Shown piece after piece: positions 1 through 51,286 of a stretch of DNA of 51,286 nucleotides. This stretch comes from Desulfarculus sp. (GTDB lineage: Bacteria; Desulfobacterota; Desulfarculia; Desulfarculales; Desulfarculaceae). The stretch spans positions 1-51,286 of the forward strand of contig QZKP01000055.1 in NCBI GenBank assembly GCA_003605055.1. The letters run 5' to 3'. Every line of letters starts with the position of its first letter. Within the stretch, counting starts at the first letter, position 1. The notes beneath the pieces were generated by a model. The model saw only the letters and a program-made list of their open reading frames with translations, did no database searches and was not told the DNA's origin. The translations under genes were made by a program, and so were the position numbers.

Positions 1-726
1 CCCGCCGAGCCCCGGCCCCTGCCGCCGGTGGCGCCGCGGGTCGGCCTGCGCGAACCAGACCCGCCGCCCGGGTCGCTGCGCACCCTGGACGAGCGCCAGA
101 GCAAGGCGCTCTTGGCCGACTGGGGCCTGCCCATGGTGGCCGAGCAGGTGGTCGAGAGCCTGGCGGAGGCCCAGGCCGCGGCCGAGCAGTGGGGCTATTC
201 CCTGATGCTCAAAGGCCTGCTGCCGGGCGTGGTGCACAAGAGCGAGCTGGGCCTGGTGGAGGCCAGGGTGGGCGGACCGCAGCAGTTGGCCGAGGCCTTC
301 GACCGCCTGGAGGCCAAGGTGCAGGGCCGGGGCCAGGTGCTGGTGCAGCCCCAGGTGCATGCCGAGTACGAGCTGATCGTGGGGTACTTGCGCGATGCCC
401 AGTTCGGGCCCTGCCTGATGCTGGGCCTGGGCGGCCTGCTGGCCGAGTTGCGGCCGGACGTGGCCTTCGCGCCCGCGCCTCTGGCGCCGGCGCGGGCCCG
501 GGCTCTGCTGGGCCGGCTGCATTCCAGCGCCCTGTTCCGCGGCTACCGCGGCCTGCCGCCCCTGGACCAGGAGGCCCTGGCCGAGCTGCTGCTGCGCCTG
601 GGCCAAGAGGCCGCGGCCCGGCCGGAGGTGGAGCAGGTGGACATCAACCCGCTGCTGATCGCCGGGGGCAAGCCCCTGGCCGTGGACGCCACGGTGATTC
701 TGCGCGATGCCCCCGAGAAGGATTAA
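1..726 (+). CDS. Acyl-CoA synthetase (ADP-forming), ATP-grasp part; 5' end outside window
   Basis: The frame is open from base 1 to the stop at 726, so the gene starts upstream. A GTG at 28 is possible but has no ribosome site. A proline-rich linker (about residues 1-30) precedes an ATP-grasp domain like the beta half of ADP-forming acetate/acyl-CoA synthetases. Visible blocks are the ALLADWGLPM start, KGLLPGVVHKSELG, VQPQVHAEYELIVG and the closing VDINPLLI...VDA segment. The family interconverts acyl-CoA, ADP and phosphate with acid, CoA and ATP, and often makes ATP from acyl-CoA in anaerobes. The linker suggests a fused alpha-beta protein whose CoA-binding half lies upstream; this is inferred. 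It is followed 5 bp later by a metallo-hydrolase gene. Confidence 0.85.
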   Translation, partial: PAEPRPLPPVAPRVGLREPDPPPGSLRTLDERQSKALLADWGLPMVAEQVVESLAEAQAAAEQWGYSLMLKGLLPGVVHKSELGLVEARVGGPQQLAEAFDRLEAKVQGRGQVLVQPQVHAEYELIVGYLRDAQFGPCLMLGLGGLLAELRPDVAFAPAPLAPARARALLGRLHSSALFRGYRGLPPLDQEALAELLLRLGQEAAARPEVEQVDINPLLIAGGKPLAVDATVILRDAPEKD

Positions 727-731
727 AGCCC

Positions 732-1637
732 ATGAGGATGCGTGAGCCGGGGAAGGTATGCGACGGCCTGTGGTGCCTGGGCCGTCTGGAGTCCAACGTC
801 TATTACCTGGACGGCGGCCAGGAGGCCATGCTCATCAGCGGCGGCCTTACCTATTTGGCGCCGCTGTTGTTGGAGCAGATGGCCTGCTTCGGCCTGGCCG
901 AGGAAAAGATCAGCAAACTGCTCATCCTACACTCCCACTTCGACCACGTGGGCGTGGTGCCTTTTTTCAAACGCCGCCTGCCGGGGATGCAGGTGTTCGC
1001 CTCGCCCCGGGCCTGGCAGATTCTGGCCAAGCCCCAGGCCGTCGCAACGGTCAATCAGTTCAGCCGGGCCGCGGCCCAGATGTACGGGCCGCCTGATCTA
1101 TATCAGCGCTATGACCTGGACTGGCCAGCGGAGCTCGGCGGCCAGGCGGTGAGCGACGGAGAGGTAATCAGCGTGGGCCCCTACCAGGTGCAGATCATAG
1201 AGGTGCCCGGCCACTCCTCCTGCTCCATCGCGGCTTATGTGCCCGCCCTCAAGGCCCTGCTGCCCTCGGATGCCGGCGGCATACCCCATGCGGAGACCAT
1301 CGTGGCCGCGGGCAACTCCAACTTCACCCAGTACCAACAGAGCCTGCACAAGCTAAAGCCGCTGGCCGTGGACTACCTCTGCGCCGACCACTTCGGCTAC
1401 GTAGCCGGCGAGGAGGCCGGCGGCTACCTGGAGCGCTCCATCGAGGCCGCGGCCCAGGAGCGGGCCCGGCTGGAGGTCATTCTGCGGGAGGTAGGCGAGC
1501 CCGAGGACGCGGCCCGCCAGATGACCGAGCAGTTCTTCGCCGAAAACCCGGACTACTTCCTGCCCCGCCAGATATTCGAGGGCGTGGCCCGCCAGAAGAT
1601 GCGCCACCTGGCCTCCTGCCTGGCCCAGCAGGACTGA
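732..1637 (+). CDS. MBL-fold metallo-hydrolase
   Basis: This 301-residue metallo-beta-lactamase-fold protein carries the metal motif HSHFDH (H67, H69, D71, H72), a later VPGHSSCS segment supplying the third His, a LLPSDAGG segment for the bridging Asp, and DHFGYV near residue 220. The order fits the glyoxalase II-like group of hydrolases that cleave thioesters or similar bonds using two metal ions. The ATG at 732 lies 5 bp after the stop of the acyl-CoA synthetase, suggesting co-transcription and a possible role on a related thioester, which is inference. A longer same-frame reading from 189 overlaps the upstream gene and is not used. No signal peptide is seen. Substrate unknown. Confidence 0.88.
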   Translation: MRMREPGKVCDGLWCLGRLESNVYYLDGGQEAMLISGGLTYLAPLLLEQMACFGLAEEKISKLLILHSHFDHVGVVPFFKRRLPGMQVFASPRAWQILAKPQAVATVNQFSRAAAQMYGPPDLYQRYDLDWPAELGGQAVSDGEVISVGPYQVQIIEVPGHSSCSIAAYVPALKALLPSDAGGIPHAETIVAAGNSNFTQYQQSLHKLKPLAVDYLCADHFGYVAGEEAGGYLERSIEAAAQERARLEVILREVGEPEDAARQMTEQFFAENPDYFLPRQIFEGVARQKMRHLASCLAQQD

Positions 1638-1647
1638 GGGCGCGGGT

Positions 1648-2856
1648 CTAACCCCGGACCGCCCGCAGGGCCTGGGCCTGGCCCAGCAGCGCCAGCAGGG
1701 TGGCGATCACCACCGCGGCCAGACAGCCCCACTGCACCGCGCTCAGGCTGGAGAGATCCCAGAGCAGCGAAAGCGCCTGCGGCGCCACGGCGTAGCCGGT
1801 GAACTTGATGGCGTTGTACAGCGAGGTCACCGGCCGGCGCAGCTCCGGGGAGAGGTCCACGGCCATGGTGTTGAGCACGGTCCAGGCGGCGGCCACGCCG
1901 GTGCCGTACATCAGGAACCAGAGCAGGTAACGGTCGTAGGAGTAGGGCAGCAAGGCCATCAGGCTGATGCCCGCCAGGGCCAGGCCGGCGCCGGCCAGGA
2001 CCACCCGCCGCCGGCCCATACGGTCGCCCAGGTAGCCGGCGAAGGGCGAGATGACCACGCCGGCTATGCCGGCCGCGGACAGCAGGGCGCCCACCTTGTC
2101 CGAGGCCAGGCCTTGGACGGTCTTCAGGTACTGGGCGGTGAAGGTCAGGATGCCGATGTAGCACACAAACAGGAAGAAGGCGGCAAAGCCCACGGACAGG
2201 GCGCCGGGCAGGACCAGGGCCCGGCGGAAATCGGCCGCCACCGCCCCCAGGGCCACCTTGCCGCCCGCCGGGGGCGGCGCGGACCGACTGGAGGGCAGGT
2301 AGAGCAGGCAGGCAGTCAAGGACAGGCCAACCAGGAAGTAAAAAAAAGAGGGCCAGCCGTAGTGAGTCTCCAGCAGGCCCGAGATCAGGGGGCCCAGAGT
2401 GACCCCGGCGGTGCTGAACAGGCCCAGCATGCCCATGGTCTTGCCCAGGTGGCGCTGGGGCACCAACTCGCCGATCTGGGCCATGGCCACCGGGATGACC
2501 AGGCCGGCGCCGGTGCCCTGCACCATGCGGCCGGCGAACAGGGTCCAGCGGTCCGGGGCCAGGCCGCAGATGGCCGCCCCCAGGGCATAGGTCAGCAGAC
2601 CCATGATCAGGGCCTTGCGCTCGTCGCATAACTGGGCCAGGGAGCCGGCCATTAGCTGGATGATGATGAAGGGGGCCATGTAAAAGGGGATCACCAGGGT
2701 GGCCAGGGAGAAGGGCAGGGACCACTGCTGGGTGAACACCGGGATCAGGGGCACCACCCCTATGCCGCCCATGGGGGCGATCATGGAGCCTAAAAACAGG
2801 GAGAAGAGCTGGGCCAGGTGCAAACGCTCGTCCTGCGGCAGGGGCTGGCTGGACAT
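1648..2856 (-). CDS. MFS transporter (DHA-type drug/metabolite exporter family)
   Basis: This protein of about 402 residues has roughly twelve hydrophobic helices. The loop after helix 2 lacks the usual motif A in this reading, but the equivalent loop between helices 8 and 9 keeps it (GYLGDRMGRRRVV). The helix-4/5 region (AGRMVQGTGAGLVIPVAMAQ) matches 12/14-TM drug:proton antiporters. I start at the ATG at 2856 (MSSQPLPQDERL). The same frame is open to 2961, but the extra 35 residues are basic and non-membrane and look like read-through of upstream sequence. It converges on the metallo-hydrolase with a 10-bp gap. Substrate unknown; efflux is the usual role. Confidence 0.87.
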   Translation of the reverse strand: MSSQPLPQDERLHLAQLFSLFLGSMIAPMGGIGVVPLIPVFTQQWSLPFSLATLVIPFYMAPFIIIQLMAGSLAQLCDERKALIMGLLTYALGAAICGLAPDRWTLFAGRMVQGTGAGLVIPVAMAQIGELVPQRHLGKTMGMLGLFSTAGVTLGPLISGLLETHYGWPSFFYFLVGLSLTACLLYLPSSRSAPPPAGGKVALGAVAADFRRALVLPGALSVGFAAFFLFVCYIGILTFTAQYLKTVQGLASDKVGALLSAAGIAGVVISPFAGYLGDRMGRRRVVLAGAGLALAGISLMALLPYSYDRYLLWFLMYGTGVAAAWTVLNTMAVDLSPELRRPVTSLYNAIKFTGYAVAPQALSLLWDLSSLSAVQWGCLAAVVIATLLALLGQAQALRAVRG

Positions 2857-3033
2857 AGGCGAAAGGTTTTTCCCTGGGGCAGGGGGGGTCAGGGCCGCGT
2901 CGGCGGCCGCCCACCGACGGCCGGACGGAGCCATGGTAGCACAAATATGGTCCCTCGGCATTTAGCTTGACAGACCGGTGCGGCGGGGTAGGTTTTGTTC
3001 TCCGGTCGCCCCGCGGGCCCCAGGGAGGGTAGC

Positions 3034-3507
3034 TTGTCCGCCAAGCCCAAAAAAATAAGCCGCGCCGACATGCTGGCTAAGATGCTGCGGGGGGAGGCGC
3101 CGCCGCCGCCCATCGCCCAGACCCTGGGCTTTGTCTGGACCGTGGTGGAGCCGGGGCGGGCGGTGTGCGAGATGGAGGCGGCGCCCAGGCTCGGCAACCT
3201 GGTGGGCGCGCTGCACGGCGGGGTGCTGTGTACCCTGGCCGACGCGGCCATGGGCGCGGCCCACGCGGCCATGCTGGCCGATGGCGAGTCCAACACCACC
3301 GTGGAGCTGAAGATCAACTTCCTGCGCCCAGTGCAAAAGGGGCGCTTGCGGGCCGTGGCTACGGTGCTCAAGCAGGGCCGCTCCTTGGCCTACGCCGAGT
3401 GCGAGGTGCAGGACCAGGATCAGGAGTTGGTGGCCAAGGTGAGCGGCACCTTCATCGTCCTGCGCGGCCCGGCGCCGGGGCCCGACCTGGGAGCGGACCG
3501 GTCTTGA
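3034..3507 (+). CDS. PaaI-family hotdog-fold acyl-CoA thioesterase
   Basis: This 157-residue protein has the hotdog thioesterase signature: NLVGALHGGVLCTLADAAMG, with the catalytic-region HGG followed by the long helix carrying Asp, then a strand ELKINFLRPV and a closing ECEVQDQDQELVAKVSGTF. PaaI-type enzymes hydrolyse acyl- or aryl-CoA thioesters in the cytoplasm. I chose the TTG at 3034 because an AGGGAGG ribosome site lies just upstream; an earlier TTG at 2995 has none and adds a non-conserved leader. Its stop overlaps the TTG start of the following MFS gene (TTGA at 3504-3507), so the two are translationally coupled. The acyl substrate is unknown. Confidence 0.87.
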   Translation: MSAKPKKISRADMLAKMLRGEAPPPPIAQTLGFVWTVVEPGRAVCEMEAAPRLGNLVGALHGGVLCTLADAAMGAAHAAMLADGESNTTVELKINFLRPVQKGRLRAVATVLKQGRSLAYAECEVQDQDQELVAKVSGTFIVLRGPAPGPDLGADRS

Positions 3508-4685
3508 ACAACGGCGCCTCAGGCTTCGGCAGCCGGCGGGTGGTGGCCGCTTCGGTGGGCCACTTCGTGCACGACGTATTCACCGCCTTCCTGCCCCCCC
3601 TTATGCCCCTGCTCATCGCCAAGTTCAGCCTGAACATGGTCCAGGCCGGGCTGTTGAGCGTGTTCCTGAGCCTGGTCTTTTTCCTCAACCCGCTGCTGGG
3701 CATTTTGGCCGACCGCCGTGACCTGCGCTACGCCTTCATCGCCGCTCCGGCCCTGGTGGGCGTGTGCATGGGTCTGATGGGCGCCATGCCCAGCTACTAC
3801 CTGGTCTGCGCCCTGTTGTTGGTGGCCGGCGCCGGCTCGGCGGTGTACCACACCCTGGGGCCGGTGGTCATCACCCGCGCCTCGGGACGGCTGGTGGGGC
3901 GGGGCATGAGCTACTTCTTCACCGGCGGGGAACTGGCCCGCACCTTGGGTCCTCTGGCCGCGGTGGGGGCGGTGGCCTGGCTGGGCTTCGAGCACCTCTG
4001 GCCGATGCTGCTATTGGGCTTGGCCACCTCGGCCTATCTGCTGCTGGTGTTCAAGGACACCAACACCGCCTTGGGCGCGGGCAGCGGCCGCGACCCGGAG
4101 TCCCTGCGCGTGGTGTGGCGGGCCTTGAAAGCAGTGATGTTGCCCCTGGTGGGGCTGGTGTTCACGCGCAGCTTCGTCCTCTGGACCCTGATGATCTACA
4201 CCCCCACCTATCTGGTCAGCCGCGGCCACAGCGTCTCCTTCGGCGGCACCGGCCTGGCGGTCATGGAGATGGCCGGGGTGGCCGGTGCCTTCCTGGGCGG
4301 CCTGGCCAGCGACCGCTGGGGGCGGCGGCCGGTGCTCCTGGCCCTGCTGCTGGTCTCCCCCCTGCTCATGCTGGCTTTCAACTACAGCAGCGGCTGGCTG
4401 CTCTGGCCGGTGCTGGTCGTCTTGGGCCTGAGCGTGTTCTCCTCCAGCCCGGTGCTCTTGGCCATGGTGCAGGACCACGCGGCCGGCCGCCGGGGCGCGG
4501 CCAACGGCCTGTACATGGGCATGGGCTTCGCCGTCTCCTCCCTGGTGCTGGTGCTGGTGGGCTGGCTGGTGGATTTGGTGGGCTTTAGGGCGGCCTTCAA
4601 CATCAGCGCCGTGATGGGGCTATTGAGCGTGCCCTTCGCCCTGCGCCTGCCGGCCCAGGCGCCCGCGGCACCCACCGCACCCTAG
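3504..4685 (+). CDS. MFS transporter (fosmidomycin resistance protein-like group)
   Basis: This 393-residue membrane protein has about twelve helices. The N-terminal part (VGHFVHDVFTAFLPPLMPLL, then a short loop ending ILADRRDLRY) resembles the Fsr/fosmidomycin-resistance branch of the major facilitator superfamily. The second half has the motif A copy ASDRWGRRPVLLALLL. The start is a TTG at 3504 overlapping the thioesterase stop, with GGGAGCGG upstream. No other start lies between the previous gene and the first helix. Co-transcription with a thioesterase could mean export of a released acid, but that is a guess. Followed by 85 bp of non-coding sequence before the convergent flippase gene. 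Confidence 0.85.
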   Translation: MNNGASGFGSRRVVAASVGHFVHDVFTAFLPPLMPLLIAKFSLNMVQAGLLSVFLSLVFFLNPLLGILADRRDLRYAFIAAPALVGVCMGLMGAMPSYYLVCALLLVAGAGSAVYHTLGPVVITRASGRLVGRGMSYFFTGGELARTLGPLAAVGAVAWLGFEHLWPMLLLGLATSAYLLLVFKDTNTALGAGSGRDPESLRVVWRALKAVMLPLVGLVFTRSFVLWTLMIYTPTYLVSRGHSVSFGGTGLAVMEMAGVAGAFLGGLASDRWGRRPVLLALLLVSPLLMLAFNYSSGWLLWPVLVVLGLSVFSSSPVLLAMVQDHAAGRRGAANGLYMGMGFAVSSLVLVLVGWLVDLVGFRAAFNISAVMGLLSVPFALRLPAQAPAAPTAP

Positions 4686-4770
4686 CCTGGATACTCCAAG
4701 GAGGTTGGGCGTCCGGCTTGGTCCGAGCCCCGCCGGCTGCATGGCCGCCGGCGCGGGCGCCCCGACGTAG

Positions 4771-6270
4771 CTAGTCGCGCGGCTTCGCCTCCGGCTCCGG
4801 TTCACCCGGCCGTCGCACCTGGCGCCGCAGCATCTCCAAGAGCCTCTGTTTGATCTTGGGTTCCCGCCTGAGCATCAGCGCCGCATAGACCAGGGAAAAC
4901 ACCAGATACAGCCCCAGGCCCAGCCAGCGCCGCTGGGTGAGGTAGTAGAAGGCCGTGGGCGGGGCCAGGGCCGCGGCGGCGTAGAGTATCTCCTTGACGA
5001 AGATTAGGATCACGTTGCGGGCGCGCACCTTGCCCAGGTGCAGGCAGAAGACGAACATGTGGCCGTAGACCAGGGAGCCGCCCAGGGAGAACAGGGCCAC
5101 GGCCAGGCGGGGGCCGCCCAGCCAGCCGCCCAGCAGCAGGGTGGCCGCGGAGACCACCAACTGGGCCACTGAATACCACAGCAGCAGATGGGCCCGCCGG
5201 ACGATGAGGAACACGTTGCCGAAGGGGGTGGTCAGGATGTTGGCGAAGACCCACAGAGACTGAAGTTGGCACAACACCGCCGCCTCGTCCCAGCGGGAGC
5301 CGAACAGGATGTTGAAGAACAGGGGGGCCAGCAGGCCCAGGCTGAGCAGGGGGTAGACCGCCACCGCGGAAAAGATGCGCACCGTCTTCAGGATGGTGCC
5401 GGTGACCGAGCCGTTTTCCTGCCACTCCTGGGCGGCCTGGGGATAGAAGACCTGATCCACGCTGATGCCGAACAGGCGCTGGGGCAAGGTGATGATGGTG
5501 CGGGCAAAGGCGAAGTAGCCCAGGGTGACCGGGCCGAACAGGAAGCCCAGCACGAAAAAGGGGATGCGCATGGCGCTGACCTTGAGCAGCGAGGTCCACA
5601 TTTGGAGCTTGGGGAACTGGCCGTGCTTTTTGGCCACTTCCCTGAGGCTGGGGATGGGGTAAAGGCCGGGGGGCCGATTGCGGTGAAAGATGGCGGCCAA
5701 CAGCCCCAGGGCGATCACCGCGCCGATGGAGATGCCCAAGAGGTTGCCCATGAACAGCCCCAGGGTGCTGGCCCCCAGCAGCAGGGCCCAGAGTATGGTC
5801 AGCAGCCGCTCCAGGTTGATGGCCAGGAAGGTCACCAGGGAGATGACCCCGAAGCGGCCCTCTTTCATCAGGGCGTCGTCGGCGATGCTGCTCAGGCTGT
5901 CCAGCAGGAACAACAGGGGCACGAACCACAGAAAGGGCGCGATGGCCGGCTCGCGCATGAGCTGGGCCACCAGGGAGCCGCCGAGGCCGAAGATCAGGGT
6001 GACGGGTATGAGCAGCAGGGCGGTAAGCCACAGGCACAGCCGCACCAGGGCCCGGTTCTCGGCCCGGTCCTGGGCCATGGGCAGGGCCTGGTAGTAGCCC
6101 AGGGTGGCGAAGGCGGAGACCCAGGTGGCCACCGCGCCCACCAGACCGTAGATGCCGAAGTGCTCGGGCAGGTAGAGGCGGGCCACGATGGGCATGGCCA
6201 CTAGGCCCAGGGCAAAGGACAGGCCCCGGCTGAGCGTGAGTTGGGAGATGTTGCTGATGAAGCTGGCCAT
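4771..6270 (-). CDS. Wzx-like polysaccharide flippase (lipopolysaccharide biosynthesis protein)
   Basis: This 499-residue protein has 12-14 predicted membrane helices and an N-terminus (ISQLTLSRGLSFALGLVAMP followed by ARLYLPEHFGIYG) typical of polysaccharide-synthesis flippases of the MOP superfamily. These move undecaprenyl-linked oligosaccharides across the inner membrane. The C-terminus is basic and rich in Arg/Pro/Glu. The ATG at 6270 has an AGGAG ribosome site at the right distance; the same frame continues to 6369 but that part is not conserved in character. No glycosyltransferase genes adjoin it, so it is an isolated flippase gene here and its glycan is unknown. Confidence 0.86.
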   Translation of the reverse strand: MASFISNISQLTLSRGLSFALGLVAMPIVARLYLPEHFGIYGLVGAVATWVSAFATLGYYQALPMAQDRAENRALVRLCLWLTALLLIPVTLIFGLGGSLVAQLMREPAIAPFLWFVPLLFLLDSLSSIADDALMKEGRFGVISLVTFLAINLERLLTILWALLLGASTLGLFMGNLLGISIGAVIALGLLAAIFHRNRPPGLYPIPSLREVAKKHGQFPKLQMWTSLLKVSAMRIPFFVLGFLFGPVTLGYFAFARTIITLPQRLFGISVDQVFYPQAAQEWQENGSVTGTILKTVRIFSAVAVYPLLSLGLLAPLFFNILFGSRWDEAAVLCQLQSLWVFANILTTPFGNVFLIVRRAHLLLWYSVAQLVVSAATLLLGGWLGGPRLAVALFSLGGSLVYGHMFVFCLHLGKVRARNVILIFVKEILYAAAALAPPTAFYYLTQRRWLGLGLYLVFSLVYAALMLRREPKIKQRLLEMLRRQVRRPGEPEPEAKPRD

Positions 6271-6452
6271 GCCGCTCCTGGCTGCCGGCCCCTGATGGGC
6301 GGGGGCCGACGGTGGCTCCGCAAAAAGCCGTCGTATGATTATGCACCAGACAAAATGCGCTGGCCGCAAATTTGTACCCCGGCGGCGCGCCTGGCGGCAA
6401 AGGCGGGTTGAAAAGAGCGGAGGCCGGCGCTCGCCTCATATTTAGTATTTAC

Positions 6453-6482
6453 TTGCCAGCAACCCCCAATATGTAGTATATT
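6453..6482 (+). promoter_or_regulatory. Candidate sigma-70 promoter upstream of the HigA-like gene
   Basis: In an AT-rich island, TTGCCA at 6453-6458 is followed 18 bp later by TATATT at 6477-6482, about 60 bp before the start of the small HTH gene. Two related 10-mers, ATTTAGTATT and ATGTAGTATA, lie about 30 bp apart across this region (near 6440 and 6470) and could be repressor sites. Box matches are imperfect. Confidence 0.35.
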
Positions 6483-6541
6483 TTTTTAAGGCGGTCATAT
6501 GGATCGGGTCCGCCAGGGCCGCCGGAAACGGGGGAATAGCC

Positions 6542-6790
6542 ATGTCAACGGAGTCGTTGGCGCCAAGGCATCCCGGCGAGGTCTTGCTGGACCAGTTCAT
6601 CCTGCCCAACTACCAGACCATGAACAAGGCGGCCCGGGCCCTGGAGGTACCGGTGGGTCAGTTGGTGGGCGTCACCTCCGGCGAGGAGCGGCTCAGCGAG
6701 GCCCTGGCCTGGCGCCTGGCCCAGCACTTCGGTCTACCCATGCACTTCTGGCTGCGCCTGCAAGGCCAGTGGGACCGCCAGGCCGCCTGA
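6542..6790 (+). CDS. HigA-family antitoxin-like HTH protein (no toxin partner)
   Basis: This 82-residue XRE-type helix-turn-helix protein has the HigA order: HPGEVLLDQFILP, then MNKAARALEVPVGQLVGV as the HTH, then LSEALAWRLAQHFG and a final FWLRLQGQWD. HigA proteins bind their own promoter and neutralise the RelE-like nuclease HigB, which is normally encoded just upstream. Here the 270 bp upstream hold no toxin-like frame and the next gene is glnS, so this is an orphan antitoxin or a stand-alone regulator. The ATG follows a GGGGGAATAGCC stretch, a poor ribosome site. A candidate promoter lies at 6453-6482. Confidence 0.83.
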   Translation: MSTESLAPRHPGEVLLDQFILPNYQTMNKAARALEVPVGQLVGVTSGEERLSEALAWRLAQHFGLPMHFWLRLQGQWDRQAA

Positions 6791-6953
6791 GCCGCCGGCC
6801 CCATTTCCGCTGTCAAACTACGCCCGCGGAGGCCGGACCCGGCCGAGGGCCCGGTTGACAAGCGGCCCTTTTGCCGCCACCATGCTACCAGCGCGTCGGT
6901 GGCGAAGGGCCGCCGTTCGCCTTCCAGTGCACCAGCGGAAGGGAGCCTAGATC

Positions 6954-8696
6954 ATGGCTTCGGGCGAGAGTGTCCCGTCAACCAATTTCATTCGCAACAT
7001 CATCGAGGAAGACAACCGCAGCGGCAAGTGGGGCGGACGGGTGGTCACCCGCTTCCCCCCAGAGCCCAACGGTTATCTGCACATCGGCCACGCCAAGAGC
7101 ATCTGCCTGAACTTCGGCCTGGCCCGGGACTACGGCGGCCGCTGCCACATGCGCTTCGACGACACCAACCCGGTCAAGGAGGAGCAGGAGTACATAGACT
7201 CCATCATGGAGGATGTGCACTGGCTGGGCTTTGACTGGGGTGAGCACCTCTACTACGCCTCGGACTACTTTGACCAGCTTTACCGGCACGCCCTGCAGCT
7301 CATCAAGGACGGCAAGGCCTACGTGGACGACCAGAGCGCCGAGGAGATCAGGGCCCACCGCGGCACCCTGACCCAGCCGGGCGACAACAGCCCTTATCGC
7401 CAGCGCAGCGTGGAGGAGAATCTGGACCTGTTCCAGCGCATGCACGACGGCGAGTTCCCCGACGGCGCGCGGGTGCTGCGGGCCAAGATAGACATGGCCC
7501 ACCCCAATTTGGTGATGCGCGACCCCACTCTCTACCGCATCCGCAAGGTGAGGCACCACCGCACCGGCGACAAGTGGTGCATCTACCCCATGTACGACTT
7601 CACCCACTGCCTGAGCGACTCGGCCGAGCGCATCACGCACTCCATCTGCACCCTGGAGTTCGAGGACAACCGGGCCCTGTACGACTGGGTGCTGGACCAG
7701 CTTGGCGTGTACCATCCCCAGCAGATCGAGTTCGCCCGCCTGAACCTGGAATTCACGGTGATGAGCAAGCGGCGGCTGCTGGAGCTGGTCAAGGAAGGCT
7801 ACGTCCAGGGCTGGGACGACCCGCGCATGCTCACCATCCGGGGCATGCGCCGCCGGGGCTACACGCCCGAGGCCATCCGTCTGTTCTGCGAGCGCATCGG
7901 GGTGGGCAAGAAGGAGTCCTGGATCGACATGTACTGGCTGGAAAAGGCGGTGCGTGACGACCTGAACACCAAGGCCCCGCGGGTGATGGGCGTGCTGGAC
8001 CCGCTGAAGGTGGTTATCGAGAATTACCCAGACGGGCAGGTGGAGGAGTTCAGCTGCCCCTACTACCCCGACGACCCGCCGGCCATGGGCCAGCGCCGGG
8101 TGCCTTTCAGCCGCGAGTTCTACATCGAGCGCGAGGACTTCATGGAGGACCCGCCCAAGAAGTTCTGGCGCCTGGCTCCGGGGCGGGAGGTTCGCCTGCG
8201 CTGGGCCTACTACGTCACCTGCACCCAGGTGATCAAGGACGACCAGGGGCGGGTCACGGAGCTGCGCTGCACCTATGACCCGGCCTCCAAGGGCGGCGGC
8301 ACCCCGGACGGCCGCAAGGTGCAGGGCACCATTCACTGGGTCTCGGCCCCGCACGCGGTGCCGGCCACGGTGCGGCTCTACGACCGGCTGTTTTCGGTGC
8401 CCAACCCCGGGGCCTACAAGGACCGCGACTACAAGGAGTTCCTCAACCCCGAGTCCCTGGTGACGCTCCCTGGCGCCATGCTGGAGGCCAGCCTGGCCCA
8501 GGCCCAGCCCGGCCAGCGCTATCAGTTCGAACGCAAGGGCTTCTTCTACGCGGATCCCGTGGACTGTGCGCCGGGCCGGCCGGTGTTCAACCGCATCGTG
8601 ACCCTCAAGGACTCCTGGGCCAAAATCCTGGAGCAGCAGAAGCGCGAAGAGGCCCGGGCCCAGCGCGAGGCCAAGAAGCAGAAAAAGAAGGGCTAG
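6954..8696 (+). CDS. glnS: Glutaminyl-tRNA synthetase
   Basis: This 580-residue class I synthetase charges tRNA-Gln with glutamine in the cytoplasm. The ATP-binding signature is intact: [20 protein letters not shown] (HIGH) near residue 40 and [11 protein letters not shown] (KMSKS equivalent) near residue 270. The GlnRS-specific beta-barrel anticodon-binding domains follow, and the tail is Lys/Arg-rich. The length is close to bacterial GlnRS (about 550-580). The ATG at 6954 is preceded by GGGAGCC. A perfect TTGACA lies at 6855-6860 but without a clear -10 partner. Having GlnRS implies direct charging of tRNA-Gln rather than sole reliance on GatCAB. Confidence 0.97.
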
Positions 8697-8704
8697 GACA
8701 AGGC

Positions 8705-8830
8705 GTGGCCGCGCCCCGCATCCTCTGCCGTGAAGCGCCCCGCCGCCGCCGTTGGGGCCTCGAAAAAGCCGCCCCAGCCTCCTGGCTGGAGCGGCTCAAA
8801 GTTTGGCTGGGCGGCCGGCGGCCGGGCTAG
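8705..8830 (+). CDS. Possible 41-residue basic small protein after glnS
   Basis: A GTG-started frame begins 8 bp after the glnS stop, with AGGA six bases upstream, and ends at 8830, overlapping the stop of the convergent MetE-like gene. The product is rich in Arg and Trp, with an amphipathic end (WLERLKVWLG, then GRRPG). Nothing identifies a family. It could be chance in GC-rich sequence or a conserved downstream partner of glnS. Confidence 0.25.
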   Translation: MAAPRILCREAPRRRRWGLEKAAPASWLERLKVWLGGRRPG

Positions 8831-9885
8831 GCGTAGGCCTCCCGGGCCAGCTCGCTTACCCCGGCGGTGAGGGCCAGGATGGCCCGGGCCTGCTCCACGG
8901 TCAGCCCGCCCATGCCGCAGGCCGGGGTCACCAGGGCCTGGCTGGCCAGGCGCTCCCGGCTCAGCCCCTTTTCCTCCAGGCCTGCCAGCAGCACGTGCAG
9001 CCCGGCCCAGAGACCCTTGGCGGTCTCGTTGCCCTTGTATTCCAGGGTGGGCACCGCTCCCCAGGCCACCGCCCCGCCGCGCGCCAGCAGGGCCTCCACC
9101 GCCTCAGGGTAGAGCAGCAAGTGCTGGCCATAGGAGGCCGAATCCAGGTTGATGACCTCGGCCCCGGACTCCACCAGCAGGGACCAGTCGGTGTTGCCGC
9201 AGCAGTGCACCCCCAGGATCATCTCGGCCCGGGCCCGGGCCTCTTCCAGGCAGGCGCCCAAGAGACCCAGCACCGTCTCCCGGCTCACCGGAGTAAAGGC
9301 GCTGCCAAAGCCGGAAAGGGCCGGCTCGTCCAAAAAGATCATCACCCTACGGCCCAGCCCGGCCAGAGCGGCGGCCTGGGCCCCGGCCGCCGCGCCCAGG
9401 CCCCGGGCTATGGCCTCGGCCGCATCGTCGTCATAGAGCAAGGACTTGCCGTCATCCCCGGCCACGCTCAGGCACATGGTCACCGGCCCGGTGACGTGCC
9501 CCTTGAGCCAGGGGAAGGCCGCGCGGTCGGCCGCGGCGACGGCCTCCAGAAAAACCGGCCAGCCCGCCGCCCGGGCGGCCTCCGGGGCAAAGGACTCTAG
9601 CGGGGCACTCATCAGCCGCTCGTAAAAGGCGGCCAGGGCCTCCTCGCGGCTCAGCCCGCCGAAGGCTCTTACCTTGCGCGAGCCGGGTGTCCCGCTGACC
9701 AGGGGCTCCAGGGCCGGGGCGTACTGAGGGGCCATGTCCTCGCTGGGATCGCGCTGGGGAAGCTGGGGCCAATAGGGCATCTCGCCCAAAACCGCCAGCA
9801 CGTCAGCCATGGCCGCGGCCGGGTCGTGGTGGGGCAGGGTGCCCACGCCCGTGGCCGTGAAGTATGGTGCGAAATCCTCAGGCAC
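8827..9885 (-). CDS. MetE-like/UROD-superfamily methyltransferase
   Basis: This 352-residue protein corresponds to the catalytic half of cobalamin-independent methionine synthase (COG0620 type). Visible are the start TGVGTLPHHDP, the barrel strand IFLDEPALSGFG, the zinc-ligand segment HCCGNTDW (His-x-Cys position) and the last ligand in TPACGMGGLT. It lacks the N-terminal MetE half, as in many archaea and anaerobes, where such proteins transfer methyl groups from a corrinoid or unknown donor. The GTG start at 9885 lies inside the 3' end of efp, giving an 8-base overlap and likely coupling; further upstream starts would run deep into efp. Methyl donor and acceptor are not determined. Confidence 0.82.
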   Translation of the reverse strand: MPEDFAPYFTATGVGTLPHHDPAAAMADVLAVLGEMPYWPQLPQRDPSEDMAPQYAPALEPLVSGTPGSRKVRAFGGLSREEALAAFYERLMSAPLESFAPEAARAAGWPVFLEAVAAADRAAFPWLKGHVTGPVTMCLSVAGDDGKSLLYDDDAAEAIARGLGAAAGAQAAALAGLGRRVMIFLDEPALSGFGSAFTPVSRETVLGLLGACLEEARARAEMILGVHCCGNTDWSLLVESGAEVINLDSASYGQHLLLYPEAVEALLARGGAVAWGAVPTLEYKGNETAKGLWAGLHVLLAGLEEKGLSRERLASQALVTPACGMGGLTVEQARAILALTAGVSELAREAYA

Positions 9886-10435
9886 GTTCCAGGTATTCTC
9901 CGTTGCGCGTGTCAATGCGCAGCACGTCGCCCTGCTCGATGAACAGCGGCACCTGCACAATGAGCCCGGTCTCCAGGGTGGCGGCCTTGCTGGCGCCGGT
10001 GGCGGTGTCGCCTTTGACCCCGGGCTCGGTGGCGGTCACCTCCAGCTCCACCACGATGGGCAGCTCCACGCCGATGGGCTTGCCCTTGAAGTACACCACC
10101 TTCAGGTCAATGTTGGGCTTGAGGAAGTTCACGGCCTCGCCCAGGTACTCGCCGGCGATGAAGACCTGGTCGTAGGTCTGGTTGTCCATGAACACGTAGT
10201 TCTCCGCGTCCTGGTAGAGGTACTGCATGTTCATCTCTTCCAGGTCCGGCACGCCCACCTTGCTCCCGGAGCGGAAGGTCTGCTCAAGCACTTGGCCGGT
10301 CTCCAGGTTCTTGAGCTTGGTGCGCACGAAGGCTCCGCCCTTGCCGGGCTTGACGTGCTGAAACTCCACGATGGTGAAGGGCTTGCCGTCTATCTCGACC
10401 TTTAATCCGCGGCGGAAATCGGCCGTGCTGTACAT
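9878..10435 (-). CDS. efp: Translation elongation factor P
   Basis: This 185-residue protein is full-length EF-P, which binds between the P and E sites and relieves ribosome stalling at polyproline stretches. It has the N-terminal KOW-like domain with the modification loop HVKPGKGGAF (Lys32 at the tip), the central OB domain with NYVFMDNQTYDQ, and the C-terminal EF-P signature GVKGDTATGASKAATLETG. No modification enzyme (EpmA, EarP) is in the window. The start has a weak ribosome site (GAGGAACCC region). It sits between an FtsB-like gene and the overlapping MetE-like gene, all leftward. Confidence 0.97.
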   Translation of the reverse strand: MYSTADFRRGLKVEIDGKPFTIVEFQHVKPGKGGAFVRTKLKNLETGQVLEQTFRSGSKVGVPDLEEMNMQYLYQDAENYVFMDNQTYDQVFIAGEYLGEAVNFLKPNIDLKVVYFKGKPIGVELPIVVELEVTATEPGVKGDTATGASKAATLETGLIVQVPLFIEQGDVLRIDTRNGEYLERA

Positions 10436-10483
10436 GGGTTCCTCTGTGTTGGCTTGGCTTGGGTTGGCGGTTGCGCCGGGCGG

Positions 10484-10798
10484 CTATTTCTGCTTTTCCC
10501 GGCCGGGAGGGGCCGGAGCGCCCGGATTTTGGTAGACCATCTCGTCCGGCCCCACCAGGCCCATCTCGCGGCGGGCGGCCCTCTCCAGGGCGGCCTTGTC
10601 CCCGCGTAGGCGCTGCACCTGGCGGTACAGGGCCTTGTTCTCCTGGTCCAGGCGCTGGTTGGTCTGCTGGGCCTGGCTCAGCTCCTCCTGCACCCGCGAC
10701 AGGTGGGCCGCCCCCCGGAACACCACCACGGCGCAGAGCAGCACCACCGCCGCCAGAATCAGCGGCCACCAGGGTACGCGGCGGGGTTCTAGGGCCAT
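10484..10798 (-). CDS. Septum formation initiator (FtsB/DivIC-like) protein
   Basis: This 104-residue bitopic membrane protein has a short basic cytoplasmic start (MALEPRRVPWW), one membrane helix (about residues 11-28) and a long coiled coil from HLSRVQEELSQAQQ to about residue 80. The segment REMGLVGPDEMVYQNP matches the conserved end of the FtsB/DivIC family. These proteins bridge FtsL and FtsQ in the divisome periplasmic complex. The tail is Pro/Lys-rich. It lies 48 bp upstream of efp on the same strand, so the two are probably co-transcribed. The assignment rests on architecture and the closing motif, because overall conservation in this family is low. Confidence 0.83.
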   Translation of the reverse strand: MALEPRRVPWWPLILAAVVLLCAVVVFRGAAHLSRVQEELSQAQQTNQRLDQENKALYRQVQRLRGDKAALERAARREMGLVGPDEMVYQNPGAPAPPGREKQK

Positions 10799-10825
10799 GC
10801 ACCACCTCTAGGAACGGGCAGGGCG

Positions 10826-11995
10826 TCAGCCTAAGGGTGAAATATAGTATGCGCCCCGGTTGGGGTCAAGCCGGGCCGGCCGGCCCAGGAGGCCCCGGGC
10901 CAGGGCCAGCCACATGTCGCCCGGGGCCAGCTCGCCCCGCAGCCAGTGGAAGCCCAGCTCCACGCCTCCGGGGCGGCGGCGGGCCAGGCCGTGGAACAGC
11001 CGCGGCGCACGGTAGATGAGCCGGGCCAGCATCCGGGCGTGGTGGTGATCCCGGAGCAGGGTCTCCTCGGCCCGTCGCTGGTAGCGGCCCAGGTCCCCGG
11101 CCAGGACGGCCGCGGCGGCCATGCGGCCGGAGACCACGGCCTGGGCGATGCCCTCGCCCAGCACCGGGTCGGCCAGGCCGGCGGCGTCGCCGATCACCGC
11201 CGCCCGGCCCTGGTATAGCCGGGGCCGGCGCTGGTCCGGGCAGGGAATGGCCGCCCCCCGGGGCGCACCGGCCGGCTCCAGCCCCAGGCGGGCCGAAAAG
11301 GCCTGAAAGCGCCGGGCCAGGTCTCCGCCCGGGCCCGGCCCCTGCCGGGTCAGGCCGGCCAGGCCCAGATTGAGCACCTCCCCGCGGCTAAAGGCCCAGG
11401 CGTAGCCGTAGGGCACCCCGCCCAACTCCAGGAAGCCGGCCTCGGCCAGGCGCGGCCGCAGGTGCTGTGGCATGGGCCGCTCCTGCACCAGGGCCGCGAA
11501 GACCCAGGCGCTGCGGCCCAGGCCCAGGCCCCGGCCCACCGGGCAGCCGGCGCCGCCGGCCCCCAGCAGCCAGCGCCCCTGCCAGGCCCCCTCTTGGCCG
11601 CGCACCACAAAGCCCTCCTGGTGCGGAACGATCTCCCTGGCCCGCTGAGGCCGCACCTCGGCCCCGGCCTGGACGGCCCGCTGGGCCAGCCAGGCGTCCA
11701 GGCGGCCGCGGTCCAGGAAATAGGCGCCGGGGCGGGGCGAGAGGTACTCCACATCGGGCGCGCCGGGGAAGCCGAGCCACAGGCGGCTGACCGGGTGGTC
11801 GGCCAGCCAGGCCGGCGGGTCCAGGAAGCCCAGGGCGTCCAGGCCGCGGGCCGACAGGCAGCCGCCGCAGGGCTTGGCACGGCCCGGGGGGCCGGCCAGG
11901 ACCAAGACCCGGGCCCCGGCCTGGGCCAACTCCACCGCCGCCGCCGCGCCGGCCGGCCCCAGACCCACGATGATTACGTCATAGCGCGCGGTCAT
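10826..11995 (-). CDS. Geranylgeranyl reductase-family FAD-dependent oxidoreductase
   Basis: This protein of about 389 residues starts with a Rossmann FAD motif (YDVIIVGLGPAGAAAAVELA). It has the family's CGGCLSARGLDALGF block, where Cys residues line the substrate pocket, and the second FAD motif AAVIGDAAGLADPVLGEGIA near residue 275. The family reduces double bonds of isoprenoid lipids or quinone side chains, or oxidises related substrates. I start at the ATG at 11995 next to the FAD motif; an ATG at 12010 in the same frame is equally possible, and neither has a good ribosome site. It diverges from the radical SAM gene across about 100 bp. Substrate unknown. Confidence 0.85.
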   Translation of the reverse strand: MTARYDVIIVGLGPAGAAAAVELAQAGARVLVLAGPPGRAKPCGGCLSARGLDALGFLDPPAWLADHPVSRLWLGFPGAPDVEYLSPRPGAYFLDRGRLDAWLAQRAVQAGAEVRPQRAREIVPHQEGFVVRGQEGAWQGRWLLGAGGAGCPVGRGLGLGRSAWVFAALVQERPMPQHLRPRLAEAGFLELGGVPYGYAWAFSRGEVLNLGLAGLTRQGPGPGGDLARRFQAFSARLGLEPAGAPRGAAIPCPDQRRPRLYQGRAAVIGDAAGLADPVLGEGIAQAVVSGRMAAAAVLAGDLGRYQRRAEETLLRDHHHARMLARLIYRAPRLFHGLARRRPGGVELGFHWLRGELAPGDMWLALARGLLGRPARLDPNRGAYYISPLG

Positions 11996-12097
11996 GGCCT
12001 GATTTAACATCAACCCCGCCCCGCCCACAAGCGCTCAGCTTGCCCGGCCGGCGGCTGCGTGATAAGAAGGCTCCATGCCTGCACCGGGAGCCGCCAG

Positions 12098-13381
12098 ATG
12101 AATCCGCCGCGCATGGTCTACGCCGACGCCCAGGGCAACATCCTGGACTACTCCGGCCTGGCCATGGCCGGCGCGGCCGGCGGCCGCTGGGAGCCGGTGG
12201 AGGAGGGGCAGTGCATCCCCCTGCCGCCGGGCAGCGAACTGTTCCTCCTGCCCGGACGGCTGCCGGTGGGGCGGGACCGGGACGGCCGCTTCGAGGTGCT
12301 GGAGCACGACCCGGCCGGCGGTTCGGGGCCGGTGACCGCGGTGGCGGCCTTCCTGGCCCCGGCCCACACCGCCACCCTCTGGGCGGCCTACCAGACCACG
12401 CCCGGCGCGCCCACCCTGCCCCTGTTCGCCTATGCCGCAGTGGGCTTTCACCAGGGCCGGCTGGTGGCCAGCGCCTTGCGCGTGGACCCGCTGCCCCGCC
12501 AGGACCCCCAGCGCTTTGGGCCGCCCGAGCGCCTGGCCCAGGCCGCCCGCCGCCTGCTCAAGCGCTTTGCCCCTAACCGCCTCTGGCAGCACCTGGGCCA
12601 CTGCGCCCTGGGCTACGGCTGCCCCGCGGCCCGCAACCTGATGCTGGGCCGCTGGGAGGCGCCACTGCCCACCGCTCGCGCCTGCAACGCCTCCTGCCTG
12701 GCCTGCATCTCCAGCCAGCCCGAGGGCCGCTTCCCGGTCACCGCCGAGCGCATCGCCTTCACGCCCGAGCCGCGGGAGGTGGCCGAGGTGGCCCTGCACC
12801 ACTTCGCCACCGGCCGCGACCCCCTGGTTAGCTTCGGCCAGGGCTGCGAGGGCGAGCCCCTGACCCAGGCGGCCTTGTTGCAGCACGCCGTCATTCTGAT
12901 CCGGCAGCGGCGGCCCAAGGGCACCATCAACCTGAACACCAACGGCTCCCTGCCTGCGGAGGTGAAGAAGCTCATGGCCGCGGGGCTCAGCTCCATCCGG
13001 GTCTCGGTCAACAGCCTGCTGCCCGAGCGGCACCAGACCTACTACCAGCCGCGGGGCTGGTCACTGGCCGACGCGGTGGAGAGCATTCGGGTGGTCAAGG
13101 CCGGCGGCGGCCACGCCTCCCTGAACCTACTCACCATGCCCGGGGTCAGCGACCGTCCCGAGGAGGCGGCGGCCCTGTTCGAGCTGGTGGCCGCCACCGG
13201 CCTGGACCTGATCCAGTGGCGCAACCTGAACGTGGACCCCGAGGTGTATTTGCAGGCCTTGGGCCTGGAGCCGCCCGAGGAGCGGCTGGGCATAGAGGGC
13301 CTGATCAAGGAACTCAGGATGCGCTTCCCCCGCCTGAGGCACGGTTATTTCAACCCCAAGACCGAGACCGTCTCAAGCTAG
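12098..13381 (+). CDS. Radical SAM protein with a large N-terminal extension
   Basis: This 427-residue protein has the [4Fe-4S]-SAM signature ACNASCLACI (C196, C200, C203; CX3CX2C). A later FGQGCEGEPL and a strand INLNTNGSLP fit the radical SAM barrel, which generates 5'-deoxyadenosyl radicals. Unusually, about 195 residues precede the cluster. That segment includes PPGSELFLLPGRLPVGRD and a downstream HLGHCALGYGCPAARN stretch with additional Cys residues. The ATG at 12098 follows GGGAG at good spacing. A strong hairpin just downstream (13414-13442) lies between this gene and the convergent efflux pump gene. I recognise the superfamily but not the reaction. Confidence 0.85.
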   Translation: MNPPRMVYADAQGNILDYSGLAMAGAAGGRWEPVEEGQCIPLPPGSELFLLPGRLPVGRDRDGRFEVLEHDPAGGSGPVTAVAAFLAPAHTATLWAAYQTTPGAPTLPLFAYAAVGFHQGRLVASALRVDPLPRQDPQRFGPPERLAQAARRLLKRFAPNRLWQHLGHCALGYGCPAARNLMLGRWEAPLPTARACNASCLACISSQPEGRFPVTAERIAFTPEPREVAEVALHHFATGRDPLVSFGQGCEGEPLTQAALLQHAVILIRQRRPKGTINLNTNGSLPAEVKKLMAAGLSSIRVSVNSLLPERHQTYYQPRGWSLADAVESIRVVKAGGGHASLNLLTMPGVSDRPEEAAALFELVAATGLDLIQWRNLNVDPEVYLQALGLEPPEERLGIEGLIKELRMRFPRLRHGYFNPKTETVSS

Positions 13382-13405
13382 CCCGCCCGCGGGCGCGCCT
13401 GGGCA

Positions 13406-13442
13406 CCTAAAAAGGCCCCGCGGCGTCCGCCGCCGCGGGGCC
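13406..13442 (-). terminator. Intrinsic terminator of the efflux operon
   Basis: A perfect 12-bp GC stem (13414-13425 with 13431-13442) encloses a 5-nt loop. Read leftward it is followed by TTTTTAGG, a proper intrinsic terminator about 35 bp after the RND pump stop. In the rightward direction the T-run is weak (CAGTTTGG), but the hairpin may also slow transcripts from the radical SAM gene. Confidence 0.85.
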
Positions 13443-13476
13443 CAGTTTGGTGGTGCCGCCTTTGCTCGGGCCGGGC

Positions 13477-16400
13477 TCAGACGCCCGGCGCCGCGGCCTG
13501 GCCCCAGCCCAGTCGGGCCTTGATCCGGCCGATCAGGTCGTGCAGGTCCTCCAGCATCAGGTAGCCGCAGGGGATCAGCAACAAGGTGATTCCGGTGGCG
13601 AACAGCACGCCGAAGCCCAGGCTCACGGCCATGGGGATCAGGAACTGGGCCTGCAGGCTGCGCTCGAAGATGATGGGGGCCAAGCCGCCGAAGGTGGTCA
13701 GGGAGGTGAGGATGATGGCCCGGAAGCGCAGGGGCCCCGCCTCGCGGATGGCCTCGCCTGGGGTCCGGCCCGCGTCGCGCAGGCGGTTGGCCGCGTCTAT
13801 CAAGACCAGGGAGTCGTTGACCACCACGCCGGTGAGGCCCACCATCCCGAACAAGCTGAGCAGGCTGGTGCCCAGGCCCATGATGAAATGGCCGGCCAAG
13901 GCCCCCACCAGGCCGAAGGGGATGGCGGCCATGACGATGAAGGGCTGGCTGAAGGAACGGAAGGGGATGGCCAGCAGGGCGTAGATCAGGAACAGGGCGA
14001 TGACGAATCCGGTGAGCACGTCGCTCAGAGATTCGCGTTCCTCCCGGCCGGCCCCCTCCATGGTGTAGCGCAGGTCCTGGTACTTGGCCGCCAAAGTGGG
14101 CAGCACCGACTTCTCCAGCCAGGCCCTAAGCTCGCTGGCGTTGGCCTGGTCGGGGTCCACGTCGGCGGTGACCTTGATCACCCGCCGCCGCTGGGCCCGG
14201 TCCACGCTGGTGTACCCCCGGGTCATCTTCACCTCGGCCACCTGGCTGAAGGGGACCTCGTCGCCGCTGGCGGTGCGGATGCGCATCTGCTGCACGTCGC
14301 TCAGGGAGCGGCGCTCCGACTCCGGGTAGCGCACCAGCACCCGCACCTCGTCCTGAGATCGTTGCAGCTTGAGGGCCTCGGCCCCGTAGAAGGCGTAGCG
14401 CACCTGCTGGGCCAGGTCCTGCAGGGTGAGCCCCAGGCTGCGGGCGGCGGGTTTGAGCTCCAGTTGCATCTCCCACTTGCCGGGCACGAAGCTGTCGGCG
14501 ATGTCAAGGACGCCGGTGTAGGTGGCGAGCCTTTCCTTAAGCTCGTCGGCCGCCTTGACCAACTCCTCCTCGTTGGGGGCCGACAAGTGCACCTCGATGG
14601 GGTTGCCGGCGCTGAACAACTCGCCGGTGAAGGAGAGCGACTCGGCTTCGGGGACAGCACCTGCTTCCTTGCGCCAGCCAGCCACCAAATCCTTGGCGCT
14701 CATGTTGCGCTTTTCGCCCTCCAGCAACTCTATGAAGATGGTGCCCAGGTTCCCGCCCGCGCTGGAGGAGCCACCGTGGGCGCCGCGGGCGCCGGTGCTC
14801 ACCCCCACCAAGCTCACGGTGTACTTGTGCAGGGGCTCGGAACCTTGCGGGCGTTTCTGGTCGGCCCGGTCCAGAGTCTTTTGAGCCGCTTGCTCCAACC
14901 GGCTGATCACCTTTATGGTCTGCTCAGCCGGCGCGCCGGCGGGCAGCTCCAGGTTGGCGGTAAGAATGTCGCCCTCCACCACCGGGAACAAGGTGAACTT
15001 GATGTAGCCTCCCATCACCAGACCAGCCGCGATCAACAGCACCGCTACGCCGGCGGTCAGGGTGGCGTAGCGCCAGCGCAGGCAAAAATCCAATAAACGG
15101 TAGTAGGGCCCCCGGATGAAGCGTTTGAGCAGGCGGGCGCTGAGCTTCTCCTTGCCCTTTTTGCGGGCCTTCACCTTGGAGCCGGCCAGGTGCGAGGGCA
15201 AGATGAACAACGACTCGATCAGGGAGGCCAGGAGCACCGCGATGACCACCACCGGGATGTTGCGCATGATCTTGCCCATCATGCCGCTGGCCATCATCAG
15301 GGGCAGAAAGGCGGCCACCGTGGTCAACACCGAGAAGATCACCGGCTTGCCGATGATGCTGGTGCCCTCGATGGAGGCCTGCATGGGGGGCATGCCATCC
15401 TCGCGCAGGGTGAACACCTGCTCCCCTATCACGATGGCGTCGTCCACCACGATGCCCAGCACCATGATGAAGGCGAACAGGCTGATCATGTTGATGGACA
15501 CGTCCATGTAGGGCAGTATCCAGATGGCGCCTAAAAAAGAGATCGGAATGCCCAGGGTGACCCAAAATGACAAGCGGGCGCTCAAGAACAGGCCCAGGAT
15601 CAGGATGACCAGGATCAGGCCCTGGGCCATGTTCCTGATCAGCAGGTCCATGCGGCTCTTGAGAATCTTGGAGCGGTCGCTGAAAAAGTCCACGCTGACC
15701 CCGGCGGGCAGCTCGGGGCGGATCTTGGCCACGTACTCTTTGACCTGAGAGGCCACGTCCAGAGCGTTCTGGTCGGCCACCCGGTAGATCTGGATCAAGG
15801 CGGCGGGCTTGCCGTTGAAGCGGGCGAACATCTCCTGGTCGTCCTGGAAGCCCTCCTTGATCCGGGCGATCTGGCCCAGGGTCACTGTGCTGCCGTCGGT
15901 CTTGGTGATGATGGGGACATCGTGATACTGGGCGGCCAGATACTTGCGGCCCTTGGCCCGCACCAAAATCTCGCCGCCCTGGGTCTTCACGCTGCCCCCG
16001 GGCAGGTCCAGGCTGCCCTGGGCCACCGCGTTGGCTACGCTTTTCAGGGTGAGGTTGTAGCGCCGCAGGGTCTGCTCGGAGACCTCGATGTGAATTTCGC
16101 TGTCGCGCACTCCGAGCAGCTCGGCCATGGTGACCCCGGGCAGAGTGGTGATGTCGTCCTTGAGGCGTTGGGCCAGGGCCTTGAGGGTGGCCTCGGACAC
16201 TTTGCCGGACACGGCCACCCACAGGACCTGGGTGCGCCGGGTGGTTTCGCGTATCACCGGCTTTTCTGCCTCGTCGGGCAGGGTGGTGATGCGGTCCACC
16301 TCGCTTTTCACCTCGTCCAGCAGCTTTTGCAGGTCCCAGCCCTTGACCACCTCGATGGTGACGGTGGCCAGGCCCTCGCTGGATTTGGAGTCGATGCGCC

Positions 16401-16635
16401 GGATGCCCGCCAGGCCTGCGATGTTTTCCTCGATGCGCTGGACGACTCCCTCTTCCACCTCAGCCGGACTGGCCCCGGGGTACTGCACGCTGATGGTGAT
16501 GGTGTCCAGGCTGGTTTCGGGAAAGATCTCCAGTTTCATGGTCAGGGCGGTGACCGCTCCGGCCAGGATAAAGAAAATCATAAGAAGGTTCGCGGCCACA
16601 TGGTTCTGCGCGAACCAGGCGATGATTCGTTTCAT
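13477..16635 (-). CDS. RND-family efflux pump permease (AcrB/HAE-like)
   Basis: This 1052-residue inner-membrane pump has the length and layout of AcrB-type transporters: helix 1 at residues 10-28, a porter domain starting ISVQYPGASPAEVEEGV, the helix-4 proton-relay pair GIVVDDAIVIGEQ (near residue 400), a second periplasmic domain, and a C-terminal bundle with GLTGVVVNDSLVLIDAANRL. It exports compounds by proton antiport within a tripartite complex. The ATG has AGGAGG upstream and follows the adaptor stop by 3 bp. A terminator lies downstream. Linkage to an adaptor, an outer-membrane factor and a TetR regulator supports drug, solvent or bile-type efflux; the two intramembrane Asp argue against the metal-pump class, though substrate is not certain. 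Confidence 0.95.
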   Translation of the reverse strand: MKRIIAWFAQNHVAANLLMIFFILAGAVTALTMKLEIFPETSLDTITISVQYPGASPAEVEEGVVQRIEENIAGLAGIRRIDSKSSEGLATVTIEVVKGWDLQKLLDEVKSEVDRITTLPDEAEKPVIRETTRRTQVLWVAVSGKVSEATLKALAQRLKDDITTLPGVTMAELLGVRDSEIHIEVSEQTLRRYNLTLKSVANAVAQGSLDLPGGSVKTQGGEILVRAKGRKYLAAQYHDVPIITKTDGSTVTLGQIARIKEGFQDDQEMFARFNGKPAALIQIYRVADQNALDVASQVKEYVAKIRPELPAGVSVDFFSDRSKILKSRMDLLIRNMAQGLILVILILGLFLSARLSFWVTLGIPISFLGAIWILPYMDVSINMISLFAFIMVLGIVVDDAIVIGEQVFTLREDGMPPMQASIEGTSIIGKPVIFSVLTTVAAFLPLMMASGMMGKIMRNIPVVVIAVLLASLIESLFILPSHLAGSKVKARKKGKEKLSARLLKRFIRGPYYRLLDFCLRWRYATLTAGVAVLLIAAGLVMGGYIKFTLFPVVEGDILTANLELPAGAPAEQTIKVISRLEQAAQKTLDRADQKRPQGSEPLHKYTVSLVGVSTGARGAHGGSSSAGGNLGTIFIELLEGEKRNMSAKDLVAGWRKEAGAVPEAESLSFTGELFSAGNPIEVHLSAPNEEELVKAADELKERLATYTGVLDIADSFVPGKWEMQLELKPAARSLGLTLQDLAQQVRYAFYGAEALKLQRSQDEVRVLVRYPESERRSLSDVQQMRIRTASGDEVPFSQVAEVKMTRGYTSVDRAQRRRVIKVTADVDPDQANASELRAWLEKSVLPTLAAKYQDLRYTMEGAGREERESLSDVLTGFVIALFLIYALLAIPFRSFSQPFIVMAAIPFGLVGALAGHFIMGLGTSLLSLFGMVGLTGVVVNDSLVLIDAANRLRDAGRTPGEAIREAGPLRFRAIILTSLTTFGGLAPIIFERSLQAQFLIPMAVSLGFGVLFATGITLLLIPCGYLMLEDLHDLIGRIKARLGWGQAAAPGV

Positions 16636-16638
16636 GGC

Positions 16639-17814
16639 CTAGCCCTCCTGACCGGCCGTGCGCACAGCCATGCCGTCGCTGACCTCGCGGAGGTTGCTGG
16701 TGACCACCTGGGAGCCCTGGGGCAGGCCGGGATGGAGCAGGGCCTGGGTGCCCTGCAGGCGGGCCACCTTGACCTTGGTGAAGCGCAGCTTGCCGCCGGG
16801 CCCCGCCACCCACACCACGTCCCCCTGACGCAGGGCCGCGCGGGGGATCAGGCTGGCTGCGGGCAGGGTGTGGCCCATGATCTCCACCTTGGCGAACATG
16901 CCCATGGCCAGGGGGGGCAGGCTGGCGTAGGGCCGCTCCACCCGCACCACCACCCCCACCAGGCGAGTGCGCTGGTCCACCTGGCCCAGGGCCCGCACCA
17001 CCTGGCCTGGCCAGGACATCTGGCGGCCGGCGAAGTCGGCCTTGACCATAGCCGGGGAGCCTTGTTTGCTCTGGGTGGTGAGGCCGGGCACATCCAGCCA
17101 GGCCAGATCATGGTCCTCGATGTAGACGTATATTTCCGCCGCCTCGATGGAAAACACCGTGGCCACCGTGGCGCCTTTGCTCAGGTACTGGCCCAGGTCC
17201 ACGCTTTCGCTCACCACCCGGCCGTCAAAGGGGGCCCTGATCTCAGTGCGCTGGAGGTTAAGACGCGCCTGCTCCACCTGAGCCTGGGCCCCCTCCAAGC
17301 TGGCCTGGTATTGGGCCAACTGGGGAGCCTTTACCAGGAGGGCGGGCGGCTCGCTGGGGTCCTTGCCGCTGTCTTTGTTAAGTAAACGCCACTCCTCCCG
17401 GGCGGCGGCGGCCTCTTCGGTGGTGGTGCGCAGGTTGGTTTCCGCCGCCTTGACCGAGGCCTCGGCCAAGGTCAGGGCTAGGCGATAGTCCTTTTGCTCG
17501 ATCTTGAGCAGCAGCTCGCCCTTTTTAAACGAACCCCCGGCCACCAGGTTGGGCGAGACATAGACCACCCGCCCGGCCACCTCGGCGGCCAGGGTGGCCT
17601 GGCTGAAGGGCACCACCGTGCCTTCGCCGTATACGGTGATCCGCACCGGCTCCCGGTCCACCTTGATGGTGCGCACCAGGGGGCTCAGCACCTCCGGGGT
17701 CTTGCGGGAAGGGGGCTTCTTGCTCAGGGCCAAGGTGGCCAGAATGCCCGCCCCGACGAGCAGGAATATGGCCACCACGGCGGAATGGATGAGAAGTTTC
17801 TTGCGCCGTTGCAT
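16639..17814 (-). CDS. RND efflux periplasmic adaptor (membrane fusion protein)
   Basis: This 391-residue adaptor links the pump to the outer-membrane channel. It has an N-terminal membrane anchor (about residues 8-29), the lipoyl/barrel-sandwich strand AGRVVYVSPNLVAGGSFKKG, a coiled-coil hairpin rich in Ala/Glu/Gln (about 105-185), then TEIRAPFDGRVVSESVDLGQ closing the lipoyl half, and a C-terminal beta-barrel and membrane-proximal domain. The residues DPSEPPALLV interrupt the hairpin tip. The ATG has GGAG upstream and begins 3 bp after the upstream outer-membrane gene. No lipobox is seen, so it is probably anchored by the uncleaved helix. Confidence 0.93.
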   Translation of the reverse strand: MQRRKKLLIHSAVVAIFLLVGAGILATLALSKKPPSRKTPEVLSPLVRTIKVDREPVRITVYGEGTVVPFSQATLAAEVAGRVVYVSPNLVAGGSFKKGELLLKIEQKDYRLALTLAEASVKAAETNLRTTTEEAAAAREEWRLLNKDSGKDPSEPPALLVKAPQLAQYQASLEGAQAQVEQARLNLQRTEIRAPFDGRVVSESVDLGQYLSKGATVATVFSIEAAEIYVYIEDHDLAWLDVPGLTTQSKQGSPAMVKADFAGRQMSWPGQVVRALGQVDQRTRLVGVVVRVERPYASLPPLAMGMFAKVEIMGHTLPAASLIPRAALRQGDVVWVAGPGGKLRFTKVKVARLQGTQALLHPGLPQGSQVVTSNLREVSDGMAVRTAGQEG

Positions 17815-17817
17815 GAT

Positions 17818-19263
17818 TTAGTTCTCCGCTTGAGCCAGGGGGGGCGGGCTGGCCCAGCCTCCGCCCAGGGCGCGGTGAAGAGTTACCCGGTTGGTCAGGA
17901 TGGCCAGCTCAGTGACCACCAACTGATTCTCCAGGGAGTAGCGGGTCTGCTGGGCCTCCAGCACGGTCAGATAGTCCTGCAGGCCCCGCGCGTAGCGGTC
18001 CTCGGCGGTACGCTGGGTGGCCGCTGCCTCCTTGACCGCCTCCTTGAGCCGCTGGCGCCGCCGTTGTTGCTCCTCCCGGGTCACCAGGGCGCCCTCCACC
18101 TCGGCGAAGGCGCCCAGCACGGTCTTGGCGTAGCTGGCCACCCCCTGCTGGTAGCGGGCCTGGGCCGCCTTTTCGCCGGCCTCCAGGCGGCCGGCGTTGA
18201 AGACCGGCTGGCTGAGGCCCATGGCCAGACTCCAAAGCTCATGGGCCGGGGAGAACAGGGTTTGCAGGCCGCTGCTGGAGTAGCCGTAGCTGCCGGTCAG
18301 GCTGAGGGAGGGGAAGCGGGCGGCGCGGGCCACCCCGACCTTTTCGCTCAGGGACTTGAGCCCCGCCTCGGCGGCCCTGAGGTCCGGCCGGCGCAGCAAC
18401 AGCTCAGAGGGCAGGCCCGGCGGCACCGGCTGCAGGCGCGCCAGGTAGTCGATAGCCGGATCGGGGTAGGGGGTGATCCGGGGATACCTGCCCAGGAGCA
18501 CGGCCAGCTCCTGCTGGGCCAAGGCCAACTCCTGCTGCAGGCTGGGGCGTTCCGCCTGGGCCTGGGCCAGGGTGCGCCGCGCCTGTCTCAGGTCCAGCAC
18601 GCTCACCAGGCCCCGCCGGTAACGGCCCTCCACCAGGCGCAGGCTCTTTTGGTAGGCCTGGATGCTTTGGGCGTTCACCACCAGGCGCCGCTGCAGGATG
18701 CGCACCTTGAAATAGCTGGTGATCACGTTGGCCACCACCGTCTGGTACACGGTGCGGCGGTTCTCCTGGGCCTGCAACAGCTCCGCCCGGGCGGCGGCCT
18801 CGCTGCGGGCCAGCTTGCCCCAAAGGTCCACCTCAAAGCTGGCCGCCAGGGAGATGTTGTAGGTCTCGGCCTCTCCGCCAGTGGCGATGGGCAGGCCGGC
18901 CACGCCCACTGTGCGCTGCTTCTGGGCGCTGCCTTGCAGGTTCACCGTGGGCCAGCGCTGCGAGGCGCTCTGCACAAAGGCGGCCCCCAGCTCCAGCACC
19001 CGTCCGGCCGCCGCCTCCAGGTCCAGGTTGCGCTGCAGGGCCTCAGCGACCACCTGGTTGAGCTGGGGGTCGCTGAACTGCTGCCACCAGCGCTCAGCGG
19101 GCTTGAAGGGCACCACCTCCCGGGCCTGGTCATAGGCCGGAGGCACCTCATAGGCGAACCGGGGCCGCTGGTAGTCCGGCCCCACCTTCAGGCAGCCGGA
19201 ACCCACCAGGGCCAGGGCCAGCAGCAGGCCCAAGGTCAGGGGCGTCAGCGCAGGCTTGGTCAT
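17818..19263 (-). CDS. Outer-membrane efflux lipoprotein (OprM/NodT-type TolC homologue)
   Basis: This 481-residue protein begins with a lipoprotein signal ending in the lipobox LVGSGC (Cys24 lipidated), then KVGPDYQRP, the hallmark start of the NodT/OprM family. Two repeats of the outer-membrane efflux domain follow: long helices with Ala/Gln/Glu-rich heptads around residues 75-260 and 290-460, and the strand ISLAASFEVDLWGKL. Trimers form the outer-membrane and periplasmic channel of the tripartite pump. Its ATG overlaps the TetR stop by 4 bases (ATGA), with GGAGGAG upstream. Confidence 0.94.
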   Translation of the reverse strand: MTKPALTPLTLGLLLALALVGSGCLKVGPDYQRPRFAYEVPPAYDQAREVVPFKPAERWWQQFSDPQLNQVVAEALQRNLDLEAAAGRVLELGAAFVQSASQRWPTVNLQGSAQKQRTVGVAGLPIATGGEAETYNISLAASFEVDLWGKLARSEAAARAELLQAQENRRTVYQTVVANVITSYFKVRILQRRLVVNAQSIQAYQKSLRLVEGRYRRGLVSVLDLRQARRTLAQAQAERPSLQQELALAQQELAVLLGRYPRITPYPDPAIDYLARLQPVPPGLPSELLLRRPDLRAAEAGLKSLSEKVGVARAARFPSLSLTGSYGYSSSGLQTLFSPAHELWSLAMGLSQPVFNAGRLEAGEKAAQARYQQGVASYAKTVLGAFAEVEGALVTREEQQRRRQRLKEAVKEAAATQRTAEDRYARGLQDYLTVLEAQQTRYSLENQLVVTELAILTNRVTLHRALGGGWASPPPLAQAEN

Positions 19264-19907
19264 GCCGTCTCCTCCAGGCCCAGGCCGCGCAGGGTGAAGT
19301 CGGTGATGTGCGTGATCAGCTCCTCCACAAAGGCCGGGTCGTAGCCGCGGCCGGTAACCAGGCTCACTACCGGCCGGGCGAAGTTGAAATAGAGCACCTG
19401 GGCGAAGATGGACAGGACGACGAGCTTCAGGCGTTCCTCCCCCAAGGCATAGGGCAGGGTGCGCTGGAGAAGGCGCACGCTCTGTTCCATGGCCGGTTTG
19501 AGTTGCCCCTCGGCCAGCACCTCAAAGGCCTCGGTGGGATTTTCCATCTCCCGGGCGATGAGCTTGGTGTGCAGCACCCGCTCCTCGGGGGTGAGCGGTC
19601 CCCGCAAAAAGGCGCGAGCCAGGCCGTGCACCACCTGCCGGGGAGTGACCTTATCCTGCTGGGCCAGGTCTCTTAGGGGCTGGCCCACCCTGGCCGCCCG
19701 GGCCATCCAGCGGGAGCGAAACACGGCGAGGTACAGGTTCTTCTTGCTGCCAAAGTGGTAGTTGACCGCGGCCAGGTTGCTGCCTGCGGCCTTGGTGATC
19801 TCGCGCACGCTCACCGCGGTAAAGCCTTTCTCGGCGAACAGCTTCTCCGCCTCATCCAGCAGGCGCTCGCGGGTGGGGTCAGGGGGGTGGGATTTTTCTT
19901 CAGGCAT
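19260..19907 (-). CDS. TetR-family repressor of the efflux operon (CecR-like)
   Basis: This 215-residue regulator has an N-terminal HTH (RERLLDEAEKLFAEKGF, then VREITKAAGSNLAAVNYHFG and SKKNLYLAVF), typical of TetR proteins. Its C-terminal ligand domain resembles the CecR/DUF1956 group. The ATG at 19907 has AGGAGAG at good spacing; the open frame extends to 19943 but would run into the operator region. It is the first gene of the efflux operon and overlaps the channel gene, so it probably represses itself together with the pump. Two inverted repeats immediately upstream (19928-19955) are the likely operator. The inducer is unknown. Confidence 0.92.
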   Translation of the reverse strand: MPEEKSHPPDPTRERLLDEAEKLFAEKGFTAVSVREITKAAGSNLAAVNYHFGSKKNLYLAVFRSRWMARAARVGQPLRDLAQQDKVTPRQVVHGLARAFLRGPLTPEERVLHTKLIAREMENPTEAFEVLAEGQLKPAMEQSVRLLQRTLPYALGEERLKLVVLSIFAQVLYFNFARPVVSLVTGRGYDPAFVEELITHITDFTLRGLGLEETA

Positions 19908-19927
19908 ATGCTCTCCTGCATTATTCG

Positions 19928-19955
19928 CAAACATTTGTATCAAACGAACGTTTGA
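19928..19955 (-). promoter_or_regulatory. Candidate TetR operator pair upstream of the efflux operon
   Basis: A perfect inverted repeat with 7-bp arms, TCAAACG-AA-CGTTTGA (19940-19955), is followed 2 bp away by a shorter one, CAAA-CA-TTTG (19928-19937). Both share the CAAAC half-site and sit 20-50 bp before the tetR start, where an autorepressor would bind. Assignment to this TetR is by position. Confidence 0.65.
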
Positions 19956-20294
19956 ATTTCAAGTGGGCAGGCATATTTTCTTGTACTTTTTCCTTGGGGC
20001 GGGGTCCGGGGGTTGACCGAGCCCCAAGCTCAATTTATCTTCATCCCCAGCAACGGCTGTGCGCGGCCAGGGGAGGCTCAATGGCCTGCTGGGACAGCAG
20101 GTTTTGTGCCAACTATCCGTTAGGGCGGGCATTTTATAAATAAGCCCTATTAGCAGGTGGTTCTGCCCTTGCTCCAAGACGCAGCGCCTTTGGCGGCTGC
20201 CAGCGGCTGGGAAAAAAAGAGACGGCTGGAGCTTATAGCGCGAAATGTTTATGCATATGGCGGACGGGCGGCCCCATGCCCGAGGAGAACAACC
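19956..20294. other. Intergenic region between divergent tetR and the NifU-like gene
   Basis: About 340 bp lie between the operator and the next gene, more AT-rich than its surroundings. No convincing gene is present; frames here lack ribosome sites and family features. Apart from the TetR operator at its left edge and the GAGGAG ribosome site at its right edge, I see no clear promoter or hairpin. Confidence 0.5.
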
Positions 20295-20735
20295 TTGAGC
20301 CCTGAACATCAGCACCCTGGCCACGCGCAGGAGACAGGTTCCTTTGGCGAGGCCTTTCTGGCCCATGCCCTCACTCCCCAGAACCTGGGCGCCCTGCCCA
20401 ACCCCGAGGGCTTTGCCCGGCCCCAACGCGACTGCGGGGACTACATCGAGCTGTATTTGCGCATCCAGGACGAGGTGATCAGCGACGCCCGTTTCCTGAC
20501 CGAGGGCTGTGTGCAGGTGGTGGCCTGCGGCAGCGCCCTGACCTGCCTGATCAAGGGCCGGCCGGTCAGCCAGGCGCTCCAGGTAGACGCGGAGCTGATC
20601 CAGGCCGAGCTGGGCGGCCTGCCCCCGCAGCACCGCCACTGCGCCGAGTTGGCCGAGCGCACCCTTAAGGAGGCCCTGCGCGACTACTGGAGCCGGCGGC
20701 GGTCGCCCTGGCGGGCGGTTTATCCCCGGCGCTAG
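20295..20735 (+). CDS. NifU/IscU-like iron-sulfur cluster scaffold protein
   Basis: This 146-residue protein matches the NifU N-terminal/IscU scaffold on which [2Fe-2S] and [4Fe-4S] clusters are built. The cluster ligands are in place: C47 in QRDCGDYIEL, C72 in TEGCVQVVACGS, and H115-C116 in PQHRHCAELA; C78 and C84 are extra. Asp49 of the DCGD loop is the residue that normally promotes cluster release. I start at TTG 20295 because CGAGGAG lies 8 bp upstream; the frame is open further upstream to 20157 without a ribosome site. No cysteine desulfurase adjoins it, so its sulfur donor is encoded elsewhere. The C-terminus is a short Arg-rich tail. Confidence 0.87.
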   Translation: MSPEHQHPGHAQETGSFGEAFLAHALTPQNLGALPNPEGFARPQRDCGDYIELYLRIQDEVISDARFLTEGCVQVVACGSALTCLIKGRPVSQALQVDAELIQAELGGLPPQHRHCAELAERTLKEALRDYWSRRRSPWRAVYPRR

Positions 20736-20828
20736 GGTTGCGCGCCGGCCCCGGCCGGGCGTGGTACCATAGAGGCGCAGGCAAGCAGGACGCCGGAACG
20801 ACTGATTGGAGCCAAGCGGAGGGTCTCC

Positions 20829-21623
20829 ATGCTGGAGGCAAACTTATCCTGGGTGCGCATGGCCTTCTTTTTCGGCGGCCTGGCGTTCTTCCTGCTGCTG
20901 GAGCTGATCCTCCCCTATCGCCGGCCTTCGGTGAGCAAGCTCAAGCGTTGGCTGATCAATCTGGGCATAACCACCTTCAATACCCTCATCCTGCGCCTGG
21001 TCTTGGGCAGCGCCATCGTGGCCACGGCGGCCTATGTCACCCAGCAGAAGATGGGGGTGCTGAACCTGGTGGCCATGCCCTACTGGTTGAAGCTGTTGGC
21101 CACCTTGGTCTTCATGGACTTCATGCTCTATATCTGGCACCTGCTCAACCACGAGGTGCCTTTTTTCTGGCGCTTCCACCGGGTTCACCACACGGACCTG
21201 AACATGGACGTGTCCACCGCCACCCGCTTTCACCTGGGCGAGTTGGCCATCAGCGCCGGCATCAAGATCGGCCTGGTCTTTTTCCTGGGCGCGGACCTGT
21301 TAGGCGTGACGATCTTTGAGACGGCCCTGGTCCTGGCCGCCCAGTTCCACCACTCCAGCCTCAAGGTGCCCTGGTGGTTCGAGCGCCTGTTCTGGCTGCT
21401 GTTCGTGCCCCCCTCCATGCACCGCATCCACCACTCGGTGAAGATCCCCGAGCGCAACTCCAACTACGGCACCATCTTCTCCCTGTGGGACCGCCTGCTG
21501 GGCACCATGGTCAGCCGGGTGGAGCAGGGGCGCATCATCATCGGCGTGGGCGGCCACTTCGATCAGAGCGAGCTGGGCCTGCACCGGCTCTTGGTCATGC
21601 CCTTCGCCCCGCCGGTGCCCTAG
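20829..21623 (+). CDS. Sterol desaturase/fatty acid hydroxylase-family membrane di-iron protein
   Basis: This 264-residue membrane protein has four or more helices and the family's histidine clusters: HLLNH (HX3H), FHRVHHTD (HX2HH) and MHRIHHS (HX2HH), plus FHHSS between them. These ligate a di-iron centre that hydroxylates or desaturates lipids, normally using oxygen. The segment NYGTIFSLWDRLLGT closes the family signature. The ATG has GGAGGG upstream. In a presumed anaerobe such an enzyme could act in trace oxygen or have another role; this is open. The rhodanese-ferritin gene follows 23 bp later, possibly in one transcript. Confidence 0.9.
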   Translation: MLEANLSWVRMAFFFGGLAFFLLLELILPYRRPSVSKLKRWLINLGITTFNTLILRLVLGSAIVATAAYVTQQKMGVLNLVAMPYWLKLLATLVFMDFMLYIWHLLNHEVPFFWRFHRVHHTDLNMDVSTATRFHLGELAISAGIKIGLVFFLGADLLGVTIFETALVLAAQFHHSSLKVPWWFERLFWLLFVPPSMHRIHHSVKIPERNSNYGTIFSLWDRLLGTMVSRVEQGRIIIGVGGHFDQSELGLHRLLVMPFAPPVP

Positions 21624-21646
21624 GCGCCCGTTCCTGGAGGAGTCCT

Positions 21647-22483
21647 ATGCAGATCGCCAAGCTGATCCAGAAGGCCCCCAGCCTCAGCCCCGCGGAGCTG
21701 CGCCGCTTCATGGACCAGCATCCGCCGGGCAGCTACACCCTCCTGGACGTGCGCCAGCCCAAGGAATACGAAGAGCGCCACCTGCCCGGGGCCAAGCTGA
21801 TACCCTTGCCCGAGTTGAACGCCCGCCTGAGGGAGCTGGACCGCAGCCAGCCGGTGGTGGCTTACTGAGCCCTGGGCGCACGCAGCCGGGCGGCTGCGCA
21901 GCTCCTGCAGGGCCAGGGCTTTGCCGAGGTTTACAACCTGGCCGGGGGCATCAAGGCCTGGGACGGTCTGGTGGCAGCGGGCCCCGAGTCCTGGGGCCTG
22001 GAGTTGGCCGAGCCCGGCCAGGGGCCGGTTGCGGTGCTGGCCGCGGCCTACGGCCTGGAGCAGGGTCTGGCCCTGTTCTACCGGGCCCTGGCCGGCCGCG
22101 GCGGCGGTGTGGAGTTGACCGCCTTGTATAACAAGCTGGCCGGCATCGAGGTCCTGCACCAAGAGCGCCTCAAGGCCATGTATGATGCCTTGCCCCGGCC
22201 GCAGCAGCAGGAGGCGCCCCTGGGTCAGGCCGCGCCGGTGCGCATGGAAGGCGGTTATACCTGGCAGGAGTTCCTGGAACGGCAGGGCGAGGCCCTGGCC
22301 GGCCCGGAGGCGGCGCTGATGCTGGCCATGGGCATCGAGACCCAGGCCCTGGACCTGTACTTGCGCCTGGCCCAGCGGGCCCGGCAGGAGCAGAGCCGGC
22401 AGGCGCTGTTGGACATCGCCGGCGAGGAGCAGGCCCATTTGCAGGCCCTGGGCCGGATGCTGGACCAGGTGCAAGGCGGCTGA
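21647..22483 (+). CDS. Putative selenoprotein: rhodanese (Sec74) fused to a rubrerythrin-like ferritin domain
   Basis: Read through an in-frame TGA at 21866-21868, this is one 278-residue protein. Residues 1-110 form a rhodanese domain: LLDVRQPKEYEERHLPGAKL, then PVVAY-U-ALGARS, then VYNLAGGIKAW. The TGA falls exactly on the catalytic Cys of the CxxGxxS loop, so selenocysteine would be the sulfur/selenium-carrying residue. Residues 128-274 carry the four di-iron ferritin motifs: E138 (GLEQG), E168/H171 (EVLH), E231 (GIETQ) and E260-E261/H264 (EEQAH). The ATG has GGAGGAG upstream. A SECIS-like hairpin lies 19 nt after the TGA. The frame after the TGA is intact for 204 codons, which argues against decay. 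Function is probably sulfane or selenium sulfur transfer coupled to peroxide or iron chemistry (inferred). A cysteine-to-stop mutation is the alternative. Confidence 0.75.
21866..21913 (+). promoter_or_regulatory. SECIS-like hairpin directing UGA recoding
   Basis: Right after the TGA, GCCCTG (21869-21874) can pair with CAGGGC (21908-21913), and an upper 7-bp stem CGCAGCC/GGCTGCG (21881-21887 with 21892-21898) closes a GGGC loop. The loop starts with G and lies 19 nt from the TGA, inside the 16-37 nt window known for bacterial SECIS elements. GC-rich coding sequence can form hairpins by chance, so the element is supported mainly by its position. Confidence 0.6.
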
Positions 22484-22498
22484 GTCCGCGGCCGGGCG

Positions 22499-22535
22499 CA
22501 AAAAAAGCCCCGCCTGGAGGGCGGGGCTTTTTGCG
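22499..22535. terminator. Bidirectional intrinsic terminator
   Basis: GCCCCGCC (22507-22514) pairs perfectly with GGCGGGGC (22520-22527) around a 5-nt loop, flanked by A6 on the left and T5 on the right. It terminates the rhodanese-ferritin transcript rightward and the convergent PEP-CTERM gene leftward. Confidence 0.93.
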
Positions 22536-22548
22536 TGTCAGATTGGGC

Positions 22549-23331
22549 TTAGCTCGCGCGGCCCTTCTTGCGGCGGCGGCGCAGCCAGCCGCCGGTGGCG
22601 GCCAGGCCCGAGGCCAGCAGCAGCATGCTGCCGGGCTCAGGGGCCTTGGAGGCCATGATCAGGTCCTGGCGGTCGCTCTGGTCGTTGATGGTGAAGTTGA
22701 GGGCGCCGGAGAGAACCACCTGGCCGCCGTTGGCGGTCTTGTGCTCGCTCAGGGCCACCAGGTAGGTGCTGGCTAGGTTGGCGATGGAGCCGCTGCTGAT
22801 GTAGAAGCGGCTGCTGGTGTCGGTGATGGCGGAGGAGGTGTAGGAGGTACTGTGGTCCATTACCACTTCCCAGATGGCGTACTGCACCGCCTGGATGACG
22901 GTCTTCACCGCGGCCGAATCGTAGTTAACCGCGCCGGGGTTATCCAGCCAGGTCACGCCGGGCGCATAGTTCTCCATGAGCCAGGCCGCCTCTTTCCAGT
23001 CAAACTGCAGGGGCTGGGGCGTCACCTCCGGCCCGGTCCACAGGTTGGGGTCCCCGGGGGTGATGGGGTTGGCGAAGGTCTGGATGGGATCCAGGCAGTA
23101 GCCGAACCACATGGCGTTGTGATAGGCGGTGGTGGAGTAGAATTCAGCGGTCTGGGCGCTTCTCTGGATTCCGTCCACCCAATAGGTGGCCCCCAGGTTG
23201 CCGTGCGTGGACACGGTCATGGTGTCGGCCAAGGCCCAGGTGGAAAATAGGCCGATCAGAAGGACCGCCACGCCCGTCACAGCTAGGCGAGTCACCTTGC
23301 TCATAACTCTTTTACTTCCCATGGTTGACAT
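22549..23331 (-). CDS. PEP-CTERM surface protein with thioester-domain-like features
   Basis: This 260-residue secreted protein has a signal peptide (helix about residues 16-34, ending TWALAD) and a C-terminal PEP-CTERM signal: APEPGSMLLLASGLAATGGW followed by RRRRKK. Exosortase would cleave near Pro-Glu-Pro (231-233) and anchor or release it. Between them, GYCLDP (C79), AAWLMENYAPG and AVQYAIWEV (Q150) match the pattern of thioester domains, in which Cys and Gln form an internal thioester that bonds covalently to surfaces. I start at ATG 23331, preceded by AAGTGAG; ATGs at 23322 and 23304 are alternatives and the frame runs to 23397. Exosortase is not in the window. Adhesion is inferred. Confidence 0.85.
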   Translation of the reverse strand: MSTMGSKRVMSKVTRLAVTGVAVLLIGLFSTWALADTMTVSTHGNLGATYWVDGIQRSAQTAEFYSTTAYHNAMWFGYCLDPIQTFANPITPGDPNLWTGPEVTPQPLQFDWKEAAWLMENYAPGVTWLDNPGAVNYDSAAVKTVIQAVQYAIWEVVMDHSTSYTSSAITDTSSRFYISSGSIANLASTYLVALSEHKTANGGQVVLSGALNFTINDQSDRQDLIMASKAPEPGSMLLLASGLAATGGWLRRRRKKGRAS

Positions 23332-23558
23332 CTCACTTAAAAAGGTCCACCCCGAAGGACTTAATTCCCTGCTTAATATATATAATTTTAGCACCAAATT
23401 TTTAATTGCAACAATTATTTTTTGACTATTATTAATGCCTTTCGTTTTTATTCCTAATGTTGCCGGCCAATACCAGTATCCTTGCTGGAATAGTTCACCT
23501 GCAAGAAAGTAGTTTCACACTGGCGGCTTCTTTTTTCGCATCATTAATCAATAGCTTG

Positions 23559-24644
23559 CTACGCGCCGCGGCCAAAGGCGCAGACCGGAAAGCGGCAGCC
23601 ATCAACGCAGTTTTGACAGTAGCCGCCGTGGCCCATTTCCGCCAGCTTTTCGCGGGTCAGGCGCTCGCCGGCCAGCACCCGGGGCAGGATCAGGTCCAGC
23701 ACCGTGGCCTGATGGAACAGGGCGCAGGCTGGCACCCCCAGGATGGGTATCTCGCCGGCCGGGCCGTCCAGCCAGCCCACCAGGAACATGTTGCCGGGCA
23801 GGACAGGGGTGCCGTAGAGCAAGTCCCGGCCGCCGGCGTCGGCGATGGCCAGGCGGGTCAGGTCGTCGGGGTCCACGCTCATGCCGGCGGTGGTGATGAT
23901 CATCTGGGCCCCGCGCAGAACCAGGCTCCGTATGGCCCCGGCCACGGCCGCGCGGTCGTCCGGGGCGATCTCCACCCCCGTGACCTGGCCGCCCAGGGCG
24001 GTCAGCTTGGCCTGGATGATGGGCGCGAAGCGGTCCTCGATGAGGCCGCTGGCCACCTCGTTGCCCGTGACCACCACCCCGGCTCGCAGGGGCTTGAGGG
24101 GCCGCACGATCAGCAGCCCGCCTTCCTGTTTGGCCAGCTCCGCGGCCTGGGCCACCACCCGGCGGCCCACCACCAGAGGTATGGCCCGGGTGCCGGCCAG
24201 GGCCTGGCCTCTTTTCACCGGCGTGCGGCGGTGAATGGTGGCGCAGGCCACCTCGCCCAGCAGGTTGAAGGCCTTCAGGCGCTCGGGGTCCAGGTCGAAC
24301 AGGCCGTCCCGGGCGGCCACCAGGGTTATCTTGCCCTCGCTGGGCGGCCCGGCCTTGGCCACCCCCGGGCCGGCCAGGGCCGCGGCCATGATCTCGGCCG
24401 CCTCGTTCTCGTGCATCTCCTCGGACCCGATCTCCAGCACGTAGAGGTGGTTTTTACCCAGGCGGGCCAGGTGCTCCAGGTCGGCCGGGGTGACCACGTG
24501 GCCTTTTTTGAAGGCCGGACCCTTTTTATGTCCGGGCACGATTTCGGTCAGGTCGTGGGCCAGCACCAGGCCCACCGCGTCCGCAAGGCTGACTAGACGG
24601 CCGGCCTGGCCGGCCACGCACTGATCGCCGCAGGAGATATCCAT
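23559..24644 (-). CDS. Molybdopterin-binding protein with C-terminal Cys cluster
   Basis: This 361-residue protein begins MDISCGDQC, resembles MoeA-type start regions (LADAVGLVLAHDLTEI, HVVTPADLEHLARLG), and from about residue 175 holds a MogA/MoeA molybdopterin-binding domain: GVVVTGNEVASGL, IAPDDRAAV, MIITTAGMSVDPDDLTR, GTPVLPGNMF and ILGVPACALFH. It ends with YCQNCVDGCRFPVCAFG, a four-Cys motif that could hold a metal or Fe-S cluster. The start at 24644 overlaps the FmdE-like stop (TGATG). The partners point to molybdenum or tungsten cofactor handling for a formate or formylmethanofuran dehydrogenase-type enzyme, but it is shorter than MoeA and its exact step is unknown. Confidence 0.85.
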   Translation of the reverse strand: MDISCGDQCVAGQAGRLVSLADAVGLVLAHDLTEIVPGHKKGPAFKKGHVVTPADLEHLARLGKNHLYVLEIGSEEMHENEAAEIMAAALAGPGVAKAGPPSEGKITLVAARDGLFDLDPERLKAFNLLGEVACATIHRRTPVKRGQALAGTRAIPLVVGRRVVAQAAELAKQEGGLLIVRPLKPLRAGVVVTGNEVASGLIEDRFAPIIQAKLTALGGQVTGVEIAPDDRAAVAGAIRSLVLRGAQMIITTAGMSVDPDDLTRLAIADAGGRDLLYGTPVLPGNMFLVGWLDGPAGEIPILGVPACALFHQATVLDLILPRVLAGERLTREKLAEMGHGGYCQNCVDGCRFPVCAFGRGA

Positions 24645-25312
24645 CACAACTCCAGGGGCTGCAAAGGTTGGAAGTAGGCCCCGCCGGCGCAGACGGCGCA
24701 CAGGCTCTGGTCGCCTTGGCGCCGCACCTGGCCGCTGCGCACCGGCACCCCGCAGCGCTCGCAGGGCACCTTGGGCGGCCGCTGGCCGGGCAGCTCGTGC
24801 GGCGGCAGACTCAGCGCCACCCACTGGGCCTGGAACAACTCACTGTTGGGCATGACCTTGTAGGCCTCGGTCTGCTGGGCGTGCTCGCCCTCCATATCCG
24901 AGGCGTAAACCGGGGCCAATGCCCGGGCCTCCTCCCGGCTGAGCAGGCGCACCCCCCGCCGGCTGCCCAGGTCCCAGAAAGTCGAGGCCAACAGGCCCAG
25001 GTTGATCAGCTTGAGCGACCCCCGGCCGAAGCGCAGGCCAGTGGCCACGGCTACCGCGTCCGACAGGCAGCGCTCGATCTCCACCACCCCCAGCAGGCTC
25101 TTTATCTCCGGATAGGGCAGGGGGCAGGGATAGCCCAGCAGCCCCAGGCCCAGGATGGACATGCGCACCCCGATCACCTGGCCCGGGCACAGGTGGCCGT
25201 GGGCCCGGGCCGAGGCCGCCACCAGGCGCTCAACCTGCTCCCGGGGCGGGGTGGGCGGCAGTTCGGCCTTGGGGAGGCCGGCCGGGGGCTTGCTGGGTGC
25301 GCTGGGAGTCAT
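24644..25312 (-). CDS. FmdE-family protein with C-terminal zinc finger
   Basis: This 222-residue protein has the FmdE signature HGHLCPGQVIGVRMS near residue 40, the core DAVAVATGLRFGRGSL and NLGLLASTFWD, and a C-terminal four-Cys zinc ribbon (CERCGVPV and LCAVCAGGAY). FmdE proteins are found with molybdenum or tungsten formylmethanofuran dehydrogenases and, in bacteria, with molybdoenzymes and cofactor genes; their biochemical role is poorly known. I start at the ATG at 25312; a TTG at 25321 is possible. It lies between the methyltransferase and the molybdopterin-binding protein and overlaps the latter by one base, so the three form an operon. Confidence 0.88.
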   Translation of the reverse strand: MTPSAPSKPPAGLPKAELPPTPPREQVERLVAASARAHGHLCPGQVIGVRMSILGLGLLGYPCPLPYPEIKSLLGVVEIERCLSDAVAVATGLRFGRGSLKLINLGLLASTFWDLGSRRGVRLLSREEARALAPVYASDMEGEHAQQTEAYKVMPNSELFQAQWVALSLPPHELPGQRPPKVPCERCGVPVRSGQVRRQGDQSLCAVCAGGAYFQPLQPLEL

Positions 25313-25322
25313 GGCTGCCAAT

Positions 25323-26066
25323 TTACTTGACCCGGTGCAACAACGAGACGCGGCTGTGGCCGGCTACGGGTTGGGCCACCCGCCGGCGGCCCGTGGCCGC
25401 CTCCACTGTGAGGGGCTGGGTGCGGTAGCGCGGGGTCACCGCGGCGCAGACCGCCACCAGGCTGCCCAGGGGCCAGCGCAGCAGGCCCCCGCCCGGCCAG
25501 GGCGGCGAGGCGGCCCAGGTGCGGGGCACCGGGCCCAACACCTCGCGCACCAGGCGCAACAGACTCCAGGGGGCCAGGGGGCGGGCCTGACTGAAGGGGT
25601 GGCGGCCCCGCGGCCATTTGTACCGCCAGGTGAGCGGAGAGAAGGGATTGAAGCCCACCAGGCACACGCGGCTGCTGGCCACCCGCGCCGCCTCGGCCAG
25701 CACCTGGGCCCGGCGGTCGGTGAACTCCAGGGTGTTGACCAGAATCACCGCGTCGAAGCTGTTGTCCTCGAAGGGCAGATCGTGGGCGTCGCCCAACTCC
25801 ACCTCGACCTTGGAGCCCAGGCGGGTGGCGGCCAGGCGGGCCATGACCGGCCCGGCCTCCAGGCCGTGCACCAACAGCCCCTTGCGCAGCAGGTGCTGAA
25901 GGTGCAGGCCCAGGCCGCAGCCCACATCCAACACCCGCCAGCCGGGATGGTAGTCCAGCACCCGGTCCAGCAGCTCGGTGCTGGTCCGCAGGTATAGTTG
26001 GCCCGCCCTGGTCTCCAGCCAGTTTTCGTACTGGGCAGCCTCAGCGGCTTCAAACACGTAGTCCAT
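25323..26066 (-). CDS. Class I SAM-dependent methyltransferase
   Basis: This protein of about 247 residues has the methyltransferase motifs WRVLDVGCGLGLHLQHLL (motif I, SAM binding), HGLEAGPVMARLA (motif II), LGDAHDLPFEDNSFDAVIL and VNTLEFTDRRAQVLAEAARV, typical of the methyltransf_11/UbiE-like fold. The ATG at 26066 lies beside the conserved start; a GTG at 26090 would add eight residues. Neither has a strong ribosome site. It heads the leftward FmdE/molybdopterin operon. Small-molecule methylation is likely but the substrate is not evident. Confidence 0.85.
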   Translation of the reverse strand: MDYVFEAAEAAQYENWLETRAGQLYLRTSTELLDRVLDYHPGWRVLDVGCGLGLHLQHLLRKGLLVHGLEAGPVMARLAATRLGSKVEVELGDAHDLPFEDNSFDAVILVNTLEFTDRRAQVLAEAARVASSRVCLVGFNPFSPLTWRYKWPRGRHPFSQARPLAPWSLLRLVREVLGPVPRTWAASPPWPGGGLLRWPLGSLVAVCAAVTPRYRTQPLTVEAATGRRRVAQPVAGHSRVSLLHRVK

Positions 26067-26180
26067 ATGCCCAAGATTATCGCCCTCCACCGTTTAGGGC
26101 AAGGGGAACCGCGGAGTTGGCTAGGGACGGGCATTTGTGCTAGATTTGGGCCATTGTTGGCAATTGAATAGGTCCGCGCT

Positions 26181-26426
26181 ATGCACCGACGCCATCACCG
26201 GCCCCATGGGCCCGCTTTTTGGCCGCGCCCCCTGAGCTTCGATCAGGTGGCCGAACACCGCCACGTGGAGTGCGGCCTCTACGGCATTTGCCTGGAGGTG
26301 GTGGTGCGCCGGCACTGGCCCTCCTTCACCTGCCAGCCCTGCTCCCTGTGGCCCCGCCGCTGCCAACCGGCCTTGGCGGCCGGCCCGGCGGTGGTGCTGG
26401 CCCTGCCCCTGGCCGGCTCTCGCTAG
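26181..26426 (+). CDS. Small Cys-rich protein of unknown function
   Basis: This 81-residue protein has a four-Cys arrangement, ECGLYGICLEVV followed by FTCQPCSLWP (CX5C...CX2C), that looks like a zinc- or cluster-binding knuckle and resembles small conserved proteins of deltaproteobacteria. The start is the first ATG after an AT-rich gap; no ribosome site is evident. The C-terminus is hydrophobic (AAGPAVVLALPLAG). It stands alone between divergent and convergent neighbours. Function unknown. Confidence 0.6.
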   Translation: MHRRHHRPHGPAFWPRPLSFDQVAEHRHVECGLYGICLEVVVRRHWPSFTCQPCSLWPRRCQPALAAGPAVVLALPLAGSR

Positions 26427-26514
26427 CCGGAGGCAATCCTTTTTCTGCCTTTAACAAGACGGCGGACCTGGCCGCGGCCGTACAGGGCGCCCGGACTCTG
26501 CGCGGCCGGCCGGG

Positions 26515-26853
26515 CTATTTCTCCTTCTTCTGGGGCAACACACCCTTCCAGAGGCTCTCCAGCCGCTTGATGGCCGCCGAGGTTTTCCTGGCCGACTGCA
26601 CCAACTGGGGCGTGACCACCAGCTCCTCGCTGGTCTGGCCCTGACCGTCATACATGGTCACCAGCAGGTTGCCGGTGTCGCTGACTTTGAGGCTGGCCCG
26701 CAGTACGCCCTGGTCGTTGACCAGACGGAACTCCCGGGCCTGCACCATCTCCTGCGCGGGCCCGGCCTGCACCAGGCCCCGGCCCAGAAGCATCCCGGCC
26801 AGGCCGATGACGAACACTGCCAGGGCCACGGCCCATATCTGCCTGCCTGTCAT
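26515..26853 (-). CDS. Membrane-anchored hypothetical protein
   Basis: This 112-residue protein has one N-terminal membrane helix (about residues 6-26) and an extracytoplasmic segment with paired strands: REFRLVNDQGVLRASLKVSD and LLVTMYDGQGQTSEELVV. This beta pattern (phi-x-D-x-x-G-x-x-R-A) recurs in uncharacterised surface proteins. The tail is basic (VLPQKKEK). The ATG at 26853 has GAAGGGA upstream; the longer frame to 26919 is not used. No partner is evident. Function unknown. Confidence 0.75.
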   Translation of the reverse strand: MTGRQIWAVALAVFVIGLAGMLLGRGLVQAGPAQEMVQAREFRLVNDQGVLRASLKVSDTGNLLVTMYDGQGQTSEELVVTPQLVQSARKTSAAIKRLESLWKGVLPQKKEK

Positions 26854-26975
26854 GCGGTCCCTTCCCCGAAGGTTAAGGAAAACGCCTCGCCCCTGCGCCG
26901 GCCCGGGCCTGCGGGGCACGCGCTAAAGCTCATCGGGCGACGAACCGGCGGCCCGGGCCGGCCGCGGCAGCACTC

Positions 26976-28220
26976 CTATCCGCCGTTGCCGTGCTCGCCC
27001 GGGCGCAGGCGCAGGGACAGCGCCGCCCCCAGCAGGGACACGGCCGTGGCCAGCAGGAAGGGCACCGTGAAGGAGCGGGTGGCGTCGGCCAACAGGCCGC
27101 CCACCCAGGGACCCAGGGCCTGGCCGATGCCGAAGAACAGGGTGATGAAGCCCAGGCCGGCCGGGGCCAGCTTGGGCCCCACCTGGTCGCCGGCCGCGGC
27201 GGCCATGATGGTGGGGATGCTCCAGGCGGTCAGGCCGAAAACGATGGACGACAGGTAATGGCCCGCCGCGCCGGGCACCAGGGCCATCAGCAGGTAGCTC
27301 GCCGCCAAGGCTACGTAGGCCAGGGCCGAGCCCTTCCCCCGGCCCAGCTTGTCCGAGACACCGCCCCAGATCACCCCGCAGAAGATGCTCAGGCCCCCCA
27401 CCAGGGCCCAGAGTCCGCCGGCCGCGGCCGGGCTGAGCCCCGCCTCGCGCACCAGGTAGGCGGCGAAGAAGGTCATATAGATTATGTAGGAGAAGCCGTA
27501 CATGAAATAGACCAGGCCCAGGTACCAAACGGGGCCTCTCTTGTATATGTCGCCCCAGGCCATCACCCGGCCCGCAGTGCGCCCAGGGGCCGTGGCCGCC
27601 GATTGCTCCGCGCCCACCTGACCCAGGCCCATTTCCTCCGGCCGGCTGCGGACCAACAGCGCGGCCACGCCGGCGATGATGAGGGCGCCGCCGCCCAGGT
27701 AGTACCAGGCGTAGCGCCAGCCCTCGGGGCCGTAGGCGGCCAGGATCAGGGGCACGATGAGCCCGGCGATCATGGTGCCCCCGCCGATGCCGGCCGAGAC
27801 GATGCCGGTGGCGAATCCGCGGCGCCGGACCGCGAACCAGGCCGAGCCCAGGGCCATGGCCGGCACGTAGGCCGCGCCGTTGCCCAGGCCGGTGGCCAGG
27901 CGCATGGCAAAGGCGAAGCCGAAGCCCTGGGCCAGGCCGGTGAGCATAAGGGTGAGGCCCATCAGCAGCAGGGCCAGGGCGATGACGATGCGGGTGCCGA
28001 AGCGGGCGGCCAGGTAGCCGCCCACGATGGCCATGATCAGATAGCCCACGAAGTTGCCGGTGCCCAGCAGGCCCAGTTGGGTGTAGTTCAACTGCAACCC
28101 ATCCTTCATGGCCGGCAGGATCAGGGTGTAGGACATGCGCCCGAAGCCGTGGGCGCCAATGGTGACCAGCAGGCCGGTGAGGATGACTATCCAGCCGTAG
28201 TGCAGCTTGCCATGGGACAT
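26976..28220 (-). CDS. MFS transporter (OFA/YbfB-like organic-acid carrier group)
   Basis: This 414-residue protein has twelve helices and an N-terminus (LHYGWIVILTGLLVTIGAHG) typical of oxalate/formate antiporter-like and monocarboxylate MFS carriers. Conserved blocks are GYLAARFGTRIVIALALLLM after helix 2, RLATGLGNGAAYVPAMALGS and GFATGIVSAGIGGG. The ATG has AGGGAGTG upstream. It is the last gene of a leftward set with the LarA-like and 4-hydroxybutyryl-CoA dehydratase-like genes. Uptake or exchange of a hydroxy- or dicarboxylate is plausible from context, but not shown. Confidence 0.87.
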   Translation of the reverse strand: MSHGKLHYGWIVILTGLLVTIGAHGFGRMSYTLILPAMKDGLQLNYTQLGLLGTGNFVGYLIMAIVGGYLAARFGTRIVIALALLLMGLTLMLTGLAQGFGFAFAMRLATGLGNGAAYVPAMALGSAWFAVRRRGFATGIVSAGIGGGTMIAGLIVPLILAAYGPEGWRYAWYYLGGGALIIAGVAALLVRSRPEEMGLGQVGAEQSAATAPGRTAGRVMAWGDIYKRGPVWYLGLVYFMYGFSYIIYMTFFAAYLVREAGLSPAAAGGLWALVGGLSIFCGVIWGGVSDKLGRGKGSALAYVALAASYLLMALVPGAAGHYLSSIVFGLTAWSIPTIMAAAAGDQVGPKLAPAGLGFITLFFGIGQALGPWVGGLLADATRSFTVPFLLATAVSLLGAALSLRLRPGEHGNGG

Positions 28221-28366
28221 GATTCACTCCCTGTGCGTATCAGGCGGACAGGCTTTTCTAGCTTACGACGCGGCGCGCGCCTGAGTCCAGCCCCCAAGGC
28301 GGGCCGGGACGGGTGGCGGGAGCGCGGAGGCCGGGCGGCCTGCGGCCTGGATGCCGGGACAGTTTA

Positions 28367-29602
28367 TTACCTGGGGTAGGGTTGTAGCCTGCCCTCTTGG
28401 TCGAAGCTCAGAGGCAGGGTTTGCTCGCCGACCCGCAGGCCGGGGCGGCCGGCCAGCTCCTCGGCCACCGGCCGGCTGACCCAGAAGACACCCAGGCGGT
28501 GGGTATTTAGAATGCGCCCCACCCGGGCCTGGCCGGGATCGGGCAGCGCGCTCAGGCCGGCCTCGATGGCCTGGCGGTCGTCCTTGACGGTCAAGGGCTG
28601 CATGGCCGCCCGGAAGGCCCCGGAGGTGAGGGCGTTCAGGTTGGTGGCCGGCCGGTCCACCAGGGCCATGAAGCGCTCGGTGGTGAGGTCGGCCATGCCC
28701 ATGCCGGTGGCGTTGCCGTGGGAGGCCGGGGTCAGGTCCAGGACCACCAGGTTCTTGTAAAAGGGCCGCTTCTCGCCGCCCCAGCGCCGCCAGAAGCCGA
28801 TGACGTTGGGGTCCATGCCCGCGCCGGAGATGTCCTTGCCCATCTCCTCCACGATGAGCAGGTCCAACGCCTCCACGGGCAGGCGGGGGAACAGCGCCCA
28901 GGCTTTCCTGAGAAACTCGCGGTCGTTTTCCGCGAAGCGCTCCGGCGGCACCAGGGCCAGGTCCTCGGTGCCGCCCAGGGCGTTTTCGGTGACCGCCAGG
29001 CCGCACAGGAGCGGGGCCCGGGCCATGATGAGGCGGGCGGCGGGCAGGATGGTCTGGGCCAGGTCGTGGCGGTGCATGGTGGCCGCGCCAATTTGCCGGC
29101 CCAGGCCCACGGCCATGATCTTGCACAGGCCGCTCTCCACCTCGGCCCGGAAGATGGTGTGCGGCTTGACCCGGTTGATGACCATGATGTGGTCCGCGCT
29201 CAATGCGTCCTGGGCGAAAAAAACCTCGGCGCCGGAGGCCAGGCGGCCCAGGGAGACCACCTCCATGCTGGCCCGGAGGGGCGCGCCGGTGGTTTCTTCG
29301 CTGATGCCCAGGCCGCGCAGCACCTGGGCCTGGCCTGGGCCGGTGGCCCCGCCGTGAGAGCCCATAGCCGGGATGATGAAGGGCCGCAGGCCCAGCTCCC
29401 GCAGGCACTTGACCGAGGTGACCACCAGGTCCTGGAGGTCGTGGGTGCCCCGGGAGGCCACGGCCACGGCCACGCTTTGGCCGGGAGTGATGCGGCCGGC
29501 GAAGTCGAAGGCGGCGAACTGCGCGCGCACCGCGGCGGGAACGTCGGCGATGGGGTGGGCCGGGAACTCCTGCTCCACCCGGTACAGCGGCGGCAGGTGC
29601 AT
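28367..29602 (-). CDS. LarA-like (lactate racemase domain, DUF2088) protein
   Basis: This 411-residue protein has the N-terminal Lar domain: SVAVAVASRGTHDLQDLVV, the metal/catalytic loop IIPAMGSHGGATGPGQ, then INRVKPHTIFRAEVESGLCK and MAVGLGRQIGAATMHRH. Lactate racemase LarA uses a nickel-pincer nucleotide to racemise 2-hydroxyacids; His and Lys residues in comparable positions are present, but I cannot confirm all ligands. The C-terminal part diverges from classical LarA, so this belongs to the broader family acting on other hydroxyacids. The ATG has TAGGGAG upstream. Cofactor genes larB, larC and larE are not in the window. It is co-oriented with the dehydratase gene 8 bp upstream. Confidence 0.84.
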   Translation of the reverse strand: MHLPPLYRVEQEFPAHPIADVPAAVRAQFAAFDFAGRITPGQSVAVAVASRGTHDLQDLVVTSVKCLRELGLRPFIIPAMGSHGGATGPGQAQVLRGLGISEETTGAPLRASMEVVSLGRLASGAEVFFAQDALSADHIMVINRVKPHTIFRAEVESGLCKIMAVGLGRQIGAATMHRHDLAQTILPAARLIMARAPLLCGLAVTENALGGTEDLALVPPERFAENDREFLRKAWALFPRLPVEALDLLIVEEMGKDISGAGMDPNVIGFWRRWGGEKRPFYKNLVVLDLTPASHGNATGMGMADLTTERFMALVDRPATNLNALTSGAFRAAMQPLTVKDDRQAIEAGLSALPDPGQARVGRILNTHRLGVFWVSRPVAEELAGRPGLRVGEQTLPLSFDQEGRLQPYPR

Positions 29603-29610
29603 GGGACTCC

Positions 29611-31047
29611 CTAGGCCTCTATGCCGGCCAGGCGCTTGGCCGCCTTCTTGCGCGAGTCCAGGTCGCTCTCGCGCAGGATGGTCAGACGGTGGGCCTCGGG
29701 CGAGCCGCCGCCGTGGATGTCGCTGATGGTGTCGGCGCTCTCCAGGGCCAGCTTCTCGATGAGCCGGTACATCTTGATGCGCTTGTCCGGGTCCACGCCC
29801 TTGGCCCCGGCCAGGTATTTCTTGAGCAGCGGGCCCACCGCCTCGTTGCTGAAGTCCCGCTCCGAGGGCAGGTCGGCCACGTAGCCGCCGGCGATGTCTA
29901 TCATCAGGCGGATGGCCTCGGCCATCTCCTTGCCCTCGTGGATCTTGGAGGCGTTGGCCAGAACCGTGTCTATGAACCACACCCCCGAGGGCTCCTGGTG
30001 GCCCTCGTAGGAGGCGGCCAGGCTGCATCCATAGAGGGTCTCGGCCCGGTGGATCATGTCTATGATCTTCTGCTTGTGGTGGCCCACCTTCTCGGTGCCG
30101 TTGTACTCCATCATGGCCAGAGCCGCGCCGGCCATGCAGTCTATCTTGCCGGACTTGCAGCCGCCGTGACTCTGGCGGTGGAAGGCCGAGAAGCGCATCA
30201 CCAGCTCCTGGGCGAACTCCACCTCGCCGCAGAGGAACACCCGGTCCCAGGGCACGAATACGTCGTCGAATATCACCGTGGGACAGTACTTGGAGTAGTA
30301 CAGGTTGCCGCAGTCACAGCCCTCCAGCTCTCGCATGTCCAGGGTGGAGCGGCCCACCACGTGGATGATGCCCGGGGTGTCGCTGGGCAGGGCGAAGGCC
30401 ACCGCGAACTCCTCCTCGCCGGGCCTGAGCGCCCGGGTGGGCAGCACGATGATCTCGTGGCTGGACAGGGAGCCGGTCTGGTGAGCCTTGGCCCCGCGCA
30501 CCACGATGCCCTCCTCGCGTCTCTCCACCACGTGCAGGTAAACGTCCGGGTCTGGCTGGTCCTTGGGTGAGAGCGAGCGGTCGCCCTTGACGTCGGTGAC
30601 CCCGGCGTTGGCCGTGTAGTCGTGCTTCTGCATGTACTTCAGGAATTCCATGAAGCGCGGGAAGTACCGGGTGCCGTACTTCTGGTCCACGTCGTAGGTG
30701 ACGATGGACAGGGCGCAGAGGCAGTCCATACCCGTGCAGCGCTGGTGGCAGGTGCCCACCCGCTGGCCCAGGATGCGGTTGATCTTCACCCGCGCCACCA
30801 GGTCATCTACGGACATGGGCGGGCTGTTGAAGCGGTTGATGGGCTCGTTGATCAGCGGGCTCTGCTTGATCATCAAGTCCCGGTACTGGTCCATCTCGGC
30901 CAGCTCATAGGTGGCGCCGGTGGCCTCGATGCCCGCCCGCAGGCGCGGGTTGTCCACCACGTTGTCCATGCGCTCGCCGAACATGTAGACCGTGGGGTGC
31001 ATGCGGCGCAACGACTCGAGGTATTCGGCCTTGGTCATCACTCCCAT
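29611..31047 (-). CDS. 4-Hydroxybutyryl-CoA dehydratase-type Fe-S flavoprotein (AbfD-like)
   Basis: This 478-residue protein belongs to the HpaB/AbfD acyl-CoA dehydrogenase-like fold. It carries the [4Fe-4S] ligands of the 4-hydroxybutyryl-CoA dehydratase branch: C100 and C104 (GTCHQRC) and H290 with C297 (HRQSHGGC), with the same spacing as Cys99, Cys103, His292 and Cys299 of the clostridial enzyme. That enzyme uses FAD and the cluster to dehydrate 4-hydroxybutyryl-CoA by a radical route, and isomerises vinylacetyl-CoA. Further segments are AHQTGSLSSHEIIVLPTRAL and IDIAGGYVADLPSERD. The ATG has AAAGGAG upstream. A terminator separates it from the ferredoxin oxidoreductase operon, so it starts its own transcript. 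It may act on a related CoA ester. Confidence 0.88.
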   Translation of the reverse strand: MGVMTKAEYLESLRRMHPTVYMFGERMDNVVDNPRLRAGIEATGATYELAEMDQYRDLMIKQSPLINEPINRFNSPPMSVDDLVARVKINRILGQRVGTCHQRCTGMDCLCALSIVTYDVDQKYGTRYFPRFMEFLKYMQKHDYTANAGVTDVKGDRSLSPKDQPDPDVYLHVVERREEGIVVRGAKAHQTGSLSSHEIIVLPTRALRPGEEEFAVAFALPSDTPGIIHVVGRSTLDMRELEGCDCGNLYYSKYCPTVIFDDVFVPWDRVFLCGEVEFAQELVMRFSAFHRQSHGGCKSGKIDCMAGAALAMMEYNGTEKVGHHKQKIIDMIHRAETLYGCSLAASYEGHQEPSGVWFIDTVLANASKIHEGKEMAEAIRLMIDIAGGYVADLPSERDFSNEAVGPLLKKYLAGAKGVDPDKRIKMYRLIEKLALESADTISDIHGGGSPEAHRLTILRESDLDSRKKAAKRLAGIEA

Positions 31048-31088
31048 GATTTGGCTCCTTTGCTCTCACCCCCAACGAACTTTACCGC

Positions 31089-31120
31089 AAAAAACGATCC
31101 ACCCCCCTCGGGTCGGGATC
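31089..31120 (-). terminator. Intrinsic terminator after the 2-oxoacid oxidoreductase operon
   Basis: Read leftward, GATCC pairs with GGATC and ACCC with GGGT (bases 31096-31120) around a 5-nt loop with a small bulge, followed by a T6 run (31089-31094). It lies 10-40 bp beyond the gamma-subunit stop. Confidence 0.78.
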
Positions 31121-31129
31121 ATAGACCGC

Positions 31130-31660
31130 TCAGCCCACCCGCTCCCGGCCCAGGGCGAAGGCCCGCAGGTTCAGCTCCTGTTTGCCCTGGGGCACCGCGT
31201 CGGCGATGGCCTTTTCCAGGGCCCCCGGGCTCACCACGCCGGTGACCTGGCACAGGGCGCCCAGCATGATCATGTTGGCCACGATGGCCGCCTGCATTTC
31301 ATTCCGGGCCAGGCTGGTGGCGGCCACCGGGTGGGCCCGCGTTATCTGCGCCGGCGGCTGGGCGATCATGTCGCTGTCGTAGATCAACACGCCCTGGGGC
31401 TTGAGCACCTTGGCGAAGCGCTCGATGGAGTCCTGGGCCTGGGCCACCAGGACGTCCGGCGCAATCACCCGGGGGTAGAGCACCGGCTCCTCCGACAGCA
31501 CCACCCAGGCCGCGGCGAAGCCGCCCCGCAGCTCCGAGGAGTAGGCCGAGGTCTGCGCCGCGTACTGGTGGTCATAGGTCACCGCGGCCGCGCCCAGGAT
31601 CACCCCGGCGGTGATGGAGCCCTGGCCGCCCACGCCGGCGATGGTCAATTCGGTGCGCAT
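31130..31660 (-). CDS. korC: 2-Oxoacid:ferredoxin oxidoreductase, gamma subunit
   Basis: This 176-residue subunit matches the gamma domain of pyruvate, 2-ketoglutarate and 2-ketoisovalerate ferredoxin oxidoreductases: IAGVGGQGSITAGVILGAAA at the start and TSAYSSELRGGFAAAWVVLS, with IVANMIMLGALCQVTGVV later. It forms part of the TPP enzyme that decarboxylates 2-oxoacids to acyl-CoA while reducing ferredoxin. The ATG at 31660 has AAAGGAGC upstream and overlaps the beta-subunit stop by one base. It is the last gene of the four-gene operon. The substrate class (2-oxoglutarate versus branched-chain) cannot be decided from sequence here. Confidence 0.9.
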   Translation of the reverse strand: MRTELTIAGVGGQGSITAGVILGAAAVTYDHQYAAQTSAYSSELRGGFAAAWVVLSEEPVLYPRVIAPDVLVAQAQDSIERFAKVLKPQGVLIYDSDMIAQPPAQITRAHPVAATSLARNEMQAAIVANMIMLGALCQVTGVVSPGALEKAIADAVPQGKQELNLRAFALGRERVG

Positions 31661-32505
31661 CAGCCTTGCTCCTTTCCCAGCCGGGCCCGCAGCTCACTCC
31701 ACTGGCTGGCCAGCTCCGGGGCCTGGCGGTCGCAGAACTCGCCCACCGTGATCTTGCCGGCCAGCTCCTCCTCGCTCATCTCCCGGGCCTTGGCCAGCTT
31801 GAGGCTGTGGTCCCGGAAGTGCTCCAGGATGGCTGTGGCCCGGCCCAGCTTGCTCACGCGGCCGTACTGCACCGGGCACTGGCTGATGGCCTCGATGAAG
31901 GAGAAGCCTTGCTTCTGGATGCCCTTCTTGATGGCCCGCTTGAGCTGGCGGGGGTGATAGGTGGTCCAGCGGGCCACGTAGGGCGCGCCGGCGGCGGCCA
32001 CCATGGCCGCCACGTTGAACTCGGGCTCCATGGTGCCGTAGGGGCTGGTGATGGTGTTCAGGCCCCGGGGCGTGGTGGGCGCGGTCTGGCCGCCGGTCAT
32101 GCCGTAGATGCCGTTGTTGACCATCACCACCGTGAGGTCGATGTTGCGGCGGGCGGCGTGGATCAGGTGGTTGCCGCCGATGGCCGCCAGGTCGCCGTCG
32201 CCCGAGGCCACCAGCACCTTCTGCCGGGGCAGGCCCAGCTTGACCCCGGTGGCGAAGGCGATGGGCCGGCCATGGGTGGTGTGCAGGGTGTCGGCCGCGA
32301 ACAGGGGGCTGGGTATCCAGGCCGAGCAGCCGATGCCCGAGACGAACACGAAGTCGTCCATGCTCAGGCCCTCTTCCCGGTTCAGCTCGTCTATGGCCCA
32401 GAGGATGGCCTGGGCCACGATGCCGTTGCCGCAGCCCGGGCAGGTGGTGGTCTTCTTGACGTGGGGCCGGGTGTACTTGCGCAGGGGGTGCTCGGCCAGG
32501 CTCAT
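31660..32505 (-). CDS. korB: 2-Oxoacid:ferredoxin oxidoreductase, beta (TPP) subunit
   Basis: This 281-residue subunit binds thiamine diphosphate: VASGDGDLAAIGGNHLIH and VVMVNNGIYGMTGGQ form the GDG...NN motif, and TTCPGCGNGIVAQ near residue 22 carries the Cys pair typical of this family's beta subunit. It catalyses decarboxylation of the 2-oxoacid and passes electrons toward the ferredoxin subunit. The ATG at 32505 overlaps the alpha stop (ATGA), with AAGGAGATG upstream. A longer reading to 33222 in this frame would cross the alpha gene and is rejected. Confidence 0.93.
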   Translation of the reverse strand: MSLAEHPLRKYTRPHVKKTTTCPGCGNGIVAQAILWAIDELNREEGLSMDDFVFVSGIGCSAWIPSPLFAADTLHTTHGRPIAFATGVKLGLPRQKVLVASGDGDLAAIGGNHLIHAARRNIDLTVVMVNNGIYGMTGGQTAPTTPRGLNTITSPYGTMEPEFNVAAMVAAAGAPYVARWTTYHPRQLKRAIKKGIQKQGFSFIEAISQCPVQYGRVSKLGRATAILEHFRDHSLKLAKAREMSEEELAGKITVGEFCDRQAPELASQWSELRARLGKEQG

Positions 32506-33659
32506 GACATCATCTCCTTGACCCGCGTGAGCACGGCGTTGGGTTCGTGAATCTGCCCCAGCAGCCGGGGCCCCAGGAACTGCACCGGGCAGTGGGCCGC
32601 GGCCTCGGCCTTGATGTAGGGCAGCATCTGGCCGGTGTTGTTCTCCAGCACCAGCACGGCCCGGGCCTGTTGGGCGGCCGCCGCCACCTCCTGGTCCGCA
32701 AAGGGCCATAGGGTCTTCAGGCACAGGGTGCCCACGGCCAGGCCTTGGGCGCGGGCGGCCTGGGCCGCGGCCCGGGCCGAGCGGGCCACGGTGCCGTAGG
32801 CCACTATCACCACGTCGCCGGGCGCGTAGTCCGCGGCCACCTCCACGATCTGGTCCCGGTGACGCAGTATCTTTTCGATGGGCATGGTGGCAAAGGCGTG
32901 CATCACCTCCGGGTCGGTGAGGTTGCGCATGCCCTGGCCGTTGTGGCAGGAGCTGGTGACGTGGGCCTGCCGCCCCCGGCCGAAGACCGGCATGGGCGCC
33001 ACCTCCGGGTCCAGGAAATCCTGCCGCTCCAGGGGCGTGGTGCCGGCCGGGGCGATCTTGCGCTGGGCCAGCTCGATCTCCTGGTCCGGCGGAATCACCA
33101 CCTGCTCGCGCATGTGGCCGATGAAGCCGTCGGGCAGCACGAACACCGGGCAGCGGAAGCGCTCGGCCAGGTTGAAGGCCCGGATCATGTGGTCGTACAT
33201 CTCCTGGGGGCTCTCCGGGCACAGGGCGATGATCTGGTAGTCGCCGTGGGAGCCGCGGGCCACCTGCACCACGTCGCCGGCCAGCCCCACCGAGGGCACG
33301 CCGGTGGAGGGGCCGAAGCGCATCACGTCCACGATCACCAGGGGCGTCTCGGTGGAGGCGGCCAGGCCGATGTTCTCCTGCATCAGGCTGACGCCCGGTC
33401 CGGAGGTGGCGGTCATGGCCTTCAGGCCGGCCCAGGAGGCGCCGATGGCCGAGCAGATGGCGGCGATCTCGTCCTCGGTCTGCAAGAACACCCCGCCCAC
33501 CGTGGGCAGGAGCTGGCTCAGGCGGTTGGGTATCTCGCTGGCCGGGGTGATGGGGTAGCCGGCCATGAAGCGGCAGCCGGCGGCGATGGCCCCCTCGGCC
33601 AGGGCCAGGTTGCCCTCTATGAAATGGGTGCCGGGCTTGAGCCGGACGGCGGCCTTCAT
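32502..33659 (-). CDS. korA: 2-Oxoacid:ferredoxin oxidoreductase, alpha subunit
   Basis: This 385-residue subunit has the pyrimidine-binding domain of the TPP enzyme: EGAIAAGCRFMAGYPITPAS, then VFLQTEDEIAAICSAIGASW and ATSGPGVSLMQENIGLA, all characteristic of the alpha chain of 2-oxoglutarate/2-oxoisovalerate-type enzymes. The C-terminal domain (VVIVAYGTVARSARAAAQ) follows. The ATG at 33659 overlaps the ferredoxin subunit stop (ATGA), and its own stop overlaps the beta start, indicating coupled translation. Partner subunits are adjacent and in order. Confidence 0.93.
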   Translation of the reverse strand: MKAAVRLKPGTHFIEGNLALAEGAIAAGCRFMAGYPITPASEIPNRLSQLLPTVGGVFLQTEDEIAAICSAIGASWAGLKAMTATSGPGVSLMQENIGLAASTETPLVIVDVMRFGPSTGVPSVGLAGDVVQVARGSHGDYQIIALCPESPQEMYDHMIRAFNLAERFRCPVFVLPDGFIGHMREQVVIPPDQEIELAQRKIAPAGTTPLERQDFLDPEVAPMPVFGRGRQAHVTSSCHNGQGMRNLTDPEVMHAFATMPIEKILRHRDQIVEVAADYAPGDVVIVAYGTVARSARAAAQAARAQGLAVGTLCLKTLWPFADQEVAAAAQQARAVLVLENNTGQMLPYIKAEAAAHCPVQFLGPRLLGQIHEPNAVLTRVKEMMS

Positions 33660-33889
33660 GACGCCTCCTCGCCTTTCTCCTTGACCACCACGATGGCCAT
33701 GTCCGGGCAACTGAGCATGCAGCTCTGGCAGCCGGTGCACTCCTCGGGCTCGGTCAGCCGCGTGGGCACGTAGCCGGCCTCGTTCATCTCCCCGGAGGAG
33801 GTGAACAGGTGCTGGGGGCAGACCAGGGCGCAGATGCCGCAGTCTTCCATGCCCTTGCAGGCCTGGGGGAACAAAGTAACCTTGGCCAT
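33656..33889 (-). CDS. korD: 2-Oxoacid:ferredoxin oxidoreductase, ferredoxin-type delta subunit
   Basis: This 77-residue subunit carries two [4Fe-4S] motifs: CGICALVCP (following C11 of QACKGMEDC) and CTGCQSCMLSCP. It collects electrons from the TPP centre for soluble ferredoxin. The ATG has GGGAG upstream (AGGGAGTCGATCC). It is the first gene of the operon delta-alpha-beta-gamma. A hairpin just upstream (33913-33937) separates it from the hydroxyacid dehydrogenase gene. Confidence 0.93.
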   Translation of the reverse strand: MAKVTLFPQACKGMEDCGICALVCPQHLFTSSGEMNEAGYVPTRLTEPEECTGCQSCMLSCPDMAIVVVKEKGEEAS

Positions 33890-33905
33890 GGATCGACTCC
33901 CTGAG

Positions 33906-33937
33906 CTTAAGAGCCCCGCCGCCTCGCCCGGCGGGGC
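33906..33937 (-). terminator. Hairpin between the hydroxyacid dehydrogenase and the oxidoreductase operon
   Basis: A 9-bp perfect stem GCCCCGCCG/CGGCGGGGC (33913-33921 with 33929-33937) with a 7-nt loop, read leftward, is followed by the short T-containing run TCTTAAG. It is likely a weak terminator or attenuator, because the next gene lies only 16 bp beyond. Confidence 0.55.
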
Positions 33938-33951
33938 GGTTCCATCAAACG

Positions 33952-34911
33952 CTATTCAAACCCCGGCACCGGGAAGTGGGGCTTTCTACCCTCCAGCACG
34001 GCCAGCACGTCACGAGCCACCAGGCTCATCTTGACCATGGCCTCCTCGGTGTGGGCCGACATGTGCGGGCTGCCCACGAAGCTGTCCAAGCCGAACAGGG
34101 AATTGTCCGCCAGGGCCGGCTCCTGGGCGTACACGTCCGCGCCCACGCCGGCGATCCGTCCCGCGGCCAGGGCCTGATACACGTCCGCCTCGTTCCAGAT
34201 GGGCCCCCGGGCCATGTTGAGCAAAAAGGCGCTGGGCTTCATCAGGCCGAGCATCTGCGCGTTCACGCAGCCCTGGGTGGAGGGCAGCAGGGGCAGGTTG
34301 ATGGAGATGAAGTCCGCCTGCTGGAACACCGCGGCCATCTCCAGCCGGCGGGCCCCCAGCTCGGCCTCGGCCTGGGGGTAGTTGACCACGTCGTAGTAGA
34401 TCACCGGCATGTTGAAGCCCAGGCGGCAGATGCGGGCCGTCTGTTGGCCGATGCGGCCGAAGCCCAGCACGCCCAGGGTCTTGCCGTTCAGCTCCGCGCC
34501 GATTAGCTCGTAGCGGGACTGCCAGCGGCCGGCGCGCAGGGCCTGGTCCGCGCTGCGCAGCTTCTTGGCCAGGGTGATGGCCAGGCCCACGAAGTGCTCG
34601 GCCACGCTCTGGGTGTTGGCGGTAGGGGTGTAGACCACCACCACCCCGCGCCGCTTGGCCGCCTCCAGGTCAATGCCGTCCAGGCCCACCCCGTGCCGGC
34701 CGATGACCTTGAGCCGGAGGGCGGCCTCCAGAATGGCTTTGGTCACCGCGCCGTTGGCCCGGATGACCAGGGCGTCCACGTCCGGGACCAGGGAGAGCAG
34801 GTGCTGCTCATCAAAGGACTGGGCGTAGACCAGCTCGCATCTGCTCTCTAGGAGCTTGGTGCCCTCCTGGTGCATGGGCTCGTACATCAGGACCTTGAAC
34901 TTGCCCGCCAT
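33952..34911 (-). CDS. D-2-hydroxyacid dehydrogenase (NAD-dependent, phosphoglycerate dehydrogenase-like)
   Basis: This 319-residue enzyme has the NAD-binding loop LGVLGFGRIGQQTARICRLG near residue 145 and the catalytic segments: Arg in LLNMARGPIWNEADVYQAL, Glu in VGADVYAQEPA and His in SPHMSAHTEEA. It reduces 2-oxoacids to D-2-hydroxyacids or the reverse. The ATG has GGGGGAGG upstream. It lies just upstream of the 2-oxoacid oxidoreductase operon in the same direction, so a hydroxyacid-to-oxoacid-to-acyl-CoA flow is plausible, with the LarA-like protein possibly setting stereochemistry. This linkage is inference. Confidence 0.92.
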   Translation of the reverse strand: MAGKFKVLMYEPMHQEGTKLLESRCELVYAQSFDEQHLLSLVPDVDALVIRANGAVTKAILEAALRLKVIGRHGVGLDGIDLEAAKRRGVVVVYTPTANTQSVAEHFVGLAITLAKKLRSADQALRAGRWQSRYELIGAELNGKTLGVLGFGRIGQQTARICRLGFNMPVIYYDVVNYPQAEAELGARRLEMAAVFQQADFISINLPLLPSTQGCVNAQMLGLMKPSAFLLNMARGPIWNEADVYQALAAGRIAGVGADVYAQEPALADNSLFGLDSFVGSPHMSAHTEEAMVKMSLVARDVLAVLEGRKPHFPVPGFE

Positions 34912-35105
34912 TTCCGCCTCCCCCTTTGCCGCCGGCCGCCTGTGCCAGATTTAGCTTTTTTATAAGCCAGTTAAGGTCATTGTGGCTTCGATTGTTAACA
35001 ATTTTATTACCCCCAGTACCAGGCCGCTGTCAACGATATTCGCGGGCTGGTTTGGGTTGCTGGCCCCGCGGGACCAGGGCTTGGTGGCGAAACGATGGAG
35101 GCCGC

Positions 35106-35798
35106 TCAGGGCCTGGCCCCGGCCACGGCGCCCTCGGCCCGCAGCCCGAACAGATAGAACTCCCGGGCGTGGTTGATGTGCCGCCGGGCCAGCTCGTCCA
35201 GCTGGCCGGTGTCCTTTTGGCGCAGGGCCTCCACGAACTGGTAGTGTTCGGCCGCCACCTGGCGCACCACCTCGGGCGAAGACCAGGCCGCGAAACGGGC
35301 GATGTGGCTGCGCTTGCGCAGATCGGTAATCAGGCGGCGCAGGGTCCGGTTGCGGCAGAGCTTGAGCACCTGATCGTGGAACTCGGTGTCCGCGGCCAGC
35401 ACCGCCTGGATGCTCTTCTGGGCGTGGGCCTGGGCGATGTCCTGGGCGATCTGCTGCAGGCGCTCCAGGTCCTTTTCCACGGCGTTGTGCATGGCCAGGC
35501 GCCAGGCCAGTTGCTCCAGGGGCACCCGAACCGCGAAAATCTCCTCCAGCTCGCTGGCCTCCAACTCGCTGACCGCCACCCCTTTGTAGGGCGTGATGCG
35601 CACCAGGCCCTTGGCCTCCAAGATCTTGAAGGCGTCGCGCACCCAGTAGCGGCTGACCGCGAACATCCGGGAGAGCTTGGCCTCCACCAGGTGCTCCCGG
35701 GGCTTGAAGCCGCCGGTCAGGATGCGGTTTTCCAGGTCCTCCACGAACCGGGGAAAATCCCTGTGCACCCGCTTCTTGTGGTTGTTCTTGGGGCTCAA
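35106..35798 (-). CDS. GntR-family regulator (FCD/FadR-type)
   Basis: This 230-residue regulator has a winged HTH (LENRILTGGFKPREHLVEAK, then MFAVSRYWVRDAFKILEAKG) and a C-terminal FCD ligand domain with a metal-binding pattern: DTEFHDQVLKLC, then HYQFVEALRQKD and HINHAREFYLFG. FCD regulators usually sense organic acids or sugar acids. The start is a TTG at 35798 with GGGGAG at good spacing. It is divergent from the rightward flavoprotein/ABC operon across 580 bp and lies downstream of no other leftward gene, so it may control one or both neighbouring sets. Confidence 0.87.
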   Translation of the reverse strand: MSPKNNHKKRVHRDFPRFVEDLENRILTGGFKPREHLVEAKLSRMFAVSRYWVRDAFKILEAKGLVRITPYKGVAVSELEASELEEIFAVRVPLEQLAWRLAMHNAVEKDLERLQQIAQDIAQAHAQKSIQAVLAADTEFHDQVLKLCRNRTLRRLITDLRKRSHIARFAAWSSPEVVRQVAAEHYQFVEALRQKDTGQLDELARRHINHAREFYLFGLRAEGAVAGARP

Positions 35799-36173
35799 GC
35801 GCCTGCTCCCCGCTTCTGACCCGGCTGGCGTGGCCTGATTATACCCGATTCAGGGTCCCCAGGGGCCGGGACCGAGGGTCTGGCCAGGATAGCGGAGAAA
35901 AGAGGGTTGGGAAGAAAACTAGAATCTTTAGAGGGAGGCCATGCTTTCGCCGTGAGGCAGGAAGCGGCCCATTCAGTCAGTCACGCAGGTGGTCTGCTGC
36001 ACGCGGGGCGTAAGCCCGTCCGCACCAAAACGGTTGTGCAGGCCAGCCTCATATATCGAGACGACCGAAGGCGCTTAGTGAGCGTTTTTGCAACCGCCGC
36101 GCCCGGACCCGGTGCCAGATTCATTCATTAACCAGCTCAGATGACGCATAAAAATCGGCCCGCAAAAAGTCCC

Positions 36174-36203
36174 TTGACTTTGGCGCTCGCCATTTTATTT
36201 AAT
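36174..36203 (+). promoter_or_regulatory. Candidate sigma-70 promoter for the flavoprotein/ABC operon
   Basis: TTGACT (36174-36179) is followed after 18 bp by TTTAAT (36198-36203), or after 16 bp by TATTTA, about 175 bp upstream of the flavoprotein start. No transcript evidence is available, so this is only a sequence match. Confidence 0.4.
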
Positions 36204-36204
36204 C

Positions 36205-36217
36205 TTGGACAGACCAA
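36205..36217. promoter_or_regulatory. Candidate GntR/FCD operator
   Basis: TTGG-ACAGA-CCAA is an inverted repeat with a 5-nt centre, matching the TGG-N5-CCA pattern of FadR-type operators. It directly follows the candidate -10 box. A single short palindrome can occur by chance. Confidence 0.3.
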
Positions 36218-36378
36218 CGGACCATTCGTCCTCTATTCATAGGACCTGGGGCAGAGTGGCAGCGGACGGCGATGGTCATCAGTGTTAACTTGGTAGAATA
36301 ATTAACTAAATTTTACACACCGCCGAGGAGTCCATTGCCCGGACCTGCTCGGGGCGGGGTCCCACCAAGGGGAGAAAA

Positions 36379-38301
36379 GTGACCTTACCCAACCTGTTCA
36401 GCCCGTTCGCCATCAAGTCTTTGAAGACCTCCTGCCGCATCGTGATGCCGCCCATGGCCACCAACTACGCCAGCAGGGAGGGTCTGGTCACCGAGCAGCA
36501 GATCGCCTATTACCTGGCCCGGGCCCGGGGCGGGGTGGGCTACATCACCGTGGAGCACACCGGCATCCTGGACCAGGGCAAGGCCAGTCCCTTCATGCTC
36601 ATGCTGAGCACTGACCAACACATGGAGTCCTTCCGCCGCCTGATCCAGGCCGTGCACTCTGCGGGCCGGCCCATCGTGTTGCAGATCAACCACGCCGGCC
36701 GCCAGACCGCCTCGGCCGTCACCGGACAGCCCATCGTGGGCCCCTCGCCCATCGCCTGCCCCACCCGCGCTGAGGTGCCCCAGGAGCTCAGCGCCGGCCA
36801 GATCGCCGATCTGGTGCAGGCCTTTGCCGTGGCCGCCGGCCGGGTCAAGGCCGCCGGCGCCGACGGGGTGGAGGTGCACATGGCCCACGGCTATCTGCTC
36901 TGCTCCTTCCTGTCGCCTTTTTCCAACCAGCGCCGGGACGAGTACGGCGGCTCCCTGGAGAACCGGGCCCGCTTCCCGGTGCAGGTGCTAAGGGCCGTGC
37001 GCCAGGCCGTGGGCCCGGAGTTCCCGATCATCTGCCGCCTGAGCGGCGAGGAGTACGTGCCCGGCGGCCTGGTCATAGACGACACCCGGCAGATCGCCCG
37101 CATCCTGGAAGCCGAGGGCGCCGACGCCCTGCACGTCTCGGCCTGCAACGCGGCCTCGGGCTATCTGAACCACCCGCCCTACTACGTGGAGGAGGGGGTG
37201 TTCCTGCCCCTGGCCCAGGCCGTCAAAGAGGAGGTGGGCATTCCGGTCATCGCCGTGGGCCGCATCCGCCGGCCGCAGATGGCCGAGCAGGCCCTGGCCG
37301 AGGGCAAGGCGGACCTGATCTCCATGGGCCGGGCCCTCTTGGCCGACCCCAACCTGCCCCACAAGGCCCGGGCCGGCCGCCTGGAGGACATCATCCCCTG
37401 CGTGTCCTGCAACAACTGCATCAAGACCCTGCGCGCCGGCCAGGTGCGCTGCACGGTCAACCCCGAGACCGGCAACGAGGAGCGCCTGCGGGTGACCCCC
37501 GCCCAGCGCCCCAAGAAGGTCTGGGTGGTGGGCGGCGGGCCCGGCGGCCTCAAGGCCGCCGAGGTGGCGGCCCGCCGGGGCCATCAAGTGACGCTGTTGG
37601 ACAAGGGCGCCCAACTGGGCGGGCGCATGCGCCTGGCGGCCGCGCCGCCGCACAAGGAGGTGTTTTCCGATTTCCTGGCCTATCTGGTGCGGCGGGTGGA
37701 GGCGGCCGGGGTGCAGGTGCGGCGCGGCGTGGAGGTGACCGCCCAGATGCTGGCCGCGGCCAGGCCCGAGGCGGTCATCCTGGCCACCGGCGCCCTGCCG
37801 GCCCGGCCCGCCATCCCGGGCCTGGAGGCCAGCGGCGCCCTGAGCGTGGACCAGGCGCTGGCCGGCCCGCCGGAGGGAATCGGGCCCAGGGTCCTGGTGG
37901 TGGGCGGCGGCGGGGTGGGGGCAGAGACCGCCGACTACCTCTCGGACCTGGGCCGGCAGGTGACCCTGGTGGAGATGCTGCCCGAGGTGGCCGCGGACCT
38001 GGTGGGCCACCTGAAGCACTACCTCACCCTGCGCCTTAAGAACAAGGGCGTCGCCTTGTTGACCAACACCAAGCTCAAGGAGCTGGGGCCGGGCTGGGCC
38101 CTGGTGGAGGACGGCTCCGGGGAGCGCCGGCTGGAAGGCTTCGACGCCCTGGTGCTGGCCCTGGGCGCCCGGCCCGACGACCGCCTGGCCCAGGCCGTTG
38201 CCGGTCAGGGTCTGGCGCTCAAGGTCATCGGCGACGCCCGCGAGGCGCGGGGGGTGATGGAGGCGCTGGTGGAGGCGCAAGAGGCCGCTTTGCAGATTTG
38301 A
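36379..38301 (+). CDS. Old Yellow Enzyme-type Fe-S flavoprotein (2,4-dienoyl-CoA reductase/enoate reductase family)
   Basis: This 640-residue protein has a TIM-barrel FMN domain (residues 1-330: IVMPPMATNYASREGLVT, INHAGRQT, VEVHMAHGYLLCSFLSP), a [4Fe-4S] motif CVSCNNC with a fourth Cys after VR, and a C-terminal FAD/NAD(P) half (GGGPGGLKAAEVAARRG and VVGGGGVGAETADYLSDLGR). The family reduces activated C=C bonds such as dienoyl-CoA, enoates or trimethylamine-type substrates. The start is GTG at 36379 with GGGGAG upstream. It leads a rightward set with an ABC importer, SDR and GntR genes. The Fe-S spacing is CX2CX2C rather than the FadH CX2CX3C, so substrate is open. Confidence 0.9.
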   Translation: MTLPNLFSPFAIKSLKTSCRIVMPPMATNYASREGLVTEQQIAYYLARARGGVGYITVEHTGILDQGKASPFMLMLSTDQHMESFRRLIQAVHSAGRPIVLQINHAGRQTASAVTGQPIVGPSPIACPTRAEVPQELSAGQIADLVQAFAVAAGRVKAAGADGVEVHMAHGYLLCSFLSPFSNQRRDEYGGSLENRARFPVQVLRAVRQAVGPEFPIICRLSGEEYVPGGLVIDDTRQIARILEAEGADALHVSACNAASGYLNHPPYYVEEGVFLPLAQAVKEEVGIPVIAVGRIRRPQMAEQALAEGKADLISMGRALLADPNLPHKARAGRLEDIIPCVSCNNCIKTLRAGQVRCTVNPETGNEERLRVTPAQRPKKVWVVGGGPGGLKAAEVAARRGHQVTLLDKGAQLGGRMRLAAAPPHKEVFSDFLAYLVRRVEAAGVQVRRGVEVTAQMLAAARPEAVILATGALPARPAIPGLEASGALSVDQALAGPPEGIGPRVLVVGGGGVGAETADYLSDLGRQVTLVEMLPEVAADLVGHLKHYLTLRLKNKGVALLTNTKLKELGPGWALVEDGSGERRLEGFDALVLALGARPDDRLAQAVAGQGLALKVIGDAREARGVMEALVEAQEAALQI

Positions 38302-38448
38302 GCCAAGGGTCCGCCGGGCGCACGGGGGAAGGGAGGTGAGCAGTCGGGGGCAGCCGCCGGCCGCGGCCTGGGCCAGGCGGGCCAGCCGAGACTCTTGGCC
38401 GCAAGGAAGCTCAAGTCACTTCTTACTCTAGAGGGAGGGCATAGGGAA

Positions 38449-39807
38449 ATGATCGCGAAAAAGTTAGGCGTGTTCTCGGCGGTGGGGCTGGTGTTGGTCC
38501 TGCTGCTGGCCTGGGCCGGACCGGCCCTGGCGGCCGAGGCCAAGGTGGTCAACGTCTGGCACACGGAGACCAACGCCGCCTCGCGCAAGGCCATAGACAA
38601 CATCATCAAGCGCTTCGAGGCCAAGCATCCGGGCATCAAGGTCAAGGCCGAGGCCCTGGCCTGGGGCGACCTGGAGGGCAAGATCATGGCCTCCATGGCC
38701 GCGGGCAGCCCGCCGGAGCTGAGCCACGGCCAGCCCATCACCTGCGCCGCCCTGCAGGCCAAGGGGGTGCTCCTGCCGCTGGACGAGGTGGTCGCCGCCA
38801 TCGGCGAGAACAACCTCTGGGACCAGATCAAGAAGGTGGGCAAGTTTGGCAAGCACTACTACGGCCTGGTGCACGCGGCCGGCACCTCGCTGCTGATCTA
38901 CCGCAAGGACTTGGCCCAGAAAAAGGGCCTCAAGAACCCCAAGACCTGGAACGATCTGCTCAAGGCGGCCAAGGCCCTGACCATGGACACCAATGGGGAC
39001 GGCAAGATTGACATCTACGGCGTGACCATCCCCGGCGACAACCTGTTCATCAACATCCTCATGGGCGAGCTGATAGCGGCCAACGGCGGCAAGCTCTTCG
39101 ACGAGAAGAATCGGCCCCAGTTCACCAAGACACAGATGATCCAGGCCCTGAACTTCCTGAAGGAGCTGACCAAGTACATGCCGCCCGGCTGGGAGGGGCA
39201 CGGCTACCGCGAGACCTTCGCCAACATGTACGGCGGCAAGGCGGCTATGATGTTCCAGGGCTACGGCCGCGGCGCCTCGCTGATCGAGCAGTACGCGCCC
39301 AAGGGCTGGGCCAGCACGGACTATTATGACGTCTGGATCAAGCCCCACGGCCCCAGCGGCGCCAAGCCGGCCGCCCAGGTGGACGAGGAGACCTGGATGC
39401 TCTTCAAGGGCTCCAAGCATCCCAAGGAGGCCATCGAGTTCCTCAAGTTCTTCTACAAGGACCCGGAGTACCTGGAGTACATCCAGTCGGTGCCGATCCA
39501 CTTCTTCCCCATCACCAAGTCCTTGCGCAAGAACCCCGCCTACCTGAACACCCCCATGGTCAAGCGCTGGAAGGGGTGGCTGGACGTTCAGCAGTACTAC
39601 CTGGAGAAGGACCTGGCCAAGCCCACCTTGATCATCGAATGGTCGGACATGAACAACAAGCCCTATCTCATGGAGATACTGGGCTCGGGGATCCTCAAGG
39701 ACATGGTCATGGAGGTGACCAAGGAGGGCGTGCCGGCCGAGAAGGCGGCGGCCAAGGCCCAGAAGCGGGCCGAGGAGCTTTTGAAGATGAAGGGCTACCT
39801 CAAGTAG
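38449..39807 (+). CDS. ABC transporter substrate-binding protein (CUT1/sugar family)
   Basis: This 452-residue periplasmic protein has a signal peptide (residues 1-28, ending AGPALA) and the family 1 extracellular solute-binding fold: VVNVWHTETNAASRKAIDNI, then IIKRFEAKHPGIKVKAEAL, and a middle block KNPKTWNDLLKAAKAL typical of MalE/UgpB-like proteins. It has no lipobox, so it is soluble. The ATG at 38449 is close to an AGGGA. A strong hairpin follows the stop. Genes for two permeases and an ATPase are nearby. Family 1 binders take up sugars, polyols or glycerol-3-phosphate; the ligand is not known. Confidence 0.9.
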   Translation: MIAKKLGVFSAVGLVLVLLLAWAGPALAAEAKVVNVWHTETNAASRKAIDNIIKRFEAKHPGIKVKAEALAWGDLEGKIMASMAAGSPPELSHGQPITCAALQAKGVLLPLDEVVAAIGENNLWDQIKKVGKFGKHYYGLVHAAGTSLLIYRKDLAQKKGLKNPKTWNDLLKAAKALTMDTNGDGKIDIYGVTIPGDNLFINILMGELIAANGGKLFDEKNRPQFTKTQMIQALNFLKELTKYMPPGWEGHGYRETFANMYGGKAAMMFQGYGRGASLIEQYAPKGWASTDYYDVWIKPHGPSGAKPAAQVDEETWMLFKGSKHPKEAIEFLKFFYKDPEYLEYIQSVPIHFFPITKSLRKNPAYLNTPMVKRWKGWLDVQQYYLEKDLAKPTLIIEWSDMNNKPYLMEILGSGILKDMVMEVTKEGVPAEKAAAKAQKRAEELLKMKGYLK

Positions 39808-39821
39808 CCTCCGGCTGCATC

Positions 39822-39849
39822 CCCGGGAGGGCCTCCGGGCCCTCCCGGG
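39822..39849 (+). terminator. Strong intercistronic hairpin after the binding-protein gene
   Basis: A perfect 12-bp stem CCCGGGAGGGCC/GGCCCTCCCGGG with loop TCCG lies between the binding-protein stop and the first permease. The T-run that follows is weak, so partial termination or 3'-end protection of the binding-protein mRNA is more likely than full termination. Confidence 0.6.
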
Positions 39850-39893
39850 CAGCTCTTTACTGCTAGGCAAAGATGGGCGCGGGGCGGAAGTAG

Positions 39894-40766
39894 ATGAAGA
39901 TAAGTGAGCGGACAGCGGGTTACAGCCTGGTGCTGCCCGGGGTGTTTCTGATCTGCGCCCTGCTGGTCTATCCGGTCCTGTACGGCGTGTATCTAAGCTT
40001 TTTCAGCAAGCACTCGTTTTTTCCCGAGCAGAAATTCATAGGACTGACCAACTACCTTTATCTGTTGCAAGACTCTGACTTCTGGATGAGCCTGTGGTAT
40101 GGAACGGTGTATTCGGTGAGCACCATCGTGCTGCAGGTGGCCCTGGGCGTGGCCGCGGCCCTGATCCTCAGCCAGACCTTCCGGGGCCGCAACTTCGTGC
40201 GCGGCATCGTGCTGTTCCCCTACATCATCCCCACGGTGGTGGCCATCATCCTCTGGAAATGGCTGCTGAACAACCAGTTCGGCTTCATCAACTACGTCCT
40301 TTTCGCTCTGGGCATCGTGGGCGAGCCGGTCAACTGGATGGGCAAGGACCACATCATGAGCTCCCTGGTGCTCATCAGCGTGTGGGAGTTTTTCCCCTTC
40401 GTGGTGCTGAGCGTGCTGGCTCGGCTGCAGACCATCCCGCCGGTGCTCTACGAGGCGGCCAAGGTGGACGGCGCCGGGCAGCTAAGGCGCTTCTTCCACG
40501 TGACCCTGCCTCAGCTCCGCAACGTGCTGTTCGTGGTCATCCTGCTCCGGGGCATCTGGATGTTCACCAAGTTCGATACGGTCTGGCTGCTCACCCAGGG
40601 CGGCGGGGCGGAGAAATACATACGCACCCTGCCGGTATACGCCTACATGCGCACCTTCATGTACTACCAGGCCGGCCTGGGCTCGGCCCTGGCGGTGATC
40701 ATGTTCGGGGTGCTGGTGGCGGCCACGGCGGTGTACTTCAACCTGTTCCGGCGGGGAGACGAATAG
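39894..40766 (+). CDS. ABC transporter permease (MalF/UgpA-like)
   Basis: This 290-residue inner-membrane permease has six helices and the conserved coupling (EAA) loop LYEAAKVDGAGQLRRFFHVT followed by LPQL, which contacts the ATPase. It belongs to the CUT1 sugar-type family. The ATG at 39894 is preceded by a GGGGCGGAAG stretch. It is followed immediately by the second permease gene with no gap (the stop at 40764-40766 abuts the ATG at 40767), implying coupled translation. The helices and EAA loop are intact. Confidence 0.93.
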   Translation: MKISERTAGYSLVLPGVFLICALLVYPVLYGVYLSFFSKHSFFPEQKFIGLTNYLYLLQDSDFWMSLWYGTVYSVSTIVLQVALGVAAALILSQTFRGRNFVRGIVLFPYIIPTVVAIILWKWLLNNQFGFINYVLFALGIVGEPVNWMGKDHIMSSLVLISVWEFFPFVVLSVLARLQTIPPVLYEAAKVDGAGQLRRFFHVTLPQLRNVLFVVILLRGIWMFTKFDTVWLLTQGGGAEKYIRTLPVYAYMRTFMYYQAGLGSALAVIMFGVLVAATAVYFNLFRRGDE

Positions 40767-41609
40767 ATGAAGCGGGCCAACGGCTTCTTCAACCTGGGGC
40801 GGCAGAAGGTCTATTGGCTGGCCTTGCTGTTGGTGCTGTTTTCCGCCTTCCCCTTCTTCTGGATGGTGTCCACCGCCTTCAAGCCCCTGCGGGAGATATT
40901 CGTCTATCCGCCCACCTTCCTGCCCCAGAACGCCACCCTGGAGAACTTCGGCCGGCTGTTCGAGCAGACGCGCTTCATCGCCTACTTCAAGAACAGCATC
41001 ATCGTCTCCAGCTCCGCGGTGCTGTTGACCATGATCTTCGGGGCGGCCGGGGCCTACAGCCTGACCCGCTTTCGGTTCAAGGGACGCGACAAGATAGCCA
41101 ACCTGATCCTGTTCACCTACATGTTCGCGCCCATCATGATCGTGATTCCCTTCTACGTGCTGATCAAGCAAATGGGCCTGGCCAACACCCACTTCGCCCT
41201 GGTGCTGGCCTACACCGCCCTGTGCCTGCCCTTCAGCCTGTGGATGCTGCGGGCCTTTTTCCAGGGCATCCCCCTGGCCCTGGAGGAGGCGGCCCTCATA
41301 GACGGGGCCAGCCGCCTGCAGGCCGTGCTGCACGTCATCTTCCCCCTGGCCCTGCCCGGGTTGATCGCCACCGGCATCTTCACCTTCATTCTGGCCTGGA
41401 ACGACTACATCTTCTGCCGCATCCTGATCAGCTCCGATGAGCTGAAGACCCTGCCGGTGGGCATCGCCGACCTGTACAACGCCACGGTCATTGACTGGGG
41501 CATGATCATGGCCGGGGGCATGTTGATCACGGTGCCGGTGTTGATCTTTTTCATGTACATTCAACGATATTTGATCGCCGGCTGGGGCGCTGGCGCCATA
41601 AAGGGTTAA
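40767..41609 (+). CDS. ABC transporter permease (MalG/UgpE-like)
   Basis: This 280-residue permease has six helices and the EAA loop LEEAALIDGASRLQAVLHVI followed by FPLALPG. The N-terminus (ALLLVLFSAFPFFWMVSTAF) and the segment IFVYPPTFLPQNATLENF are typical of the MalG branch. It forms a heterodimer with the preceding permease. A GntR regulator gene follows 30 bp later in the same direction. Confidence 0.93.
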   Translation: MKRANGFFNLGRQKVYWLALLLVLFSAFPFFWMVSTAFKPLREIFVYPPTFLPQNATLENFGRLFEQTRFIAYFKNSIIVSSSAVLLTMIFGAAGAYSLTRFRFKGRDKIANLILFTYMFAPIMIVIPFYVLIKQMGLANTHFALVLAYTALCLPFSLWMLRAFFQGIPLALEEAALIDGASRLQAVLHVIFPLALPGLIATGIFTFILAWNDYIFCRILISSDELKTLPVGIADLYNATVIDWGMIMAGGMLITVPVLIFFMYIQRYLIAGWGAGAIKG

Positions 41610-41639
41610 CCATTTGCCAAGCAGCGAGGCATAAGGAAA

Positions 41640-42371
41640 TTGTCAGCCAAGATCAACACGGGACTGTTTTCCTCCATTAAGACCAGCAAGGTCTCCGAGG
41701 AGGTGTACCGCCAATTGGTTTCCTTGATCGGCAGCGGCAAGCTCAAGCCCGGGGACCAACTGCCGCCGGAGCGCAGCCTGGCCTCGGAGCTGGGCGTGAG
41801 CCGCCAGTCGGTGCGCGAGGCCATCTACAAGGCCGAGGTGATGGGCTTTTTGCAGGTGCGCCAGGGCGAGGGCAGCTTCGTGCTCTCCAGCCTGGGGGAG
41901 CGTCTCAAGCCGCCTTTGGCGGTGCTGTTGGAGATGGAGTCCGAGGCGGTCTTCGACTTCCTGGCCATGCGCAAGCTCCTGGAGGGCTGGTGCGCCGAAC
42001 GGGCGGCGGTGATGGCCCAGGAGGAGGACCTGGCCGAGATCAAGGATGTCCTGGACCGCATGAAGCGCACCGAGCTGACCGATCCGGAGTGGGAGCCTCT
42101 GGACGTGGAGTTCCACATGTCGGTGGCCGCGGCCAGCCACAACGTGGTGGCGGTGCACATCATGGAGGCGCTCAAGCACAATTTCGACGTATTCTTCAAC
42201 TTCCGCCAGCGCATCAAGGAGGTGCCCGACAGCAGCGAGCTGATCTGGCAGCACCACTACGATGTGTACCGGGCCGTCGCCGACCGCAACCCCAGCCTGG
42301 CCCGGCAGAAGCTGGAGGATCACCTGAACTATATCGAGGACGGCATCCGGACCAACCTGGATCGCATCTGA
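41640..42371 (+). CDS. GntR-family regulator (FCD/FadR-type) within the ABC operon
   Basis: This 243-residue regulator has a winged HTH (VYRQLVSLIGSGKLKPGDQL, then ASELGVSRQSVREAIYKAEV and MGFLQVRQGEGSFV) and an FCD domain with Asp/His metal-ligand positions: LDVEFHMSVAAASHN and IWQHHYDVYRAV. It starts at TTG 41640, just after AAGGAAA. Its place inside the transporter and dehydrogenase gene set suggests it controls that set in response to the transported or derived acid. This is inferred from position. Confidence 0.9.
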   Translation: MSAKINTGLFSSIKTSKVSEEVYRQLVSLIGSGKLKPGDQLPPERSLASELGVSRQSVREAIYKAEVMGFLQVRQGEGSFVLSSLGERLKPPLAVLLEMESEAVFDFLAMRKLLEGWCAERAAVMAQEEDLAEIKDVLDRMKRTELTDPEWEPLDVEFHMSVAAASHNVVAVHIMEALKHNFDVFFNFRQRIKEVPDSSELIWQHHYDVYRAVADRNPSLARQKLEDHLNYIEDGIRTNLDRI

Positions 42372-42402
42372 GGATCAACAATCGCACAGGGAGGCGGTCG
42401 CG

Positions 42403-43155
42403 ATGAGGCTGCAAGGCAAGGCGGCTCTGATCACCGGCGGGGGCAGGGGCATCGGCTGGGCCATTGCCCAGGCCTTTGGCGCCCAGGGCGCCCAGGTGGG
42501 GATCATGGAGCTGCAAGGGGATAATTTCGCCCAACTGCGGGATGAAGCCCGGGCGCGGGGCTTTGAGCTGATCACCTTGCAGGGCGACGTCACCAAGAAA
42601 GAGCAGATAGAAAAGGCGGTGGCCGATCTGGTGGCCGCCTTCGGCAAGATAGACATCCTGGTCAACAACGCGGGCATCGTCATCTCGCGGCCCTTTTTGG
42701 AAAAGACCGCCCAGGAATGGATGAAAACCCTGGAGGTGAACCTGGTGGGGCCCTTCCTCTGCTGCCAAGTGGCCGCACCTTATATGCTCAAGCAGAAGTA
42801 TGGCAAGATCGTCAACATCTCCTCCATCCGCGGCTTCGACCACTGCGGCCGCGAGGGCGTGATGGACTACTGCGCCTCCAAGGGGGCCATCATCAACTTC
42901 ACCAAGACCCTGGCCAAGGAGCTGGCCCCGCACATCAACGTGAACTCGGTGGCGCCGGGCCACACCAACACCACCATGGTGCAGGGCCTGCCCGAAGAGG
43001 TACGGCGCAACATGATCGAGGGCTCCTATCTCAAGCGCCTGGCCGAGCCCGAGGACATCGCCCAGGCGGTGCTGTTTATGTCCTCGGACGAGGCCAAGTT
43101 CATCACCGGCCAGGTCCTGCTGGTGGACGGCGGGTTCCATCTCAAGCGCAACTGA
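42403..43155 (+). CDS. Short-chain dehydrogenase/reductase (SDR)
   Basis: This 250-residue enzyme has the cofactor motif [15 protein letters not shown] (TGxxxGxG), the strand motif [10 protein letters not shown] (NNAG) and the active site [11 protein letters not shown] (YxxxK) with Ser upstream in [10 protein letters not shown]-terminal segments are [14 protein letters not shown] and [14 protein letters not shown], typical of classical SDRs oxidising hydroxy groups of sugars, polyols or acyl chains. The ATG has GGGAGG upstream. It sits between the GntR gene and the ATPase gene of the importer, so it probably oxidises the imported substrate. The exact substrate is unknown. Confidence 0.93.
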
Positions 43156-43241
43156 GCCGGACGGCCGCCGGATACCTCCTCCCGCCCGGCCGGGCGCGGG
43201 GCGGCCCCGGCCGGCCGCAGAGAGTCAAGAGAGGCTCCATC

Positions 43242-44375
<1,134 letters not shown>

Positions 44376-44394
44376 AGAACCTCCCGCCGCGCCC

Positions 44395-45465
44395 TTAGGC
44401 GAAGCGCAGGCGCAACCCCAGGCGGACGGCCAGGGCCTCCAGGTCCTGGGCCGTGGCCTCGGCCAGGGGCACGCCCTGGACCAGGCAGCGCTCCTCGGTG
44501 CGGGCCTCTATCTCCCCAGGCAGGAAGATCTCGGCCACGCCCTCGGCCGTCCCGCTGTCCTTGACGGTTTCGATGTACTGGTCCATGGCTTGCTTGAACT
44601 CGGCCCGGCCCACGAAGCAATCCGGGTCCAGGGCCAGGAAGGAGTGGCAGGTGCCCTGGATGCCGCTGTCGTCCTTCTCGTATAGGCTCTTGATGCTCTG
44701 GGTCCACTTGCCCCCGCCCAGCACGGCGCTCAGAATCTCGTGGGCCAGGGCCAGGCCGTAGCCCTTGTGCCTGCCCACCGGCGCCAGGGAGCCGCCGCCC
44801 TCGTAGCCGGCAAAGGGGTCGCTGGTGGGGTGGCCGTCCTTGTCCACCGCCCAGCCCAGGGGGATGGACTCGCCCTTCTTGCGAGCCAGGATCAGCCGGC
44901 CCGAGGCCACCACCGTGCAGGAGAAGTCCACCACCACCGGCAGGCGCTGGTCCGCCGGGAAGGCATAGGACAGGGGGTTGTTGCCCATGATGCGGCTCTT
45001 GCCGCCAAAGGGGGCCATCATAGGCGCGGAGTTGGAGCAGACGTAGCCGATCAGGTCCTCTTCCAGGGCCATCATGGGGAACAGGCCGGTGACCCCGAAG
45101 TGGCCGCTGTCCTTGACCGTGACCCAGCCGATGCCGTGGGTCTGAGCCAGCTCCATGGCCAGGCGCATGGCCCGCTGGCTGACCACATGGCCCATGGAGC
45201 CGTGGGCCTGCAGAAAGGCGGTGGCCCCCTTCTGGCGCAGGGTGGTGAGCTGGCACTTCTTGCGCACGTAGTCCTTTTCCAGGCGCTCGATGTAGATGGG
45301 CAGGCGCATCACCCCGTGGCTGGCCACCCCCCGCAGGTCGGCCCGGGCCAACAGCTCGGCCACGATGGCCGCCTCGCCGGCGAGCACGCCCGCGGCCTCG
45401 TAGGCCCGCCGGCAGAAGTCCTTGAGGTCCTCGAACCTGATCAGACGCGTCTGGGCGCTGGCCAT
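44395..45465 (-). CDS. Malate/L-lactate dehydrogenase-family protein (Ldh_2 type)
   Basis: This 356-residue protein belongs to the Ldh_2 (MDH/LDH/YlbC/ComC) family, which reduces 2-oxoacids with NAD(P)H but has a fold different from classical lactate dehydrogenase. Visible are SHGVMRLPIYIERLE near residue 50, with the substrate-binding Arg, GSMGHVVSQRAMRLAMELA, VTVKDSGHFGVTGLFPMMAL and IMGNNPLSYAFPA. The ATG at 45465 has GAGGAGCG upstream. It is convergent with the ABC operon; substrates in the family range from malate and lactate to ureidoglycolate and sugar acids. It is not linked to a specific pathway here. Confidence 0.9.
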   Translation of the reverse strand: MASAQTRLIRFEDLKDFCRRAYEAAGVLAGEAAIVAELLARADLRGVASHGVMRLPIYIERLEKDYVRKKCQLTTLRQKGATAFLQAHGSMGHVVSQRAMRLAMELAQTHGIGWVTVKDSGHFGVTGLFPMMALEEDLIGYVCSNSAPMMAPFGGKSRIMGNNPLSYAFPADQRLPVVVDFSCTVVASGRLILARKKGESIPLGWAVDKDGHPTSDPFAGYEGGGSLAPVGRHKGYGLALAHEILSAVLGGGKWTQSIKSLYEKDDSGIQGTCHSFLALDPDCFVGRAEFKQAMDQYIETVKDSGTAEGVAEIFLPGEIEARTEERCLVQGVPLAEATAQDLEALAVRLGLRLRFA

Positions 45466-45585
45466 GTCGCTCCTCATTGTCGGTGAGAGTTGGCGGAGCC
45501 GCCAATATGGTAGCACAAAAGAGGCCGGCCACCAGGCGACCGCCCGGCGGCCGGTTTCAATTCGGCAACGGGAGCGGCCGTGGCC

Positions 45586-46263
45586 TCAGCGGCCGCGGCC
45601 CACGGGCATCACCAGCAGGGGCGCGTGTCCGCTGGGCAGGCGCAGGGCATGGGCCAGCGCCTGGTCCCGGAAGGCCCCGATGATGCCGGCCTTGAGCCCC
45701 AGGGCCTCGGCCTGCAAAAAGATGTTCTGAGCCACGCAGCCGGCCTCGATGTGCGTGTAGCGCACCCCGCGCTCGCCGTAGCGCTGCGTGCAGCGGGCGT
45801 ACTCGGCGGTGATGACCAGCATCACCGGCGCCTGGGCGGCCCACATCTGGCCCAGGGAGGCCTGGGCCGCGGCCTGGCGCCGGTCACCGGCCATAAGCGG
45901 CAGGAGCGCCTGGCCCTGGGGCCGGAAGCGGTACACCCCGGCGGCCAGCCCCGGGACGGAGCCCACCACCGCGTACACGTCCAGGGGGTACAAGGCGCCG
46001 GCCGAAGGCGCGGTCTTCAGGGCCCGTGACCCCTTGTGGCCGGTCACGCCGTAGGCGGCCCACAGGAGCTGAGAAATCTGGGCCAGGCTGAGGGGGTCGT
46101 CCTGGAAGCTGCGCCAGGTGCGGCGCTGGGCCAGGGTCTGCTCCAGGCTCAGCGCGCCCTTGGTCTGCGGCGCGGGCAGCCTGACCTCCTGGGCCGCGGC
46201 CGGCAGGGCCAGGACAAGACACAGGGCCACGCCCAACCCCAGCGGACACCTTGCGCTAGACAT
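45586..46263 (-). CDS. SagB/ThcOx-type nitroreductase-family protein with signal peptide
   Basis: This 225-residue protein has a signal peptide (residues 1-25, ending LPAAAQ) and then a nitroreductase fold: LAQRRTWRSFQDDPLSL, LSQLLWAAYGVTG near residue 65, APSAGALYPLDVYAVV and a C-terminal AGCVAQNIFLQAEALGLKAG, characteristic of the SagB/ThcOx FMN-dependent branch. Members oxidise azolines or act as broad oxidoreductases. Export of a flavoprotein is unusual and suggests a periplasmic role. The ATG has GAGGAGGG upstream and follows the TPR gene by 32 bp in the same direction. Substrate unknown. Confidence 0.83.
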   Translation of the reverse strand: MSSARCPLGLGVALCLVLALPAAAQEVRLPAPQTKGALSLEQTLAQRRTWRSFQDDPLSLAQISQLLWAAYGVTGHKGSRALKTAPSAGALYPLDVYAVVGSVPGLAAGVYRFRPQGQALLPLMAGDRRQAAAQASLGQMWAAQAPVMLVITAEYARCTQRYGERGVRYTHIEAGCVAQNIFLQAEALGLKAGIIGAFRDQALAHALRLPSGHAPLLVMPVGRGR

Positions 46264-46295
46264 GGCCCTCCTCTTCTCCGCTGGCCGCCGGCGCC

Positions 46296-46763
46296 TCAGC
46301 GGCGCGGGCCCAGTTTATCCTCCAGCTCCTTGACCCGCTCCTGGTAAGTTTTGTCGCCAGGCGACAACTGGAGCGCCTTCTTGGCGTCGGCCAGGGCCGC
46401 CTTGAGCTGGTCCTGGCTCTCCAGGGCGTAGCTGCGGTTGTAGTAGGCCTCGTGGTAGGCCGGGTCCAGTTGGATGGCCTGGTTGTAGTCGGCAAGGGCC
46501 TTCTCGGGCTGCTTCTGGTCGTCCCAGGCGCTGCCGCGGTTGTTGTAGGCTACGGCCAGGTTGGCCTTGGATATGCCCGGCGTGTTGATGGCCTTGCTGA
46601 AATGGCGTACGGCAGCCTCCAGTTTCCCGGCCTGGGCCGCCTTGTTGCCCAGCATTATCTCCGTGCGGGCGTCGGCCAGAGCGGTGTCCGCTGCCGCCAG
46701 ATATATCCCGCAGAAAAGCGCCACGGCCAAACCGGCCCCGACCACCTTTGCTATGGCTTGCAT
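46296..46763 (-). CDS. TPR-repeat protein, exported
   Basis: This 155-residue protein has an N-terminal signal or anchor helix (ending ADTALADA) and three tetratricopeptide-type repeats: MLGNKAAQAGKLEAAVRHFS, AVAYNNRGSAWDDQKQPEKA and YNRSYALESQDQLKAALADA, ending with a coiled stretch KTYQERVKELEDKLG. TPRs mediate protein contacts. The ATG at 46763 has GGAGCAG upstream and gives a proper signal; the open frame begins at 46799. It lies upstream of the exported nitroreductase gene and may be co-transcribed with it. Function unknown. Confidence 0.85.
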   Translation of the reverse strand: MQAIAKVVGAGLAVALFCGIYLAAADTALADARTEIMLGNKAAQAGKLEAAVRHFSKAINTPGISKANLAVAYNNRGSAWDDQKQPEKALADYNQAIQLDPAYHEAYYNRSYALESQDQLKAALADAKKALQLSPGDKTYQERVKELEDKLGPRR

Positions 46764-47028
46764 GAGCTGCTCCACTTCTCTGAGACGTGGTTGTTGCATC
46801 TAGGTTTAATTTTCCCCTGAAAGGCCACTTTGCCGCCACCGCATCCTGCCCAGCCAGTCGCGGCCCCCTAAGCATGACAGAGAGATATTGGCTAGTCCAT
46901 CATTCCGTCCGTGCCGGCGACCGGGGAGCGGGCAAAAAATTGCGCTCTGATCTGCGCGGCGTCGCCGGGGAACGCCCTTTGGTCGCAGGCCCGCGCACCG
47001 GCGTCTCTCCTCAAGTCCGGGCACCGGC

Positions 47029-48309
47029 TCAGCGGCGCAGAAAGAGCTTGGGCAGGAGCAGGGATATGTCCGGGATGAAGGTCACCAGGAACACGCAGGC
47101 CAACAGCAGCAGCAAGAAGGGCGCCGTGGCCCGGGCCACGGTGGTCAGGGGCTGGTCGGTCATCCCCATGGCCACGAAGAGGTTGAGGCCGAAAGGCGGG
47201 GTGAGGAAGCCGAACTCTATCACCAGCACCATGATGATGCCGTAGTGCACGTAGTCTATGCCGTAGCGGGTCAGGGTTTCGGCGAACAGGGGGGAAAGAA
47301 TGATCATGGCCGAGACGTCGTCCATGACCGTGCCCATGAGCAGAAACAACGCCGCCACCATCAGCAGGAACAGCCACCAGGAGTCCACCATGCCGATGAC
47401 GTAGTCCGCCACCTTGACCGGCAGCTCCTCGGCGGTCAGGAGCCAGACAAAGGTCATGGCGCAGGCCAGGATGAACAGCAGGCAAGCCGAGAGCACCGCG
47501 GAATCCCTGGCCACCTTGAACAGCTTTTTCAGGGTCAGTTCGCGGTAGACCAACAGCTCCACCACCAGGGCGTAAACCACGCTCACCGCCGCCGCCTCGG
47601 TGGGCGTGAACAGCCCGGTATAGATGCCCCCCAGCACGATGACCGGCAGAAAAAGCCCCCACACGCCCTCGCGCAGGATGCGCCAGACCTCCTCGCGGGT
47701 GTAGCTGCGGGTGGTGCGCCAGCCGTGCCTGCGGGCCACCAGATAGGTGTAGCCCAGCAAGGCCCCGCCGATGAGCAGGCCCGGCAGGATGCCGGCCATG
47801 AACAGCTCGGCCACGCTGACGTTCATCACCAGGCAATAGAGGATCATGGGTATGGAGGGCGGGATGACGATGCCCAGCGATCCGGCCGAGGTGATCAGGC
47901 CGGTGGTGAAGGCCTTGCTGTAGCCGGACTTGAGCAGGGCCGGAAACATGATGGAGCCGATGGCCACCACCGTGGCCGGCGAGGAGCCGGACAAAGCGGC
48001 GAAAAACATGCAGGCCACCACCGTGGCCATGGCCGCGCCGCCCCGGAACCGGCCCACCAGCAGGTTCATCACCTGGATCAGGCGCCGGGCGATGGCGCCC
48101 TCGGTCATGATGCCCCCGGCCAGGATGAAAAAGGGGATGGCCAAGAGCACTGAATTGTCCAGGGCGTTGAACAACTGCTGAGGCAGTATGGTCAGCGGGG
48201 TGTGGGTGAAAAGCAGCAGCACCACGGCCGTGGTCACGGCCAGCAGCACGCTTATGGGCATGCCCAGCAGGAGCAGGGCGGCGAAGCATATGATCAGGGT
48301 GAGGATCAT
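47029..48309 (-). CDS. dctM: TRAP transporter large permease (DctM)
   Basis: This 426-residue protein has about twelve helices and the DctM signature (LLLGMPISVLLAVTTAVVLL, then LAIPFFILAGGIM, FFAALSGSSPATVVAIGSIM and ITSAGSLGIVIPPSIPMILY). It is the sodium- or proton-coupled importer for C4-dicarboxylates, sialic acid or related acids. Its ATG overlaps the small-permease stop by 4 bases (ATGA). Downstream, about 260 bp to the TPR gene hold no gene I can support. The substrate depends on the binding protein and is not known. Confidence 0.95.
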   Translation of the reverse strand: MILTLIICFAALLLLGMPISVLLAVTTAVVLLLFTHTPLTILPQQLFNALDNSVLLAIPFFILAGGIMTEGAIARRLIQVMNLLVGRFRGGAAMATVVACMFFAALSGSSPATVVAIGSIMFPALLKSGYSKAFTTGLITSAGSLGIVIPPSIPMILYCLVMNVSVAELFMAGILPGLLIGGALLGYTYLVARRHGWRTTRSYTREEVWRILREGVWGLFLPVIVLGGIYTGLFTPTEAAAVSVVYALVVELLVYRELTLKKLFKVARDSAVLSACLLFILACAMTFVWLLTAEELPVKVADYVIGMVDSWWLFLLMVAALFLLMGTVMDDVSAMIILSPLFAETLTRYGIDYVHYGIIMVLVIEFGFLTPPFGLNLFVAMGMTDQPLTTVARATAPFLLLLLACVFLVTFIPDISLLLPKLFLRR

Positions 48310-48818
48310 TCCCTGCCGCCCCCCGGCGGCGGCAGGGGCAGGTTGGCCTGGTAGGCGGCGGCGTGCCGCCAGGCCTGGATCAAAAAACGGATGACCAGGA
48401 TGGCTGAGAATACGGCGATGGGCAGGTAGGCCCAGAACATGGGCAGGCCCATGGCCGCGGAGGTGGTCCCGAACTTCTTCAGGCGCAGGGCGTGCTGCCA
48501 GCCGTACCAGGCCACCATGGAAAAAAAGACCGCGCTGATCAGGCACCCGGCGATGCGCATCAGGTGCCCGTTGCGCAGGCTGACCCGGGTGACCAGGTAG
48601 TCCATGGAAAAGTGCAGGCCGTACTTCACGCCCAGGCTGGCGCCCAGGAAGGTGAGAAACACGCAGAAGTAGCGGCTGAACTCCTCGAACCAGGTGAAGC
48701 TGTGGTTGAACAGGTAGCGGGTGACCACCTCGCCGAAGGCCATCAGGGCCAAGGCCAAAAGGCCCAGGGCCAGGACCCCTTCCTCGATGTGGTTGATGAT
48801 TTTCATGAGGTTTTTCAT
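48306..48818 (-). CDS. dctQ: TRAP transporter small permease (DctQ)
   Basis: This 170-residue protein has four helices in the DctQ pattern: a short cytoplasmic start, helix 1 (VLALGLLALALMAFGEVVTR), LFNHSFTWFEEFSRYFCVFL with the family's WxEE motif, GLHFSMDYLV and a C-terminal helix. DctQ pairs with DctM. The start ATG at 48818 lacks a strong ribosome site; an ATG at 48806 is an alternative. A GC-rich hairpin (48842-48864) separates it from the binding-protein gene. Confidence 0.9.
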   Translation of the reverse strand: MKNLMKIINHIEEGVLALGLLALALMAFGEVVTRYLFNHSFTWFEEFSRYFCVFLTFLGASLGVKYGLHFSMDYLVTRVSLRNGHLMRIAGCLISAVFFSMVAWYGWQHALRLKKFGTTSAAMGLPMFWAYLPIAVFSAILVIRFLIQAWRHAAAYQANLPLPPPGGGRE

Positions 48819-48837
48819 GGATGCCGGCTCGCGGGAA

Positions 48838-48864
48838 AAGCGGGGCCCCCCTTATGGGGGCCCC
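48838..48864 (-). terminator. Intercistronic hairpin between the TRAP binding-protein and permease genes
   Basis: A perfect 9-bp stem GGGGCCCCC/GGGGGCCCC (48842-48850 with 48856-48864) with loop CTTAT, read leftward, is followed by GCTTTTCCC. It lies 12 bp after the binding-protein stop and may limit permease expression relative to the binding protein. Confidence 0.6.
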
Positions 48865-48875
48865 TTCCTCGGTGG

Positions 48876-49898
48876 TTACTTGCTGTGTTTTTTGACGGTG
48901 TCCATGAAGTAGGTGAACAGGTCCGCGCCCACGACCTTCTTGTATTTGTCCCACACCGGCCGCATGGCCTTGGCAAAGGCCTGACGCTCTGCGGCGCTGA
49001 GCTTGGTCACGGTCACGCCGTTCTTCTTGCAGTACTCCTCCACGGACAGCCCGATCTTGGGCAGCTTCTTGTGCAGATCGGCGTTGATCTTGCGGTTGGT
49101 GTCAATGGCCACCTTGGCCGCCTGGCGGAATATCTTCTGCTGGGCCGGGCTCAGGCGGGCCCAGAAGCCTGGATTGACGATGATGATGCACTCGGTGAGG
49201 ATGTGGTCGGTGTCGGTGACGTACTTGGCCACCTCGGTGGCCTTGATGAGGATGGAGGTCAGCAGAGGGTTCTCTTGGGCGTCAATCACCCCTTGCTGCA
49301 GGGCGTTGTAAAGCTCGGGGAAGGGAATGCCCACCGGCGAGGCGCCCAACTGGCGGAAAGTGTCCATGTATATGGGGCTATTCATCACCCGGATCTTGAT
49401 GCCCGCCAGGTCCCCGGGTTTCTTGATGGGGCCCTTTTTGGAGTTGATGTCGCGGAACTCATTCTCGGTCCAGCCGATGCCGATGAATCCCTTGGCCGGC
49501 AGGTAGCCGAAGAGCTTCTTTTGGAACGCGGCGTCATCCAGCGTCTTATAGGCGGTCTTGCGGTTCGGGAAGACAAAGGGCAGGTCAACCACCGCCACCT
49601 GGGGCACGAAGTTGGACAGCACGGCGGTGGTTATGCTTGCCATCTCCAAGGTGCCAGCCTGCACCTGCTCGGCCATGGAGCGCTCCGAGCCCAGTTGGCC
49701 GAAGGGGAAGGTCTTGATCTGCACCTGGCCGCCGGTCTTTTCCTTCACGTAGGCGGCGAAGGCATCCGCGCCCTTGCTCTGGCCGTGGAACGGCGGGGCC
49801 ACGTGGCCGAACTTGATGTTCATCTTGGCCAGGGCCGCACCGCTCAGGCCGGCCAGGACCAAACAGGCCACGGCGATAATCACCAACAGCTTACGCAT
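48876..49898 (-). CDS. dctP: TRAP transporter substrate-binding protein (DctP)
   Basis: This 340-residue periplasmic binding protein has a signal peptide (residues 1-24, ending SGAALA) and the DctP signature: IKFGHVAPPFHGQSKGADAF, KTFPFGQLGSERSMAEQVQA, the segment GIKIRVMNSPIYMDTFRQLG with the conserved Arg that binds the substrate carboxylate, and PFPELYNALQQGVIDAQENP. Family ligands are organic acids. The ATG has GGGAGG upstream. It is the first gene of the operon dctP-dctQ-dctM. The region upstream of the start (about 210 bp to the IS element) may hold its promoter; no clear boxes were seen. Confidence 0.95.
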   Translation of the reverse strand: MRKLLVIIAVACLVLAGLSGAALAKMNIKFGHVAPPFHGQSKGADAFAAYVKEKTGGQVQIKTFPFGQLGSERSMAEQVQAGTLEMASITTAVLSNFVPQVAVVDLPFVFPNRKTAYKTLDDAAFQKKLFGYLPAKGFIGIGWTENEFRDINSKKGPIKKPGDLAGIKIRVMNSPIYMDTFRQLGASPVGIPFPELYNALQQGVIDAQENPLLTSILIKATEVAKYVTDTDHILTECIIIVNPGFWARLSPAQQKIFRQAAKVAIDTNRKINADLHKKLPKIGLSVEEYCKKNGVTVTKLSAAERQAFAKAMRPVWDKYKKVVGADLFTYFMDTVKKHSK

Positions 49899-50111
49899 GA
49901 CAGTCCTCCCTTGCGGATGTTTGGAAAACTGACCTCACACCGGAACCCGGCCCCGGCCTGGGTTGAAATCTTCTGGCCATAGCAGCCATCCGGTTCAGGC
50001 GCTCCGAACCAAACTTGCCTTTGCAGCTTTTAATAAGGGCATTATCAGTGGGGAGGCCGGGTCTTGTAAAGCCCACTTTAGCCCGCTGCCAAGACCCTGT
50101 TCATCCAGGAC

Positions 50112-50127
50112 TATTAAGACATTATCC
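50112..50127 (+). repeat. Left terminal inverted repeat of the IS5-family element (imperfect)
   Basis: Sixteen bases ending TTATCC match the complement of 51001-51016 at 12 positions, the innermost six perfectly. The left end lies 57 bp before the transposase start. Boundary is approximate. Confidence 0.45.
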
Positions 50128-50183
50128 GCAATTAAATTGACTTTCAGGCCGCACTTTCCTAGAGTGAGTTCGGGAGGTGCGCC

Positions 50184-51000
50184 ATGGCCAAAGTCCGCTC
50201 GTGGGAAGTTTCTGATGAGTTTTGGTTGCGGGTTGAGCCACTTATCCCCAAGCGCCAGCGGAGCGAGGATGGTGTTTACAAGCGTAGGCCCGGCGGGGGG
50301 CGCAAGCCGATGGCCCCCCGCAAGGTCTTCGAGGGCATAGTGTTCGTTCTTCGCACCGGCTGCCAGTGGAAGGCTTTGCCCAAGGAACGATTTGGCAGTG
50401 CCAGTTCGGTCCACAAGTACTTCCGTCAATGGCTCAAGGAGGGCTTCTTCTTGAGTCTTTGGCGGGCAGGCCTGTGCGAGTACGATGAAATGGAGGGCAT
50501 TGCCTGGAAATGGCAGAGCGTTGATGGTTCGATGGTCAAGGCGCCTTTGGCGCGTCAGACCGTCGGACCCAACCCCACTGACCGGGGGAAAAAACGGAAG
50601 CAAGCGGCATCTGCTGGTGGACGGCCTTGGCGTCCCGCTGTCCCTGATCGTAACAGGCGCAAACAGACATGATGTATCACAGGTGGCCGCTGTTCTTGAT
50701 GCCGTGGTCCTTGTTCAGCCAAAACAAGACACGCCATATCTCTACGCCGACAAAGGCTACGACGGTCAGCCGGCTCAGGAGGAAATCCTTTCGCGCGGGT
50801 ACGCCCCTGGAGTCAGCCGGAAGAAGCGGCGACGTGGCCGCCCCTGGAAGAACCGGCGCTGGGTGGTTGAGGTTACCCACTCCTGGTTCAACAGGTTCAG
50901 GAAGCTCCTGGTCAGGTATGAAAAGTTCACGGATAGCTATGAGGCACTACTACACTTGGCGGCGGCCATCATCTGCTGGAGAAAGGTAGCTCCTATTTAA
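50184..51000 (+). CDS. IS5-family transposase, two frames joined at an A6 run
   Basis: The first frame (50184-50672) has the DNA-binding start (SWEVSDEFWLRVEPLIPKRQ) and the first catalytic Asp in WQSVDGSMVKAPL. The second frame (open from 50485 to 51000) holds KRHLLVDGLGVPLSLIVTGA, the second Asp in YLYADKGYDGQ and the Glu region VVEVTHSWFNRFRKL, followed by a Y-R-E-K-type helix. The frames meet near GGGGGAAAAAAC (50584-50595): dropping one A, or a +1 slip, fuses them into a full transposase of about 270 residues. This is either programmed frameshifting, known in parts of the IS5 family, or a single-base inactivation. No other damage is seen. Confidence 0.85.
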
Positions 51001-51016
51001 GGATAAGTTCTAAAAA
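51001..51016 (-). repeat. Right terminal inverted repeat of the IS5-family element (imperfect)
   Basis: Starts directly after the transposase stop with GGATAAGTTC. Its complement matches the left end at 12 of 16 positions. Boundary is approximate. Confidence 0.45.
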
Positions 51017-51286
51017 CCGCAAGCAAAGAACTGACTCTGCATTGGGGATTCCCTCACATCTTGACCAGTCCGCGGAGGCGCTACCCGGGACGCAGGTGCA
51101 AGTTAGAGCCGGTCCTATTCCAGGCTACATTTTCCCAGTGCCCCTGCCCTGAGCGAATGAACCAGGGCGCCTCCGCTTGCCCTCTAAGACCATGCAGCGG
51201 CGCCCTGGTTGTTGTCCCGGCCCGACCTTGCGCAAAAAGTCCCCTGGCCCCGGCCCGCTGCCTACGCCCAGCGGGCGGTGACGGTC
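51017..51286. other. Window end: intergenic sequence with inverted repeats
   Basis: No gene is supported in the last 270 bp. A 12-bp perfect inverted repeat AACCAGGGCGCC/GGCGCCCTGGTT lies at 51160-51171 and 51199-51210 (27-nt centre). An 8-bp hairpin GCCCGCTG/CAGCGGGC is at 51253-51276 near the edge. Read leftward, the latter is followed about 15 nt later by TTTTT, so it may terminate a leftward gene entering from the right. Confidence 0.5.

Follow-up and report, generated by a model that had tools for sequence, protein, structure and literature searches.

Rhodanese-like selenoproteins are known from several sources. The accessible text of the review PMC13188914 tabulates them in five forms (UxxS, UxxG, CxU, UxxG and UxxxxU), of which form 1 is UxxS, form 3 is CxU (NF041203) and form 5 is TsoB, with two selenocysteines (NF045694). 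As far as the accessible text of the further papers goes, rhodanese types also appear among the selenoproteins of an earlier review (PMC9312934), a rhodanese-like domain occurs among those of a marine deltaproteobacterial genome (PMC8318568), and rhodanese-related sulfurtransferases are listed in the Sargasso Sea and GOS surveys (PMC1088965, PMC2398784), in agreement with what a sequence-only reading of the DNA analyzed here had said of marine surveys; the rhodaneses of PMC8346489 are separate proteins. Neither "ferritin" nor "rubrerythrin" appears in the accessible main texts of PMC13188914, PMC9312934, PMC1088965, PMC2398784, PMC8318568, PMC1794560 and PMC5029168, and no rhodanese-ferritin selenoprotein fusion was found described in the partly accessible literature searched for it.

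Here we describe a gene of this kind from Desulfarculus sp., in a stretch of 51,286 nucleotides that was analyzed as a whole (the window). It links a rhodanese and a di-iron site in a single chain, and its one in-frame UGA lies in the active-site loop of the rhodanese (Table 1). Since rhodanese selenoproteins are known already, the term "new-type", which the sequence-only reading had applied to the protein, does not hold for seleno-rhodaneses as such; it does hold for the ferritin fusion, which, as far as seen in the accessible sources, is an apparently undescribed selenoprotein architecture. Forms 2 and 4 of PMC13188914 have a UxxG like the U-A-L-G of the window protein, and selenocysteine (here predicted) in the rhodanese domain is common to both; the fusion is set apart from them by their published description only, and a listed UxxG form, for example the form 2 example MBM9537886.1 or MCY3690685.1, could be the same fusion. 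With the curated families NF041203 (rhodanese-related (seleno)protein) and NF045694 (TsoB) the fusion shares rhodanese homology, but its scores of 32.4 against a cut-off of 115 and of 20 against a cut-off of 805, respectively, rule out membership in either, and no NCBIfam model fits it, with all 17 matches falling under their cut-offs.

Table 1. Features of the fusion gene and its surroundings, in window positions
Feature	Positions	Strand	Basis or remark
ORF with NifU_N match (residues 68-181); start probably further in	20157..20735	+	two genes upstream
Fatty acid hydroxylase / sterol desaturase family gene, PF04116	20829..21623	+	ends ~24 nt upstream of the fusion gene
Rhodanese/ferritin-like fusion CDS, 278 residues, predicted Sec at 74	21647..22483	+	direct reading, Pfam, relatives, dN/dS
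Rhodanese domain, residues 15-106, loop U-A-L-G-A-R-S (U predicted)	21689..21964	+	PF00581
In-frame UGA, codon 74, rhodanese catalytic position	21866..21868	+	direct reading, same codon in relatives
Hairpin CGCAGCC/GGCUGCG, loop GGGC, putative bacterial SECIS	21881..21898	+	folding, comparison with relatives
Ferritin-like di-iron domain, residues 128-271	22028..22459	+	Pfam, ligands, PDB sequence matches 2fzf and 1vjx
Terminator-like palindromic hairpin, then TTTTT	22507..22532	+	direct reading; motif-search match on the other strand only

The gene starts at an ATG (21647) immediately preceded by GGAGGAG and ends at a TGA (22481-22483). On direct reading the frame is open but for the single TGA at codon 74, with 204 codons between it and the gene end, just as the sequence-only reading had reported. 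An open frame alone is weak evidence in such G+C-rich DNA, where an antisense ORF of 293 amino acids (21620-22501) overlies the fusion gene at the same place; it is homology and selection across the TGA that make the read-through frame more than chance. In the read-through translation, the Pfam rhodanese domain spans the TGA (E 1e-21; 77.7 bits against a cut-off of 22.2), and both the domain match and an active-site loop with its nucleophile position are present. Relatives with Cys have TGC or TGT at this codon, and the TGA occupies the position of the sulfur-carrying, catalytic cysteine of rhodaneses, where the sequence-only reading had placed it.

In the ferritin-like part of the same translation, Rubrerythrin (PF02915) matches the C-terminal half only (residues 224-276, E 7e-8, 33.4 bits, cut-off 22.8), the Pfam family Ferritin_2 remains under its cut-off across residues 128-271 (18.3 against 24.7 bits), and the ferritin-like PDB chain 2fzf is matched by the family profile across residues 124-268 (E 4.1e-10). 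The predicted di-iron ligands of the window protein (E138, E168xxH171, E231 and E261xxH264) form the E, ExxH, E, ExxH set that it has in common with rubrerythrin and ferritin-like proteins (PF02915; PDB 2fzf, 1vjx). Each ligand is kept in 77 to 81 of 81 proteins, namely the window protein and the best 80 of 541 relatives (hereafter the 81-protein set), and the earlier assignment of a ferritin-like domain with all four di-iron motifs is thus upheld. The fusion differs from those proteins in that its ferritin-like domain sits behind a rhodanese and has an EGG motif at residues 201-203 (22247-22255), after the second ligand stretch and before the third. The Glu of this motif (Glu201) does not vary (81/81 in the 81-protein set) and might be an extra metal ligand. 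Moreover, classical rubrerythrin has a C-terminal rubredoxin Cys4 iron site, whereas the window protein, with zero cysteine residues, lacks this site.

Across relatives, codon 74 alternates between TGA and cysteine codons. Matches over both domains were found in 15 of 20 genomes of the same family, with TGA at codon 74 in 6, Cys in 9, and no other stop. Among the best 80 of 541 named relatives, retrieved with two search patterns of which one has Cys at the site, codon 74 is TGA in 36 (one of them, L139, from Desulfospira joergensenii DSM 10085), TGC in 34 and TGT in 10, with no TAA, TAG or other non-Cys codon at the site; Cys and TGA are thus the only alternatives in both sets, as expected from the earlier selenoprotein proposal. 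We further searched an even draw of 395 genomes from the phylum, using a model built with C in place of U, and obtained a match in 105 of them (E 1e-35 or better), for 110 matches in all, three of which hold the rhodanese part only (G397, G047 and one of two in G024) and two further ones of which are incomplete (G290 and the other one of G024). Exactly one in-frame TGA was present in 31 of the 110 matches, window included, and in all 31 it falls on the codon-74 site, pointing to a common selenoprotein architecture. Every copy read has either TGA or Cys at the site, the pattern of UGA where homologues have Cys by which bacterial selenoproteins are recognized. On a tree of the 81-protein set, constructed with the site masked, 14 Sec/Cys changes are needed, at least 8 of them forced by well-supported branches, and the nearest named neighbors of the window protein are Desulfarculaceae.

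Several individual loci depart from the common pattern. In G047 (L218) a rhodanese part has TGA at the site but soon closes with a TAA; this may be a lone seleno-rhodanese, a frameshift or decay. A Cys form in G154 (L215) has an in-frame TAG in its ferritin-like domain, which may encode pyrrolysine or reflect a mutation or an error. In genome G105 a Sec form of the fusion coexists with a distant paralogue of the Cys type (L216, L217), the latter possibly a selenium-independent backup.

Read as a real stop, the TGA would leave a truncated rhodanese and a separate, internally started ferritin-like protein, or else would mark a pseudogene or a sequencing error. An ORF running from a GTG at 21971 to 22483 is compatible with this, as are the tRNA-Sec gene not found in the draft genome (see below) and the additional in-frame TGA that one of the 36 TGA relatives (L145, match 4001-4819) has within its ferritin-like part, itself explicable by decay, error or a second Sec. 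However, a stop is hard to reconcile with a site that is TGA in 36 of the best 80 of 541 relatives and never TAA or TAG, or with the rhodanese residues just past it, G77, R79 and S80, which are invariant in 81/81 proteins and 37/37 TGA forms of the 81-protein set. The sequence past the TGA is also under purifying selection, with dN/dS values 3' of the TGA of 0.10-0.32 in 8 TGA-TGA pairs, resembling those of the pre-TGA part and of three Cys-Cys pairs (0.09-0.21); all 11 pairs were picked by hand, and the pre-TGA value of the L126-L145 pair (0.000) is saturated and without meaning. A sequencing error, an alternative that the sequence-only reading had itself named, would hardly recur at one codon across many separate assemblies, and on the strength of this recurrence together with the purifying selection we reject sequencing error or a pseudogene. 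Taken as a whole, we regard the real-stop explanation as extremely improbable. TGA as a general sense codon is likewise rejected, as the fusion gene itself ends in TGA.

The source genome, available at draft level (3.6 Mb, 78 contigs, 93.9% completeness), encodes selenocysteine machinery above cut-off, with selB at 382.9 bits, selA at 606.1 and selD at 371.8. Its selD (L017, G000:C22, ~2392-2394, minus strand) is of the Sec type, having an in-frame TGA within AGUAAKIG at what we take to be the usual Sec/Cys site of SelD. Within the family, selA occurs in 17 of 20 genomes, including 5 of the 6 TGA-form ones; the exception, G017, is 71% complete. Of the machinery genes that the sequence-only reading had named, selA, selB and selD are thereby present in the source genome, but tRNA-Sec was not found in the draft, where 150 of 845 first-look candidates were scored. 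A tRNA-Sec pattern gave four matches in this genome, three at loci in which ARAGORN called no tRNA-Sec and a fourth overlapping one of these, and ARAGORN likewise called none over the selA, selB and selD loci. In a search of nine genomes, with 150 first-look candidates scored per genome, ARAGORN called a tRNA-SeC (tca) in five (G001, G004, G007 and the TGA-form genomes G012 and G013), while none was found in the TGA-form drafts G000 (the source genome), G010, G016 and G017, which are 4 of the 6 TGA-form genomes searched. In G010 and G016 the gene adjoining tRNA-Sec begins broken at contig starts, and in G000 and G017 the tRNA-Sec region yields only short, weak matches, so that the missing tRNA-Sec is likely an assembly gap.

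Combined with the TGA/Cys alternation and the recurrence of the TGA across separate assemblies, the presence of selA, selB and selD indicates that the TGA at codon 74 is very probably read as selenocysteine, in support of the original proposal.

A hairpin closely 3' of the UGA is a further feature of bacterial selenoprotein genes, and the window gene has a SECIS-like one. The segment from base 13 to base 30 past the UGA, which starts 12 bases after it, can fold into a stem with at least six pairs. Scoring the hairpin in two registers, which were defined after inspecting the TGA sequences, we found it complete in 26 of 37 TGA forms versus 3 of 44 Cys forms of the 81-protein set (Fisher p 1.5e-9); the strict hairpin is correspondingly absent from 11 of the 37 TGA forms and present in the 3 Cys forms. 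The amino acids encoded at the hairpin are nearly alike in TGA and Cys forms, and the stem is made by synonymous codons: within the 81-protein set, GCT stands at codon 83 in 30 of 37 TGA versus 8 of 44 Cys forms, and GCG at codon 84 in 23 of 37 versus 4 of 44. In 2000 synonymous resamplings each, complete hairpins reached at most 6 of 37 with the codons of Cys relatives and at most 9 of 37 with those of TGA forms. Those loci of the phylum sample that were read for the hairpin, whose organisms partly overlap the named relatives, show a similar distribution (complete in 17 of 29 TGA versus 1 of 15 Cys loci).

Other measures of the hairpin are less marked. By itself, the window hairpin is ordinary for its composition (z -1.53). 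The mean folding energy is lower than in any of 60 resamplings with TGA-form codons, but lies only ~1.7 standard deviations below the null mean with the codons of Cys relatives. Over 8 independent pairs on the tree, the hairpin accompanies TGA in a mean of 4.7 versus 0.1 in the opposite direction (median sign-test p 0.0625); neither of the two single wobble sites reaches significance in this independent-pair test. Recoding of the UGA is strongly backed by the comparisons with relatives, and we consider it likely that the fusion gene is a selenoprotein gene in which SelB would bring Sec-tRNA to the UGA, helped by the hairpin, and the ribosome would continue through both domains.

The lack of cysteine in the window protein narrows the chemistry that is possible for the predicted selenocysteine. 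In UxxC selenoproteins a selenenylsulfide forms with an in-chain partner, which is impossible in the cysteine-free window protein. Cysteine is scarce across the family too: 31 of 37 Sec forms and 29 of 44 Cys forms of the 81-protein set are Cys-free apart from site 74, and no further alignment column of this set has Cys in 8 or more of its 81 rows. With no in-chain partner, the natural interpretation is that sulfane sulfur or selenium is carried and then taken over by an external thiol or the di-iron site. Functionally, the lone Sec74 thus probably carries sulfane sulfur and is coupled to the di-iron site. The sequence-only reading had likewise suggested that such a protein might couple sulfane or selenium transfer with the handling of oxidants or iron. 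In such a mechanism Sec74, as the sole Sec or Cys of the chain, would hold sulfane sulfur (Se-S-) as Cys does in ordinary rhodaneses, turnover, for want of a partner cysteine, would have to draw on an external thiol or on the di-iron site, and sulfane or persulfide reducing equivalents would be coupled at the di-iron center to the reduction of peroxide or oxygen, with redox enzymes encoded next door as possible partners.

Genes next to the fusion gene were compared across the 81 loci of the 81-protein set, with neighbors assigned through BLAST similarity to a single tested member of each group. The counts are lower bounds, as many loci end near the fusion gene, and one or two members per neighbor group were compared with families. 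Of the 81 loci, 23 have a homologue of the fatty acid hydroxylase adjoining on the same strand (upstream in 12, downstream in 11), and 21 have a TIGR03169-like flavoprotein there (downstream in 15, upstream in 6). A VTT/MerA-like flavoprotein gene lies further downstream on the same strand in 6 loci, and a SagB-like nitroreductase gene upstream on the same strand in 7, all of them Sec forms (L121, L126, L129, L138, L145, L151 and L157) and none Cys forms. The neighbor sets vary between lineages, and the shifting order of these four redox-type neighbors on both sides of the fusion gene suggests that the association is real.

The TIGR03169-like gene raises the possibility of selenium delivery, in which a perselenide on Sec74 (or Cys) would be passed to selenophosphate synthetase with the flavoprotein as reductase. 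Besides the frequent adjacency of this gene, a title in the reference list of PMC5877670 names rhodanese perselenide as a possible selenium donor. However, the one member tested scores 264.9 bits for TIGR03169 (Nterm_to_SelD), below the cut-off of 310, no such gene stands beside the window copy (the best match in its genome has 85.7 bits), the gene is similarly common by Sec (11) and Cys (10) forms within the 81-protein set, and the di-iron domain would be left without a role, making selenium delivery unlikely.

The NifU_N ORF two genes upstream would in turn fit a supply of Fe-S clusters, in which a NifU/IscU-like scaffold would receive sulfur from the rhodanese and iron from the ferritin-like domain. 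Four of the other 80 loci (best 80 of 541) have homologues of this ORF near the fusion gene within the flanks covered, but all five NifU_N-bearing loci fall within one clade of the tree; with such a neighbor in only five of 81 loci, a role confined to Fe-S assembly is rejected, and Fe-S supply more broadly seems quite unlikely.

Solved fusions of rhodaneses to redox enzymes suggest a third alternative, namely persulfide oxidation, in which the di-iron site would oxygenate sulfane sulfur bound to Sec74, like persulfide dioxygenase-rhodanese fusions that use another iron fold. The rhodanese part of the window protein is matched by BpPRF (5ve3), which we take to be a persulfide dioxygenase fusion, by a CoA-persulfide reductase (8a56) and by a CoA-disulfide reductase (3icr), all of which place a rhodanese beside a redox catalyst, as the fusion does. 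In these three, however, the partner domains are different, the rhodanese is C-terminal and presumably uses Cys, and the match is limited to the rhodanese part. Many hosts of the fusion are named after sulfate-reducing groups, which are anaerobes, and an oxygen-using enzyme would rarely work there; we consider persulfide oxidation very unlikely.

The redox-type neighbors and the lack of cysteine together favor a reductase of peroxide or oxygen over selenium delivery, Fe-S supply and persulfide oxidation. That persulfide or sulfane (or selenium-linked) reducing equivalents drive peroxide or oxygen reduction at the di-iron center is plausible, at somewhat less than an even chance. More tentatively, and rather doubtfully as a general statement, the fusion may represent a widespread selenoenzyme class of the phylum in which a lone Sec in a rhodanese loop would feed sulfane or selenane equivalents straight to a fused di-iron site, giving a persulfide-driven, selenium-boosted peroxide/oxygen reductase without a resolving cysteine. 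Such a catalytic plan was not found described for selenoproteins in the accessible text of the literature compared.

Gene calling that treats every TGA as a stop would yield a 73-residue stub or a pseudogene at such loci, and thus Sec use in fusion-bearing bacteria may be undercounted. The repeated exchange of Sec and Cys at a single site, in mostly otherwise Cys-free proteins, provides a clean natural experiment on what selenium contributes to sulfane-sulfur chemistry.

Around the fusion gene, Rfam gave nothing at gathering score in the window, and no sigma-70-like promoter was detected in 20400-22700. A PEP-CTERM protein gene on the minus strand (22549-23397) converges on the fusion gene, with the terminator-like palindrome between them. 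Further upstream, 16639-19943 on the minus strand encodes in series an HlyD-family adaptor, a NodT-type outer membrane efflux protein and a TetR/CecR-type regulator. Elsewhere in the source genome we observed a second candidate selenoprotein (L042, G000:C7), a multi-rhodanese protein with CEGFR-U-VLSP and a TGA at 1006-1008, which fits form 1 (UxxS) and may be ExtH-like; matches in other genomes appear to have one TGA in a stretch similar to that of L042.
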